Source: Gammaproteobacteria bacterium (GTDB lineage Bacteria; Pseudomonadota; Gammaproteobacteria; Steroidobacterales; Steroidobacteraceae). From it: a stretch of DNA of 64,000 bases. Shown piece after piece: positions 1-64,000 of this stretch. Made by a program: the position numbers and the translations under genes. The notes below the pieces were generated by a model. The model worked only from the letters and a program-made list of their open reading frames with translations, did not search any database and was not told where the DNA came from. The number at the start of each line of letters is the position of its first letter. Position 1 is the stretch's first letter. The stretch covers positions 1 to 64,000 of the forward strand of contig JAQGOG010000056.1 of NCBI GenBank assembly GCA_028293765.1, written 5' to 3'.

Positions 1-112
1 CGCCTGCACCAACGTCGCTCCTGCGCGCCGGACTGGAGCAGCGTTTCAGGGCCTTATCTCGCGTTCAGCGCGCTGGCACGCGCGTTGCAAATTACCTCTT
101 ACTGGAGGACCC

Positions 113-1201
113 ATGAGCGCGCGTGAAGAAATTGTACCGGCTTCGAGCGACGGTCCGGAAACGTCTGCTGCGGGCGACGCCGCGAACGCGGGGGCCGCCC
201 TACCGGCGGCAGGCAGCTCGCGCCAGGTCACTCGTACCGCAGTCATCGACGCCGCGGCCAGAGTCGTCGCGCGCCGTGGCGATCATCGTATGCGATGGTC
301 TGCGATCGCTTTCGAGGTGGGCAACGAGCAGGCCGTGCTCGCCGCCAACTGGTTCCAGGATGTACCGGCGCTCATCGATGAGTGTTACGCGCGTACGGCC
401 CAGGCGTTTGCGGAAAGCCTGCTGCGTGCCGAGACCGCACCGGGCAGCGCCCTCGACAAGGTAGCCGCTTTTCTGGTTGCGGCCCTGGAGCTGCGGCGTG
501 AGCGCGGCTCGCTTCTCTCATTCCGACGAGGTCGGGATCTCCCGACGGCGCTTCAGCGGCGCCTTCATGAATGGGACCAGATGGTTCGCACGCGCCTGAA
601 GAGATTGCTCACGCAGGGAAGGCGCGACGGCTCACTGGCCCTGCGCAACCTCGACAGTGCCTGTGAGTTGATTCTGGCGAGCCTCCAGGTTCCGGACGTG
701 GCGGTGGATGGGCCAGAGCAGCGCATGTGGGACAGCGAGCTCGTCGAGCTGCTGCTTGCAGCACTGTCGGAGCCGCATCCGCCCGAGGACGAGCCCCGCA
801 AGAGTGTTGCGGTGGCCCAAGGCACGTGTCTGTGCGGGACCGTGAGGTACGAAATCGATGGGCCGTTCGAAGTCATGTCGCACTGTCATTGCTCCATGTG
901 CCGCAAGCATCACGGCGCGGCGTTCGCGACCTTCGTGACGGTCTCTCTCAGCAGCTTTCGCTGGGTGGCTGGTGAAGACGCGCTCTCCACTTACCAGTCG
1001 TCGGCCTATGGCAAACGCACGTTCTGCAGCAAGTGCGGTTCGGTGATGCCGGTGGTCGAGTCCGATACCGGGATCGCATTCTGCCCGGCGGGAAACCTGG
1101 ACGGCGAGCTGGGTATTCAGCCGCAGAGTCATCGGTTTGTCGGTTCCAAGGCGTCGTGGCACACGATCACCGACGCTCTCCCCCAACATGAGGAAGTCTG
1201 A
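113..1201 (+). CDS. TetR-like N-terminal region fused to a C-terminal GFA/CENP-V-type zinc domain
   Basis: Single ORF from ATG 113. N-terminal half has a TetR-type helical layout (RTAVIDAAARVVARRGDHRMRWSAIAFEVG...). C-terminal half has GFA motifs GTCLCGTVRYE, HCHCSMCRKHHG, FCSKCGS. Confidence 0.8.
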   Translation: MSAREEIVPASSDGPETSAAGDAANAGAALPAAGSSRQVTRTAVIDAAARVVARRGDHRMRWSAIAFEVGNEQAVLAANWFQDVPALIDECYARTAQAFAESLLRAETAPGSALDKVAAFLVAALELRRERGSLLSFRRGRDLPTALQRRLHEWDQMVRTRLKRLLTQGRRDGSLALRNLDSACELILASLQVPDVAVDGPEQRMWDSELVELLLAALSEPHPPEDEPRKSVAVAQGTCLCGTVRYEIDGPFEVMSHCHCSMCRKHHGAAFATFVTVSLSSFRWVAGEDALSTYQSSAYGKRTFCSKCGSVMPVVESDTGIAFCPAGNLDGELGIQPQSHRFVGSKASWHTITDALPQHEEV

Positions 1202-1664
1202 AGTGACAGCGCACAGGATCTCATCGCGGCAGCGCCCCGCTGCGTCGTCCAGCAAAGTGGCCGGCGGCAGCTGCCTTTGCGGGGAAGTGGCGTTCGAGCT
1301 CGTCAGGTCGGCCGGGCGCATGATGAATTGCCATTGCGCCCGCTGCCGCCGCGCGCATAGTGCGGCGCATGCTTCGAATATCTTCGTCGACTCCACGAAG
1401 TTTCGCTGGCTCCGCGGCGAGACGCAGGTGTCGAACTACGGCCCGCCCAAGGACTGGCACTTCGGGACGGCGTTCTGTCGGCTTTGCGGAAGTACGCTGC
1501 CCCGGGAAGTGCGGTCGGTCGGTATCGTAGTGGTACCCGCTGGTACGCTGGACAGCGATCCGGGAATGCGTCCGGCCGGCCACGGCTTCGCCGGATCCAA
1601 GGCGGACTGGTTTCCCATCACGGACGATCTGCCGCAGTTCGCAGGCATGCCTCCGGTCGGATAG
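1188..1664 (+). CDS. GFA family protein
   Basis: GGSCLCGEVAFE, MNCHCARCRRAHS, FCRLCGS. ATG 1188 overlaps the end of the upstream ORF. Confidence 0.82.
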   Translation: MRKSEVTAHRISSRQRPAASSSKVAGGSCLCGEVAFELVRSAGRMMNCHCARCRRAHSAAHASNIFVDSTKFRWLRGETQVSNYGPPKDWHFGTAFCRLCGSTLPREVRSVGIVVVPAGTLDSDPGMRPAGHGFAGSKADWFPITDDLPQFAGMPPVG

Positions 1665-1721
1665 TCGACCGGGTAAACTTGGGTCCCCGCGCAGGTCGCG
1701 CGGCGTGTGGAGACCCAAGCG

Positions 1722-2921
1722 ATGTTCGAGCGCCTCGATCGACTTCCCCCCGATCCTATCCTCGGCCTCATGGCCGCGTTCCGTGCTGACGCCGACCCTC
1801 ACAAGGTCGATCTCGGCGTAGGGGTCTACCGTAACGATCAAGGGGAAACGCCCATCCTGCAGGCCGTGAGGCAGGCGGAGCAGGCGATGCTCGGGCGTCA
1901 GACGACGAAGACGTATGTCGCGCCAGCGGGGAATCCGGGCTTCAACCAGGCTCTGGAGCGCTTCGTCCTCGGGGACGAGCATTCCGCGCTCACGGCGGGT
2001 CGTGTGCGCACGGTCCAGGCGCCTGGCGGGTGCGGAGCTCTCCGCCTGGGGGCAGAGCTCATTCGAGCGGCGTCCCCCGAATCCGTCGTTTATGTGAGCA
2101 CGCCTACCTGGGCGAATCATGTCCCACTGCTGTCGGGGTGCGGACTGAAGCTCGAACGCTATCCATATTTCGACCCGGCAACGGGCGGCGTGAAATTCGA
2201 GGCCATGCTCGAGGCGCTCGAGCGCCTTCCGGCGCGCGCGGTCGTGCTGCTACATGCGTCCTGCCACAATCCTACAGGTGCCGATCTGAGCGAGGCGCAA
2301 TGGCGCGAGCTGCTGGGGCTCTTCAAGCGTCGTGGCCTGCTGCCTTTCATCGACATCGCCTACCAGGGGCTCGGTACGGGTGTCGTGGAGGATGCCTTTG
2401 GCATTCGGCTGTTCTGTGCGGAGCTCCCTGAAGTCACCATTGCGGTGTCGTGCTCGAAGAACTTCGGCCTGTACCGGGAGCGTACGGGCGCTTTGCATGT
2501 CATCAACGAGACGTCCGCGACTGCCGATGCGGTTCTGACACAGCTCGTGCGCATCGCACGCAGCATCTACTCGATGCCGCCGGATCATGGCGCGGCCATC
2601 GTGCACGAGATTCTGGCCAGCGAGAATTTGCGCAAGGTGTGGGCGGATGAGGTGGCGGTCATGCGCAAGCGGATACAGGGGCTGCGCCATGAGGCCGTCA
2701 GACATCTGCAGCTGACGTGTCCGCACCGGGATTTCGGCTTCATCGAGCGTCAGCGCGGAATGTTTTCGTACCTCGGCGTCAATGTAGAGCAGGTGCGCGA
2801 GCTGCGCACCCGCCATCATGTCTATATGACGGATGACAGTCGCATCAATATCGCCGGGCTCAGGCGCGAGAACCTCGAATACTTCGCGCAGGCCGTCGCG
2901 CAGGTGCTGACAGCGCGATGA
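1722..2921 (+). CDS. Aromatic amino acid / aspartate aminotransferase (class I)
   Basis: MFERLDRLPPDPILGLMAAFRADADPHKVDLGVGVYRND; ASCHNPTGADLS; SCSKNFGLYRERTG (PLP lysine motif). Confidence 0.9.
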   Translation: MFERLDRLPPDPILGLMAAFRADADPHKVDLGVGVYRNDQGETPILQAVRQAEQAMLGRQTTKTYVAPAGNPGFNQALERFVLGDEHSALTAGRVRTVQAPGGCGALRLGAELIRAASPESVVYVSTPTWANHVPLLSGCGLKLERYPYFDPATGGVKFEAMLEALERLPARAVVLLHASCHNPTGADLSEAQWRELLGLFKRRGLLPFIDIAYQGLGTGVVEDAFGIRLFCAELPEVTIAVSCSKNFGLYRERTGALHVINETSATADAVLTQLVRIARSIYSMPPDHGAAIVHEILASENLRKVWADEVAVMRKRIQGLRHEAVRHLQLTCPHRDFGFIERQRGMFSYLGVNVEQVRELRTRHHVYMTDDSRINIAGLRRENLEYFAQAVAQVLTAR

Positions 2922-4996
2922 GTCGAATCTGGGGGGGCGTCGCTATCGCTGTCGCGACGTTTTTGGGAACAGCCATTGTATGGTCCGCCGCTATGCCCGC
3001 CGCCGGGACTCCGGCCGCCGGGCTCCGTGTGGCGGCGGCCGAAATACCAGGTGCGGAGGCTTCCAACGCCGGAGTGAGCGGACCCGTTGTGTCCGCAACG
3101 GATATCCCGCCGGCGCAGGACATAGCGTATCCCGGCACACTCATACTCAAGGTCGATGTCACGGACATCGAACGGCGCCTGTTCAGCGTTCACGAGGTCA
3201 TTCCGGTCAAGCCGGGCCCGTTGATCCTGCTGTATCCGGAGTGGCTGCCCGGCAATCACGCGCCTCGTGGGCCCATCGACGGGCTCGGCGGTCTCCTGAT
3301 CAACGCCAATGGCCGGCGTGTCGAATGGACGCGCGATCCCTTGAACGTTTACGCGTTCCACCTGCAGGTTCCGACCGGGGCCAGCCGGCTCGAGGTGGAG
3401 TTCCAGTTCGCCTCGCCGCTGGTCAGCGGCGAGGGTCGGGCGATGGTCACCCCGGAAATCGTGGGGCTGCAATGGAACACGGTCGTGTTGTATCCGGCGG
3501 GTTACTACGCGAGCCGGATCGTTCTCGCGCCGGAGCTCTCGCTGCCCGAAGGGTGGGACTTCGGTTGCGCCCTGGACGTCGAAGGCCGGCGCGGCAGCAG
3601 AGTGCAGTTCAAGCACTCGACGCTCGAGATGCTCGTGGACTCGCCGTTGTTTGCGGGGCGTTACTTCCGGAGCATCGTCCTCGACCCGGCGCCCGGTGGA
3701 CCAGCGGCTGGCGGGCAGACGGGCGGTATCGCCCTGGGCGGCGCTCCTCAGTCCGGCTCAACGGTGCGGCTCGACATCGTCGCGGATACTCCCGCGAGTT
3801 TCGAGATCAAGCCTGAGCAGATCGCGGCCCACCGTAAGCTCGTGCAGGAGGCCTATGCGCTGTTCGGGGCGCGGCACTTCGGCCATTACGACCTGCTGCT
3901 GGCCCTGAGCGATCACTTCGGCGACATCGGCCTCGAGCACCAGCAGTCGAGCGAGAACCGGCGCCTGCCAGGCTATTTCGTCGATTGGGACAAGGAGGCG
4001 GCGGGCCGCAGCATCCTGCCGCACGAATTCGCGCACTCCTGGAACGGCAAGTTCCGGCGGCCGGCCGGGCTGGCGACGCCCAACTTCAACGTGCCGATGC
4101 AGAACAACCTGCTGTGGGTTTATGAGGGCCTCACCAACTACCTGGAGGGGTTGCTCGCCGCGCGTTCGGGGCTCTGGAGCGCCGATTTCACGCGCCAGGC
4201 ATGGGCATATGTAGCCGCTAACATGGATCGGAATCGTCCGGGCCGGGTCTGGCGCGACATGGAAGATACGACGCACCAGCCCATCGTCACGGCGCGGCGA
4301 CCGCTCTCCTGGGTGTCCTGGCAGCGGACCGAGGACTACTACACGGAAGGAGAGCTCTTGTGGCTCGACGTCGACACGAAGATTCGCGAGCTCAGCGCCG
4401 GCAGGCAGTCCCTTGACGACTTCGCCCGCGGATTTTTCGGCGGCGCCGACGGGAGTCTCGGGCCGGTACCCTATACGTTCGCGGATGTCGTGCATGCGTT
4501 GAACGGCGTTGCTCCCTTCGACTGGGAGAAGTTTCTGACGCAGCGACTGCATTCGCACGGGCCGGGGGCGCCGCTCGATGGCTTGACTCGCGGCGGGTGG
4601 AAGCTCGTCTACACGGACGCGCCTACCGAATACCTGCGCGGCCTCGAGGATCAGCGCAAGGCGGTCGATTTCACGTTCTCACTGGGGTTCAATGTCTCGA
4701 CGCGGGAGTATGGACAGCTCACGGAAGTGCTTTGGGGAGGACCTGGATACGACGCCGGGCTCACGATGGGAACGGCGATCATCGCCGTCAACGGTCATGA
4801 ATACCGCCCCGAGCGCCTGCGCGAAGCGGTCGCGATTGCCAGGAATACGCATAAGCCGATCGAGCTGATCGTGAAGAATCTCGATCGGTATCGCGTGGTG
4901 AGCATCCCTTACTACGAAGGGTTGAAGTACCCGCGACTCGAGAGGGTTGAGAGGAGTGAGGATCGGTTGGCTGCGATCATGAAACCACGGACGTAG
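2918..4996 (+). CDS. M61 family metallopeptidase with C-terminal PDZ-like region
   Basis: HEFAHSWNGKFRRP zinc motif, LLWVYEGLTNYLE, N-terminal signal-like segment. Start overlaps the upstream stop (ATGA). Confidence 0.88.
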   Translation: MSRIWGGVAIAVATFLGTAIVWSAAMPAAGTPAAGLRVAAAEIPGAEASNAGVSGPVVSATDIPPAQDIAYPGTLILKVDVTDIERRLFSVHEVIPVKPGPLILLYPEWLPGNHAPRGPIDGLGGLLINANGRRVEWTRDPLNVYAFHLQVPTGASRLEVEFQFASPLVSGEGRAMVTPEIVGLQWNTVVLYPAGYYASRIVLAPELSLPEGWDFGCALDVEGRRGSRVQFKHSTLEMLVDSPLFAGRYFRSIVLDPAPGGPAAGGQTGGIALGGAPQSGSTVRLDIVADTPASFEIKPEQIAAHRKLVQEAYALFGARHFGHYDLLLALSDHFGDIGLEHQQSSENRRLPGYFVDWDKEAAGRSILPHEFAHSWNGKFRRPAGLATPNFNVPMQNNLLWVYEGLTNYLEGLLAARSGLWSADFTRQAWAYVAANMDRNRPGRVWRDMEDTTHQPIVTARRPLSWVSWQRTEDYYTEGELLWLDVDTKIRELSAGRQSLDDFARGFFGGADGSLGPVPYTFADVVHALNGVAPFDWEKFLTQRLHSHGPGAPLDGLTRGGWKLVYTDAPTEYLRGLEDQRKAVDFTFSLGFNVSTREYGQLTEVLWGGPGYDAGLTMGTAIIAVNGHEYRPERLREAVAIARNTHKPIELIVKNLDRYRVVSIPYYEGLKYPRLERVERSEDRLAAIMKPRT

Positions 4997-5106
4997 TTTG
5001 CCTGGCGCGGCGGGTTCTCGCGTGGTTGCCGCAGCTTGCGGCCACCGCCTCGAAGAGGACATGCTGTGCGCATCAGAGGCAGCGCAGCCGATACTCGGAG
5101 GACCTC

Positions 5107-6087
5107 ATGATGACCAGCGACTTGTCGCGCCGCAGTTTCCTGACTCGAGGCACGATGGCAGCCACTGGCGCGGCGTTGGCTCCGCTGGCCATCGCAAGTG
5201 CGGATCGAGAGCCCGTGGTGGATCCCAAATCCCCTGCAGCAGCCGCGGGAACGCTGTGGATCGGTGGCGATCTGCAGGTGAGCCGCTTGGGATTCGGCGC
5301 CATGCGCATTACCGGCGAGGGGGTCTGGGGCGAGCCGCGGGATGCGCAGGCCGCCCGGGCCGTGCTGCAGCGTGCCGTTGCGCTCGGTACGAATTTTATC
5401 GATACCGCCGATGCATACGGGCCCAATATCAGTGAGCGTCTGATCAAGGAGGCGCTGTATCCGTATCCGCGCGGGCTGCTGATCGCCACCAAGGGCGGCT
5501 ACGTTCGCCCCAGCCGGGAGAAGTGGGTACCGGACGGCCGACCGGAGCATCTGCGAGCGGCCTGCGAAGCGAGTCTGACGCGCCTCAAGTTAGAGCAGAT
5601 CGAGCTTTACCAGCTGCACCGGCCGGATCCGCAGGTGCCTTATGAGGACTCGATCGGCGAGCTCGCGAAGCTGCAGAAGGCAGGCAAGATCCGGCACATC
5701 GGGGTATCCAATGTCGATCCGCAGCAACTCGCCAAGGCGCGCGCGATCGTCAAAGTGGTCTCGGTGCAGAATCGTTATAACGTCGCCGAGCGAGGGTCGG
5801 ACAATGTGCTTGCGATCTGCGAGCGCGAACACATCGCCTTCCTCCCTTGGGAGCCGCTCGCGCAGAGCGTTCAGAAGAGCTGGAGACCCGACGCCCGCCT
5901 CGCGGCCCTGAAGGCGATTGCCAAGGAGCGCAACATCGACACGTCTCGGGCGATGCTGGCGTGGCTGTTGACGAAGTCACCCGTCATATTGCCGATTCCC
6001 GGTACTTCGCGTGTGGATCACCTGGAAGACAACGTGGCGGCGGCGAAGATCAAGCTCAGTGCGCAGGAGATGGCGCGAGTCGGGTAA
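5107..6087 (+). CDS. Aldo/keto reductase with Tat-type signal
   Basis: SRRSFLTRGTMAATGAALAPLAIA twin-arginine signal; VSRLGFGAMRITGEG, FIDTADAYGPN, RHIGVSNV. Confidence 0.88.
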   Translation: MMTSDLSRRSFLTRGTMAATGAALAPLAIASADREPVVDPKSPAAAAGTLWIGGDLQVSRLGFGAMRITGEGVWGEPRDAQAARAVLQRAVALGTNFIDTADAYGPNISERLIKEALYPYPRGLLIATKGGYVRPSREKWVPDGRPEHLRAACEASLTRLKLEQIELYQLHRPDPQVPYEDSIGELAKLQKAGKIRHIGVSNVDPQQLAKARAIVKVVSVQNRYNVAERGSDNVLAICEREHIAFLPWEPLAQSVQKSWRPDARLAALKAIAKERNIDTSRAMLAWLLTKSPVILPIPGTSRVDHLEDNVAAAKIKLSAQEMARVG

Positions 6088-6178
6088 GCGTCACGGCGGC
6101 GTCGGGCTTCCGTTGGTGCGCGCGCCCATCGCGCGCAACGGGCGGCCGCAATAGGCGAGCCTTGGTCAGAGCCGGTTC

Positions 6179-6814
6179 CTAGGGCTCCAAATCCGCAACA
6201 TTCTCGACGGCGGCTGCTGAATCGGTGGCCTTGACGGTACTGTCGCGTTCATACGTGCCGATCAGGCAGCCGCTGGCTATCGCTCGAGCGCGAAGCGCTT
6301 CGAGCAATTCGTCGCGTCCGGGTCCGTCCGAGAAAGGTGCGCCGTCGGCCAGCGCGAAAAGCTGAAATGCGTAGCGGTGCAGGCCATGTCCCGGTGGGGG
6401 ATCGGGGGGTAGCCACGCGCGCTTCAAGTACGAATTGCGACCGACCTTGAGCCTGCTGCCTTCGTGACCGGGACTCGGGATCGCGCCTTCGGGGAGCGCG
6501 CCGTCGCGCGGAGGCAAATCCACCACGATGGCGTGCACCAGGGGGTGGGGTGTTGGGGAGTCGGCATCCTCGACAATCAGCGACAGCGAAGTCGCGATCG
6601 TTGGCACGCCCGTCCATTGCAACGGTGGCGATAGCGCTTCGCCGTCAGCCGTGTACATCTGCGGGATTGGCGAATGGTCTGCAAACGCCAGGCTACGAAC
6701 GTCCAGCTGTGCAGTCCCATTGCGCAGATCGATCTGGTTGAAGGCAATTTTCTCCAGGCCCGCGCGCTGGTGCCGGAGCGCATGACCGAGCGCGTCGGGA
6801 AGCTTTTCGAACAT
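6179..6814 (-). CDS. YbhB/YbcL family Raf kinase inhibitor-like protein
   Basis: PPLQWTGVP, LIVEDADSPTPHPLVHAIVVDLPP, GLHRYAFQLFAL. Exact start uncertain. Confidence 0.82.
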   Translation of the reverse strand: MFEKLPDALGHALRHQRAGLEKIAFNQIDLRNGTAQLDVRSLAFADHSPIPQMYTADGEALSPPLQWTGVPTIATSLSLIVEDADSPTPHPLVHAIVVDLPPRDGALPEGAIPSPGHEGSRLKVGRNSYLKRAWLPPDPPPGHGLHRYAFQLFALADGAPFSDGPGRDELLEALRARAIASGCLIGTYERDSTVKATDSAAAVENVADLEP

Positions 6815-6867
6815 GGCGTGCTCCTGCATGTGCGGGGCATGCAGCACGCCGCATACCCGTGTTCGGC

Positions 6868-7377
6868 CTATTCCGGCACGACAATCCTCTGTGTCGACTT
6901 CACTTCTTCCATCACGAAGTAGGTGTGAGTTTGCTGCACGCCGCGGACTGAGGCGATGCGGTCGCCGAGGAAGCGGCGGTAACTTTCCATGTCAGTGACG
7001 CGGACTTTCAGCAGGTAGTCGAAGCCACCCGCCACCATGTGACATTCCATGACTTCGTCGTGGGCCAGCATGACCTGCTTGAAGCGCTCGAAGGCATCGG
7101 GGGTGGTGCGGTCGAGGGAGACTTCGACGTACGCCAGGAGACCGAGGCCGAGCTTGCCCGGGTTGAGGCGGGCGAAGTAACCCTCGATGTAGCCGGAGGC
7201 TTCGAGGCGTCGGACGCGCTCTAGCGTCGGGGTGATAGTCAGATTCACTTCCCGGGCGAGCTGCGAGACGGTGGTGCGGCCGTCCTGCTGTAGCTTGGCA
7301 AGCAGGCTGCGATCGATACGGTCGAGGTCCCGCGCCGTGATCGCATCCCCTGCTGCGGCGGTGTTTTTTCGGCTCAT
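6868..7377 (-). CDS. Lrp/AsnC family transcriptional regulator
   Basis: LDRIDRSLLAKLQQDGRTTVSQLAREVNLTITPTLERVRRLEASGYIEGYFARLNP. Divergent from putA. Confidence 0.92.
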   Translation of the reverse strand: MSRKNTAAAGDAITARDLDRIDRSLLAKLQQDGRTTVSQLAREVNLTITPTLERVRRLEASGYIEGYFARLNPGKLGLGLLAYVEVSLDRTTPDAFERFKQVMLAHDEVMECHMVAGGFDYLLKVRVTDMESYRRFLGDRIASVRGVQQTHTYFVMEEVKSTQRIVVPE

Positions 7378-7438
7378 GGTAGTGAAATTAACTTTTTAAA
7401 CGCCTAAAACGAGAAACTATTCTCTGCCGTCGGGACTA

Positions 7439-7468
7439 GCATAAGCACAATTTACTGTGCTCCTATGC
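7439..7468. promoter_or_regulatory. Candidate operator dyad between Lrp-type regulator and putA
   Basis: GCATAAGCACAATTTACTGTGCTCCTATGC: AGCACA/TGTGCT inner arms around ATTTAC, GCATA/TATGC outer arms, about 20 bp upstream of putA ATG. Confidence 0.5.
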
Positions 7469-7487
7469 GGGAGCGAAGGCAACCAGA

Positions 7488-10400
7488 ATGGCGGGCACTG
7501 GGGCTGCGCAGCGGATCAATGACCGGCGCGAGGCGGACCGGCTGAGCGTGTTGCGCGACGCGATTCGTGCCGCGACACTGCGTTCCGAGCCGGACGCCAT
7601 CCAGGAGATGCTGAGCTTGCTTGCGCGTGTCGAGCGCAGGCTCGAGGGCGCGAAGAATCGCGCTATTCGCTGGGTCGAGGCTGCGCGGGCGGACGAAAGA
7701 CCGCGCCCGTTCGTCGATTCGATGCTCGAGCAGTTCCCGCTCGATAGCGCGCAAGGCAAGGCGCTCATGAGCCTCGCCGAGGCGCTGCTGCGTACGCCGG
7801 ATCCAAGGCGCGCCGATCAACTCATCGCCGAGCGACTCGCCGCGGTACGGAATGCTGGACGTGCGCGCGTTGGCGGCACACATACCGGAATGGGCAGCGG
7901 CGGCGGTCTCCAAAGTGACGATCTGCTGCTGCGAACCGGGTTCGCGTTGCTGGGGACGGCTAGCCGGTTGTTGCCGGACGTGGCCAACGAGTTGTCCGGG
8001 CGCTTCTCGATCGCGTCGCTTACCAAGCCGCTCGTCGCACCAGTTGTACGCAAGGCATTGCGCGGGTCCATGCAGATGCTAGGACAGGCGTTCATTGTCG
8101 GCGAGACCATCGAGGCCGCGCTGGTACGCGGCGAGTCCCACGTAAATCTGTCCTTATGCTCGTTCGACGTGCTCGGGGAAGGCGCGCGCACGGAGGAGGA
8201 TGCGCAGCGCTACTTCGAATCGTACGCGCGAGCGATTGAGGCTTTACGTGCGCAGCCGGAGGGCTCGGTACATAGTCGCTCGAGCATTTCCGTGAAGCTG
8301 TCTGCGCTCGAGCCGCGCTACACGCTCCTGCAGAGCGCGCGCGTTGCTGAGCGTCTCGTGCCGCAAATGTTGCAGCTCGCCCGCAGCGCCGCTCGTGCGG
8401 GTATCGGGCTCACGATCGACGCGGAAGAAGCGGATCGGCTCGATCTCTCTCTGGATATCGTAGAAGCGCTGGCCCGCGACGAAGAGACTCGCGCCTGGGG
8501 CGGGCTCGGGCTTGCCGTGCAGGCATACGGCCGCCGCGCACCGCTGGTGCTCGACTGGGTTGCTGAGCTGGCGCGCGAGACCGGCCGTCGTATGACCACC
8601 CGCCTCGTAAAAGGGGCGTACTGGGATAGTGAGATCAAGCGAGCGCAGGAGCGCGGGCTTCCGAGCTTCCCGGTCTACACCTCCAAGGCCGCGACGGATG
8701 CGAGTTATCTCGTATGCGCACAGCGGCTCTTCGACGCTCGCGATGTCATCTATCCGCAGTTTGCGACCCATAATGCCTACACGATAGCGGCGGTGCTCGA
8801 GCTCGCTCCGGCCGGCGCGGAGTACGAGTTCCAGCGCCTGCATGGCATGGGTGAGTTGCTGTACGAAGCGGTGCGTGCAGACGCTTCTAACTTGCCTCCG
8901 GTGCGCGTTTACGCTCCCGTGGGGACGCACGAGGACTTGTTGCCCTACCTCGTGCGCCGTCTTCTCGAGAACGGCGCGAATAGCTCGTTCGTTCATCAGT
9001 TCCTCAACCCCCAGGTCCCCGTGGAGCAGGTCGTGCGCGATCCCCTATCTGCCTTGAATGATTCTCCGGAAAATACGCAAGCGCCGACGCCTATCCGAGA
9101 GCCGCGTGCACTCTATGGCGCGGAACGAGCCAACTCCGAGGGGGCCGATTGGGGCAATCCCGCGGAGCTGGCCGCGCTGCAAGCCGAGTTGCGTGGCAGC
9201 GCCGCCGACGTTGCAAGCGGTGGCCCGCTCGTGAACGGCAAGAGAGTGCGGGACGCGGACGCTCCCGTCGTGTCGCCGACGAATCTTCTGGAGACCGTCG
9301 GCATGTCGCGGGATGCGACGGAAGCCGAGATTACGCAGGCAATGGATATTGCCGCACTGGCGCAACCGGGCTGGGATGCGACGCCGGCGGAAACGCGCGC
9401 GGCGTGTTTGGATCGGGCCGCGGAATTGCTTGAAAAACGGCGCGGGCAATTCCTGCGTCTGCTCGTGAAAGAGGCCGGCAAGACATTGCCCGATGCGGTC
9501 GCGGAGTTGCGTGAAGCGGTGGATTTCTGCCGCTACTACGCCGTTCGGGGTCGGGAGCTGTTCGCTCAGCCGCAGGAGCTGCGCGGACCTACCGGTGAGC
9601 GCAATCTGCTTTCGCTGCAAGGGCGGGGCGTGTTTGTTTGCATCAGCCCGTGGAACTTCCCATTGGCGATTTTCACTGGCCAGATTACTGCGGCGCTGAT
9701 GGCAGGTAATGCCGTGGTCGCCAAGCCCGCGCCGGCGACTCCGCTCATCGCTCATGCAATGACTCGTCTTGTGCATGAGGCGGGAGTGCCCTCGGAAATT
9801 CTGCAGCTCACACCGGCCGACGGCCCTGCGTTCGGTCAGGTTGCTCTCAGCCATCCGGCCCTGGCTGGTGTCGCATTCACCGGATCGACGGCGACCGCTG
9901 CCACGATCAATCGCGCGCTCGCGAATCGTGAAGGACCCATCGTTCCGCTCATTGCGGAGACCGGTGGTGTGAACGCGATGATTGTCGATGCGACCGCTCT
10001 ACCGGAACAGGTCGTCGACGATGCAATTACCTCCGCATTCACGAGCGCCGGTCAGCGCTGCTCAGCGCTCCGGGTCATCTTTGTTCAGGAAGAGATCGCG
10101 GACCGCGTCATCGAGATGCTCATCGGCGCGATGAAGTGTCTCGTGATCGGCGATCCGGCGGATCTCGCCACGGACGTAGGTCCCGTCATCTGCGAAGCCG
10201 CGATGCTGCGCCTGCGTAAATACGCTTCCCGCATGCGCGCGGAGGCCGATCTGCTCTATGCGTGCGAGCTCGATCGCAAGCACGAGATGGGTTATTTCGT
10301 CGCCCCGCATCTCTTCCAGCTCCGTGCGCTCGATCAGCTCAAGACGGAAGAGTTTGGTCCGATCCTGCACGTGGCGCGCTATCGTTCGAATCAGTTGCCG

Positions 10401-10688
10401 CAGGTTCTGGATGCAATTCGCCGCACGGGGTTCGGGCTTACGCTCGGCGTGCACAGCCGGCTGGAGAGCGTCGCCGACCACGTCTTCCGCACGGTGCCGG
10501 TGGGTAACACATACGTCAATCGGAACATGATCGGCGCCGTCGTGGGCGTACAGCCGTTCGGCGGCCAAGGACTGTCGGGCACGGGACCAAAGGCTGGCGG
10601 ACCGCACTACCTCCTGCGGTTCGCGACGGAACGGACGCTCACCATCAACACGGTGGCCATCGGCGGCAACGTCGAGCTCCTGTCTTAA
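7488..10688 (+). CDS. putA: Bifunctional proline dehydrogenase / delta-1-pyrroline-5-carboxylate dehydrogenase
   Basis: 1066 aa; PRODH motifs (VSVKLSALEPRY-type, RLVKGAYWDSEIK, FATHNAYT) then ALDH motifs (ISPWNFPLAIFTGQ, FTGSTATA, AETGGVNAMI, GQRCSALR). No evident ribbon-helix-helix N-terminus. Confidence 0.96.
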   Translation: MAGTGAAQRINDRREADRLSVLRDAIRAATLRSEPDAIQEMLSLLARVERRLEGAKNRAIRWVEAARADERPRPFVDSMLEQFPLDSAQGKALMSLAEALLRTPDPRRADQLIAERLAAVRNAGRARVGGTHTGMGSGGGLQSDDLLLRTGFALLGTASRLLPDVANELSGRFSIASLTKPLVAPVVRKALRGSMQMLGQAFIVGETIEAALVRGESHVNLSLCSFDVLGEGARTEEDAQRYFESYARAIEALRAQPEGSVHSRSSISVKLSALEPRYTLLQSARVAERLVPQMLQLARSAARAGIGLTIDAEEADRLDLSLDIVEALARDEETRAWGGLGLAVQAYGRRAPLVLDWVAELARETGRRMTTRLVKGAYWDSEIKRAQERGLPSFPVYTSKAATDASYLVCAQRLFDARDVIYPQFATHNAYTIAAVLELAPAGAEYEFQRLHGMGELLYEAVRADASNLPPVRVYAPVGTHEDLLPYLVRRLLENGANSSFVHQFLNPQVPVEQVVRDPLSALNDSPENTQAPTPIREPRALYGAERANSEGADWGNPAELAALQAELRGSAADVASGGPLVNGKRVRDADAPVVSPTNLLETVGMSRDATEAEITQAMDIAALAQPGWDATPAETRAACLDRAAELLEKRRGQFLRLLVKEAGKTLPDAVAELREAVDFCRYYAVRGRELFAQPQELRGPTGERNLLSLQGRGVFVCISPWNFPLAIFTGQITAALMAGNAVVAKPAPATPLIAHAMTRLVHEAGVPSEILQLTPADGPAFGQVALSHPALAGVAFTGSTATAATINRALANREGPIVPLIAETGGVNAMIVDATALPEQVVDDAITSAFTSAGQRCSALRVIFVQEEIADRVIEMLIGAMKCLVIGDPADLATDVGPVICEAAMLRLRKYASRMRAEADLLYACELDRKHEMGYFVAPHLFQLRALDQLKTEEFGPILHVARYRSNQLPQVLDAIRRTGFGLTLGVHSRLESVADHVFRTVPVGNTYVNRNMIGAVVGVQPFGGQGLSGTGPKAGGPHYLLRFATERTLTINTVAIGGNVELLS

Positions 10689-10899
10689 TTCGCACATTTC
10701 GTCGACGCGTCGCCATTTCCTGGCATCCAGCGCAGTGTGGGGCCTCGCCAAGGCGGGAATTGATTCGCTGGCGCGACGGGTGCGGCAGGACGCGCTCGGA
10801 AACCATGCACTCTAGGAGAGCTCGCTCGAGCGTGGCGCGGCCTTCAGGCGCTCGCAGCGCACGTGTGCGTATCGCCCCGGCATCTCATGACGGCCGGCG

Positions 10900-13038
10900 C
10901 TACGTTGCTTGCCGCAAGTGATTTACCAGCGCGCTGAGCGATTCTAAAGGAGCGGAGCACACGCTTCCTCTGCACACATACGCGACCGCTTTACCACGGG
11001 GCGTCTTGTCAGCGAGCGCCGGCGGCAGCCCGGCCGCATCGGCTGCGATGGCAAGCACCAGGCGTCGCGGCGCATAGAGTTTCGACAGTTCGCCGCGCCA
11101 TGCTTCGATTGCCAATGGCTCGCCGCGGAGAATGACCGTCTCTGGCGGGTTCAACAGTTCTTCCAACGCATTGAGCAAGCTCGTATGCGCATGCGGGTAC
11201 TTCTCCATCAGCGGCAACGCCGCCCTCACGGTCTGCTCGGCGGCCGCCAGATATCGCGTTTCCCCGAGTAGCTGTCCCATGCGCTGCAGAACGAATGCAG
11301 CGATTCCGTTGCCGGCGGGAGTGGCATCGTCGCCGAAGGATTTCGAGCGATGAATGAGTGTCTCGTGATCGTCGGATGTGAAGAAGAAGCCGCCCGCGTC
11401 GGCGTCGGTGAAATGTTGGAGCACGACGTCCAGCAGTTCGCGGGCAAAGGCGAGTTCGTCACTTCTGAACCGCATCTGCTGCAGCTCGAGCACAGCGTCC
11501 GCCAGGTAGGCGTAGTCGTCGAGGTAGGCGTTGAGGTGGGCGCGGCCGTCTTTGTAGGTGGCCAACAGGCGGCCGTTTCGCCACAGGGAGGAGCGGATGA
11601 AGTCGAGTGCCTTCGTAGCGGACTCAACCAGAAGCTCGTGCCCGGGTTTGGACGTAGCCGACGCGGCGAGATCGTCTCGCGCCAAGGCCCGTGCGGCGAT
11701 CGCCATTCCGCGGATCATCAGCGCGTTCCATGAGGTGAGGATCTTGTCGTCGCGTCCCGGCCAGATGCGCTTACTGCGGATCGCGAGGAGTTTGCCGCGA
11801 GCGGATTCGAGCTGCGATTGGACTTCGTCGGGCGTGCGGCCGAGGTTCTTCGCTATCTGCTCGACGGGCTGGAACACATGCAGATGCCACCGAGCCTCGA
11901 AGTTGGGTGCGCGATCGAGCCCGAATCGGGGCTCAAATACGCTGTATTCAGCCTCCGTGAGCGCCTGCCGGACTTCGTCGCGGTCCCAGACGTAGAACTT
12001 GCCTTCGTGGCCCTCGGAGTCGGCGTCGAAGCTCGAGTAGTAACCGCCCTCGGGCGAGTGCATCTCGCGAATCGTCCAGGCAGCTGTTTCGGCGGCGACA
12101 CGCGCATAGAACCCGTCGCCGGTCGCGAGGGCGGCATCCGAGTAAACCGCGAGCAAGGCGCCGTTGTCGTACAGCATCTTCTCAAAGTGCGGAATCATCC
12201 AGTGCTCATCGACGGAATAGCGGCAGAAGCCGCCGCCGAGCTGGTCGTTGATGCCCCCTTCGCCCATCCGCCGCAGAGTCAGGGTGGCCATGTACAACGC
12301 ATGCAGGTCAGGCCCGGGCGCGTTCGCGCTGGCGTGCCAGTCACGCAACAGTCTCTCCAGAGTCTTCGCGTGAGGGAATTTCGGAGCACCGCCGAAGCCC
12401 CCGGAGCGGCTGTCGAACGTCTTCGCAAGCAGCGCGCGCGCGGCCTTCAAGGGCGCATCCGTGAGTTGGGAATCGTTTGCGGCCACCGGTGGGTTGAGGT
12501 CGGCAAACGCCGCCAGCAGCGCATCGTTCTGCGCGCGCAGATCCTTTTCATGGTCGCGATAGTATGCGGCTACCCGCAGCAGCAGGTCCTGGAACGCGGG
12601 TAAGCCGCTGCGCGCCTCGTGCGGAAAGTAAGTGCCGCCGAAAAACGGTGCCTGATCGTCGGGTGTCAAAAACATCGTGAGCGGCCAGCCGCCCGAGCGC
12701 TGTGTCAACATCTGCTGCGCTATCTGGTAGATGCGGTCGATGTCAGGTCGCTCTTCCCGGTCAACTTTGATGTTGATGAAATGTTTGTTTAGAATCTGCG
12801 CCGTGCCCTCATCCTCGAAACTCTCTTCACTGAGACGATGGCACCAATGACACGCACTGTAACCAACACTCAAGTGAATCGGCTTGTTTTCCCGATGTGC
12901 TCGCTCGAGCGCGGCGGCGTTCCAGGCATGCCACTCGACAGGATTGTGGGCGTGTTGTTGTAGGTACGGGCTGGTCTCGCAGATGAGCTGGTTAGTATAT
13001 TTTGGCGTGCCGTCGTCATTGATATGCTTGGTTTTCAT
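10900..13038 (-). CDS. DUF255 / thioredoxin-like domain protein (YyaL/SPATA20 family)
   Basis: [55 protein letters not shown]. Confidence 0.92.
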
Positions 13039-13261
13039 CCGGTTCTCCAGGTCCAGCCTTGGTGGCTGGGGCGTAGGCCGCTCTTCACTGCGGTGCATGT
13101 GGACCTGGGACAGTCCGCATTTCATGGTAAGCGCTTGAGCGCTGGCAGGTGAGCACTGCCTGCAGAATACCGCGAGCGCGGGTTTCGAGTAGAATGCGCC
13201 GTCACCACACCCTCATGTTCCGTCTGCCACCCGCGCTGCTGCTGCGCAGGGATCGAGCGCA

Positions 13262-14461
13262 ATGTCATCCGACGTCTCCATTTTGAAGCTCAAGCGCGGC
13301 GAGGATCGCCGCATCCGCTCCGGTCATCTGTGGATTTTCAGCAATGAGATCGACAACGCCGCCACGCCGCTCACCGGCTTCGCGGCCGGCTCCCTGGCGC
13401 GCGTTTTTTCCGACCGAGACCAGTTTCTCGGCCACGCTTATGTCAATCCGCATGCGTTGATTTGCGCGCGGATCATCGGACGTGATGCCGCGCAGCCGCT
13501 GGATCGTGCGCTGATCGAGCAGCGGCTCAAGATGGCGCTCGCATTGCGCGAGCGACTGAACAGCGAGCCGCATTACCGGTTGGTATTCGGCGAGTCGGAT
13601 CAGTTACCCGGACTGGTGCTCGATCGCTACGGCGACGTGGTGGTGGGGCAGATCGCTACCGCGGGTATGGAAGCCCTCAAGGCCGACGTCGAGGCGGCGA
13701 TCCAGAAGGTGTTGAGCCCGGCCGCCCTGTTCTGGAAGAACGACTCCGGGGCGCGCGACCTCGAGCACCTGCCGCAGTCGACTGAAGTTGCCTTCGGAAC
13801 GGTGCCTGAGCAGATCCAGGTGGTGGAGTCGGGATTGCGTTTTACCGCGCCGCTCGCGGAAGGCCAGAAGACGGGTTGGTTCTACGATCAGACGGCTAAC
13901 CGCCAGCGCCTCATCCGTTACCTGTGGCCGGGAGCACGGGTGCTCGACGTATGCAGCTACGTCGGGGCATGGGCGATCACCGCGCTCCGTAATGGGGCGG
14001 CTTCGGCAAGCTGTATCGACTCGTCGGAAATCGCGCTGGGCTTTGCCCGCCGCAACGCGGAGCAGAACGGTGTGGCGCTCGAGATGATACATGACGACGC
14101 GTTCGATGCGTTGAAGGCGTTGCAGGCGCAGGGCGCTCGGTTCGACGTCGTGATTCTCGACCCACCGGCCTTCATCAAGCGCAAAAAGGACATTCCGCAG
14201 GGGCAAGCGGCCTACCGCAAGCTGAACCAGCTCGCCCTGGGTCTCATCGATGGGGACGGCCTTCTGGTGTCCTGCTCATGCTCCTACCACCTCGCCCCGG
14301 ACGACCTGGTGACGGCGATCCAGCTGGCCGGACGGCATTCGGGCCGCTTCATACAGATCCTGGAGTCGGGCGGGCAGTCGCCCGACCATCCCATCCATCC
14401 GGCAATCCCTGAGACGCGCTATTTAAAGGCGTTCTTCTGCCGCGTGACCCGCGAGCTTTAG
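13262..14461 (+). CDS. Class I SAM-dependent rRNA methyltransferase (RlmI-like, PUA domain)
   Basis: LKLKRGEDRRIRSGHLWIFSNEID; KTGWFYDQTANR; VLDVCSYVGAWA; VILDPPAFIKRKKD; SCSCSYHL. Confidence 0.9.
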   Translation: MSSDVSILKLKRGEDRRIRSGHLWIFSNEIDNAATPLTGFAAGSLARVFSDRDQFLGHAYVNPHALICARIIGRDAAQPLDRALIEQRLKMALALRERLNSEPHYRLVFGESDQLPGLVLDRYGDVVVGQIATAGMEALKADVEAAIQKVLSPAALFWKNDSGARDLEHLPQSTEVAFGTVPEQIQVVESGLRFTAPLAEGQKTGWFYDQTANRQRLIRYLWPGARVLDVCSYVGAWAITALRNGAASASCIDSSEIALGFARRNAEQNGVALEMIHDDAFDALKALQAQGARFDVVILDPPAFIKRKKDIPQGQAAYRKLNQLALGLIDGDGLLVSCSCSYHLAPDDLVTAIQLAGRHSGRFIQILESGGQSPDHPIHPAIPETRYLKAFFCRVTREL

Positions 14462-14476
14462 CTAAACTCCTGCCCC

Positions 14477-15277
14477 ATGCTGCAGTACCCCGGTTTCAAC
14501 CCCATAGCCATCGAAATCGGCCCGGTCAAAGTCCACTGGTACGGGATCATGTACCTGATCGGCTTTGCCGCCGCCTGGTGGTTGGCGCGGATGCGCGCTG
14601 CAAAGCCGCGCTCCACGTGGAAGCCGAACGACGTGGATGACCTCATCTTCTACGCCATGCTCGGGGTGATCCTGGGCGGGCGCATCGGGTACGTGCTGTT
14701 CTACGGGATCGGGTTCTGGGCCAAGGACGTGTGGTACCCCTTGAAGATCTGGGAGGGCGGCATGTCCTTCCACGGGGGGCTGCTCGGGGTGATCGTCGCC
14801 ATTACGCTGTATGCGATCCGGCATCACCGTAACGTCGCTGACGTGTACGATTTCACGGTTCCGCTGCCGACGCTGGGGCTCTTCTTCGGGCGGATCGGCA
14901 ACTTCATCAACGGCGAACTCTGGGGCAAGCCGACGACCGTGCCGTGGGGATTCAACGTGAACGGCCAGGTGCGCCATCCGTCGCAGCTCTATGAAGCGCT
15001 GCTGGAGGGCCTCGTGCTGTTCGTCGTCGTATGGTGGTTCTCGTCCCGCCCGCGGCCCCGGCTCGCGACGTCCGGAGTCTTCCTCCTCGGGTACGGCATC
15101 GCGCGCTTTTTTCTCGAATTCGTGCGCCTGCCCGATGAGCACATCGGTTATCTCGCTGGCGGCTGGCTGACCATGGGGCAGGTGCTGTCCCTCCCCATGA
15201 TCATCACCGGTATCGTGTTCCTTCTTTACGCCTACCGGGTACGAACACCCTCCGGCAACGTCGCCATCGCACAATGA
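14477..15277 (+). CDS. lgt: Prolipoprotein diacylglyceryl transferase
   Basis: [58 protein letters not shown]. Confidence 0.96.
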
Positions 15278-16068
15278 AGCCCTATCTGGAGCTCATGCGC
15301 CAGATTCGCGACACCGGCGCGCGTAAGGACGACCGCACCGGAACCGGGACGTTGTCGCTTTTCGCGCAGCAGATGCGCTTCGATCTCAAGCAGGGCTTTC
15401 CGCTCGTCACTACGAAGAAGATTCATGTGCGCTCGGTCGTCTACGAGCTGCTGTGGTTTCTTCGCGGCGATACCAACGTTGCGTGGTTACACGAAAACGG
15501 CGTCAGCATCTGGGACGAGTGGGCGGACGAACGCGGCGAGCTCGGGCCGGTATACGGGAAGCAATGGCGCGCATGGCTCGCTCCCGATGGCCGCACGATC
15601 GACCAGATCTCCCAAGCCATCGAGCAACTGCGGCGTAATCCCGATTCGCGCCGGATCATCGTGAGCGCCTGGAACGTGGGCGAGCTCGAGAAAATGGCGT
15701 TGCTGCCCTGTCACGCGTTCTTTCAGTTTTACGTAGCCGGCGGGTGTCTGTCCTGCCAGCTCTACCAGCGCAGCGCCGACATGTTTCTCGGCGTGCCCTT
15801 CAACATCGCCAGTTACGCTCTGCTCACGCACATGTTCGCGCAGCAATGCGACCTCGAGCCGGGCGAGCTCAGCTGGACCGGCGGCGACTGTCACCTGTAT
15901 CTGAATCATCTGCAGCAGGCTGACCTACAGCTCGCGCGCACGCCGTATCCGCTGCCGCGGCTCGCGATCAAGCGGCGTCCGCGCACTATTTTTGAATATG
16001 ACTACGAGGATTTTGAATTCGTGAATTACCAACATCATGCGGCGATCAAGGCGCCGGTGGCGGTCTAG
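15274..16068 (+). CDS. thyA: Thymidylate synthase
   Basis: [58 protein letters not shown]. Confidence 0.97.
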
Positions 16069-16071
16069 CAC

Positions 16072-16902
16072 ATGGCAAGCAGCAAGCAGGAACAGCAGTC
16101 GCCCCCGCTCGAGGTGCGCGATTCCGAGGTGCATGGCAAAGGGGTGTTCGCCGCGCGCCAGATCAAGAAGGGCGAACGCATCATCGAGTACATCGGCGAG
16201 CGTGTCTCGCACGATGAGGCCGACCGGCGTTACGAGGCGAAGGACGAGAACGACAGTCACACGTTCCTGTTCATCGTCGACTCGAAGACCGTGATCGATG
16301 CCGGCACCGCCGGCAACGAGGCGCGCTTCTTCAACCACTCCTGCGATCCCAACTGCGAGTCGGTGGTCGAGAGTCGTCGCGTGTTCATCGAGGCGCTGCG
16401 CCCCATCGAGCCCGGCGAGGAGATGACGTACGACTACCAGATCTACCGTGAGGACGGCGATCCGGAGAACATAGACGAGATCTTCGCCTGCCGCTGCGGC
16501 TTCCCGCAGTGTCGCGGCACGATGCTCTGGCCGCCCGAGCCCAAGAAGAAGAGCCGCAAGAAGGCCCGGAAAAACGCTGGCGGGAAAGCCAACGGCAAGT
16601 CCGCAGCCGGCGGCAAGCAGAAAAAGAAGAAGGCTGCGCCGGCAAAACGGTCGGCCGCCAGGAAGCGCCCGGTTGGCGGGAAAACGGCCGCAGCGGCCGC
16701 AAAGACGTCTGCCGCCAGGAAGACCTCCGCGGCCGGAAAGAAGTCTGCGGGCGGGAAATCCGCGGCGGGCACGAACTCCAAGGCAGGCAGTCGGTCCGGA
16801 GCGGGCAGCAGAGCCGCTCCCGGCCGCAAAGCCGTGAAGAAATCCGGGTCGGCGCAGAAGTCCGCGTCCAAAGCGGTAAAGAAGTCGGTGCGGCGCCGCT
16901 AG
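16072..16902 (+). CDS. SET-domain protein with Lys/Ala-rich histone H1-like C-terminal tail
   Basis: GKGVFAARQIKKGERIIEYIGE, NEARFFNHSCDPNC, GEEMTYDYQ, post-SET-like CRCGFPQCRGTM, then about 119 aa of K/A/S/G/R-rich sequence. Confidence 0.9.
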   Translation: MASSKQEQQSPPLEVRDSEVHGKGVFAARQIKKGERIIEYIGERVSHDEADRRYEAKDENDSHTFLFIVDSKTVIDAGTAGNEARFFNHSCDPNCESVVESRRVFIEALRPIEPGEEMTYDYQIYREDGDPENIDEIFACRCGFPQCRGTMLWPPEPKKKSRKKARKNAGGKANGKSAAGGKQKKKKAAPAKRSAARKRPVGGKTAAAAAKTSAARKTSAAGKKSAGGKSAAGTNSKAGSRSGAGSRAAPGRKAVKKSGSAQKSASKAVKKSVRRR

Positions 16903-16918
16903 GGGCGCGCCGCATGCC

Positions 16919-18775
16919 ATGAGCCACTCACGCTGGACTCTGTCGACGGTCGTCAGCGCTACCGGTATCGTCTACGGCGATATCGGTACGAGTCCGTTGT
17001 ATGCCCTGGAGCAATCCCTGGTTGCGGCGGGATCGTTCGACCGGGAAGCGGTGTTCGGCGTGTTGTCGCTCATCTTCTGGGCCCTGGCGATCTCCATCAC
17101 CCTGAAGTACGTGACGATCATCATGCGGGCGGACAACGAGGGGGAGGGCGGAATTCTCGCCCTCTTCGCTCTCGCGAAGCGGCGACTCATTGCCGGCAGC
17201 CGCTGGGCGCGGGCGGTAGTGGCGCTGGCCCTTGCCGGCACCGCGTTCTTCTTCTGCGACGCCTTGATCACGCCTGCGATCTCGGTGTTGAGTGCGGTCG
17301 AAGGCATGGAGCTGCTCAATCCGGGCTTCACGCAATATGTGATTCCGGTAACGATCGCCGTGCTGTTCGTGTTGTTCGCTTACCAGCGCCGCGGCACCGC
17401 CCGGGTGGCGAGCCTGTTCGGGCCGGTCATGGTGGTGTGGTTCGCAGTGCTCGCGGTCTCGGGTGCACTCGCGATCGGCCGCAATCCGCACGTGTTGGCC
17501 GCGATGAATCCGGTGTACGGCATCACTCTGCTGGCTCATCGGCCGGGTGTCGCGCTGGCGGTCATCGGCGCGGTGTTTCTGTCGGTCACCGGGGGCGAAG
17601 CCCTTTATGCGGACATGGGACATTTCGGCAAGACTCCTGTGCGCATCGCCTGGTTCGCCATGGTATGGCCAGCCCTCATCATCAACTACTTCGGCCAGGG
17701 CGCGCTGTTGCTCGAAGCGGGCCATGCGATCCCTCATCCTCTGTACCTCCTGGTGCCCCCCGCCGCGCTGCCCTGGATGGTGATTCTCGCAACCATGGCG
17801 ACGGTCATTGCTTCACAGGCCACCATTTCAGGCGCGTTCTCCATGGCGCGCCAGGCGGTGCAGCTCGATCTGTTGCCGCGGATCCGGGTGCTGCAAACCT
17901 CTGCGCAGGAACAGGGTCAGATCTACGTTCCGATCGTCAACTGGCTGGTCTTCGGCGCCGTCGTTGCATTCGTCATAGGCTTCGGTTCGTCGGACGCCCT
18001 CTCAGGCGCCTACGGGGCGGCCGTCGTCGGCACCATGCTCATCACGACGATTCTCGGGTCATTCGTCGCGGCCACTCAATGGAACTGGCCGAAGTGGGCG
18101 GTCGCGGTCCCGTTTGGCCTGATGTTTCTGCTGGACTGCGTGTTTGTCGCGGGCAATCTGACGAAAGTGCCGACGGGCGGCTGGATCCCTCTGACACTGA
18201 GCGCCGTGTTGTTCATGGTGTTCCTGACATGGCGCAGCGGACGCCTGGAGCTGCGGGCGGCGCTGGCAAAGATGGCCGTGCCGCGAAGCGAGCTGGCGAA
18301 GATGATCGCCGGTGCGCACCGTGTTCCCGGTACCGGCGTATTTCTCGCGAGCGATCCTGGTCTCGTGCCGTCCGCCCTGATTCGCAACATCGAGCACAAC
18401 GGCGTCGTGCACGAGCGGGTCATCATTCTGCAGATCGAAATCGCGCACACGCCCAGGCTGGATCCGGTGCGGCGTGTGAGCATCGAGGAGATTCTGCCCT
18501 CGGTCTACTCCATCACCGCGCGCTTCGGCTTCATGGAAACGCCGGACGTAGGCGAAGCTCTGAAGTCCTGCCGTACGCGGGGTCTAAAGGTCTTTACGGA
18601 GGACAGCTCGTTCTTCGTCGGCCGGCATGTGGTACGTGCTCGACCCCTCCCCGGTTTCAAGGGGATGCAGCGGCGCTTCTTCGCCCGGATGCAGCAGCAC
18701 AGCACGCAGGCGGCGGAGTTCTTCCGCATGCCGTTCCGCGGAGTGGTGGTGCTCAATACCGCCGTGGAAATCTGA
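16919..18775 (+). CDS. kup: Low-affinity potassium transporter Kup
   Basis: VSATGIVYGDIGTSPLYALEQSL; VEGMELLNPGF; TGGEALYADMGHFGK. Confidence 0.95.
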   Translation: MSHSRWTLSTVVSATGIVYGDIGTSPLYALEQSLVAAGSFDREAVFGVLSLIFWALAISITLKYVTIIMRADNEGEGGILALFALAKRRLIAGSRWARAVVALALAGTAFFFCDALITPAISVLSAVEGMELLNPGFTQYVIPVTIAVLFVLFAYQRRGTARVASLFGPVMVVWFAVLAVSGALAIGRNPHVLAAMNPVYGITLLAHRPGVALAVIGAVFLSVTGGEALYADMGHFGKTPVRIAWFAMVWPALIINYFGQGALLLEAGHAIPHPLYLLVPPAALPWMVILATMATVIASQATISGAFSMARQAVQLDLLPRIRVLQTSAQEQGQIYVPIVNWLVFGAVVAFVIGFGSSDALSGAYGAAVVGTMLITTILGSFVAATQWNWPKWAVAVPFGLMFLLDCVFVAGNLTKVPTGGWIPLTLSAVLFMVFLTWRSGRLELRAALAKMAVPRSELAKMIAGAHRVPGTGVFLASDPGLVPSALIRNIEHNGVVHERVIILQIEIAHTPRLDPVRRVSIEEILPSVYSITARFGFMETPDVGEALKSCRTRGLKVFTEDSSFFVGRHVVRARPLPGFKGMQRRFFARMQQHSTQAAEFFRMPFRGVVVLNTAVEI

Positions 18776-19054
18776 TCAGGGCCCAGCGCGCCGGCTTTTT
18801 TTGCGACTGCGGTGCCTGCGGGCGTCTAAATTTGCCGACAGTTGCGCGCGGCTTCAATTGGGCATAGACAGGAATCCGGAGCCGGTCCGGCTAATGAGCG
18901 CCGCAGCGGGCGAGCATGGGTCAGACGGGCTCCAGGCAGGCGCAACGCATTGGGCTCCGGGCGTCCGGGAGGGCATCCAGGACCGAGTGAGTCTATATCG
19001 CGTAGCCGGCGGCCGAAGGGTCGTTTTTCGGGTGAAAGGAACGGGGAGGGTTCG

Positions 19055-21106
19055 ATGAGGGCCATGATGGCGGCCGCCGCAGCCACAGCTGTGGCAATGA
19101 TTCTCGCCGCACTTGCCACGCGCGCCGACGCTGCCGGCATCACCACGCTCGTGCTGCCGGCCAATGCGAATGCCGCGGCTGCTGTTGCAGCGGGGGACAA
19201 AGCTACCCAGGCGCTGAAACAGATGCTCCTCGAGACCAAGACCGGCTCGGGAGCCAAGCTGGGGCCTCATTTGTTCAATTTGCAAAAAGCTTACGGCGCC
19301 CAGCCCCTGTGGCACGACGGCGGCTTGCGCGCAAAGCTCCCGCCGCTGCGCGTGCAGGACGGCTATGTGCGAATCAGTGCCTACGGCGATGACGTCAGCT
19401 CGCTTAAAACGCAGCTCGTCGGCAAGGGCATGCTCGACGCAAAGCTCCATGACCACGCGGTGACCGGGCGTGTTCCCATCGCGGCCCTGAACGACGTGGC
19501 CGCTACGGCTGGACTGAAGTTCCTCAAACCGGTGCTTGCGACGACGCGCGCTGGTCTCACGACGAGCCAGGGCGATCATTCCATGCGTAGCGATCTCGGT
19601 CGGGCGCAATTCGGAGTCGACGGCACGGGCGTTCGCGTCGGAGTGCTGTCCGACAGTTTCGATTGCGCGCCCGGTGCGTTCGCGACCGGGCAGAATTTCA
19701 CGCGAGCCGGCCAGGACGCCGTGAACGGCGACTTGCCGTTGGGTGTTCGCGTGCTAGCGGATCTACATTCAGCACCCGACAGTGAGTGCACGGACGAAGG
19801 GCGCGCGATGATGCAAATCGTGCACGACGTCGCACCCGGCGCAACGCTCTCCTTCCACACCGCTTTCGTAAGTGAGGAGGATTTCGCGGACGGCATCCTC
19901 GCGTTGGCGAATGACGGCGCGAAAGTGATCGTCGACGACGTGGGCTATTTCGACGAGCCGATGTTTGAGGACGGCGTGGTCGCCGATGCCGTAGATCAGG
20001 TAGTCGCTCGCGGCGTGGCGTATTTCTCTGCGGCAGGTAACGAGGCGCGCCAGTCCTATCAATCCGCCTTTCGCGCCTCAGGCCGGAAGGGGCTGGCGGG
20101 CATGCGCCACAACTTCGATCCGGGCCCCGGCGTAGTCGACCGACAGCAGATGGTGGCGCCGGCGGGCACGATCTCGCTACTCGCTCTCGCCTGGGACCAA
20201 CCGTCCTTTTCCTCAAATGGTGTGCGTGGGTCGCAGAGCGATGTCGATGCGATCTTCTACAACAGGGACGGCACGCCGGTGGCGCCCTGCACCGACAGCC
20301 CGGCGCAGCTCGTCTGCCAGCAGCCGGGTATCGCGAACAACATCGGCGGCGACGCGGTGGAGCTGCCGGTCATCGTCAATCTTTCCAGTCAGGATCTGCA
20401 GGTGCAGCTCGGTATCGAGCTCGTGTCGGGACCGACTCCGGGCGCGATCAAATATGTCTGGTACGACATGGGCGCCGCGGCCCTCAGCGTCGAAGCATTC
20501 GACACGGCCGGGAGCACCATTGTCGGGCATCCGAACGCGGCGGGCGCCGAGGCGGTCGGAGCGGCGGCCTGGTACCAGACAGAACGCTGGGGCAGTCCGC
20601 TGCGCCCGCAGTGCGTGCCGGCCTGCCTCGATAGCTTTTCTTCGGCTGGCGGCACGCCGATCCTGTTTGATCGCGCCGGTCGCCGGCTGGACGAGGCCGC
20701 GCTCCGGGCCAAGCCCGGGCTCATCGGCCCGGACGGCGGCAACACCAGCTTCTTTTTCTTCAAGCTGGGCTTCAACGTGCCGGGAAGCTCGGAGGATGAT
20801 GCCTTTCCAAACTTTTCGGGCACGTCGGCGGCCGCTCCGCATGTAGCGGCTGTCGCCGCGCTGTTGCTCGACAAACGTGCGCGCGACGTTGCGGCTCACC
20901 GGCGCATTCCCACCCCGCGTAACCTGACGCCCGCCGCGCTCTATGACGTGCTCCGCGAGACGGCCAGCGACATGCGATTGCGGAACGTAGGTGGGAACCT
21001 CGGGCCGCAGCCGGTGAGCGCCGCGGATGGGTTTGATTACGATTACGATACCGGCTTCGGTCTGGTGGATGCCGTGCGAGCGCTGCAAGCGATTTCCGGG
21101 GAATAA
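19055..21106 (+). CDS. S8-like (subtilisin-fold) secreted protease, variant catalytic centre
   Basis: Signal peptide MRAMMAAAAATAVAMILAALATRADA; Asp motif VRVGVLSDSFD; DEGRAMMQIVHDVAPGA; VAYFSAAGNEAR; FSGTSAAAPHVAAVAALLLDK. Confidence 0.85.
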   Translation: MRAMMAAAAATAVAMILAALATRADAAGITTLVLPANANAAAAVAAGDKATQALKQMLLETKTGSGAKLGPHLFNLQKAYGAQPLWHDGGLRAKLPPLRVQDGYVRISAYGDDVSSLKTQLVGKGMLDAKLHDHAVTGRVPIAALNDVAATAGLKFLKPVLATTRAGLTTSQGDHSMRSDLGRAQFGVDGTGVRVGVLSDSFDCAPGAFATGQNFTRAGQDAVNGDLPLGVRVLADLHSAPDSECTDEGRAMMQIVHDVAPGATLSFHTAFVSEEDFADGILALANDGAKVIVDDVGYFDEPMFEDGVVADAVDQVVARGVAYFSAAGNEARQSYQSAFRASGRKGLAGMRHNFDPGPGVVDRQQMVAPAGTISLLALAWDQPSFSSNGVRGSQSDVDAIFYNRDGTPVAPCTDSPAQLVCQQPGIANNIGGDAVELPVIVNLSSQDLQVQLGIELVSGPTPGAIKYVWYDMGAAALSVEAFDTAGSTIVGHPNAAGAEAVGAAAWYQTERWGSPLRPQCVPACLDSFSSAGGTPILFDRAGRRLDEAALRAKPGLIGPDGGNTSFFFFKLGFNVPGSSEDDAFPNFSGTSAAAPHVAAVAALLLDKRARDVAAHRRIPTPRNLTPAALYDVLRETASDMRLRNVGGNLGPQPVSAADGFDYDYDTGFGLVDAVRALQAISGE

Positions 21107-21200
21107 TTTCTCTTTCGGCAGAGTCACTTATTCGCGAAAGGCCTGGCTGCTAAGAATTACTAATGTGCGACGGCTGCCCGGCTTGCGATAATGCCGAGCT

Positions 21201-21731
21201 ATGACGTCCGCACCCTATCCCCTCGTCTCCATGATCGTCGCGATGGCACAAAACGGTGTCATCGGCCGCGACAACACGCTGCCGTGGCGCCTGCCCGAGG
21301 ATCTGCGGCGCTTCAAAGCCATTACCATGAGCAAGTCCATTCTGATGGGCCGCAAGACGTTCGAATCGATCGGCAAGCCGCTGCCCGGTCGCCTGAATTT
21401 CGTGCTCACACGCAATCGTAACTGGCACGCCGAAGGCGTTGTCGTCGTGGGCTCGGTCGACGAGGCTCTGCAGAAGGTGCGTGAATCGGACGAGCTGATT
21501 GCGATTGGCGGTGCCGAGATCTATCGCCTCTTCATGCCCTTCGCGCGGCGCATCTATCTCACGCAGGTGCATGCCGAGGTACCTGGCGACACGATCTTTC
21601 CCGACTTCGACCCGACGCAATGGGTCGATGCCGAATACAGTGTGCATCCGGCCGATGAGAAGAATGCGTACACCGTGACGTTCGTTACGCTGGAGCGTAA
21701 GAACGCGCCGCTGACGCCGCGCGGGCATTAG
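21201..21731 (+). CDS. folA: Dihydrofolate reductase
   Basis: VSMIVAMAQNGVIGRDNTLPWRLPEDLRRFKAITM; ILMGRKTFESIGKPLPGR. Confidence 0.96.
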   Translation: MTSAPYPLVSMIVAMAQNGVIGRDNTLPWRLPEDLRRFKAITMSKSILMGRKTFESIGKPLPGRLNFVLTRNRNWHAEGVVVVGSVDEALQKVRESDELIAIGGAEIYRLFMPFARRIYLTQVHAEVPGDTIFPDFDPTQWVDAEYSVHPADEKNAYTVTFVTLERKNAPLTPRGH

Positions 21732-21827
21732 CACGCGGCTGCGCGCCGGTGCGCTGGAGGATGAGTGCTGGAGCACACGGTGCATGCACGCCTGAGCACA
21801 GAGCGCCGGAGTTGCATGGTCAGCGCG

Positions 21828-23195
21828 TCAGTCGATCGGCTCGAGGCGGTGCCTCACCAGCTTCTCGGCGAGCACGAAGTCCGTCGCGCCGGACGCGTCT
21901 GGCGTTGAATCCAACTCTTGGAGAAGCCGCGCCTGCACGATTCCGCGACGTTGAGCTTCCGCGTAGGGAATCTCGGGGTGGAACATCACCATCGAATAGC
22001 GCGGAATGAAGCGGTCGGGGAAGCGGCGTTCCAGTTCCATCGCGATGGCTTTGCGGCGTACGAATCCTGCCTCGAGTACGGCATCGCGCATTTCGAGATA
22101 GTTCTCCAAAGCCATCTGGGCGATCGCCGCCGCGTTCGGCCGGCGCGACTGCTCTAATTCCGCGAACAGCGGGCCCCATTCGTCATGGCGATCCAACAGG
22201 GTGTCGAGTACGAGGCAGTCCTCGAAGGCGGCGTTCATGCCCTGGCCATGGAAAGGGACAATCGCGTGCGCGGCGTCGCCGAGGAGCAGTACGCGGCCGC
22301 CCACGTGCCACGCAGTGAGGTGGACGGTCCCCAGCTGACCTTGCGGGTGAGCTGCGAATTCCTCCAGCAGATTTGGCATCAGCGGTACGGCATCGGCGAA
22401 TTCGCGCCGGAAAAAGTCATTTACGGCCTGGGGAGTCGCCAGTGAGGAAAACCCGTTGTGGCCCGTGCGAGCGAGGAACAGCGTAGCCGTAAAACTGCCA
22501 TCCGTATTCGGTAAGGCGATGAGCATGAAGCCGCCGCGCGGCCACACGTGCAACGCGTGCGGCTCGAGCACGTGTTTGCCCGCTTCGGTCGCAGGTATCG
22601 TAAGCTCTTTGTAATCGTGATCGAGCCAGTCTTCGCGCACGGTGACATGGCCATCAGCAGCCAGGCTCGTGCGGACCGCGGAGCCGGCACCATCCGTCGC
22701 GATCGTGGTCCCGAGCGCTACCTCATACTCGACACCCGCCGCGCGGTTTCGAAACCGCAGTACGTTCCGTTCCACAACGGCGCCCAGACAGGCTTGATCG
22801 AATCGCGTCGTGACGGTGTCGTAGCGGGCTGCTGCTTCGATCAATACCCGATTGAGCGCCGAGCGTCCGACCGAATAGATGACTTCGTGCTCTCGCTGCC
22901 CATATGGCTGCAGGGTGCTGCTGCTGCTGGACAGGTCGTGCACCATCCGGCCGCGCATGGGGATGAGCAGAGGACGAATTCGGTCCATGACACCCGCTCG
23001 TTCCAGAGCGCGGCTGCCGCGCGCCGCGAGGGCCAAATTGATCGAGCGCCCGCTTTCCGCATCTGAATGCCGCGGATCGGGGCGTCGGTCGTAAAGTACG
23101 ACCTTGAATCCGCGTCGGGCGAGCAGTACGGCGAGCAGTGCGCCCGCGAGGCCGGCGCCGACGATGTTGACAGCTCGGTGAGGATCGGGTTTCAA
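21828..23195 (-). CDS. kmo: Kynurenine 3-monooxygenase (FAD-dependent)
   Basis: NIVGAGLAGALLAVLLARRGFKVVLYDRRPD; LLGDAAHAIVPFHGQGMNAAFEDC. Overlaps kynU. Confidence 0.92.
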   Translation of the reverse strand: MKPDPHRAVNIVGAGLAGALLAVLLARRGFKVVLYDRRPDPRHSDAESGRSINLALAARGSRALERAGVMDRIRPLLIPMRGRMVHDLSSSSSTLQPYGQREHEVIYSVGRSALNRVLIEAAARYDTVTTRFDQACLGAVVERNVLRFRNRAAGVEYEVALGTTIATDGAGSAVRTSLAADGHVTVREDWLDHDYKELTIPATEAGKHVLEPHALHVWPRGGFMLIALPNTDGSFTATLFLARTGHNGFSSLATPQAVNDFFRREFADAVPLMPNLLEEFAAHPQGQLGTVHLTAWHVGGRVLLLGDAAHAIVPFHGQGMNAAFEDCLVLDTLLDRHDEWGPLFAELEQSRRPNAAAIAQMALENYLEMRDAVLEAGFVRRKAIAMELERRFPDRFIPRYSMVMFHPEIPYAEAQRRGIVQARLLQELDSTPDASGATDFVLAEKLVRHRLEPID

Positions 23196-24511
23196 ACGAT
23201 TTCTCGCAGCACCTGCGTCAGTTGCTCGCTGAAGCGAAACACATCCTCGAAGGTGTTGTAGAGGGGAACGGGCGCGACGCGGATCACATCCGGATCGCGC
23301 CAGTCGCAGATGACGCCACGCGCGCCGAGTTTATCGAATACACGTCTGCCGCGGCCCGGGGTGCCCGTAATGCGCACGGAGATCTGACAACCGCGAGCGC
23401 TGACTTCGCGCGGAGTGATGAAGCGGGCATCCGGCCCGAGACGTTCGATGAGAACCTCGAGGAAGCCCGTGAGCTCGACCGATTTCGCGCGCAGCCGTTC
23501 GATGCGCGCCTCCTGGAATATCGCGAGCGAGGCGATCAGAGGCGCGGCGGCGAGAATCGGCGGGTTGCTGATCTGCCAACCGGCGATGCCGGGCGCTGAC
23601 CGGAACTGCGACTCCATGCGAAAGCGAGTCGTCTCTTCGTGGCCCCACCAGCCCATGAGGTGCGGAAGTTGCGTTGCACCCGCTGCCGCGACCGCTTGGT
23701 TCGCGGGACTTTCCCCGAGCAGGTGCCGCTCGTGAACGAAGCATCCGCCGATGGCGCCAGGACCGGCGTTCAGATATTTGTAGCTGCACCAGACGGCGAA
23801 GTCGGCGTCATACTCGTGTAGGGCGAGCGGCATGTTGCCGATCGAGTGGGCCAGGTCGAAGCCCACGACACACCCGGCCCGGCGTGCCGCTCGCGCGATG
23901 CGCTCGAGATCGAATGCCTGTCCCGTACGAAACTGCACACCCGGCCATAACACTAGTGCAATTTCCGCGCCGTACTGCTCGAGGCAGGCTTCGATGGCTT
24001 CTTCCGGGATCGTATCGGTGCCCGCGGGCGGCGTGAGCTCGATCAGATGGCGCGCCGTGTCGAGGCCGTGCCAGGCGAGCTGTGAGGTTACTGCATGGCG
24101 ATCTGAGGAAAATGCGCCGGTTTCGATGAGGATCCTGGTGCGCTTACCGGAGGGCCGGTAAAAACTCGCCAGCATCAAGTGTAGGTTCACCGTCAGCGAA
24201 TTCATGGCGATGACTTCGCTGGTCTTCGCGCCCGTCAGATGCGTAAGCCCCGCTGTCAGATTCTCATGGTACGGAATCCACGGCCGTCGGGCATGCTCAT
24301 GTCCGAGGACGGCGAGTCGGGCCCAGTCATCGAGCTCCTCCATGACCAGTTGGCGGGCCGCGAGCGGCATCAGGCCAAGCGAGTGTCCACAGAGGAAGAG
24401 TGTTGGTTTACCGCTCTCGTCCCGAGGTAGTGCAAAGCGCTCGCGATAGGCACGCAAGGGGTCGGCTTCATCCCGACGGCGCGCGTGTTCAAGAGTGGGT
24501 TCGTAAGTCAT
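23192..24511 (-). CDS. kynU: Kynureninase
   Basis: LCGHSLGLMPLAARQLVMEELDDWARLAVLGHEHARRPWIPYHENL; FAVWCSYKYLNAGPGAIGGCFVHERH. Confidence 0.95.
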   Translation of the reverse strand: MTYEPTLEHARRRDEADPLRAYRERFALPRDESGKPTLFLCGHSLGLMPLAARQLVMEELDDWARLAVLGHEHARRPWIPYHENLTAGLTHLTGAKTSEVIAMNSLTVNLHLMLASFYRPSGKRTRILIETGAFSSDRHAVTSQLAWHGLDTARHLIELTPPAGTDTIPEEAIEACLEQYGAEIALVLWPGVQFRTGQAFDLERIARAARRAGCVVGFDLAHSIGNMPLALHEYDADFAVWCSYKYLNAGPGAIGGCFVHERHLLGESPANQAVAAAGATQLPHLMGWWGHEETTRFRMESQFRSAPGIAGWQISNPPILAAAPLIASLAIFQEARIERLRAKSVELTGFLEVLIERLGPDARFITPREVSARGCQISVRITGTPGRGRRVFDKLGARGVICDWRDPDVIRVAPVPLYNTFEDVFRFSEQLTQVLREIV

Positions 24512-24571
24512 GGCGATAAGATGGTTAAAACGGAAAGCGGGGAGCCCGTGTTGCCAGTGGGCGCCGGCGCC

Positions 24572-25372
24572 TCAGGCCGGCAACAATTGATAGAGCAGCG
24601 GCCGGCACGGCACGGCATCGCCGCCGATCGCCGGCACCTGCAGCGCGAGCAGATACGGGCCGTCGGGGGCGATGTCGGGAATGTACGCAAGCTCGGTGAT
24701 TGTCGCGCTAGCCCTGGTTGCCTGGGCTAGCGCGACCGCCCCGCGCGGCAGGCCGAAAAAAATGCGGTGTGCGGTGAGGCGGCCCTCATCATGCGAGCGA
24801 TCGATCGAAGGCAGGTCAACGATGAGATGCTCGATGCCTCGTTCTATGAGCGTCACCGCGGCTTCACGCGAGAGATAGGGCGGCGTCGCGTCGGTGTAGT
24901 CCTGATGGCGCTCGTCCGGTGGATTCGGCAGTGTTCGAATCACCAATGCGAGCGGCTCGAATGGCGCGGATATCGGCCAGCTTTTCTCGATCGCGCGTCC
25001 GGTAATGAGCCGATCCCCCGCTTGCGGAGCTGGCTCGGTGCTCTCACCCGCTAGCTCTGCGGCGACCGCCTCGACGGATACGAGCAACGCCGGAAGAAAC
25101 CCTGTGGGAGTCACACGATGCGCGTCGAGAGGCTCGCGCGTCAGGTGCCCGACACACTCGGTGTGCGTGCCGTTGCAGTGTGGGATGAGGGTGATCGTGT
25201 TGCAATTGCAGCTGGCACCGTGTTCCACGGAGCCGGAGAAGCCCGGCACCGCAAAAGGCTGTGAGCTCGCCAGCGGAGCACCGAAATGGCGCGGTTGCCG
25301 TGCCGAGAAATCGAGCTCGATAGCGAGGCTGATCGGTCGTTCGAGGTCAACAGTCACCTCGCGCCCTCCCAC
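24572..25372 (-). CDS. Cyclase family protein, candidate kynurenine formamidase
   Basis: Follows 3-HAO in the operon; HCNGTHTECVGHLT metal motif; DLPSIDRSHDEG. GTG at 25372 is the likeliest start. Confidence 0.75.
   Translation of the reverse strand: MGGREVTVDLERPISLAIELDFSARQPRHFGAPLASSQPFAVPGFSGSVEHGASCNCNTITLIPHCNGTHTECVGHLTREPLDAHRVTPTGFLPALLVSVEAVAAELAGESTEPAPQAGDRLITGRAIEKSWPISAPFEPLALVIRTLPNPPDERHQDYTDATPPYLSREAAVTLIERGIEHLIVDLPSIDRSHDEGRLTAHRIFFGLPRGAVALAQATRASATITELAYIPDIAPDGPYLLALQVPAIGGDAVPCRPLLYQLLPA
24702..24736. repeat. Perfect 13-bp inverted repeat inside the cyclase CDS
   Basis: GTCGCGCTAGCCC-tggttgcct-GGGCTAGCGCGAC. Confidence 0.9.
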
Positions 25373-25386
25373 ACTGATCCGCGCGT

Positions 25387-25902
25387 TCAACCGGCGCGCT
25401 CCATGACGGTGCCACACCGTGAGCAGGTGCGCCGTTCGACGCTCGAGTAGAAGCGCTCGAACAGTGCCGGGAACTGGGTTTCGATATCCGTGAGCTCGAA
25501 GTACTCCTCGTAGAGGAGGTTTCCGCACTTCTCGCAGTACCACTGGAAGCCGTCGCGCTCGCCGGGGCGACGCTGGCGCTCCACGACGAGGCCGACGGTA
25601 TTGGCGAATCGTTGCGGCGAGTGCGGGACGTTCGAGGGCAGTAGCAGCAGTTCGCCCTCACGGATCGGAACGTCGACCGCGCGGCCGTCCTGCATCGTCT
25701 TGAGCACCATGTCGCCTTCGAGCTGGTAGAAAAACTCCTGGCCCGGGTCGACGTGGTAGTCCTTGCGTGCGTTCGGACCGCCTACGACCATGATGACGAA
25801 GTCGCCATCGCGAAAAACCCGCTTGTTGCCCACCGGGGGCTGCAGAAGGTGCCGGTTCTCGTCGATCCAGCGCTTGAAATTGAGAGATTGCAAGGGTTCC
25901 AT
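25387..25902 (-). CDS. nbaC: 3-hydroxyanthranilate 3,4-dioxygenase
   Basis: [57 protein letters not shown], with C-terminal rubredoxin-like CEKCG...CSRCG pairs. Confidence 0.93.
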
Positions 25903-26029
25903 ACAGTGTGTCCTGGACGCCATTCGCGTATGTTACGCGCTGCCAAGGGGCTCGCGGGAGTAGAGGCTAATGCTCGAGTGGAGTACGCGCAGCGGCAAGC
26001 GCAGCAGTCTGCGCGGCGTCGGTTCTAAG

Positions 26030-26476
26030 ATGGTGCACAGTGGCACCCTCGTGCTGGTGATTCTGCTCGCCGGCTGCAGTCATCTGTCCGGCGCTCATTG
26101 GCCCTGGCGCCATAAACCGACACCCCCGCCACCGGAGGTCCACGAGGTCGTCGTGACGACTGAAGGCGGCACTTCCGCCTCTTTCCCGCAGTATTGGCTG
26201 CGGAATACGCTGCTGGTGGATCTGCAGGGCGCGAGCGGCTCAGGGAGCATCGTTCTGAAGCCACGTGAGGGTAACCCCTGGCCTGTACGGCTCGCCTTCA
26301 GGGTCACGCCCCGTGGAATCGGTGAGCTGGAGGTTCGGGCAGAACAACGCACAGTGTTGCCTGTCACGACCGACGGTTCGAAGCCGATCGTCATCGAGCT
26401 TGCGCCCGGAATTTACACTCCGAAGACAGCGCAGATCACAGTGTCGTGGGGACCGATCCGGACACCGGCGCCTTAG
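26030..26476 (+). CDS. Putative lipoprotein of unknown function
   Basis: MVHSGTLVLVILLAGCSHLSG lipobox; no recognised domain. Confidence 0.65.
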   Translation: MVHSGTLVLVILLAGCSHLSGAHWPWRHKPTPPPPEVHEVVVTTEGGTSASFPQYWLRNTLLVDLQGASGSGSIVLKPREGNPWPVRLAFRVTPRGIGELEVRAEQRTVLPVTTDGSKPIVIELAPGIYTPKTAQITVSWGPIRTPAP

Positions 26477-26558
26477 GAGCGGTCTGCCGGTGCGCCCGAC
26501 GCACGAGTCGCAGCGGGCAGGCGCACATTCCTTGGACAATCTTGGACAAGCTCCTGGG

Positions 26559-27386
26559 TTAGTCCGAGCCGGGCGACTGGTAGCCGGTGCACGAGACGGC
26601 TACCGGCGGGCGATCCGTGTCGAGGTCGAACGCGGTAAGCGCTCCGCCCCAAACGCAGCCCGAGTCGAGGCCCACTAAATCCCTGCGCACTACGAGGCCG
26701 AGAGCCGACCAGTGCCCGAAGATGATGCGGGTGTCCGCGCTCCGGCGGTCTTCGACTTCGAACCACGGCTGCAACGTTGCATGCCCGTCACGCGGTTTAC
26801 CTTTCATCGTGAGATCGACTTGTCCATCGCTCGTGCACACGCGCAGGCGTGTGAGCACGTTGATGGCGAAACGGAGTCTGTCCATCCCTGACAGCCTGTC
26901 GCTCCAGCGGCTCGGCTCGTCGCCGTACATGTTGTCGAATAGCGCACGCGGATCTGTGCGCAGCGCGGATTCGACTTCGTGCGCGAGCTCGAGTGCCATT
27001 CCAACAGTCCACTGCGGCACGAGTCCAGCGTGCACCATGAAATCGCCGCGCTCATCCAGGTGAGCGAGCGGTCGGGTGATGAGCCACTCGAGCAGGGCAT
27101 CCCTATCGGCGGCCGCGAGGACTTCATCCAGCGTGTCGGATCTGCGTTTACGCCGGCTGCCAAATGCAACGGCGAGGAGATGCAGGTCGTGGTTGCCGAG
27201 CACGGTGATGGCATTGTCGCCCAGGGCGCGCACAAACCTGAGAACTTCCAGGGAACGGGGTCCGCGGTTGACGAGATCGCCGACGAACCAGAGGCGGTCG
27301 CTGTCGGGCGAGAACTTCAGCTGCGCCAGGAGAGCGCACAACTCCTCATAACAACCCTGCACATCGCCGATGGCATAGCGGGTCAC
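26559..27386 (-). CDS. apaH: Symmetrical bis(5'-nucleosyl)-tetraphosphatase
   Basis: [53 protein letters not shown]. Confidence 0.95.
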
Positions 27387-27766
27387 TGCAGGATGCCCGG
27401 CATCGCGAGCCGGAACGGTAGAATGGGGGCATCGAAGCGCTGGCCGTCGTCGCCGATCATCTCGTAGCTGCCCTGCATGGCACCGACCGGAGTTTCGAGC
27501 ACGGCACCGCTCGAGTAGCGGAAGCCCTGGCCCGGCTTCAGATGCGGCTGCTCGCCGACGACACCATCGCCGCGCACCTCCTGCACCTTGCCGTTCGCAT
27601 CAGTGATGATCCAATGCCGGGTCAGCAGCCGCGCGGGGACCGGGCCCTCGTTGCGGATGGTGATGGTGTACGAGAAAACGAACCGGCGTTCGTTCGGTTC
27701 GGATTGCTCGTCGAGATAGCTGGTCTCGACTTCGACGCGGATCTTGTTCAAGAGAGAAGGCATCAC
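27383..27766 (-). CDS. apaG: ApaG protein
   Basis: [62 protein letters not shown]. Confidence 0.95.
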
Positions 27767-27827
27767 CCGATTCTACGGAAACCATCGCACCGCCGCCGCA
27801 AGCCCTGCCGCGACGGCGCATTCACTC

Positions 27828-28265
27828 TCAACCGCGTCCGACACGGACAGCGAGTACGTCGCAGGGCGCGGCGTGCAAAACCGTATCCTCGGTGAAGTTC
27901 ACCAGGATGGAAAGACCGTGGCGCTCGCGGCTGCCGAGCACGATGAGATCGGAATTGCGCTCACGCGCGACGCGTACGATCTCCGACTTTACATTACCTG
28001 CCTCCACGCGCGTGGCGGAGCCCGCCATGCCGAGTTCGCCGGCCAGCGTTGCGAGGCGCTGTCGGGCTCGCTCCAGCAACTCATCCTCTATCTGCACCGA
28101 GGGCATCAGCGTTTCGCCCATTGGCTCTACGGGGACGAACTCCACGACGTGCAGCAGTTCGACCTCGGCGCCAAGGACGCCGGCGAGCGCCTGCGCGCGG
28201 CGCCCAATGATGAGGCTGTCTTCCGTCAGATCGACTACTAGAAGGATGCGACGATAAACCGACAT
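27828..28265 (-). CDS. Universal stress protein
   Basis: YRRILLVVDLTEDS; LIVLGSRERHGLSILVNFTEDTVLHAAPCDVLAVRV. Confidence 0.93.
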   Translation of the reverse strand: MSVYRRILLVVDLTEDSLIIGRRAQALAGVLGAEVELLHVVEFVPVEPMGETLMPSVQIEDELLERARQRLATLAGELGMAGSATRVEAGNVKSEIVRVARERNSDLIVLGSRERHGLSILVNFTEDTVLHAAPCDVLAVRVGRG

Positions 28266-28331
28266 GCTGCAGTCCTCGTATGCCCCACGCTCGTGTGGAA
28301 GCCTAACTCAGGAAGTGGCTCGAACGGCAAT

Positions 28332-29186
28332 TTATCGCTGGGTTTCGTCCGATCCGGTGAATTGCACCGCAGGAGAGCGAGTTTCGCTGTCGAGGGTTTG
28401 CGCGAGCGCGTTGAATGCGTCCGGGGCGAATGTCTCTGGCCGCGCGCCGGGGTCCAGGCCGCAACGTTCAATCTGCTCGAGGCTGACGAGTCCACGGAGC
28501 GAATTGCGTAGCGTTTTGCGGCGGTGGGAGAACGCGGCCGCGACGACGGCTGAGTAGCGGGGACTTACGTCGAATGCCGGTTCGGGTCTCACCGTAAGAC
28601 GAACCACTGCCGACCACACCCGCGGCGGCGGCTTAAAGGCTCCCGGCCCGACGTCGAACAGGTGTTCGACGGTGACCCAGGGCGCCAGCATGATGGTGAG
28701 ACGGCCGTAGTCCTCATCGTTTGGCTGGGCGGCCATGCGTGCCACGACTTCCCGCTGCAGCATGATGTGCAGGTCGTGGATCGCGCCGGTGTTCTTCAAC
28801 AGGTGGAACAGGAGCGGCGTCGAGATGTTGTACGGCAGGTTGCCCAGGATACGCAGTCGGCCGCCGCGCTCACGTGCGAGCCGGGCGAAATCGAATTCGA
28901 GCGCGTCCGCTTCATGCAGCGTGAAGCGCGGGTAGTCGACGATCTGCGTTCGCAGGAGCGCGACGAGATCGCGATCGATCTCGATTGCATCCAGCGCGCC
29001 GTTTCCCGCCGCGAGCAACCGGCGGGTCAGAGCTCCGCGTCCCGGTCCGATTTCCACCAGGCGATCGTCACCTTGCGGGTCGATAGCGCCCACGATGTGC
29101 TCGAGCACGGCTGGATCGTGCAGGAAATGCTGGCCAAACCGCTTACGGCGCGGCGCCCGTCGGGCAGGTGTTGGTTCGTCCATCAA
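28332..29186 (-). CDS. rsmA: 16S rRNA (A1518/A1519) dimethyltransferase
   Basis: RKRFGQHFLHDPAVLEHIV; VEIGPGRGALT; ILGNLPYNISTPLLFHLL. Confidence 0.96.
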   Translation of the reverse strand: MMDEPTPARRAPRRKRFGQHFLHDPAVLEHIVGAIDPQGDDRLVEIGPGRGALTRRLLAAGNGALDAIEIDRDLVALLRTQIVDYPRFTLHEADALEFDFARLARERGGRLRILGNLPYNISTPLLFHLLKNTGAIHDLHIMLQREVVARMAAQPNDEDYGRLTIMLAPWVTVEHLFDVGPGAFKPPPRVWSAVVRLTVRPEPAFDVSPRYSAVVAAAFSHRRKTLRNSLRGLVSLEQIERCGLDPGARPETFAPDAFNALAQTLDSETRSPAVQFTGSDETQR

Positions 29187-30169
29187 TGACGGCGAGAAAC
29201 AAGCTCGATTGCGAGGGCTATGGCGGAGGCGAGGCTGCTCGCGTCGGCGCGGCCAGTGCCGGCGAGGTCGAGCGCCGTGCCGTGATCCACGGACGTGCGC
29301 AGGATCGGCAGGCCGAGTGTGATGTTGACGGCGCTATCGAAGCCCGCGTGTTTGATGACCGGCAGGCCCTGATCGTGGTACATGGCCAGCACGGCATCGA
29401 AGTCGGCCAGTATGCGAGGGACGAACGCCGTGTCCGCCGGCAAGGGGCCGGATGCCCGGATGCCGAGCGCATTGATGCGAGCGAGCGCTGGTGCGATGAC
29501 GCGGATCTCCTCATCGCCCAGGTGCCCGCCTTCGCCGGCATGTGGGTTGAGTCCGCAGACGGCGATACGCGGTTGCGCGATTCCCCACCATTTCACGAGA
29601 TCGTGGTTGAGGATCGAAACGATCTGGCACAACGATTCGATGGTGATCGCCGCGCTGACATCTTTCAGGGGCAGGTGCGTTGTGGCGAGCGCGACGCGCA
29701 TGGCCCCCGTCGCCAACATCATGACGGGGAGGGGTGCCTGCGTGCGTACCGCCAGATATTCAGTGTGACCGGTGAAGGGAACTCCGGCATCGTTGATCAC
29801 GCCTTTGTGAACGGGCGCCGTGACGAGCGCATCGAATTCTGCGCCCATCGCACCGTCGGTCGCGCGATCGAGAAGGTCGAGCACGTAGCGCGCGTTGGCT
29901 GTTTCCAGCCGGCCGGGGTTGCTCGGGACACCAAGTGGGCGATGGTCGACGGTAAGCGTGCCCGGCGCGTGTATTCGAGCGCTTCCGTCGTAAGCGCGCA
30001 ATTCAATCTTCAAACCGAGGCGGCGTGCACGCTCCGTCAGAAGATCACGGTCCGCGAGACAAACCAGAGCGCACGGCAATTCCCGCTGCGCAATGGCGAG
30101 ACACAGCTCCGGCCCGATACCGGCCGGCTCACCCGACGTCAGCGCAATGCGGGGAAGCTTCGCACTCAG
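29183..30169 (-). CDS. pdxA: 4-hydroxythreonine-4-phosphate dehydrogenase, probable CTG start
   Basis: In-frame LPRIALTSGEPAGIGPELCLAIAQRELPCALV lies upstream of the track's TTG start (30079). GPVHKGVIND-like (APVHKGVIND), FTGHTEYLA, NPHAGEGGHLGDEE. Confidence 0.88.
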   Translation of the reverse strand: MSAKLPRIALTSGEPAGIGPELCLAIAQRELPCALVCLADRDLLTERARRLGLKIELRAYDGSARIHAPGTLTVDHRPLGVPSNPGRLETANARYVLDLLDRATDGAMGAEFDALVTAPVHKGVINDAGVPFTGHTEYLAVRTQAPLPVMMLATGAMRVALATTHLPLKDVSAAITIESLCQIVSILNHDLVKWWGIAQPRIAVCGLNPHAGEGGHLGDEEIRVIAPALARINALGIRASGPLPADTAFVPRILADFDAVLAMYHDQGLPVIKHAGFDSAVNITLGLPILRTSVDHGTALDLAGTGRADASSLASAIALAIELVSRRH

Positions 30170-31488
30170 AGTTTGTATTCCACGTAGGCTTCATCGCGGA
30201 GGCGGCGCAGCCACAGCTCCGTCTCTTCGTCGGCCTTGCTGGCGCGGATGGCTTCGATAGCCTGTCGCCGCTTGAGCTCGTCGGTGTTGTCGAACTGGCG
30301 GCGGCCGAGGAGCTGCGCGATATGCCAGCCGTACTGGGTGTGGAAGGGCTCGCTGATCTCGTTGTCCTTGAGATTCGCGATCGCTGCCTCGAACTCGGGC
30401 ACGAAGGTGCCGGGGCCTGTCCAGCCGAGGTCGCCCCCCAGGGAACCCGAACCGGGGTCCTCCGAGGTGATCTCCGCGAGACCCGCGAAGGGCTCGCCTT
30501 TGAGAATGCGCTCCCGGATCTGCGTCAACTTCTGGCGCACGGTGGCCTCGTCGGCGAGCTCGGTCGTCTTCATGAGGATGTGCCGGATATGCACCTGGTC
30601 CTCAATGGCCTTGGTATTGCCGCCGCGGATCTCGTTCAGCTTCACGATGTGGTAGCCCGTCGGGGTCCGCAGGGGCGCGCTGACTTCGCCGGCCTTGAGC
30701 TTGGCCACCACGTCGGTGAGGAAGGTGGGCAGCTCACCCCCTTTGCGCCAGCCGAGCGCACCACCCTCGAGGGCAGTCTGGCTCTTGGAGTAGGCGAGCG
30801 CCAGCTTGGCGAAATCCTCGCCTCCTTTGGCTCGCTGGTAGACGTCCGTGGCGCGCTTGGTGGCCTCATCGAGCTGCTCGGGGGTGGCCTCCTGCGGCAC
30901 CGCGATGAGAATGTGCGAGACGTTGTATTCGTTGTTCTCGGACGGCGCCTTCGATTGCTTGTCCATGAACTGGTCGATTTCGCGCGGCGTGATGCTGATG
31001 CGTTGCAGGACGTCGCGCTGGCGGAGGAGGCCCAGGGTGAGCTCTTTGCGCATGTCTTCACGGTATGCGGCGTAGTCCACGCCCTGCTGATGCAGGGCTT
31101 CCGGTAGCTGCGCCAGGGGGATGCCATTGCGCTGGGCGACGTCCTGCAGCGCGCTGTTCAGGGTCTCGTCCGGCACCTTCAGCCCCGCCTTGGTGGCGCG
31201 CTGCGCCTGGATTTCCTGCAGCACCAGCCGCTCAAGGACCTGCTGGCGCAGTACGTTCTGCGGCGGCAGCTCGAGCTTCTGGGTACGTAGCCGCTCGCTG
31301 ATGACCACGATCTGCTCATCGAGCTCGCTGTTCAGCACGACACCGTCGTTGACCACGGCAGCGACCCGGTCCAGGAGCGCGCCCTTGGTGGCCAGCTCGC
31401 GTGTCTGCGCGTCGGCCTGTCCGAGGAGGACGAGCGCACCCGAGGCGAAGGCAATAGCGGCGATGAAAGGGGTCAGAATCCGGCGCAT
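30166..31488 (-). CDS. surA: Peptidyl-prolyl isomerase / OMP chaperone SurA
   Basis: LDRVAAVVNDGVVLNSELDEQ; two parvulin domains (VSHILIAVP..., VRHILMKTT-like). Confidence 0.95.
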   Translation of the reverse strand: MRRILTPFIAAIAFASGALVLLGQADAQTRELATKGALLDRVAAVVNDGVVLNSELDEQIVVISERLRTQKLELPPQNVLRQQVLERLVLQEIQAQRATKAGLKVPDETLNSALQDVAQRNGIPLAQLPEALHQQGVDYAAYREDMRKELTLGLLRQRDVLQRISITPREIDQFMDKQSKAPSENNEYNVSHILIAVPQEATPEQLDEATKRATDVYQRAKGGEDFAKLALAYSKSQTALEGGALGWRKGGELPTFLTDVVAKLKAGEVSAPLRTPTGYHIVKLNEIRGGNTKAIEDQVHIRHILMKTTELADEATVRQKLTQIRERILKGEPFAGLAEITSEDPGSGSLGGDLGWTGPGTFVPEFEAAIANLKDNEISEPFHTQYGWHIAQLLGRRQFDNTDELKRRQAIEAIRASKADEETELWLRRLRDEAYVEYKL

Positions 31489-31517
31489 GGGCTTTACTTT
31501 CCTTCGTCAGTCAGGCC

Positions 31518-33902
31518 TCACTGGCCCTTGAATAATTTTTGAGCACTACTGTCCGCGGGCGTGAAGCCGCGGATGGCTTCGGTCAGGAAAGAATCCGACG
31601 CTGATCCGACACTTGCAAGACCCGTGAGTTCCAGTTGCAGCCAGATGCCGGTGTTCTGGGCACCCGTAGTTGCAGGGGGCACAGGATGGTTGCTTACGTA
31701 ACGGCGTGCACCGAATCGCACTCTCCAGCAGCACGCACGGTACTCGAAGCCGGCGAAGCGCTCCAGCGCCGTGTGGTCCTGGAGGGAGTACACCCCCCGC
31801 ACGAAAGTGTTCCAGTGGGCCGCGATCGGCCAGGTTGCGGAGACTTCGACCTGCTCGAACCCGCAGATCGCCGGTCCCTGTGAAGCGGTCGCCGGTCCCG
31901 GCACCAGCAGCAGGAGAGAGCAGCTGCTTATCGGATGAATCTGGCTGCGCTCGTAGCGGTAGGCCACGTTCACGACCTTGTCGGGGGCCGGCTTGTACTG
32001 GACATTCACGTCCGCCCGCTCGGTTCGCGAGGTCACTGGGTCCCATTGCAGCCCGAGGTCGGCGTTCCAGTTCTTGAAAGCGTTGACCGCGAGCTGGGCG
32101 ACGAAGTCGGAGTGGCTGCCGCTCAGTGGGACTTCGTACGGCAGCGTCACACGCGGGGTCTCGAAGTAATAGCTCTGCCCGACGGTGATCGCGAGAAACT
32201 GCCGGCCGTCATGGGAGTCGAGCACGCGGCTCGTCACGCCCAGGCTCACCTGGTCGGCATCGCTCACGCGGTCCGCGCCGACGTATCGATTCGTACGGAA
32301 CAGCTCGACCGGATTGAGGTCCGGCAGCGCCGTGTCGAACACCGGCAGGCTGTTCTGATTCCGATAGGGGACGTAGAGATATAACAGTCGCGGCTCGAGG
32401 GTGAGCCTGCGGACCCCGCCGGAGCCGCTGTCGCGCTCGAACTGCACGCCGGTATCGAAGCTCGCGATCGGCAGCGTTCGCGATGGCGAGCGGTCTTGTC
32501 CAGGCAGCGTGTCGCTCAGCTCATATTGCGTTTCGCGGAAGGCCACAGAAGGCCGCATGAAGTAGCCGGTGCCGCCGAAGTTGAGCGACGCCTGAGGCAT
32601 GAGATCCACGCGCCACCCGTTGGCGCACTGTCCCAGTGGGGCGGCGGCGCGGCAGCTGGTGGCGTCGCGATTGAAATTGACGATCTCCGAATCGAAGCCG
32701 TAGCGCACGAAGTCCTCCGGGCCCCAGCCGAAGTCGGCGCTGGCAGTGAGGCTCGGGATGCGCGCGTAGGGGCGATCTTGGGGCGGCACGCCTGTGATGT
32801 CGATCGTCTGGTACTGCTGCGCCTCGCCGTCCACGCGCCAGTGTGCGTCTCGATAGGAAAGCGTGGCGCGCCGCTCGACGAACGCGGTGCTCGCTCCTTC
32901 CGGGCCCTGCGAGAAATTCTCGAAGTATTGCGGGTCGCTGACGTTTTCCGCATCGATCGCGAAGCGGAAATTGTTACCCAGCTCGGCGACGTTGCGCAGC
33001 CTGACATCGCTGCGGCTGCCATGGAACAGCGGATCGTCGGGCAGGTAGTTCCAGGTGAGCTCACCGCGCTGGGCCGGCGTCAGGAAACGAAAATCGCCGC
33101 CGAGGTCGATGCCGCGCCGGCTGTAGATGACCGGCTGGGCCGTCAGGTCCATGTTCGGCGCGATATTCCAGTAGAACGGCGTCGACACCTCGACTCCGCT
33201 GCTCGACGTGTTGCCGATCATCGGAAAGAGAAAACCGCTCTTGCGCTCATCGCCGAGCGGAAACGATACCCAGGGGAAATAGAGTATCGGCACGCCTTTG
33301 AAGTCGATGCGGGCGTCGTGCGCCTCGCCGATTTTACTGCGCGTGTCGAGGACGATGCTCTTCGCGCTGAGCGACCATGACTGGTCGTTTGCCGGGCAGG
33401 TCGTGAACAGGACATTCTGCAGATCGATTACCCCCTCGGGCGTCAGGCTCATCGAATTGGCGGAACCGCGGGCCGAGCGCTGGCGCAGCTCGAACTGCGC
33501 GGCCTTGAAATCGGCACCGTCGGTGGGCGAGTAATCGCCGCCCTGGCCTGTGACGTGCACGACCGGATCCGTGTAATCGACGCCGCCCTGGCTCTTGATG
33601 CCCTTGGTCTTGCCGTCGTATTCGACCTCGTCGGCCTTGATCTGGCGCTCGCCCTGGCGAACCTCGACGTGCCCCTTGAGGGTTGCATTGCCGTCGACCC
33701 CCAGGACCGCCTCGTCGCTCGTGATGTCGAAGTCGCCGCCGGTAGCGATGCTTTTGCCGCCGGCCGCGCGCGCCGACGCGGTTTTCGGCGGGAGGAGGGG
33801 GGGCGCCACCTGCGAGGGGCAGGCGGCCTCGTCAGCTTGCGCTGCGGACGTGATAGTGCCAAACGACAGGATGGCAATCCAAATGGGGTTCGAACGCAGC
33901 AT
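31518..33902 (-). CDS. lptD: LPS-assembly protein LptD
   Basis: Signal peptide then OstA-like repeats (KGHVEVRQGERQIKADEVEYDGKTKGIKSQGGVDY); YFPWVSFPLGDERKSGFLFP. Start 33902 preferred over 33914. Confidence 0.92.
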   Translation of the reverse strand: MLRSNPIWIAILSFGTITSAAQADEAACPSQVAPPLLPPKTASARAAGGKSIATGGDFDITSDEAVLGVDGNATLKGHVEVRQGERQIKADEVEYDGKTKGIKSQGGVDYTDPVVHVTGQGGDYSPTDGADFKAAQFELRQRSARGSANSMSLTPEGVIDLQNVLFTTCPANDQSWSLSAKSIVLDTRSKIGEAHDARIDFKGVPILYFPWVSFPLGDERKSGFLFPMIGNTSSSGVEVSTPFYWNIAPNMDLTAQPVIYSRRGIDLGGDFRFLTPAQRGELTWNYLPDDPLFHGSRSDVRLRNVAELGNNFRFAIDAENVSDPQYFENFSQGPEGASTAFVERRATLSYRDAHWRVDGEAQQYQTIDITGVPPQDRPYARIPSLTASADFGWGPEDFVRYGFDSEIVNFNRDATSCRAAAPLGQCANGWRVDLMPQASLNFGGTGYFMRPSVAFRETQYELSDTLPGQDRSPSRTLPIASFDTGVQFERDSGSGGVRRLTLEPRLLYLYVPYRNQNSLPVFDTALPDLNPVELFRTNRYVGADRVSDADQVSLGVTSRVLDSHDGRQFLAITVGQSYYFETPRVTLPYEVPLSGSHSDFVAQLAVNAFKNWNADLGLQWDPVTSRTERADVNVQYKPAPDKVVNVAYRYERSQIHPISSCSLLLLVPGPATASQGPAICGFEQVEVSATWPIAAHWNTFVRGVYSLQDHTALERFAGFEYRACCWRVRFGARRYVSNHPVPPATTGAQNTGIWLQLELTGLASVGSASDSFLTEAIRGFTPADSSAQKLFKGQ

Positions 33903-33911
33903 GAGGGGCGG

Positions 33912-33921
33912 CATTATAATG
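33912..33921. promoter_or_regulatory. Palindromic CATTATAATG containing TATAAT -10 hexamers on both strands
   Basis: TATAAT on + at 33915-33920 (toward amgK) and on - at 33918-33913 (toward lptD). Confidence 0.55.
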
Positions 33922-33964
33922 GCGCGCCCTTGCACCGAGGGTGTGAAAAGCCTCGACGCCTCAC

Positions 33965-35119
33965 ATGCCTGAGACCGACGCGCGACTTGCGCTTTTAAAA
34001 GACTGGTTGTCGCGCGACCTGGGATTGCATCCCGAACGCGTCGAGCCGGCATCCGCCGATGCGAGCTTTCGGCGCTATTTTCGCGCGTTTAGTGACGGAT
34101 CCACTTTCATCGTCATGGACGCGCCTCCGGGTAAGGAGGACGTTCGTCCTTACCTGAAAGTGACGCGGCTGCTGGAGGGGCTCGGGGCGCATGTCCCCCA
34201 CGTGCACGAAGCCGATATCGAACGCGGGCTCCTGCTGCTCGAAGACCTCGGGGGGACGCATTATCTCTCCCGTCTCAACGCGGGGGATGACCCGGAGCGG
34301 CTCTACGGGGACGCATTGCGTGTGCTTGCGGATATCCAGGTGCGCGGGGAGGAAGCGGCGGCGGAGCTCCCTCCTTACGATCGGGAGGTACTGGCTCGCG
34401 AACTCGCGCTCATGCCGGAGTGGTTCCTCGGGAAGCATCTCGCGCTCGAGCTTTCGACTGCCGACTCGCAAATGATAGCCGCGGCGTTTGAGTTTCTGAT
34501 GGTGGAGGCGCTTGCGCAACCGGCGGTGTTTGTTCACCGGGATTATCACTCCCGCAATCTCATGGTTGTTGGCGACCGGGTGTCGGGCGCCGGTAGGTCC
34601 GGTGCTCGTGTGCACGGCGCCGGGATGACCGGTGTCGGTGCGCGTGGGTCCGCCGGTGGCAACGGCAGTGGCAGGAATCCTGGCGTACTGGACTTTCAGG
34701 ATGCTTTGCGGGGGCCGATTGGCTACGACCTCGTGTCCTTGTTGAAGGATTGTTACATCTCGTGGCCGCGCGAGCGAGTCGTGGGCTGGGTAAGTGGTTA
34801 TCGAGGGCTGTTGCGTACGCAAGGCGGTGAGACGGGCGGCCGCCTCGCTGGCAGTGATGAGGCTGAGTTCTTGCGATGGTTTGATCTAATTGGCGTGCAG
34901 CGCCACATCAAGGTGCTCGGGATTTTCGCGCGGTTGTGGTATCGGGATGGGAAAGCTGGGTATTTGAATGATCTTCCGTTGACGCTCGACTATGTGCGTG
35001 ACACTTGCGCTCGGTATGCCGAGTTGAGAGACCTTGCGCGGCTTCTCGAGCAGCGTGTCGTCCCGGAGTTGCCGCTAGCGAATGCGCGTGTTGCGCCGGA
35101 TGCGCGCGCGAAGTCGTGA
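33965..35119 (+). CDS. amgK: Cell-wall sugar kinase AmgK-like phosphotransferase
   Basis: FVHRDYHSRNLMVV, GVLDFQDALRGPIGYDLVSLLKDCYISW. Followed by murU and divergent from lptD. Confidence 0.87.
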   Translation: MPETDARLALLKDWLSRDLGLHPERVEPASADASFRRYFRAFSDGSTFIVMDAPPGKEDVRPYLKVTRLLEGLGAHVPHVHEADIERGLLLLEDLGGTHYLSRLNAGDDPERLYGDALRVLADIQVRGEEAAAELPPYDREVLARELALMPEWFLGKHLALELSTADSQMIAAAFEFLMVEALAQPAVFVHRDYHSRNLMVVGDRVSGAGRSGARVHGAGMTGVGARGSAGGNGSGRNPGVLDFQDALRGPIGYDLVSLLKDCYISWPRERVVGWVSGYRGLLRTQGGETGGRLAGSDEAEFLRWFDLIGVQRHIKVLGIFARLWYRDGKAGYLNDLPLTLDYVRDTCARYAELRDLARLLEQRVVPELPLANARVAPDARAKS

Positions 35120-35159
35120 GGGAAGGCGTGGACGTGAGTACTGCAGTGAGAATGGTGCA

Positions 35160-35867
35160 GTGAGAGCAATGATGTTGGCCGCTGGGCGCGGTGAACGGAT
35201 GCGGCCTATTACGGACACTCTGCCGAAGCCGCTGGTGCCCGTCGCAGGCAAGCCGCTCATTGGTTATCACCTCGACAGGCTCGCCAAGGCTGGAATTCGC
35301 GACGTTGTCATCAATCTCTCGTGGCTCGGCGAGCGCATTCGTGATGCGTTGGGTGACGGACGGGATTACGGCGTATCGATCGCGTACAGCGAAGAGGGGC
35401 CGGTGCCGCTCGAAACGGGCGGGGGCATTTTCAAGGCGCTGCCGCTGTTAGGAGCGGGGCCTTTCCTGGTCGTTAATGGCGATACGTGGACGGATATAGA
35501 TTACGGGCGGCTGACTTCAGGCAACGACGCGAAAGGATCACTGGGGTTAGACGACGGTGCGAACGGGCGCCTGGTGCTCGTGGCGAACCCGACGCATAAC
35601 CCGCGCGGTGACTTTGGCCTCGAGGGTGACCTGGTGGTCGAACGCGAGGTTGATCGGTTCACTTATTCGGGTGTTGGTGTATACCGTCCGGAGTTCTTCG
35701 CCGGATGCACGCCCGGCCGGTTTCCGATGCTGCCGCTTCTGAGGCGCGCTATAGCCGCGCGGTTGCTGCGTGGTGAGTTGCACCGTGGTGAGTGGTGTGA
35801 TGTTGGAACGCCACAGCGCCTGGCGGAGCTGGATGCCAAGATTCGCGCGGAGTTGGCGAAGAAATGA
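35160..35867 (+). CDS. murU: N-acetylmuramate-1-phosphate uridylyltransferase
   Basis: AMMLAAGRGERMRPITDTLPKPLVPVAGKPLIGYHLDRLAKAGI. Start GTG 35160 or ATG 35169. Confidence 0.88.
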   Translation: MRAMMLAAGRGERMRPITDTLPKPLVPVAGKPLIGYHLDRLAKAGIRDVVINLSWLGERIRDALGDGRDYGVSIAYSEEGPVPLETGGGIFKALPLLGAGPFLVVNGDTWTDIDYGRLTSGNDAKGSLGLDDGANGRLVLVANPTHNPRGDFGLEGDLVVEREVDRFTYSGVGVYRPEFFAGCTPGRFPMLPLLRRAIAARLLRGELHRGEWCDVGTPQRLAELDAKIRAELAKK

Positions 35868-36020
35868 TGAGTTGCCGTGCTCAGGCTCGACGTCGACTAC
35901 CTCAAGCGGGACGTGGGCGAGATGAAGGCCGACCTGCGTGCGACAGGAGCGCGTGCTGGCTTCTGTCACTCCAGGCCCCCCATATTCGGCTCTTTAGGCG
36001 TTTCGTCTTACAATAGGCGC

Positions 36021-37046
36021 ATGTCGAACCTCAAAGGTATCCCGGTCGTAGAGGAAGGCGCGCGGGCGCGTAGCGGCGAGAAATATGTTACGCCGCAGGG
36101 CTTTACGGCGATCCGCGACGGTATAAAAGGGCATGGGCCGGTAGAAAAGACCGCCCCTTACGGTAAGCCGCCGTGGCTGCGGGCCAGGGCCCCCGCTGGA
36201 GCGGGGTTTCAGGGCGTAAAGGCGATCGTGAAGGAGCACCGGCTCGCCACGGTGTGCGAGGAGGCCAAGTGCCCGAATATCGGGGAGTGCTGGAACGCTG
36301 GCACGGCCACGATCATGCTCATGGGCGCGGTGTGCACGCGTGCGTGCCGTTTCTGCGCGGTCGACACCGGTAACCCTCACGGCTGGCTGGATGCGGACGA
36401 GCCGAAGAATGCCGCGCAGACCGTAGCGCTCATGAAGCTCAAGTATGTCGTCCTCACCTCGGTTAATCGGGATGATCTGGCGGACGGCGGCGCCGCCCAC
36501 TACGCGGCCTGCATCCGCGCCATCAAGGAGCGCAACCCGCAGACGGCCGTCGAAGCGCTGACGCCGGACTTCCAGGGTGTGCTGAAGGACGTGGAGGTCG
36601 TCGTCGACTCGGGCCTCGAGGTTTTTGCGCAGAACATTGAGACCGTGCGCCGGCTTACCCATCCGGTGCGTGACCCGCGCGCCGGTTACGAGCAGACATT
36701 ACGCGTGCTCGAGCACGCCAAGCGTCACAAGCCGAGCGTCCTGACGAAAAGCAGCGTGATGCTCGGTCTCGGTGAAACGGAGCAGGAGGTTGAGGAGACG
36801 CTCGATGATCTGCGAGCGGTCGGTGTCGATATCGTAACCCTCGGACAGTATCTGCGGCCGACGCTCAATCATCTTCCGATCCAACGCTTCGTCACGCCGG
36901 CGGAGTTTGATGGCTTTCGAGAGAGCGCGCTCGCTCGGGGCTTCCTCGAGTGTGTGTCGGGGCCGCTGGTGCGATCGAGCTATCGGGCGGAACAGGCTCT
37001 CAACCGCAATAACGCGGGTCTCGATAATCGCAGCCTCGCAAAGTGA
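36021..37046 (+). CDS. lipA: Lipoyl synthase
   Basis: [40 protein letters not shown] (auxiliary and radical-SAM cysteines). Confidence 0.96.
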
Positions 37047-37843
37047 ACGGCCCGACCGTCAGCGCCGCCAAATCGGCTGCCAGAACTGAGGACCTCGATG
37101 CAGCATCGACTCTCCAGCAAGCGCCGGAGACTGGGGCGCCGCCTGCGGCGTGCGCCGCTTCAGCGACTGACGTCGCTTGCGCATCGGGCGTGTCTCGTGA
37201 GAGGCGGCTTCGGCACGCAACTCCGGAACCCGTCGTCACGCGCCTTGGGCGCGTCGAATATGAGCCCACGTGGCGGGCCATGCAGCGTTTCACCGACGAA
37301 CGCGATTCGAGCACGCCGGATGAGATTTGGTTTCTAGAGCATCCGCCGGTTTTCACACTTGGCATGAATGCGACCCGCGGCCACGTGTTGGCACCGGGAG
37401 ATATTCCCGTTGTGCAGATCGATCGCGGTGGACAGGTGACCTACCACGGCCCGGGGCAACTCGTGGTGTATCCGCTCATCGACCTTCGACGCTCGGGTCT
37501 GGGAATTCGCGACCTGGTCACAGCGCTCGAGCGGAGCGTGATCACTCTTGCGGCGGACTATGGCATTACGGCCGAGTGTCGCCGGAACGCTCCCGGCGTT
37601 TACGTCGACGGCAAAAAGCTGGCGAGCGTCGGGATTCGCGTGCGCCGGGGCGCCAGTTATCACGGACTCGCACTGAACGTGGATCTGGACCTCGAGCCGT
37701 TCGGCCGGATCAATCCGTGCGGCTATGAAGGCCTCGAAATGACGCGTCTTGCAGATTTAGGTGGGGCCGGCTCGGTGGCTGCGGCTGCCGATGCGCTCGA
37801 GCCGCACTTGCTGCTGGCGCTGGGCTTGGGTGCGACGCGGTGA
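37043..37843 (+). CDS. lipB: Octanoyltransferase
   Basis: [47 protein letters not shown]. Overlaps lipA; about 60 aa N-terminal extension. Confidence 0.94.
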
Positions 37844-37923
37844 GGTTCGCGGACTGACCCGCTTTGCGATGCCCCGGCACTCGCAGCGACGGGGCTGGAG
37901 CGCTCGGGCAGCCCGCTGGCGCG

Positions 37924-37945
37924 GGGATTCGAGCCGTCGAATCCC
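37924..37945. repeat. Perfect 9-bp hairpin downstream of lipB
   Basis: GGGATTCGA-GCCG-TCGAATCCC. Confidence 0.7.
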
Positions 37946-37955
37946 TACCGTGTCT

Positions 37956-37964
37956 CTTATAACC
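37956..37964 (+). promoter_or_regulatory. CTTATAACC motif upstream of sbp
   Basis: CTTATAACC at 37956-37964, with a similar CTTCATAACTC about 35 bp downstream. The same 9-mer recurs upstream of cysA. Confidence 0.4.
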
Positions 37965-38113
37965 AATCTGTCACCGTCTCCCGACTGACTTCATAACTCG
38001 AGTGGGTTTAACCTCTCAGGGCGCACCAAGCCGACCCGCCTGGCTTTGCCGGACGCGCTTACGAGGCTGCGGGTCCTCAACTACAATCGCGCAGGTTCCA
38101 CCGGAGAATTTTG

Positions 38114-39139
38114 ATGAAATCGAAACACTCGCTGCCGCGTATGGCGGCGTTCGTGGCGACGGGTATCGCCATGGCCTCGCTGTTCGGCTCGACGCTTGCC
38201 ACGGCGGCCCAGGTCACGCTGCTCAATGTGTCTTACGACCCGACACGCGAGCTCTATGTAGATTACAACGCAGCGTTTGCGAAGTACTGGAAGGCAAAGA
38301 CAGGCACGGACGTTAAGGTCAACCAGTCACACGGTGGCTCGGGCAAGCAGGCCCGCTCGGTGATCGACGGTCTTGGTGCGGACGTCGTGACGCTAGCGCT
38401 CGCTGCCGATATCGATGCTGTGGCGACGCAGGGTAAGTTGCTGCCGATCAACTGGCAGAGCCGCTATCCGGACAACAGCTCGCCGTATACCTCCACCATC
38501 GTATTCCTCGTGCGTAAGGGAAACCCAAAGGGTATCCGTGATTGGAGCGACCTCGTTAAGCCGGGCGTCGCTGTCATCACGCCAAACCCGAAGACTTCGG
38601 GCGGCGCGCGCTGGAATTATCTTGCCGCGTGGGGTTGGGCACTGAAGCAGCCCGGCGGCAATGCCACTACCGCCAAGGAATTCGTGCGTAAGCTCTATAA
38701 GAACGTGCCCGTGCTGGATACCGGCGCGCGCGGTTCGACGACGACCTTCGTGCAGCGTGAACTGGGTGATGTGTTGATCGCCTGGGAAAACGAGGCGATG
38801 CTCGCGATCAAGGAGTTGGGTGGGGACAAGCTGCAGATCATCGTTCCGACGGTGAGCGTGCTCGCTGAGCCGCCGGTGGCCGTCGTGGACAAGGTTGTCC
38901 TGCGCCGCGGGACCCGGGAGGTTGCGACAGCGTACCTGCAGTACCTCTACAGCAAGGAAGGGCAGGAGATCGTCGCGCGGAACTACTACCGGCCTCGCGA
39001 TCCGGAGATTGCCGCCAAGTACGCTGCGCAGTATCCGAAACTCAACCTCGTCACGATCGCCGACTTCGGTGGCTGGGCGAAGGCACAGCCAGTGCACTTC
39101 GGCGACGGCGGAGTGTTTGACCAAATCTACGCACCCTGA
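38114..39139 (+). CDS. sbp: Sulfate ABC transporter substrate-binding protein
   Basis: [79 protein letters not shown]. Confidence 0.95.
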
Positions 39140-39198
39140 GACTGACACGCGCACCTGAGGGCGCGCGTGGGCGGCCAACGATCAATTGGTCGATGATT

Positions 39199-39228
39199 AA
39201 CGGGTTCGCTGCTCTGGGCGAACCCGTT
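39199..39228. terminator. Intergenic hairpin between convergent genes, likely terminator
   Basis: Perfect 11-bp stem AACGGGTTCGC-tgctctgg-GCGAACCCGTT followed by ctcgttt; between convergent sbp and the FAD gene. Confidence 0.75.
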
Positions 39229-39239
39229 CTCGTTTGGGG

Positions 39240-40658
39240 TCAGGCTCTTTGAACGGCGAACATCGGCTTGACGGCGGGAGTCGCGAGGTGATGCGCCAGC
39301 CGTTCGGCGTGACCGCGCAATTCCTGCGCTGCGGTGCACTCCCAATGATCGGCTCGCAGCATGGGGCCGATGTAGTACAGGTTGTTGGCAGCACGGCCGC
39401 GCGAGTCGATGAGTGCCCCATGGGTGCCGGTACGCAGCCCCAGCCCAAGGCCGTCGGGCGCCGCCAGTCCCTGAGTCAGGAGGGAGCGCATGAGCGGATC
39501 GCGCGAACGCGTTGGATTGTAGTCGGCGCCGGTACAGTTGATGACTCGGTTGACGAGGAGCGTCCTGACTTCGTCAGTGCCTCTCGGGCGCCAGCTCACA
39601 CGGACGCCTGCGCCGACGAGCTCGAAACTGACAATGCGGCCGGCGTGGACGTGGAGACTGTCCTGTCGGCGCAATTGCTCGAGCTTCGCGAGCGTCTGCT
39701 GTGGCAGTCGATGGCGATGGATGTCCCAGTAAGGACGCACGTGTCGCAGAAAGCGCCGCCGCTCACGGGTGGGGAGTCGCTGCCAAAGCGCGGGTGCGAG
39801 GTTTCGAACGCATGTAACAGCTTCGCGCCAGTCACCGCCGCGACGCTGTACATCTTCCGTCAGTTCACGGACAGATCGGACCAAGCGTCTTGCCGAGAAA
39901 GAGGCTGCGCGTAAAAGAGCACTGCTGTCGCCTTCGCAACCGGCATGACGGAAAGCAGTTTGTGACGGCGGCACCAGGCCGTGGCGTGAGATCGCGTGAA
40001 AGACGACTTTGTCTTGCGCTGTGTCGGTGCCGGCGATGACGGTGTCCGCCATGGAGAGGCCGGTGCCAATGACGAGCATCGTCTCGCCAGCTTGCAATTG
40101 CGGCGGCGAACTCCACGGGTCTTCCACGTAGCGAGGCGATCCGAGCAGCGCTTCGGTGCCCGGCAGCCGCCCCGGCGGCGGATTGCCAAGCGCCAGGACT
40201 ACGTCGTCGGCGGTGAGCGTGCGCCCGTCATCGAGCTGGAGGCGAAACGGCGAAGTACCCCCAGTGCGTTCGATGGACCTGACATCGCCCTGCATTCTGA
40301 CCAAGCGCACATGAGAGGGGGACGATAGCTCCGCGTCCAGAAGCGAGGACTCCAGGTATTCGCCGTAGAGCGAGCGAGGCAGGAAGTCTTCGGCCGTCGT
40401 GGTCGGCAGCCGCTGCTGCGCGAACTTCAGGAATTCCAGTGGGGCGCGGGAATTGACCGACATGCGCCCGGCGGGGACGTTCAACAGATATGGATGGGGC
40501 GTTTCGGCGTAAGCGGCACCGCGGGCCATACGCCGGGCGCGCTCTACGAGCACGACGTGCACCGGGCGCCAATAAGAGAGGCGCAGGAGGTTCGCGGCAA
40601 CCACCGCGCCGCTGAAGCCTGCGCCGACGATAACGATGGTTCGCGGTAGCTGTGTCAT
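39240..40658 (-). CDS. FAD/NAD(P)-binding protein (YdhS-like)
   Basis: TIVIVGAGFSGAVVAANLLRLSYWRPVHVVLVERARRMARGAAY; PYLLNVPAGRMS; VIGTGLSMADTVI. Confidence 0.82.
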   Translation of the reverse strand: MTQLPRTIVIVGAGFSGAVVAANLLRLSYWRPVHVVLVERARRMARGAAYAETPHPYLLNVPAGRMSVNSRAPLEFLKFAQQRLPTTTAEDFLPRSLYGEYLESSLLDAELSSPSHVRLVRMQGDVRSIERTGGTSPFRLQLDDGRTLTADDVVLALGNPPPGRLPGTEALLGSPRYVEDPWSSPPQLQAGETMLVIGTGLSMADTVIAGTDTAQDKVVFHAISRHGLVPPSQTAFRHAGCEGDSSALLRAASFSARRLVRSVRELTEDVQRRGGDWREAVTCVRNLAPALWQRLPTRERRRFLRHVRPYWDIHRHRLPQQTLAKLEQLRRQDSLHVHAGRIVSFELVGAGVRVSWRPRGTDEVRTLLVNRVINCTGADYNPTRSRDPLMRSLLTQGLAAPDGLGLGLRTGTHGALIDSRGRAANNLYYIGPMLRADHWECTAAQELRGHAERLAHHLATPAVKPMFAVQRA

Positions 40659-40841
40659 TCGAGCTTCCAGTGCGTGGAATGTCGAGTCGCAGCCTAACGA
40701 AAGATCGATATCAAACCAGTAGCCCCCCGGTGACAACTGGGGGTTATTTTGTTACTGCCCCGCTTCCGTTGAATCCTACACGGCTCTGTGAGAGGAGCGT
40801 TCGTGCTGGGAGGGGCCTGGGACTTCAGTGCCGCGCAGTGT

Positions 40842-41516
40842 TCAATCGACCACCAGTTTGTAACCCGCTCCGGACGCGGTCTGCAGAAGCTGAGGCGTAG
40901 CCGGGTCGACTTCGATCTTCTGCCGCAGGCGGTGAACGAGCTGTTTCAGCAACTGCCGGTCGCCGGAGTTGCGATGGCCCCAGACCTGGATCAACAGGCG
41001 GTCGGAGCTCACCGTGTGCCCCGCGTTCGCCAGCAGCATCTGCAGCAGGCGCAGCTCGAGTTTCGTGAGGCGTACCGGCTCGGACTGGGCGATCTGGACC
41101 GTGTGCTCTTCGATGTCGAGGGTGATGCGGCCCGCAGCCAGGGGCGCCGCGTTTTCCATGCCGGCGCGCCGCAAAAGCGCCTTGATGCGGGCCAGCAGGG
41201 TACGGGGGCTGAAGGGTTTGGTCAGAAAGTCGTCCGCGCCCAATTCGAGCGCGCGCACGAGATCCTCCTCCTCGCCGCGGACCGTCAGCATGATGACCGG
41301 AACGCGCGAACGCTTGCGGATGGCCTCGCAGACCTGGAAACCGCTGGCTCCGGGCATGTTGATGTCGAGTACCACCAGGTCCGGCGACTCGGCTTCGAAC
41401 GTCTGTAGCGCGCTCGGTCCGTCGCCGGCTTTGAGGACGAGATAACCCGCCTGCGTCAGCGTAAATCCAATGAGCTCGCGCAAATCGCGATCGTCATCCG
41501 CGACCAACATCTTCAT
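40842..41516 (-). CDS. OmpR/PhoB-type response regulator
   Basis: MLVADDDRDLRELIGFTLTQAGY; VVLDINMPGASGFQV; GADDFLTKPFSPRTLLARI; winged-helix C-terminus. ATGA overlap with the kinase. Confidence 0.93.
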   Translation of the reverse strand: MKMLVADDDRDLRELIGFTLTQAGYLVLKAGDGPSALQTFEAESPDLVVLDINMPGASGFQVCEAIRKRSRVPVIMLTVRGEEEDLVRALELGADDFLTKPFSPRTLLARIKALLRRAGMENAAPLAAGRITLDIEEHTVQIAQSEPVRLTKLELRLLQMLLANAGHTVSSDRLLIQVWGHRNSGDRQLLKQLVHRLRQKIEVDPATPQLLQTASGAGYKLVVD

Positions 41517-43618
41517 GCGGAGGCCTCTGTCGGCAATGTAATGGTGAATCTCGTGCGCCCTTGCTCCGTGCGTACCAGGGTGATGCTGCCGGCGTGACGA
41601 TCGACGATCGACTTCACGATCCACAGGCCGAGCCCCAGTCCGCCGGGTTCCGGCTCTTCCCCGGAGCCGCGCTGAAAGCGTGCAAAGATCGCGTCGCTTT
41701 CGGCCGCAGCCGGGCCGGGGCCTTCGTCCTCGACCCACGCTAGCACGTATTCATCCTTGGCTTCGGCACCGATCCTTACGATAGTGCCTTCCGGTGCAAA
41801 TTTGTTGGCGTTTGCAATGAGGTTGACGAACACCTGCGTCAGCCGCGGTTTGTCGCCCTCTATGTACGGTAAGTCTTCAGGCAGTGTCACCTCCAGCGTC
41901 TGCCGCCGCAGCGTGAGCAGCGACCCGATCAACGCCTGGGCATCCTCAACGACCTCGGCGAGCTCGACGCTCTGGTGCCGGATATTGAGCTGTCCCGACT
42001 CGATGCGGACGCTCTCGAGGAGGTTGTCGATCAGCCGCGTGAGGCGCAAGGCTCCCCGTTCCAGCGACATGACCAGCTCTTTCTGCTGTGCCGGCTGCAG
42101 CGTCTCCATTCCCTCCAGCAGCAGCTCGATCGAGGCGAGTTGCGCCGCCAGGGGCGTGCGGAACTCGTGGGAAATGTTGGCGAGCACGGAGTCGCGTGCG
42201 CGGCGCACCGCCTCGAGCTCCGTTTCGTCGCGAATCACTTGCACCTGAAGGCCGTCGACGATTCCGGAGCTCGTGATGACGGTGGTACGGGCATCCGTCG
42301 GCGAGACCTGCAGATGCTCGACGGCCTTGGCGCTGCCGTCAGTGCGGGCCTGCAGTATGGGGCAGCGGTAGTCGCAAGGACGGCGGCCATCCTCATCGCG
42401 CGGCTTGAGCACGTCACCGCAGAAGCGGCCGACAGCCTCCTCCGGAGTCACTCCCAACAGCCGCGCAGCCTGCGGATTGAGATAGCGGATCATCCGGCTT
42501 TTGTCTACTGCATATACGCCCTCGACGATACCAGTGAGAACCGCCTGCGCCTCCGCTTCCCTGCGGCGCAGTGCACCTGTCAGGTCAACGAGATTGCGGC
42601 GCATGTCTTCCATCGTGCGGGCGAGCGCGCCGACCTCGGCGGCCCCTCCGGGCGGGATCGATGCAGAAAAGTCGCCCTGTCCCAGCCGCACCGCCGCTTC
42701 CGTAAGCGCCTTCACGGGTCCCGCGATCAGTTCGCTCAGAATCACGCCGGCAAAAACGGCCAACACCGCCAGGATCACAGCCGTGACCAGCAGCTTGCGA
42801 GTCAGGTGACCCGCTGACGTGTCGATCGCAGTCGTCGGCAGGAGCGCTTCGATGAGAGCGATCGCTTCCCCTGTCGAGGCAAACACCGGAACGCTCGAAG
42901 CGTAGACGCCTTGCGAGGTGATACGCAGAACCGCGGAGCGTCCGTCCGCAAGAGCGGCGGAGTATAACGGCGTGAATGGGTTTACTGGATCGTTCGTGTA
43001 GGAACGGTAGTCGATGAGTTTCACGTCGAGGCCGACGCGCTGGCTAAGCGTCTTTGCGAGCTTTTCATTCAGGAGCCGCACTACGAAGACGCGTGTGCCT
43101 TCGGTATCGCCAAGCGATGCATACGCGCCGAGCACCGGCAGCCGGACGTTCGCGGGCAAGGCCATGAACGTCGGTCCCTGCTCCGCGCTGGCGGTGGCGA
43201 TTCCTTCCCAGTCGAGTGCCGGCCCGCTCTGCGCCGCCAGTTGCGTACCCGAAAAGAGTGCGCAGGCGTCCATTCCGCCCGTCTCGCAGAAGCGCCGCAG
43301 GATCGGCGGAATCGCATCGGTGCGGCCTTGGGTGAGGAGGCGCTGCAGAGTCGGCCGCTCCGTCAACACGCGCGCTGCGGTGAGCGCATCCTCGCCCATG
43401 CGTCGCAAGTCCTCGCGCGCCATGGCTCCCGCCAGCTGCACGCGCGCCTTCCCTTGTTCGTCCGCTAAGTCATGCAGCATCCCGATCGCGGAATAGGAAA
43501 TGCCGCCACCCACGAGGAGCACGATGGCGACATGAATAGCGACGAGCCACCAGCCGAGGCTCGTTTTGCCCGGATCGGGCCATAATGCAGTCCACAGCGT
43601 TTTGACGCGCTCGAGCAT
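41513..43618 (-). CDS. Membrane sensor histidine kinase (periplasmic sensor, HAMP, PAS)
   Basis: Two TM segments, HAMP, PAS (GIVEGVYAVDKSRMIRYLNPQAARLLG), H-box ANISHEFRTPLAAQ, N-box NLIANANKFAPEG, GLGLGLWIVKSIV. Confidence 0.94.
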   Translation of the reverse strand: MLERVKTLWTALWPDPGKTSLGWWLVAIHVAIVLLVGGGISYSAIGMLHDLADEQGKARVQLAGAMAREDLRRMGEDALTAARVLTERPTLQRLLTQGRTDAIPPILRRFCETGGMDACALFSGTQLAAQSGPALDWEGIATASAEQGPTFMALPANVRLPVLGAYASLGDTEGTRVFVVRLLNEKLAKTLSQRVGLDVKLIDYRSYTNDPVNPFTPLYSAALADGRSAVLRITSQGVYASSVPVFASTGEAIALIEALLPTTAIDTSAGHLTRKLLVTAVILAVLAVFAGVILSELIAGPVKALTEAAVRLGQGDFSASIPPGGAAEVGALARTMEDMRRNLVDLTGALRRREAEAQAVLTGIVEGVYAVDKSRMIRYLNPQAARLLGVTPEEAVGRFCGDVLKPRDEDGRRPCDYRCPILQARTDGSAKAVEHLQVSPTDARTTVITSSGIVDGLQVQVIRDETELEAVRRARDSVLANISHEFRTPLAAQLASIELLLEGMETLQPAQQKELVMSLERGALRLTRLIDNLLESVRIESGQLNIRHQSVELAEVVEDAQALIGSLLTLRRQTLEVTLPEDLPYIEGDKPRLTQVFVNLIANANKFAPEGTIVRIGAEAKDEYVLAWVEDEGPGPAAAESDAIFARFQRGSGEEPEPGGLGLGLWIVKSIVDRHAGSITLVRTEQGRTRFTITLPTEASA

Positions 43619-43623
43619 TTTGA

Positions 43624-44493
43624 TTACCGCCGTCGGTACCCCGTGCGCTCTACCAGGGTCTTGACGACTAGTGTCAGTACGGCGAGCAGCGTAAGGAGCG
43701 AGGCTACGGCGAATGCGCCCACAAAGTTGTATTCGTTGTAGAGGATCTCGATGTGAAGGGGCATCGTATTGGTGAGGCCCCGGATGTGTCCCGACACGAC
43801 CGAGACCGCGCCGAACTCGCCCATCGCGCGGGCGTTACAAAGAATCACACCGTACACGAGTCCCCAGCGGACCTTCGGCAGCGTTACGCGGAAGAAGGTC
43901 ATCCACCCACCCGCACCGAGGGTGATCGCAGCCTCCTCTTCGTCGTTGCCGAGCTGCTGCATGAGGGGTATGAGCTCGCGCGCGACGTACGGGAAGGTCA
44001 CGAACATCGTTGCGAGGATGATTCCCGGCAGCGCGAAGATGACACTGATGTCGTGATCCTGCAGCCACGTGCCGAACCAACCGTGCAGCCCGAACAGCAA
44101 CACGAAGATCAGGCCGGAAATCACGGGCGAGACGGCGAGCGGCAGATCGATGAGCGTGATGAAAAAGCTCTTGCCGTGGAATTCGAACTTCGCGATGGCC
44201 CAGGAGGCGGCCAATCCGAACACCGTGTTCAGCGGCACGACGACGAGCGCCGTGATCAGGGTCAACCGCAGGGCCGCGGCGGTATCCGGGTCGGCGAAGC
44301 TGCGCACATAGGCCCGCACGCCTTTGTCTAACGCCGTCGCGAAGACGGTCGCCAGCGGCGCCAGCAGCAGGGCCGCGAGGAACAGGAGCGATAGCCCGAT
44401 GAAGAACCACCGCGTCAGCGAGCTCCTGATCGACGCGCCGCCCGGTCGCGTGGCGCTGTCCTCGACTGCGGCGGATTGCTGGGTGGCTGCCAT
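43624..44493 (-). CDS. cysW: Sulfate ABC transporter permease CysW
   Basis: Permease segment VFGLAASWAIAKFEFHGKSFFITLIDLPLAVSPVISGLIFVLLFG; NARAMGEFGAVSVVSGHIRGLTNTMPLHIEILYNEY. Confidence 0.94.
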   Translation of the reverse strand: MAATQQSAAVEDSATRPGGASIRSSLTRWFFIGLSLLFLAALLLAPLATVFATALDKGVRAYVRSFADPDTAAALRLTLITALVVVPLNTVFGLAASWAIAKFEFHGKSFFITLIDLPLAVSPVISGLIFVLLFGLHGWFGTWLQDHDISVIFALPGIILATMFVTFPYVARELIPLMQQLGNDEEEAAITLGAGGWMTFFRVTLPKVRWGLVYGVILCNARAMGEFGAVSVVSGHIRGLTNTMPLHIEILYNEYNFVGAFAVASLLTLLAVLTLVVKTLVERTGYRRR

Positions 44494-45332
44494 CAGCGTG
44501 TCGAATGCACGAGCCGCCGGCGTCCCCAGGCCTGCAGCAGATTGATGGTGAGGAGCATGACGAACGAGATGACGAGCATCACGAAGCCCAGGGCGGCGGC
44601 GCCTTTGTAGTCGAACTCCTCGAGGTGGATCACGATGAGGAGGGGAGTGATCTCGGTTTTCATCGGCAGGTTGCCGGCAATGAAAATCACGGAGCCGTAC
44701 TCGCCCACGGCACGTGCGAAGGCGAGCGTGAAGCCGGTGAGGAGAGCGGGCAGCACGGTCGGCAGGATGATTCTGCGGAAGACGTAGAAGCGGCCCGCGC
44801 CGAGGGTCTCCGCTGCATCTTCGAGATCGCGTTGCACCTCGAGCAGCGCCGGCTGCACCGAGCGCACGACGAACGGCATGCCGATCAACGTCAGAGCGAC
44901 CGTGACGCCAATCCAGGTGTAGGCCACTTTGATGCCCAGTGGCTCCAGGTAACGGCCGATCCAGCCGTTCTGCGCGAATACCGTCGTCAAGGCGATGCCC
45001 GACACTGCCGTTGGGAGTGCGAACGGCATGTCAATGAGCGCATCGATCAGCTTGCGGCCGGGAAACTCATAGCGCACCAGCGTCCAGGCGATGATGAAGC
45101 CGAATACGAGGTTGATGGAGGCGGCGAGAAAGGAGGCACCGAACGACAGGCGGTACGATCCGATGGCCCGCGGACTCAACACGACATGCACGAAGTCGCT
45201 CCAGTGCATGGAGGCAGCCATGAGCACCAGGGCTGCGAGCGGCAACAGTACCAGGGCGCTCAGAAAGAACGTCGTGAAACCGAAGGTGAGACCGAAGCCA
45301 GGTAATACGCTGGGCTGACGGAATTTGCTCAA
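44493..45332 (-). CDS. cysT: Sulfate ABC transporter permease CysT, TTG start
   Basis: PSVLPGFGLTFGFTTFFLSALVLLPLAALVL; LIDMPFALPTAVSGIALTTVF; RAVGEYGSVIFIAGN. TTGA overlap with cysA stop. Confidence 0.93.
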   Translation of the reverse strand: MSKFRQPSVLPGFGLTFGFTTFFLSALVLLPLAALVLMAASMHWSDFVHVVLSPRAIGSYRLSFGASFLAASINLVFGFIIAWTLVRYEFPGRKLIDALIDMPFALPTAVSGIALTTVFAQNGWIGRYLEPLGIKVAYTWIGVTVALTLIGMPFVVRSVQPALLEVQRDLEDAAETLGAGRFYVFRRIILPTVLPALLTGFTLAFARAVGEYGSVIFIAGNLPMKTEITPLLIVIHLEEFDYKGAAALGFVMLVISFVMLLTINLLQAWGRRRLVHSTR

Positions 45333-47110
45333 GGGACCGAGTCCTCGTTTTCGCGGTTTTCGCGACGCACGAGCAGCACGGGCCAGCGGGCGGACTCCAA
45401 CAGTGAGCCGAAGGGCTCGGCGAGCCGCGTCACGTCGCACACGCCCAGAATCAACATCTGACCAGGGGATTCCCCGAGTTGGCGCCTGAGCTCCGGGGCG
45501 ACGTCTCCGAACCGCAGCTCGGTCCTCATCTCCAGTCCATGCACCGCCTGCGCTTCCGAGCGCGCATCCAGAAGTGCCCGCATGCCGTGGGGCCGCTGTG
45601 CTGTTGGGGTCAGCTGGGGAAGAATGCCTATATACACGGCTTCAGCCGACACGTGCCGCAACACGCTGGCCGACACGGCAAGCGTTGCGCTGCGTACCGC
45701 TTCGTCGGCCCAATGAATGAGTACGCGTTGCGGGGGCAACGCATTCACGGGAAGCACCAGTACTTCGTCGGCCCCGCGCTGCAGGAGCCACTCCGCCTGG
45801 TGCGCGACGTCGGGTTGCGACGCGATGACGGTAGTGCCCGAAAATGCCGTTGCGTCTCCACACTGCGCTCCCGGGACGCCTAACATCGGCTCCATCCGCG
45901 TGGAGATGCGCGTCTTCATGCGCGAGGCGAGTTCCACGAGCATCGGTTGCTGGGCTAGGGCGATCATCAGCGCTTCATTGGCTGCGCAGACGGTAAAACT
46001 CGACAGTGGCGTCGGCAGGACGTGCACGCGACGTACGCCGATCGCGACGCTCTGGCCTTTCGTGACCTCGAATGCGCGCTGCTCGTGCTGAGTACGCGTG
46101 ACTTCGAGGTATGGATTCCCGTCTCCATTGGAATATGCGAGGGTCAACGCGTCCGCACCACCGTCGAGACGAATTCGCATGCGCTCCAGCGCGCCGGTGA
46201 ACACGATCTCGTCCACTGCTCCGCGGGCGAGATAGCCGGATGCGAGCGCTTCGCGCGTAGGCGCAACTTCGATTTCCTCGGGGCGTACGACGGCGACCAC
46301 TTCGTGTTCGCGTAAACCGTGTGGCGGAACCGCGGAGATCGCACTGACCGGTCGTTCGCCGAAACGAATGCCGTCCTTCGTTTGGCGCCCGAGGATCAGG
46401 TTCGCGGCACCCAGGAACGTCGCCACGAAGCGGGTCGCGGGACGCGTGTAGAGCTCGTTCGGCCCGCCCATTTCGAGGAGTCGCCCGAGGTTCATGACCC
46501 CGATGCGATCGGCCATTGCGAACGCTTCCTCCTGGTCGTGAGTGACGAGCACCGTGGTAATGCCCAGCTCACGTTGCACTTGGCGAATGGTCCGGCGCAG
46601 CTCTTCGCGGATCTTCGCATCGAGCGCGCCGAACGGCTCGTCCAGAAGGAGAACCTCCGGCTTATGGGCCAGGGCACGCGCTACGGCGACCCGCTGCTGC
46701 TGGCCGCCGGACAGTTGGGCGGGCAGGCGCTGATCCATGCCTTCGAGGGCGACCAGGCGCAGCAGCTCCTGGCGCCGCTGGCGGCGGTCGGCCCCCTTCA
46801 TGCGCCGCACTCGTAAGGCGAACTCGATGTTCTCCGCCACGGTCATATGGCGGAACAGCGCGTAGTTCTGAAAGACGAGGCCGACGCCGCGCTCGCGGGC
46901 GGAAACGTGGGTCACATCGCGGCCGTGCAATGCGATTCGTCCATGATCCACGCCCGAGAGGCCCGCGATCGCGCGCAACAGGGTGCTCTTGCCGCTGCCG
47001 CTGGGGCCGAGCAGGACGAAAAATTCGCCATCGCCGATGTCGAGCGACACATCGTTGACGACCGGCACGCCCTGGTAGCGCTTGGTCACCTGATCAAGGG
47101 TAATGGACAT
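45329..47110 (-). CDS. cysA: Sulfate ABC transporter ATP-binding protein with USP-like C-terminal extension
   Basis: LLGPSGSGKSTLLRAIAGL, LSGGQQQRVAVARALAHKPEVLLLDEPFGALD, VTHDQEEAFAMADRI; 593 aa, with USP-like sequence in the last ~220 aa. Confidence 0.92.
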   Translation of the reverse strand: MSITLDQVTKRYQGVPVVNDVSLDIGDGEFFVLLGPSGSGKSTLLRAIAGLSGVDHGRIALHGRDVTHVSARERGVGLVFQNYALFRHMTVAENIEFALRVRRMKGADRRQRRQELLRLVALEGMDQRLPAQLSGGQQQRVAVARALAHKPEVLLLDEPFGALDAKIREELRRTIRQVQRELGITTVLVTHDQEEAFAMADRIGVMNLGRLLEMGGPNELYTRPATRFVATFLGAANLILGRQTKDGIRFGERPVSAISAVPPHGLREHEVVAVVRPEEIEVAPTREALASGYLARGAVDEIVFTGALERMRIRLDGGADALTLAYSNGDGNPYLEVTRTQHEQRAFEVTKGQSVAIGVRRVHVLPTPLSSFTVCAANEALMIALAQQPMLVELASRMKTRISTRMEPMLGVPGAQCGDATAFSGTTVIASQPDVAHQAEWLLQRGADEVLVLPVNALPPQRVLIHWADEAVRSATLAVSASVLRHVSAEAVYIGILPQLTPTAQRPHGMRALLDARSEAQAVHGLEMRTELRFGDVAPELRRQLGESPGQMLILGVCDVTRLAEPFGSLLESARWPVLLVRRENRENEDSVP

Positions 47111-47183
47111 ACTTTCTAGGTTACCGGCGACCGCAAAACGGGCAATGCTACCGGCCCACAGGCCTTAGCGTCAGTGACAAAGG

Positions 47184-47200
47184 GGTTATAAGGTTATAAG
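47184..47200 (-). promoter_or_regulatory. Tandem CTTATAACC/TTATAACC motif upstream of cysA
   Basis: GGTTATAA x2 on +, reading CTTATAACCTTATAACC toward cysA, about 75-90 bp upstream of its ATG. Confidence 0.45.
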
Positions 47201-47237
47201 CGGCACGGGCTTGGCCGTCGCCGGGAGGGGGCCACTC

Positions 47238-47255
47238 AGCGGCCGGGAGGCCGCT
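47238..47255. repeat. Hairpin overlapping the DUF493 stop
   Basis: AGCGGCC-ggga-GGCCGCT. Confidence 0.65.
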
Positions 47256-47523
47256 AGATGATCATCAGAACGCCGTCGCACGCCTTCAGATCGGTGGCGA
47301 GCGCCACGATCTGCTCGCGGCTTTCGGCGCGGATCATGTAGGAGATCGATAGAAAGTTGGCGTTCTCGCTCAATCGCTCGGACACCTGGTCGGCATCGAG
47401 CGTAGGCACGTGGCGGACCACGATGGCGTGCACGCGAGCCCGGAACTCGTCCGAGGGCCGGCCGACGACCTTAATGGGATAGTCGGTCGGGAACTGCAGC
47501 AGAGACGTGGATTCGTCTACCAC
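47254..47523 (-). CDS. DUF493 / YbeD family protein
   Basis: LLQFPTDYPIKVVGRPSDEFRARVHAIVVRHVP, YbeD-like; located in a dacA-ybeD type cluster. Confidence 0.88.
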   Translation of the reverse strand: MVDESTSLLQFPTDYPIKVVGRPSDEFRARVHAIVVRHVPTLDADQVSERLSENANFLSISYMIRAESREQIVALATDLKACDGVLMII

Positions 47524-48389
47524 GGTGTACCTGCCAACTCTCGCTTGTAGCTCTGCAGCTCGTCATATACGCGCCGCCACTGTGGCCCAGGTTTACCCGA
47601 GCCCACAGGTCGACCGTCGAGCGTCGTGACCGCCTGCACCTCGCGAGTCGCGGCGGAGAGCCATACCTCGTCCGCGCCACGGAGTTCCGTCTCGCTAATG
47701 GACGCGGCGCGGAAAGGGAGGCCGACGCGGGTCGCCATCTCCTCCATGACGCTACGAGTTGTACCGGCAAGGATTTTGCGTGAGTTCGGCGGTGAGCGGA
47801 CCTCGCCGTTTATGACTACATGGACGGCCGACGCAGAAGCCTCCATGAGATCGCCATCACGCAGGAGAATCGTTTCCACCGCCTTGGCGTCAACCGCGAG
47901 CTGCCGCAACAGCACGTTGGCGAGCAATGACACGGATTTTATGTCGCATCGGGCCCACCGGGTATCGGTTGCAGTCACGCACACGACTCCGTTTTCGAGC
48001 GCTTCGGGTGGCGCGAGCGGCAAGGGGGAGCAGAACGCAAATACCGTGCGGGGAATGTCGGGCAGAGGCGCGTGATTTCTGCCGCGCTCAGCGCCACGAC
48101 TTACCTGCCAATAGACATACTGGTTTCCGCCGCCGTTGTCGGCGATCAGCTTTCCGAAGATCTTGCGCCACTCGTCGCGAGTGTGCGGGTCACGCATACG
48201 GATTTCAGTGAGGCTGCGCGTGAGCCGATCGCAGTGAGCGTCAAAGCGAAAGGGCCGGCCACTGTAAACCGGCATGACCTCGTACGCTCCGTCGGCATAT
48301 AGAAAGCCTCTGTCCATCGGCGATATGCGTGCCTCTTCGAGAGGAAGATGTGCTCCATTCAAATAGCAGATCGGAAACGGGTCGGCCAC
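47517..48389 (-). CDS. D-amino acid aminotransferase (class IV)
   Basis: CYLNGAHLPLEEARISPMDRGFLYADGAYEVMPVYSGRPFRFDAHCDRL. Confidence 0.88.
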   Translation of the reverse strand: MADPFPICYLNGAHLPLEEARISPMDRGFLYADGAYEVMPVYSGRPFRFDAHCDRLTRSLTEIRMRDPHTRDEWRKIFGKLIADNGGGNQYVYWQVSRGAERGRNHAPLPDIPRTVFAFCSPLPLAPPEALENGVVCVTATDTRWARCDIKSVSLLANVLLRQLAVDAKAVETILLRDGDLMEASASAVHVVINGEVRSPPNSRKILAGTTRSVMEEMATRVGLPFRAASISETELRGADEVWLSAATREVQAVTTLDGRPVGSGKPGPQWRRVYDELQSYKRELAGTPW

Positions 48390-48401
48390 ACCCCATCCTC
48401 C

Positions 48402-49562
48402 TCAGTGGAACCAGAGCGAGACGTCGTCGACCATGCGCGTCCACAAGCCCCCTTCCGCGACCGTCGCTAATGGCACAAGAGGTGCGCGTGCGATGACTTC
48501 GCCGGTGCCGTCCGTCACGATGAGCTCACCAACAGGCTTGCCAGCAAGAAGCGGCGCTATCAACGGCTCCTGGGTGAGCTTGGCGGTTGTCGTCAGGCTC
48601 GCGGCCTGGCCGCGACCCACGGTGACGATGATGTCGTTCGGAATTCCCAATGCCGCAAACTCCGTCGCCGACTTGTACACGCGGGGTTTCAACACCGCCT
48701 CGCGGGCCTGCTTCAGCTTGGTGGTCTCGTAGAAGGTGTAACCGTAGTTCAACAGCGCCGAACTTGCGTCTTCACGCGCTTTGACACTCGGTGCGCCCAT
48801 GACGACGGACACCAGCCGCATGTTGTCGCGCTTTGCGGAGGTGACGAGGCAGAAGCCAGCGCTGTCGGTGTGCCCGGTCTTCAGTCCGTCGACGGTCGGG
48901 TCGCGCCCGAGCAATCCGTTGCGGTTCTGCTGCTTGATGTTGTTCCAGAGGAACTCGTGCAGGCTGAACAGCGGGTAGTACTCGGGAAAATCCCGAATGA
49001 GCGCGTTCGCCAGCGTCATCATGTCGCGCGCGGTCGTGTAATGATTCGGCGAGGGCAGGCCGTTGCTGTCCTCGAAGTTGCTGCCCCTCATGCCGAGGCG
49101 CTTGGCGTAGGCGTTCATCATCTGCGCGAACGCCGGCTCGGTACCGCCCACGCGCTCGGCGAGCGCGATCGTCGCATCATTCCCCGATTGAACGATCATG
49201 CCCTTGAGCAGAATGTCGACCGGGATCTGGGTGCCCACCTGCACAAAAGTGCGCGACCCTTCGGCGCGCCACGCATGCTCGCTGATCGTGACCAGATCGG
49301 TGAGCTTCAGACGCCCTTCCTTCAGCGCCGTGAAGATTACGTAGGAGGCCATAAGCTTTGTGAGGCTCGCCGGCTCCATGCGATCGTCGGCATGGTCCTG
49401 CGCAAGAATGCGGCCGCTGAAGTGGTCCGAAAGTATGTACGCGCGTGCGGCGACATCCGGTGGCTTCGGAATGGGCGCTGCCGCGCGAGCCGGGCCAGCG
49501 AGGAGTGTGGATAGTGCGAGCAGGGAAGACAGTGCGAGCAGAGCGGTGGACGAGCGAAACAT
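48402..49562 (-). CDS. dacA: D-alanyl-D-alanine carboxypeptidase (PBP5/6 type)
   Basis: RMEPASLTKLMASYVIF (SxxK), IVQSGNDATIALAERVGG (SGN), DGLKTGHTDSAGFC (KTG). Confidence 0.94.
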   Translation of the reverse strand: MFRSSTALLALSSLLALSTLLAGPARAAAPIPKPPDVAARAYILSDHFSGRILAQDHADDRMEPASLTKLMASYVIFTALKEGRLKLTDLVTISEHAWRAEGSRTFVQVGTQIPVDILLKGMIVQSGNDATIALAERVGGTEPAFAQMMNAYAKRLGMRGSNFEDSNGLPSPNHYTTARDMMTLANALIRDFPEYYPLFSLHEFLWNNIKQQNRNGLLGRDPTVDGLKTGHTDSAGFCLVTSAKRDNMRLVSVVMGAPSVKAREDASSALLNYGYTFYETTKLKQAREAVLKPRVYKSATEFAALGIPNDIIVTVGRGQAASLTTTAKLTQEPLIAPLLAGKPVGELIVTDGTGEVIARAPLVPLATVAEGGLWTRMVDDVSLWFH

Positions 49563-49676
49563 CCGTAGAAATCCCCCGAATTCGCCGTCAGGCGAGCATG
49601 GTGAGCGTCAGGAAGGCGGCGATTCTATCGAATTCCCCGGCAGCTTGGCCTACTAATGGATCCTGGGTGTGGCGCA

Positions 49677-51590
49677 TCAGAGAGGCCGAGGACCGTCGGG
49701 GCCCGCATGCCCGTCCCTGCCCGCGAGTGTGGCGATCACGGCTACCAACTCCGCCGGATCGACGGGTTTGCTGATGTGGACCTGGTAACCGGACAGGAGG
49801 GCGCGCTTGCGATCCTCATCCCGTGCGAGCGCGGTGAGTGCGATTGCAGGAAGGTGTCCCGCGCTGCCTGGGATGGCTCGCATCTGGGTGATCAAGTCGT
49901 AGCCGTCGTGTTCCGGCATACCGATGTCGCTCACTACCACGCTTACTCCGCTGTCTTCTTTCACTACCGCAAGCGCCTCGGCTGTCGAGCCCACAGTCAC
50001 CACTTCCGCGCCGCACTCCTCGAGCACCCGTCGCGCAAGCGTCCGCGCATCCGCCTCGTCGTCGACCACCAGTATTCGTAAACCGGTCAGCCGTGAGGTT
50101 TCTTCCGCCTCTTGCCGGTTTAAGGGCTCTGCTGGGGCGGCTGCAGCACTGCGGGGTCGACTTAGCGCTAGGGGTAGGCGCACCGTGAACGTCGTACCTT
50201 GACCTTCACCTGAGCTTTTCACATCCACCGTACCACCGTGCATCTCCACCAGGCTCTTGACGATGGAGAGTCCGAGGCCGAGACCGCCGTGGCGGCGCGT
50301 GGTGGACGCATCTGCCTGTCGGAATCGGTCGAAGACGTAAGGCAGGAATTTCGGGTCGATCCCCTGGCCGGTGTCGCTGACATTGATTTCGACGCTGGGC
50401 GTGTCCTCGCTCGGGGACTCGCGCACGAGAACGGTGATCGTCCCTTCACGGGGAGTGAACTTGATCGCGTTGGTCAGCAGGTTCCAGATGACCTGCTGCA
50501 ACCTTCCCGAGTCGCCGTTGACAGGCCGGGTGGGGCTGATAGTAGTTTGCAGCCGCACGCTCTTGGCGTCGGCGGAGGGCCTCACTGCGGCGACCGCCGC
50601 CTCGATCACGAGCGACAGGTCCGTCCTCTGTAGTTCCATCGCCAGCTTGCCCGACAGAATGCGGCTCATGTCGAGCAGATCCTCCACCATGCGGGCCTGC
50701 AGCTTCGCGTTGCGCTCGATGACTTCAACGCCCTGGCCCACGGTTTCAGGGCGACGATCCCTGCGCAGGATACTCGCCCAACCCACGATGGCATTCAGCG
50801 GTGTACGCAGCTCGTGGCTCATGGTTGCAACGAACTCATCCTTGAGTCTCGTAGCGCGCTCCGCTTCGGAGCGCGCCGCCCGCTCACTAGTTAGTAACGC
50901 CTCGCGTAGCTCTTCCGCGCGCTGACGCTCGGCGACTTCCTTTTCGAGCAGCCGGCGGCGCTCGTCGAAGCGGCGGCTGATGATAGCGGCGGCGCCAACG
51001 AACAGCAGGCTCAACAGGATGGTCGCCACGAGCACCGCCTCGCTCGCGAGCCGTGCGTGATATTCCCGACGCTGCTGCAAATCCAGCAGTCTGCGCTGAT
51101 CGGCCTCGAGCTGCTGGGTGTTGCGGCGGAAGTCGTCCATGATCTGCCTGCCTTCACCTCCGGCGAGCTGTGCGAGTGCTCCATGCCGCTGACCCCGTTG
51201 CCAGGAGTGAATGCTCTGTTGCATCTCGTCGAGCTTTGCTCCCGCAAGCTGCGCCAGATGCGTGATGGCGTCTCCGGTCGGACGCTCGTTGGTGCTCAGA
51301 CGGCGCAGCTCGGTGAGAGCCAGCCGGATTTGCGCGATAGCGCCGTCATACTGGTCGAGGTATGACGCGTCCTGGGTGAGGAGGTAGCCGCGCTGGTTGG
51401 TTTCCGTATCGGTGAGCGCGGTGTTGAGGTCATGAAGGGTCTGCAGTACATCGTACGAGCGTTGCACTCGCGCGGTGGAGCTTGCGAGCACACTCGTCTC
51501 CGTGTAGCTCACGAACCCGATGGCCAGAATCGCAACCAGGGCGCAAGTGAAAGCGAATAGCCACAGCAAACGTCGGGGCGGATGCAGCAT
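49677..51590 (-). CDS. Hybrid histidine kinase / receiver with CHASE3-like sensor
   Basis: CHASE3-like [29 protein letters not shown]-box [16 protein letters not shown]; receiver [25 protein letters not shown]...[15 protein letters not shown]. Confidence 0.9.
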
Positions 51591-51615
51591 GTGGCGCACT
51601 CTGCTGCCCACCTCG

Positions 51616-52440
51616 TCAGTCCATCGCGAGCCGCGCGCCGGCATAACCCAGCGTCGCGAGCCTGGCCGCGAGTCTATCGAAGTCGGCTACGTTGCTGATC
51701 GGTCCGACCCGCACGCGATACAGCGGGGTTTTGTCCTCCGGCGGCGCAGCGATGAAGGCGGCAGTCAGGCCCGCCTTACGCAAGCGGGTGATCATCCGCT
51801 GCGCGTTGGCTTGATCCGCGAACGCTCCGGCCTGTACGTAGAGAGCCGGAGGCGGAGTTTCCGAGATACGGGTGAGGTTATCCGGCTGTCCGGGTACGAG
51901 CGCCCGCACTTCAACCAATGTGGTGCCGTCGCGGAGCATGTCGAGTTTTGCAGCCGCGGTGTACGAGAGGTCGATCAGCCGGTTCGCTACGAATGGGCCC
52001 CGGTCGTTGATCCGCACCGTGATGCTCCGGCCGTTGCGCAGATTCGTGACTCGCGCGTAGGTCGGCAGGGGGAGTGTCTTGTGAGCCGCCGTCATGCCGT
52101 ACATGTCGTAACGCTCGCCGCTAGACGTGCTTACTCCGTGGAATGTCGGACCGTACCAGGATGCAACTCCACGCTCAACGTAACCATCAGCCGCGCCAAG
52201 CACGAAGTAGCGTCTTCCCAACACGTCGTAAAACGGCGGATTGCCATGTGCGCTGCGCGGCTCGGGGCGCGGAACGGCGTCGGGAAGCGCTTCGATGTTG
52301 AGGGGCGGCGGCGGTAATTCAACCGCAGCCGGAACAGGCGAAGTTGGCGAGCGTCCCAACGTGGAACATCCAACCAGCCCGCAGAGAAAGCTCGCAAGGA
52401 GGCTCGCGCGGCAGAGATCGGATACGCGCACAGCCTTCAC
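51616..52440 (-). CDS. rlpA: Septal ring lytic transglycosylase RlpA
   Basis: Lipoprotein signal; GVASWYGPTFHGVSTSSGERYDMYGMTAAHKTLPLPTYARVTNL; C-terminal SPOR-like region. Confidence 0.94.
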   Translation of the reverse strand: MKAVRVSDLCRASLLASFLCGLVGCSTLGRSPTSPVPAAVELPPPPLNIEALPDAVPRPEPRSAHGNPPFYDVLGRRYFVLGAADGYVERGVASWYGPTFHGVSTSSGERYDMYGMTAAHKTLPLPTYARVTNLRNGRSITVRINDRGPFVANRLIDLSYTAAAKLDMLRDGTTLVEVRALVPGQPDNLTRISETPPPALYVQAGAFADQANAQRMITRLRKAGLTAAFIAAPPEDKTPLYRVRVGPISNVADFDRLAARLATLGYAGARLAMD

Positions 52441-53447
52441 GGCTGCGCACCGTGGACGCGTTGAGCAATGGCCGTTGCGAGGTCGTGTACCGACATTGCG
52501 TAGCGGGCGCTGCCGTTATAACGGGTGATGACGTAGAAGTTCCTGAAACCCACGCGGTAGGCCGGGCCGTCCTGCTGCTCGGCGTAGATGAGAACGGCCG
52601 GCGTGTCGCCAGGCACGGTCGTATCGATTCTTACGCCATGGGCGTTCAGGCTGTCGACGGTCTCGTTGAGATCGAGTTTGCGCGCCTCGATCTGAAATGT
52701 CGGATCGGGGTCGAGCTGGACTTCGGCGATGACCGGCCCGCCGGCTTCCCAGCCGTGCTCTTGCAGATAGTTTGCGACGCTGGCGATGATGTCGTCCCAA
52801 TCACCCCACAAGTCACGCTTCTTGTCGGTGTTGTCGTCGATCGCATAACGCCGGTACGTGGAAGGCATGAACTGCGGGGCGCCCATCGCGCCCGCGTAGG
52901 AACCGGTGGTGGTGAGCGGATTGAGCTTGTCTTCGTTAGCGAGGAGCATGAATTGCTCCAGTTCGCCGCGGAAGTACTCGCCGCGTGGCGGGTAATCGAA
53001 GGCCAGTGTCGCCAGCGCATCGAGTACCCGGTAACGGCCCGTCATGCGCCCGTACCGTGTTTCAACGCCGATGATCGCGATCAGATATTCAGGTGGGATG
53101 CCACGCGCGGCGGAAATGCGCTCGAGCGACTCGCGGTGCTCGGCCCAGAATTGCGCGCCCTGCGAGATCCGTTCCTCGGTGAGGAAGCGATCGTGGTATT
53201 CCCACCAGGGGGTGACTTTCTCGGCCGGCCGGGTGATGAGCTCGATGATCTTCGGCTGCGGCTGGGCCTTCGCGAGCAGTCGGAGCACGGCTTTGCGCTT
53301 GAGGGGGTCGCGGCCCACCACGTCATTCACGAAGCTCACGATTTCGGGACGCCTGAGGTCGAAGCCGCCGTGGGTCGGCGCGCGCGCCGGTTGCGCCGTG
53401 ACGGGCGCGAGGACGGCGGCGAGAAGGATGGCGGCACGGCGGGTCAA
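52437..53447 (-). CDS. mltB: Lytic murein transglycosylase B
   Basis: PPEYLIAIIGVETRYGRMTG; YAGAMGAPQFMPSTYRRYAID. Signal peptide fits TTG 53447 (MTRRAAILLAAVLAPVTAQPARA) better than 53513. Confidence 0.92.
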   Translation of the reverse strand: MTRRAAILLAAVLAPVTAQPARAPTHGGFDLRRPEIVSFVNDVVGRDPLKRKAVLRLLAKAQPQPKIIELITRPAEKVTPWWEYHDRFLTEERISQGAQFWAEHRESLERISAARGIPPEYLIAIIGVETRYGRMTGRYRVLDALATLAFDYPPRGEYFRGELEQFMLLANEDKLNPLTTTGSYAGAMGAPQFMPSTYRRYAIDDNTDKKRDLWGDWDDIIASVANYLQEHGWEAGGPVIAEVQLDPDPTFQIEARKLDLNETVDSLNAHGVRIDTTVPGDTPAVLIYAEQQDGPAYRVGFRNFYVITRYNGSARYAMSVHDLATAIAQRVHGAQP

Positions 53448-53465
53448 GTTTTCAAATCGCCTTCT

Positions 53466-53531
53466 CGGCGCGCTACGCGCCGCTAAAATGGACAGGGCCG
53501 CTTCGACCCCCAAGGAAAGTCCGGCGCAGCC
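53466..53531 (+). repeat. Intergenic structured repeat, copy A
   Basis: CGGCGCGCTACGCGCCGCTAAAATGGACAGGGCCGCTTCGACCCCCAAGGAAAGTCCGGCGCAGCC; alignable with 60184-60246. Confidence 0.6.
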
Positions 53532-53535
53532 GCAA

Positions 53536-54675
53536 CTAAGAGCTAACCAGCTTCCGATGGGAATACAGCGCCATCAGGATACCGAAGCCGGCCAGCAGGG
53601 TCACCACCGAGGTTCCGCCGTAGCTGACGAGGGGAAGCGGTACGCCGACGACAGGGAGGAGACCCGTAACCATCCCCGCGTTGATGAATACGTAGACGAA
53701 GAAGGTGAGCGCGAGGCTTCCGGCGAGCAGGCGCGCAAACGTATCCTGCGTCTGCATGGCGAGAAAAATCGAGCGGCCAACGACGAACATATAGAGCAGC
53801 AGCAGGAGCCCCAGCCCGAGCAGGCCGAACTCTTCGCCGATCACGGCGAAGATGAAATCGGTGGAGCGCTCGGGGAGAAACTCGAGTTGCGCCTGGCTGC
53901 CGTTCATCCAGCCTTTGCCGAACACGCCGCCCGAGCCGATCGCGATCTGCGATTGGATGATGTGATAGCCGGCGCCGAGAGGGTCGGTCTGCGGGTCGAG
54001 AAACGTGAGCACCCGCTTGCGCTGGTAGTCGTGCATGAAGCTCCAGCCGAACCAGGCGCCGATCCCGGCAAGCGCTGCGAAGATCGCCATGATGCGCACC
54101 TGCAGGCCGGCCATGACGATGACGAGAGCGCCCGCGATCGCAATCAACGCCGCCGTACCCAGGTCCGGTTGCACCGCTACGAGGCCCACAGGGACGAGAA
54201 TGAGCGCCCCGAGGAGTGTCAGCGAGACGAAACTCGGAGGCAAGGCGCGCTCGTGCAGATACCACGCGCACATCATGGGGACCGCCAGCTTCATGAGCTC
54301 CGATGGTTGGAACCGCACGATCCCGAGATTCAGCCAGCGCTGCGCGCCCATGCCGATGTGGCCAACCGCCGCGACGATGAATAAGAGGATGATGCCGATG
54401 GCGTACAGCCATGGCGTCGTGCGCCGCAGGAAATTAGGGTTCACGCGGGCCAGCACGAGCATCGCGATCGTTCCGAGGCCTAGGCGGACAACGGTACGCA
54501 CAATGGTGTCGACGTTCTGTCCCGAGGCGCTGTACAACACGATGAGGCCGTAGACAGCGATGAGGGCCAGACCGACTACGAGCGGTCCGTCGACGTTGAG
54601 TTCAAACAACACGCGTGCCGCGCCGGTCAGCGTGCGGCGCGTGCGGGAACCTGTGCTGATTTCTTCGTAGATCAT
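53536..54675 (-). CDS. rodA: Rod shape-determining protein RodA
   Basis: Multi-TM SEDS protein; GAQRWLNLGIVRFQPSELMKLAVPM; LPERSTDFIFAVIGEEFG; MTGLLPVVGVPLPLVSYGGTS. ATGA overlap with mrdA. Confidence 0.95.
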   Translation of the reverse strand: MIYEEISTGSRTRRTLTGAARVLFELNVDGPLVVGLALIAVYGLIVLYSASGQNVDTIVRTVVRLGLGTIAMLVLARVNPNFLRRTTPWLYAIGIILLFIVAAVGHIGMGAQRWLNLGIVRFQPSELMKLAVPMMCAWYLHERALPPSFVSLTLLGALILVPVGLVAVQPDLGTAALIAIAGALVIVMAGLQVRIMAIFAALAGIGAWFGWSFMHDYQRKRVLTFLDPQTDPLGAGYHIIQSQIAIGSGGVFGKGWMNGSQAQLEFLPERSTDFIFAVIGEEFGLLGLGLLLLLYMFVVGRSIFLAMQTQDTFARLLAGSLALTFFVYVFINAGMVTGLLPVVGVPLPLVSYGGTSVVTLLAGFGILMALYSHRKLVSS

Positions 54676-56801
54676 GCGGCTTGTTTCTGACGCGCGGAGG
54701 TGGAGCGCACCTGCGGGACCGGCGGGACCGCTGTGCTGGCCGGCTTCTCGGCAGGCGGCACTGCCGGGGGTTGGGCCGTCGAGTCTGGCGCTGAAGGTTG
54801 GGTCGTCGTACCTGGCGCCGGAACCTGGGTGGTCGCTTCCGGCGCCAGCGGCTGGGCGATCTTCTCCGGTGCCCTGGGCGCGGGCTGATCGTGGAAAGTC
54901 TGCGTGGCCGCCTCGGCAGGCTTGAGCTTTCCGTCCGGTCCTAACAGGTAGGCATCCAGAACTTTGCGCGCAATGGGCGCGGCCGCGCTCGCACCGGCGC
55001 CGCCATTCTCCTGGATCACCGCGACCGCGATGCGGGGCGCATCGGCCGGAGCAAAGGCAATGAACCACGAATGGTCGCGCAGGCGCTCATCGAGTTTCTT
55101 TGCGTTGTAGCGGTCGTTTTGCGCGACCGTGAAGACCTGCGCGGTTCCGGTCTTGCCGGCAAAGGGATACGGTGCTTTTGCGCCGATCGCAGCCGCGGTG
55201 CCGTGCGTCGTTACACCGATCATTCCGTGGACCACGCGTGCCCAGTCCTCAGGGGTCACACCCGTGACGTCTCCCCCGGACACCGGCGGAAGGCGGTGGA
55301 TTTCCCCCGTCTGCGGGTCGCGGAGCCCTGCAATGAGGCGCGGCTTCCAGACCTTCCCGCGTGTGGCCATGATTCCCGCGTAGTGCGCAAGCTGCAGCGG
55401 CGTGACGTTGAGGTAGCCCTGTCCGATGCCGAAGTTCACTGTCTCGCCGGGGAACCACATCTGGTCCGCCGCGCGCGTGAAGGCTTTCGCTTTCCATGCG
55501 CGCGAGGGGAGCAGGCCGGGCCTCTCGCCGCTGATGTCTATGCCAGTGGGTTTGCCGAAACCGAACGGCGCCATGAACGTTGAGATCCGGTCCACGCCGA
55601 TCGTGTTCGCGAGTCCGTAAAAGTAGACGTCGCATGAGCGCACGATGGCGTCGTCGAGGTCGACGTACCCGTGATGCTCATTATGGTATTCGCGGAACAT
55701 GTGAGCGCTGCCGGGAAGGTGAAACGAGCCTGCACAGTATTTGCGCTGTTCTGGATCCACCATGTGATAGGTGAGCGCTGCAAGCGCGATGACCGGCTTC
55801 ACCGTCGAGCCCGGCGGGTACGTTCCGCGCATGGCACGGTTCAAGAGGGGTTTATCGACATCGTCCCTCAGCACACTGTATTCGGCAGCCGTGATTCCGC
55901 GGCCGAACATGTTCGGATCGAATCCCGGCAGGCTCACGAGTGCAATCACGTCGCCGGTGTTCGGATCGAGTGCGACGACCGCGCCACGATGTCCGGCCAG
56001 CGCTGTTTCGGCTACGCGTTGTACTTTCAGATCGATAGAGAGGAGCACGTCGTCACCGGACGCCGGCGCCTTCGTGCGCAGATTGGGGATAAAGGCGCCC
56101 TGGCGCTCTACTGAACGGCCCTGCGCATTGACGAGGAGTTCTCGAAAGCCGTTCGTACCGTGCAATTGCGGTTCATAGGCACTTTCCACGCCGAGCTTGC
56201 CGATGAGCGTCGTGCCGGCGTACGCCGCGCGATCGATGCGCTCGAGGTCCGTCTCGCTGATCGCGCCGACGTAGCCCAGCGCATGCACGGCTAGCCCCGC
56301 GCTCGGGTAAAAACGTGTCTGCCGCGTCTTGATGTCGAGACCGGGGAACTCGAAGCGCCGGACGGCGAAGCGGGCAACGTCCTCGTCGGACATGCGCAGG
56401 CGTATCGGAACGCTATCGAAAGTTCGCCGCGACTTGATAGTCCGCATCAGCTCATCGACATCCTCCGCTCGAATGAGTTCGAGCGCGACGAGCGCCTTGA
56501 GCGTGCCGCGCAGGTCAGGCACCTCCTCGGGGACGAGTTCGAGCTGGTAGGCGGGCTGATTGCCGGCGATGACTTCGCTGTTGCGATCGAGGATCAGGCC
56601 GCGCGCGGCGGGGATCGGCTCAGTGCGGACGCGGTTTCCCTGCGAAAGGTCCGCGTAGTACTCGTGGTGCACGACCTGCAGAAGGAAGAGACGCCCGAGA
56701 AGCGTGAAGGTGAGCAGCACCATGAGCGTGCCGGCAACCAGTGCGCGCATCTCGAAGAGACGCTGCTCGCCCCAGTGATCCTTGATGCGGCCGGCTGGCA
56801 T
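54672..56801 (-). CDS. mrdA: Penicillin-binding protein 2
   Basis: GTYPPGSTVKPVIALAAL (SxxK), VRSCDVYFYGLANTIG (SCD), FAGKTGTAQVF (KTG); Pro/Ala-rich C-terminal tail. Confidence 0.95.
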   Translation of the reverse strand: MPAGRIKDHWGEQRLFEMRALVAGTLMVLLTFTLLGRLFLLQVVHHEYYADLSQGNRVRTEPIPAARGLILDRNSEVIAGNQPAYQLELVPEEVPDLRGTLKALVALELIRAEDVDELMRTIKSRRTFDSVPIRLRMSDEDVARFAVRRFEFPGLDIKTRQTRFYPSAGLAVHALGYVGAISETDLERIDRAAYAGTTLIGKLGVESAYEPQLHGTNGFRELLVNAQGRSVERQGAFIPNLRTKAPASGDDVLLSIDLKVQRVAETALAGHRGAVVALDPNTGDVIALVSLPGFDPNMFGRGITAAEYSVLRDDVDKPLLNRAMRGTYPPGSTVKPVIALAALTYHMVDPEQRKYCAGSFHLPGSAHMFREYHNEHHGYVDLDDAIVRSCDVYFYGLANTIGVDRISTFMAPFGFGKPTGIDISGERPGLLPSRAWKAKAFTRAADQMWFPGETVNFGIGQGYLNVTPLQLAHYAGIMATRGKVWKPRLIAGLRDPQTGEIHRLPPVSGGDVTGVTPEDWARVVHGMIGVTTHGTAAAIGAKAPYPFAGKTGTAQVFTVAQNDRYNAKKLDERLRDHSWFIAFAPADAPRIAVAVIQENGGAGASAAAPIARKVLDAYLLGPDGKLKPAEAATQTFHDQPAPRAPEKIAQPLAPEATTQVPAPGTTTQPSAPDSTAQPPAVPPAEKPASTAVPPVPQVRSTSARQKQAA

Positions 56802-56835
56802 GCTCAGGTCCCGCGGCCGGAAGCCGTTGCCGCAT

Positions 56836-57312
56836 TCATGAGCGCCGGCCGTTGCGGTGGCCGAGGATCGCCGCCGCGAGCGGCCAGATCAGTGCGCCGG
56901 TGATCGTATGGATCCAGCGAAGCGGACTCGTGAGCGGATGGCCGGTCCAGCCGTCGATCGCAAATACGACGACCTCGTACACGATGAGTACAGCGAAGAC
57001 GATGAGCGCCTGCTGAAACGCGGGCTTCGACCGGATCTTCTGATGTTCGCGGGACGTGACGTACGTGACGAGCGAAAGTGCCATGGCGTGCTGGCCGAGC
57101 ACCGGCCCTTGGAACACATCCAATAGCAGCCCCGAGAACCACCCCAGCCCGATGCCACCGGCCCGCGGCGCGGCGATCGACCAATACAGGACCGTCAGCA
57201 CCAGGAACGCCGGTCGCACCACGTCGAGCCACCGCGGCAGCGGCAGCACCGTCAGGATGAGTGCAATCAAGGCGCTGAAAAGCATTCGGCCGCGCGGCTC
57301 GGACGAACTCAT
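56836..57312 (-). CDS. mreD: Rod shape-determining protein MreD
   Basis: Small multi-TM protein between mreC and mrdA; GGIGLGWFSGLLLDVFQGPVLGQHAM. Confidence 0.92.
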   Translation of the reverse strand: MSSSEPRGRMLFSALIALILTVLPLPRWLDVVRPAFLVLTVLYWSIAAPRAGGIGLGWFSGLLLDVFQGPVLGQHAMALSLVTYVTSREHQKIRSKPAFQQALIVFAVLIVYEVVVFAIDGWTGHPLTSPLRWIHTITGALIWPLAAAILGHRNGRRS

Positions 57313-58553
57313 GGGTTCCTCGGTGTCGCGTCGGGCGGTGGTGGCGTGGGGCTGGTCGGCCTCTTGGGCGCAGCAGCAGGGGCGGCGTCACCGGCAGCGG
57401 GTTCCTTCGAGTTGGTCGGTGGGGGCGCCGACGACCGTTCCGAGCTCTTGGGGAGCGGAGGCGGGACAGTAGGCGCGGGCGTCCCTTTCTTCGACGGCGC
57501 CGGGGTCGTTGAGTTCGGTGTATCAGGTGATGCCGGCCGGCCGGGGTTCAAAGAGGGTGTCGGCGCGGGCGAGGCAGACGTTGGCGCGGGAGCCGTAGTA
57601 GCTTCCGGGGCGGTGGGTTTCGGCCGCGGGGGTGGCGCCGGTTGTGGCTGCAGGGCCGCATTCCCCGCTTTCAGGTCACCGGTCGTGGCGGAGGCGGGCG
57701 CCGCCGGGTGTTCCGGTCGGAACCAGACGAGTACGACCTCGGTATCAGTATCGATTCTCGCGAAGGGAATCGCGCGCACCTGCGCGAGCGGCTGCACCGC
57801 GTCGCGGTGAACCTCGGTGACACGCGCCACAGGGTAGCCGGCGGGAAATACTCCACCAAGGCCGGAGGTTACGAGCAGGTCACCGGTCTTGATATCGGCG
57901 TTCCCCGGTAGGTATGGAAGCGCTAGGGACGTCGTATCGCCCGCGCCCACCGCAATGGTGCGCAGTCCGGTTCGCTCGATCTCCACGGGGACGGCGTGCT
58001 CGGGGTCGGTGATCAGAATGACCTCGGCACTCCACGGGCCGACGTGCGTCGTCTGGCCTATGAGCCCCTTGTCATCCAGCACGGCCTGCGCCTTGAAGAC
58101 TCCATTGGTCGCCCCGCGATTGATGAGCACCCGTTGGCGCAGGCTGTTGAGCTGGATGTTCACGATTTCCGCAGCCAGGTAGCGCTCCGCGACCGGTGGC
58201 AGGGCGTCGCGTAAGCCGCGCAGCTCGCCGTTTTCGCGGGCGAGTGCCTCGTAGCGCATCGAGCGCAGCTCGAGATCGCGCTGCTGCCCTTGCAGGCGCT
58301 GATTCTCAGCGCGCAGCGCGTCGCGCGTCTCGAAGCTTTCGTGCAGCCAATGCCAGGCGGTCGAGGGGGAGCCCACGGCAAGCTGGATGGGGTAGGCCGC
58401 CGCCTGCAGGACGAAGCGCGCCTGCTCGAGCCAGCCGTGGCGCTGGTCCATGAACATGACCACGATGGAAAGGATCGCGTACAGGGTGAAGCGAAAGCCC
58501 GGTGAGGGTCCCCGGACCTGAGCTCTACTGCCCCCTGTGCCGAAGGCGGCCAT
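57309..58553 (-). CDS. mreC: Rod shape-determining protein MreC with long Pro-rich tail
   Basis: DALRAENQRLQGQQRDLELRSMRYEALARENGELRGL; NGVFKAQAVLDDKGLIGQTTHVGPWSAEVILITDPEHAVPVEIERTG; about 130 aa P/A/T/S-rich C-terminus. Confidence 0.94.
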   Translation of the reverse strand: MAAFGTGGSRAQVRGPSPGFRFTLYAILSIVVMFMDQRHGWLEQARFVLQAAAYPIQLAVGSPSTAWHWLHESFETRDALRAENQRLQGQQRDLELRSMRYEALARENGELRGLRDALPPVAERYLAAEIVNIQLNSLRQRVLINRGATNGVFKAQAVLDDKGLIGQTTHVGPWSAEVILITDPEHAVPVEIERTGLRTIAVGAGDTTSLALPYLPGNADIKTGDLLVTSGLGGVFPAGYPVARVTEVHRDAVQPLAQVRAIPFARIDTDTEVVLVWFRPEHPAAPASATTGDLKAGNAALQPQPAPPPRPKPTAPEATTAPAPTSASPAPTPSLNPGRPASPDTPNSTTPAPSKKGTPAPTVPPPLPKSSERSSAPPPTNSKEPAAGDAAPAAAPKRPTSPTPPPPDATPRNP

Positions 58554-58633
58554 GTTCCTCTAGTGGCTGAAGCGGCCTGCGGCCGCCTCAGCAGGCCGAC
58601 CGATCAGCGTGTTCAGCCCCGCGGGCTTGGACG

Positions 58634-58658
58634 CGCCCCGCAAAAGGGGCGGCTTTTT
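58634..58658 (+). terminator. T-tailed hairpin in mreC-mreB gap, + orientation
   Basis: CGCCCC-gcaaaa-GGGGCG-gc-TTTTT. Confidence 0.55.
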
Positions 58659-58695
58659 CCGGGGACGCCACAGCCCGCAAACAGCGTGCCGGTTC

Positions 58696-60246
<1,551 letters not shown>

Positions 60247-60247
60247 C

Positions 60248-61711
60248 ATGAGTAATGTTCACACGAAGACGCTAGCGCAGCTCGCCGCGGGGCTGCGTGC
60301 GAAGGAATTCTCGAGCGCGGAGCTGACGCGGTTGTTTTTGGATCGCATCGAGGCGAGCCAGCCCGTGCTGAATGCCTTCATCTCGGTCACTCGGGAACAG
60401 GCGCTGGCGGCGGCGGAAGCCGCTGACCGTGAGCTCGCCGCCTCGCGCGGCGGCACACTCACGGGCGTGCCGATCGCGCACAAGGATATTTTTTGCACGG
60501 CCGGTGTGAGGACGACCTGCGGCTCGCGGATGCTCGACAACTTCGTGTCGCCATATGACGCCACTCTGGTCGCAAAGCTCAAGGCTGCCGGCGTGGTGAT
60601 GCTCGGCAAGGCGAACATGGATGAGTTCGCGATGGGCTCGTCGAACGAGACGAGCTACTACGGCCCGGTGCGCAATCCGTGGAATACCGATCTCGTGCCG
60701 GGCGGCTCATCGGGCGGCTCGGCTGCCGCGGTTGCTGCGCGCCTGGCGCCCGCGGCGACCGCGACCGATACAGGCGGCTCCATCCGGCAGCCCGCGGCAC
60801 TGTGCGGAGTCACCGGCCTGAAGCCGACTTACGGACGCGTCTCGCGTTATGGAATGATCGCCTTCGCCTCCAGTCTCGACCAGGGCGGCATCATCACCAC
60901 GACGGCGCAAGACGCGGCCCTGATTCTGCGGGAGATGGCCGGCTTCGATGCCAATGACTCCACCAGTGTCGACACACCGGTCCCCGACTACGCTGCGAGC
61001 CTCAACGCTCCACTCGCCGGTTTGAAGATCGGCTTGCTGAAGGAATTCTTCGACAAGGGTCTCGATCCCGAGAACGAGCGTCGCATCCGTGAGGCGTTGG
61101 CGACTTACGAGAAGCTCGGGGCCACCCTGCGTGAGGTGAGCCTGCCGAACCTGCCGTTGTCGGTGCCGGCGTACTACGTCGTCGCACCGGCCGAATGCTC
61201 ATCCAACCTCGCGCGTTTCGATGGTGTGCGTTTCGGGCACCGCTGCAAGGAACCGCGCGATCTGCTGGATCTCTACAAGCGCTCGCGAGGCGAGGGCTTC
61301 GGCGCCGAAGTGAAGCGCAGAATCATGACCGGAACCTACGTGCTGTCCGCCGGTTATTACGACGCCTACTACCTGAAAGCGCAGAAGGTGCGTCAACTCA
61401 TCACGACGGACTTCACGCGCGCCTTCGGCGAGGTGGACGTGCTGATGGGGCCGACGACACCGACCACGGCATTCGCGATTGGTGCCAAGACGTCCGATCC
61501 GATCACGATGTATCTGAACGATATTTATACGATCGGCGCGAATCTCGCCGGACTGCCGGCCATGTCGATTCCCTGCGGCTTCGTACAGGGCCTGCCGGTC
61601 GGACTGCAGCTCGTCGGTCCGCACTTCAGCGAGGCGAAGCTACTGAATGTGGCTCATCTGTATCAGCGCGAGACGGAGTGGCATACGCGCGTGCCGGAGC
61701 GTTACGCATGA
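60248..61711 (+). CDS. gatA: Asp/Glu-tRNA amidotransferase subunit A
   Basis: [77 protein letters not shown]. Confidence 0.97.
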
Positions 61712-63192
61712 GTGAGTCTGAGGCGACCCGCACTGAGGCGTCCCCCTCTGAGGCGACTCCGTGGGAAACCGTGATCGGGCTGGAGATTCACGCCCAGCTG
61801 GCGACGAAATCGAAGATCTTCTCCGGATCGGCGATCGCATACGGCGCGCCCCCCAATGCGCAGGCGAATCTCGTCGATCTCGGCTACCCGGGCGTGCTGC
61901 CGGTGTTGAACGCTGAAGCGGTGCGCATGGCCGTGAAGTTCGGGCTCGCCATCGGTGCGCGGATCGCGCCGCACTCGGTGTTCGCACGTAAAAACTACTT
62001 CTATCCCGACCTTCCGAAGGGCTATCAGATCAGTCAGTACGAGCTGCCGATCGTCGGGCAGGGGTCGATCGACATCGTGCTCGACGACGGCACGAAGAAG
62101 CGGGTCGGCGTGACTCGGGCACATCTCGAGGAGGACGCGGGCAAGTCGCTGCACGAAGGTCTGCCCGGTGTCTCCGGTATCGATCTCAACCGGGCGGGCA
62201 CACCGCTCGTGGAGATCGTCTCGGAGCCGGACATGCGCTCGGCGAAAGAAGCAGTCGCGTACATGAAGAAGGTGCACACGCTCGTGCGCTATCTCGAGAT
62301 CTGCGACGGCAACATGCAGGAGGGCTCGTTCCGCTGCGACGCCAACGTATCGGTGCGCCGCAGGGGCGCCGAGAAGTTCGGTACGCGCGCGGAGATCAAG
62401 AATCTCAATTCCTTCCGATTTGTCGAGAAAGCGATCAACTACGAGGTGGAACGTCAGATCGACCTCATCGAATCCGGCGGCAAGGTGAAGCAGGAGACTC
62501 GTCTGTACGACCCTGACAAGGGCGAGACGCGCTCGATGCGGTCGAAGGAAGAGGCGAACGACTATCGCTACTTCCCGGATCCGGATCTGCTGCCTGTCGT
62601 GGTCAATGAGACGTTCATCGCGGCTGTACGGGCGAGCCTGCCCGAGCTGCCGGATCAGAAAGCGGTCCGCTTTTCGTCGCAGTATGGGCTCTCGGCTTAC
62701 GACGCCGGCGTGCTCACCGCGAGCCGCGAGCTCGCTGCGTATTACGAGGAAGTAGCGAGCGAGGTTCCGGGCGAGCCGAAGCTCGCGGCGAACTGGGTCA
62801 TGGGTGAGCTCGCGGCTGCCTTGAACAGGGAGGGGCTCGAGAGCGACGGCGGCAAGCTGCCAGCCACGCGGCTCGCGGGACTGCTGAAGCGGATCGCGGA
62901 CCAGACGATCTCCGGAAAGATCGCCAAGGAAGTGTTCGAGGCCATGTGGGCGAGCGGCGCGGGCGCGGATGCCATCATCGAGGAGAAGGGGCTCAAGCAG
63001 ATCACGGACAGCTCCGCGATCGAGCGCGCCATCGATGAGGTCATGGCGAAGAATCCGGTGCAGCTGGCGGATTACCGGTCGGGTAAGGACAAGCTGTTCG
63101 GTTTTTTCGTCGGGCAGGTGATGAAGGCGACGCAGGGGAAGGCCAATCCGGCGCAGTTGAACGAGTTGCTGAAGAAGAAGCTGCCGGGCTGA
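61708..63192 (+). CDS. gatB: Asp/Glu-tRNA amidotransferase subunit B
   Basis: [65 protein letters not shown] overlap with gatA. Confidence 0.97.
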
Positions 63193-63356
63193 GGGCGCGG
63201 CGGGAAAGAAGTGGGCTCGCTCGCATCCGCCGCCTTGCTGTAGCCAGTAGCGCTGGCGCCGAGGTTTGCTTCGGCTGACCAGGCGCACCGCTTGCGCCTG
63301 GCGCGTGCTGGGTGGGCGCCGAGGTGCGCTCAGGCTGAGCCTAGCGATACCGGCTC

Positions 63357-63386
63357 CCGGCTAGGCGCCCCCGGCTAGGCGCCCCC
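63357..63386. repeat. 14-bp tandem duplication upstream of hslO
   Basis: CCCGGCTAGGCGCC-type unit repeated twice with 14-bp period. Confidence 0.75.
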
Positions 63387-63422
63387 GTTGAGTTGCGCTG
63401 GCGCGTGCCCCATTGTGTGCCG

Positions 63423-64000
63423 ATGCAATCCCAAGCACTCCCTGGCGACGAGGTTCGTCGCTTTATCGTCGAGAATCGTCCTGTTCGCGGCCACTGGGTG
63501 CGCCTCGAAGGGGCCTGGCGCGAGCTGCGCGCTCACAAGGATTATCCGGAGCCGGTCAGGGAGCTGCTCGGCCAGGCGGTTGCCGCTTCCGTGCTGCTGG
63601 CCGCGACTCTGAAGTTCAACGGGACGCTGACTTTGCAGCTGCAGGGTAATGGGGCCGTGAGGCTGCTCGTTGCTCAGTGCACGCACGACTTTCGGTTGCG
63701 TGCGGTCGCGCGTTTCGATGACGCTGCCGTGGAGGAGATCTCGTCGGACCCTAAGGGGGGCGCCGTTTTCCGGCGGCTCGTCGGCACTGACGGGCGCTTC
63801 GCCGTGACCATTGAGGCGGATGAGAAAAACACGCGCTACCAGGGAATCGTGCCGCTGACGGGGGCGTCGCTGGCGGACTCGCTCGAGACTTACTTTGCGT
63901 CGTCCGAGCAGCTTCCCACGCGCGTTTTGTTGGCTGCCGACGGTGAGCGGGGAGTGGGGATGCTGGTGCAGAAGCTGCCGGACCCTGCCAATGCCGACGA
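63423..64000 (+). CDS. hslO: Hsp33 redox-regulated chaperone, truncated by window end
   Basis: DEVRRFIVENRPVRGHWVRLEGAWRELRAHKDYPEPVRELLGQAVAASVLLAATLKFNGTLTLQLQGNGAVRLLVAQC; ORF open at 64000. Confidence 0.93.
   Translation, partial: MQSQALPGDEVRRFIVENRPVRGHWVRLEGAWRELRAHKDYPEPVRELLGQAVAASVLLAATLKFNGTLTLQLQGNGAVRLLVAQCTHDFRLRAVARFDDAAVEEISSDPKGGAVFRRLVGTDGRFAVTIEADEKNTRYQGIVPLTGASLADSLETYFASSEQLPTRVLLAADGERGVGMLVQKLPDPANAD

Follow-up and report, generated by a model that had tools for sequence, protein, structure and literature searches.

The window, that is the whole 64,000-nucleotide stretch of DNA analysed here, carries a housekeeping gene of the Steroidobacteraceae, a family of soil and freshwater bacteria, which encodes a SET-domain protein with a long and strongly basic C-terminal arm (Table 1). 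From its sequence and modelled core, we consider this protein to be probably an intracellular housekeeping SET-type protein-lysine methyltransferase that is anchored to a polyanion, most likely nucleic acid, by its flexible polycationic arm. As judged from the homologues, the property of the arm shown to be conserved is its net positive charge, not its letters, its lysines or strictly its terminus.

Table 1. Features of the SET locus, with positions given in the window
Feature	Position	Strand	Basis
lgt; overlaps start of thyA	14477..15277	+	Pfam/NCBIfam, synteny
thyA, thymidylate synthase; its stop lies 3 nt ahead of the SET start	15274..16068	+	Pfam/NCBIfam, synteny
Predicted SET-domain protein-lysine methyltransferase with polycationic C-terminal arm, 276 aa	16072..16902	+	ORF, Pfam, homologues
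Pfam SET domain PF00856, residues 22–123	16135..16440	+	Pfam match and family alignment
Post-SET CxCx4C (C140, C142, C147)	16489..16512	+	Invariant; alignment with the post-SET of MLL1/Set1
Basic disordered C-terminal arm, residues 153–276, K29 R12 E1, net +40	16528..16899	+	Composition
Degenerate 18-bp tandem repeat, 3.4 copies, within arm	16693..16754	+	Repeat analysis
kup-type K+ transporter; separates SET from folA in some members	16919..18775	+	Pfam/NCBIfam, synteny
folA, dihydrofolate reductase, PF00186	21225..21698	+	Pfam, synteny

The reading frame of the SET gene has no internal stop over its 276 residues, and residues ~14–152 form the SET plus post-SET core. A sequence-only reading of this DNA had described a full SET core followed by a post-SET-like cysteine cluster, and both are borne out. 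The motifs GKGVFA (residues 22–27), NHSCDPNC (88–95) and GEEMTYDY (115–122) are all present, the match to the Pfam SET model scores 97.6 bits (cut-off 22.4), and the post-SET cluster C140-x-C142-x4-C147 is in place and invariant, with C91 as the expected fourth Zn ligand that would complete the site. The protein has the SET fold with the NHSC and Y-x-Y catalytic motifs characteristic of PF00856 methyltransferases, as well as the post-SET CxCx4C with a fourth Cys coming from NHSC. The top PDB sequence matches of the core are yeast Set1 and human MLL1 (~1e-26), and they run through the post-SET Cys cluster. A core-only AF2 model (pLDDT 92) found 2w5z (MLL1) as its best Foldseek match (E 4e-13, TMq 0.78), the top matches being MLL-family SET domains; the full-length AF2 model with the tail has a pLDDT of 55, and the structural reading rests on the core-only model.

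In 28 family members Y40, N88, H89, S90, C91, Y120, Y122, C140, C142 and C147 are invariant. A wider set (n = 52), with identities as low as 31%, still has N88, H89, C91, Y122 and all three Cys of the post-SET unchanged. In the alignment, Y120/Y122 correspond to MLL1 Y3942/Y3944 and Set1 Y1052/Y1054, and Y40 to Set1 Y967, while the position matching Set1 F1056, an aromatic lysine-channel residue, is occupied by Ile/Leu. A Tyr at the Phe/Tyr switch usually goes with mono-methylation, which the Set1/MLL complexes exceed (PMC3585878). Against the closest relative (L002), the core has 9 nonsynonymous and 23 synonymous codon differences in 152 codons, compared with 43 and 23 in the 107 aligned codons of the tail; the catalytic core is shown to be under strong purifying selection, and the tail evolves much faster. 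Only one SET gene was detected in the window's genome. An antisense ORF (15925–16920) and other overlapping frames were also considered as genes and rejected, their openness being attributed to the GC-rich composition.

The gene was surveyed in 296 genomes of the window's order, of which 139 belong to Steroidobacteraceae and 157 to other families. It is present in 133 of the 139 Steroidobacteraceae genomes, usually as a single copy in nearly all members; in the other families a SET match was seen in 6/157 genomes, all of them distant. Wherever the contig allows a view, the gene order lgt-thyA-SET-(kup)-folA is almost universal, folA directly adjoining SET in members without kup. Upstream of lgt lies an RlmI-like gene, a family-level label for an rRNA-methyltransferase-like gene whose scores are below the curated NCBIfam cut-offs. 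The gap between thyA and SET has a median of 4 nt across the family (30 nt or less in 85%), so co-transcription is likely. The folA gene of the window is the only PF00186 match in its genome, and the kup label is over Pfam's cut-off and slightly under one NCBIfam cut-off. A sigma-70 promoter scan gave 0 sites and terminators were at chance level, both scans being of little power in a GC-rich genome. Between kup and folA the window also holds a subtilase-like ORF (18842–21106, + strand; weak PF00082 match of 37.6 bits), which among the fetched loci is found otherwise only in the closest relative (L063).

Beyond the core, the in-frame tail of about 119 residues rich in K, A, S, G and R that had been read from the letters is confirmed as residues 158–276 (119 aa, or 124 aa when counted from W153). 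It consists of A 24%, K 23%, S 13%, G 13% and R 10%, with a single acidic residue. The reading frame is real past the core, because the closest relative (81% identity) stays open in this frame too, its tail being 114 aa long and its C-terminus, KSASKAVKKSVR, a match to that of the window protein. The net charge of +40 stands against 11.4 expected from the base composition of the locus (z 5.8). Shuffling the tail's own bases 5000 times gave a net charge of 14.7 ± 5.9 with a maximum of 35, and at most 13 Lys as compared with the 29 observed. The 18-bp tandem repeat within the arm is a likely source of its length change. The suggested likeness to linker-histone or AlgP-like tails stands for composition and fails for sequence, since the window tail contains neither KPAA nor S/TPK(K) (0 of each) and matched no family in Pfam and NCBIfam searches, histone H1 and AlgP domains included. 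Searches of the same genome for other proteins with a similar tail, and for AlgP-like repeats elsewhere (the latter run without a positive control), gave nothing convincing.

The main sample for the tails comprised 89 distinct homologue sequences from the family. Their C-terminal tails vary from 7 to 124 aa (median 39), and all 89 are net positive, with a median of +0.36 per residue. The absence of the tail from close homologues, which would have spoken against the sequence-only reading, was therefore not encountered, though the tail is down to 7–20 aa in one clade of the window's genus, where tethering would be weak. Basic tails are general in this sample, yet 8/89 have zero lysine and many have 1–2, with arginine instead. 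Tail charge exceeds the base-composition null with z > 2 in 77/89 and has a z of 2 or less in 12/89; in short tails it is modestly above this null, which accounts for part of the positive charge. The ratio K/(K+R) drops as GC rises (rho −0.38, p 3e-4, relatedness ignored). The mean net charge of the last 15 residues is +6.2 for SET, as against −0.6 to +2.3 for its neighbours in the same loci (ThyA +0.7, FolA +0.9, Lgt +2.2, RlmI-like +2.3, Kup −0.4, DUF255 −0.6).

In the core tree, the window protein, L002, L003 and L004 form one clade (support 96/97), the four tails having 22–29 Lys in 70–124 aa. Long tails are also found elsewhere in the tree, in L086 (0 K, 24 R), L116 and L130, and wider sampling added more K-rich expansions in L155 (KTKAKAK repeats) and L191/L192. 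The apparent 107-aa R-rich tail of L116 contains X residues and is possibly a read-through over an assembly gap. Arm length and the choice between K and R probably drift through repeat slippage and base-composition bias.

Sampling beyond the main set brought up exceptions, which bear on the terminus and limit the statement that all tails are basic. One member (L183, G106:C1:1388500-1394000) ends in DPEPLDAKAS (net −2) and has no basic C-terminal tail, and it carries, in the stretch from thyA to the core, a putative N-terminal arm of 111 aa that is K/R/S/A-rich with a net charge of +26, counted from a predicted start codon. This protein seems, from its sequence, to have swapped its basic arm from the C- to the N-terminus. 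Its relatives L055, L184, L185, L196 and L197 have N-terminal arms of +11 to +18 besides short C-tails, and the start NRRTQSR is common to several of the N-terminal arms in this group. The codon-position GC of these arms is consistent with coding (GC3 0.68–0.82), their start codons being predicted ones. One further member, L193, has neither arm (+3). Second SET genes with 51–56% identity, situated away from the thyA locus, were observed at L186 (G254:C22:335000-340500) and L188 (G264:C293:14500-19500), and these paralogues are without a basic C-terminal tail.

Outside the family, the nearest SETs of other gammaproteobacterial families have ~43–49% core identity (tblastn), and most of them end right after the post-SET with LxPKR(RR). 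In one of these families (f112), four tails (L288, L290, L293 and L296) are K/A/P-rich, 39–84 aa long and net +7 to +24. Like the Steroidobacteraceae protein, the f112 SETs combine a core (~45–47% identity, as compared for L153 and L157) with basic tails; they differ in that thyA and lgt are absent beside both loci checked (L153, L157). Since sister genomes end at LAPKRGRR, the f112 tails look independently gained, and the architecture of a SET core with a long basic arm has apparently evolved more than once. IMG/VR holds 72 viral contigs (L203–L274) with SET relatives, which are 24–41% identical over most of the core, shorter matches reaching 51%. The viral contigs that were read (L203, L205, L213 and L221) have no long basic tail. 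Because the viral SETs are only distant relatives, a phage origin of the Steroidobacteraceae SET is not suggested.

We read the arm as a putative nucleic-acid tether because its charge is conserved, end switching is seen, and the C-termini of the neighbours are without such charge. The tether to DNA proposed by the sequence-only reading thus gains indirect support, from a basic, hydrophobic-poor and unstructured arm that is kept family-wide and reappears at the other end in one clear case. In our preferred model, the flexible polycationic arm would anchor the predicted catalytic core on a polyanion of the cell. Nucleoid DNA or ribosomal/messenger RNA would be the most likely anchor, and the enzyme would become locally enriched near the lysines of proteins that occupy the same nucleic acid, candidate substrates being HU-like or ribosomal proteins. 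Catalysis, nucleic-acid binding and the methylation of nucleic-acid-bound proteins are what we infer for this family from its sequences, with which DNA, RNA and polyphosphate would be alike compatible as targets of the arm and cannot be told apart. There are precedents for such tails, as Streptomyces TopA has lysine repeats at its C-terminus that stabilise its complex with DNA (according to work cited in PMC6821194) and the AlgP CTD binds DNA (PMC9239181). A narrower model, which we put forward tentatively and regard as rather doubtful, is that of a nucleoid-bound writer, held on DNA by an H1-like polycation and methylating nucleoid proteins (or, in the lysine-rich clade, its own arm) while being co-expressed with dTMP synthesis, so that enzyme supply would follow DNA replication. 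If true, it would make the protein of much greater interest.

Other readings of the tail have to be weighed against the nucleic-acid tether. It is unlikely, though not far-fetched, that the tail binds the ribosome, RNA or polyphosphate granules and not DNA, the enzyme then methylating ribosomal or translation proteins. Low-complexity stretches rich in lysine are frequent in DNA-binding proteins of prokaryotes and in ribosomal proteins as well (PMC6821194); AlgP, whose low-complexity tail is similar, is located on polyP granules (PMC9239181); and the synteny block includes the rRNA-methyltransferase-like gene; however, no evidence favours RNA over DNA, and the closest operon neighbours are metabolic. 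We consider it distinctly unlikely that the tail is chiefly the enzyme's own substrate, its lysines being automethylated, either intramolecularly or in trans, to tune activity or DNA affinity. The 29 lysines of the window tail would offer ample sites, C. trachomatis NUE automethylates at K209/K210 outside its SET domain, with mutants being less active (PMC2904774), and MLL1 is described as automethylating too, though at an active-site cysteine (PMC3887211). The substitution of arginine for lysine in many tails, the dependence of K/(K+R) on GC and the fast turnover at the residue level all speak against it, and the lysine-free tails mean that automethylation is not the conserved family-wide purpose. 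The earlier suggestion that tail lysines are automethylated could thus apply to the K-rich clade of four (window, L002, L003 and L004), and not to the family.

The fast turnover, the tandem repeat, the wide range of lengths and the near-absence of a tail in some members would also suit a C-terminal extension that is almost neutral and arises as GC-rich repeats slip, on a protein of which the SET core alone matters. We find this quite improbable, because most tails are more basic than base composition predicts, neighbouring genes of the same loci do not have such ends, basic arms occur at the opposite end too, with an apparent end swap in L183, and long basic tails recur in f112. Least credible by far is that the protein is secreted and acts as a nucleomodulin in the manner of NUE or RomA/LegAS4, the basic tail directing it to the nucleus of a eukaryotic host and binding it to the chromatin there. 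Such effectors are among the known bacterial SET proteins (PMC3980110), and the nearest NCBIfam model is a Legionella effector, the T4SS effector AnkI/LegAS4 (NF043024); yet that match is far under its cut-off (50 vs 550 bits) and covers the SET part only, the gene is near-universal in the family and lies inside a housekeeping locus, and an N-terminal signal sequence was not apparent on inspection by eye.

Bacterial SET proteins are known and have been reviewed (PMC3980110), and in the open-licence literature searched neither the lgt-thyA-folA SET family nor its arm, nor any basic-tailed SET in Steroidobacteraceae, was found described. Bacterial SETs have been studied mostly as effectors on host histones. 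For the intracellular targets of their housekeeping relatives the present family offers a tractable case, with a near-universal gene, a fixed gene order, an MLL/SET1-like core and an arm that would predict where the substrates sit. The arm may also serve as a natural example of selection for net charge over sequence, residue type or terminus.

Among known systems, the MLL/SET1 (KMT2) enzymes provide the closest solved structures by both sequence and fold (33–39% identity), with the same catalytic and Zn residues and a Tyr at the Phe/Tyr switch. The Steroidobacteraceae SET differs from them in the Ile/Leu at the Set1 F1056 position, in having no visible pre-SET/SET-N regulatory parts or WRAD-type partners, and in a basic arm that replaces the chromatin-reader domains. 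Its resemblance to KMT2 (WRAD-dependent COMPASS, H3K4) lies, as far as the alignments tell, solely in the catalytic core, and we do not class it as a member. To our knowledge, neither a eukaryotic histone nor a WRAD partner is to be expected in a bacterium.

The reviewed bacterial group of cpnSET/NUE, RomA/LegAS4, BaSET and environmental relatives (PMC3980110) likewise places a SET plus post-SET core in a bacterium, whereas the Steroidobacteraceae SET lies in a housekeeping locus, is no apparent effector and carries its polycation in cis. Within that group, PMC3980110 cites a report (Murata et al. 2007) that cpnSET methylates Hc1, a chlamydial protein resembling H1; with NUE this methylation was not reproduced (PMC2904774). 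The tails of AlgP/PhaF, actinobacterial HU and TopA and the linker-histone CTDs are, like the arm, disordered, low-complexity, K/A-rich polycations of variable length and repeat-derived origin. Unlike the AlgP/H1 tails with their KPAA or S/TPKK repeats and AlgP/H1 domains, the SET arm is fused to a predicted methyltransferase and exchanges K freely for R.
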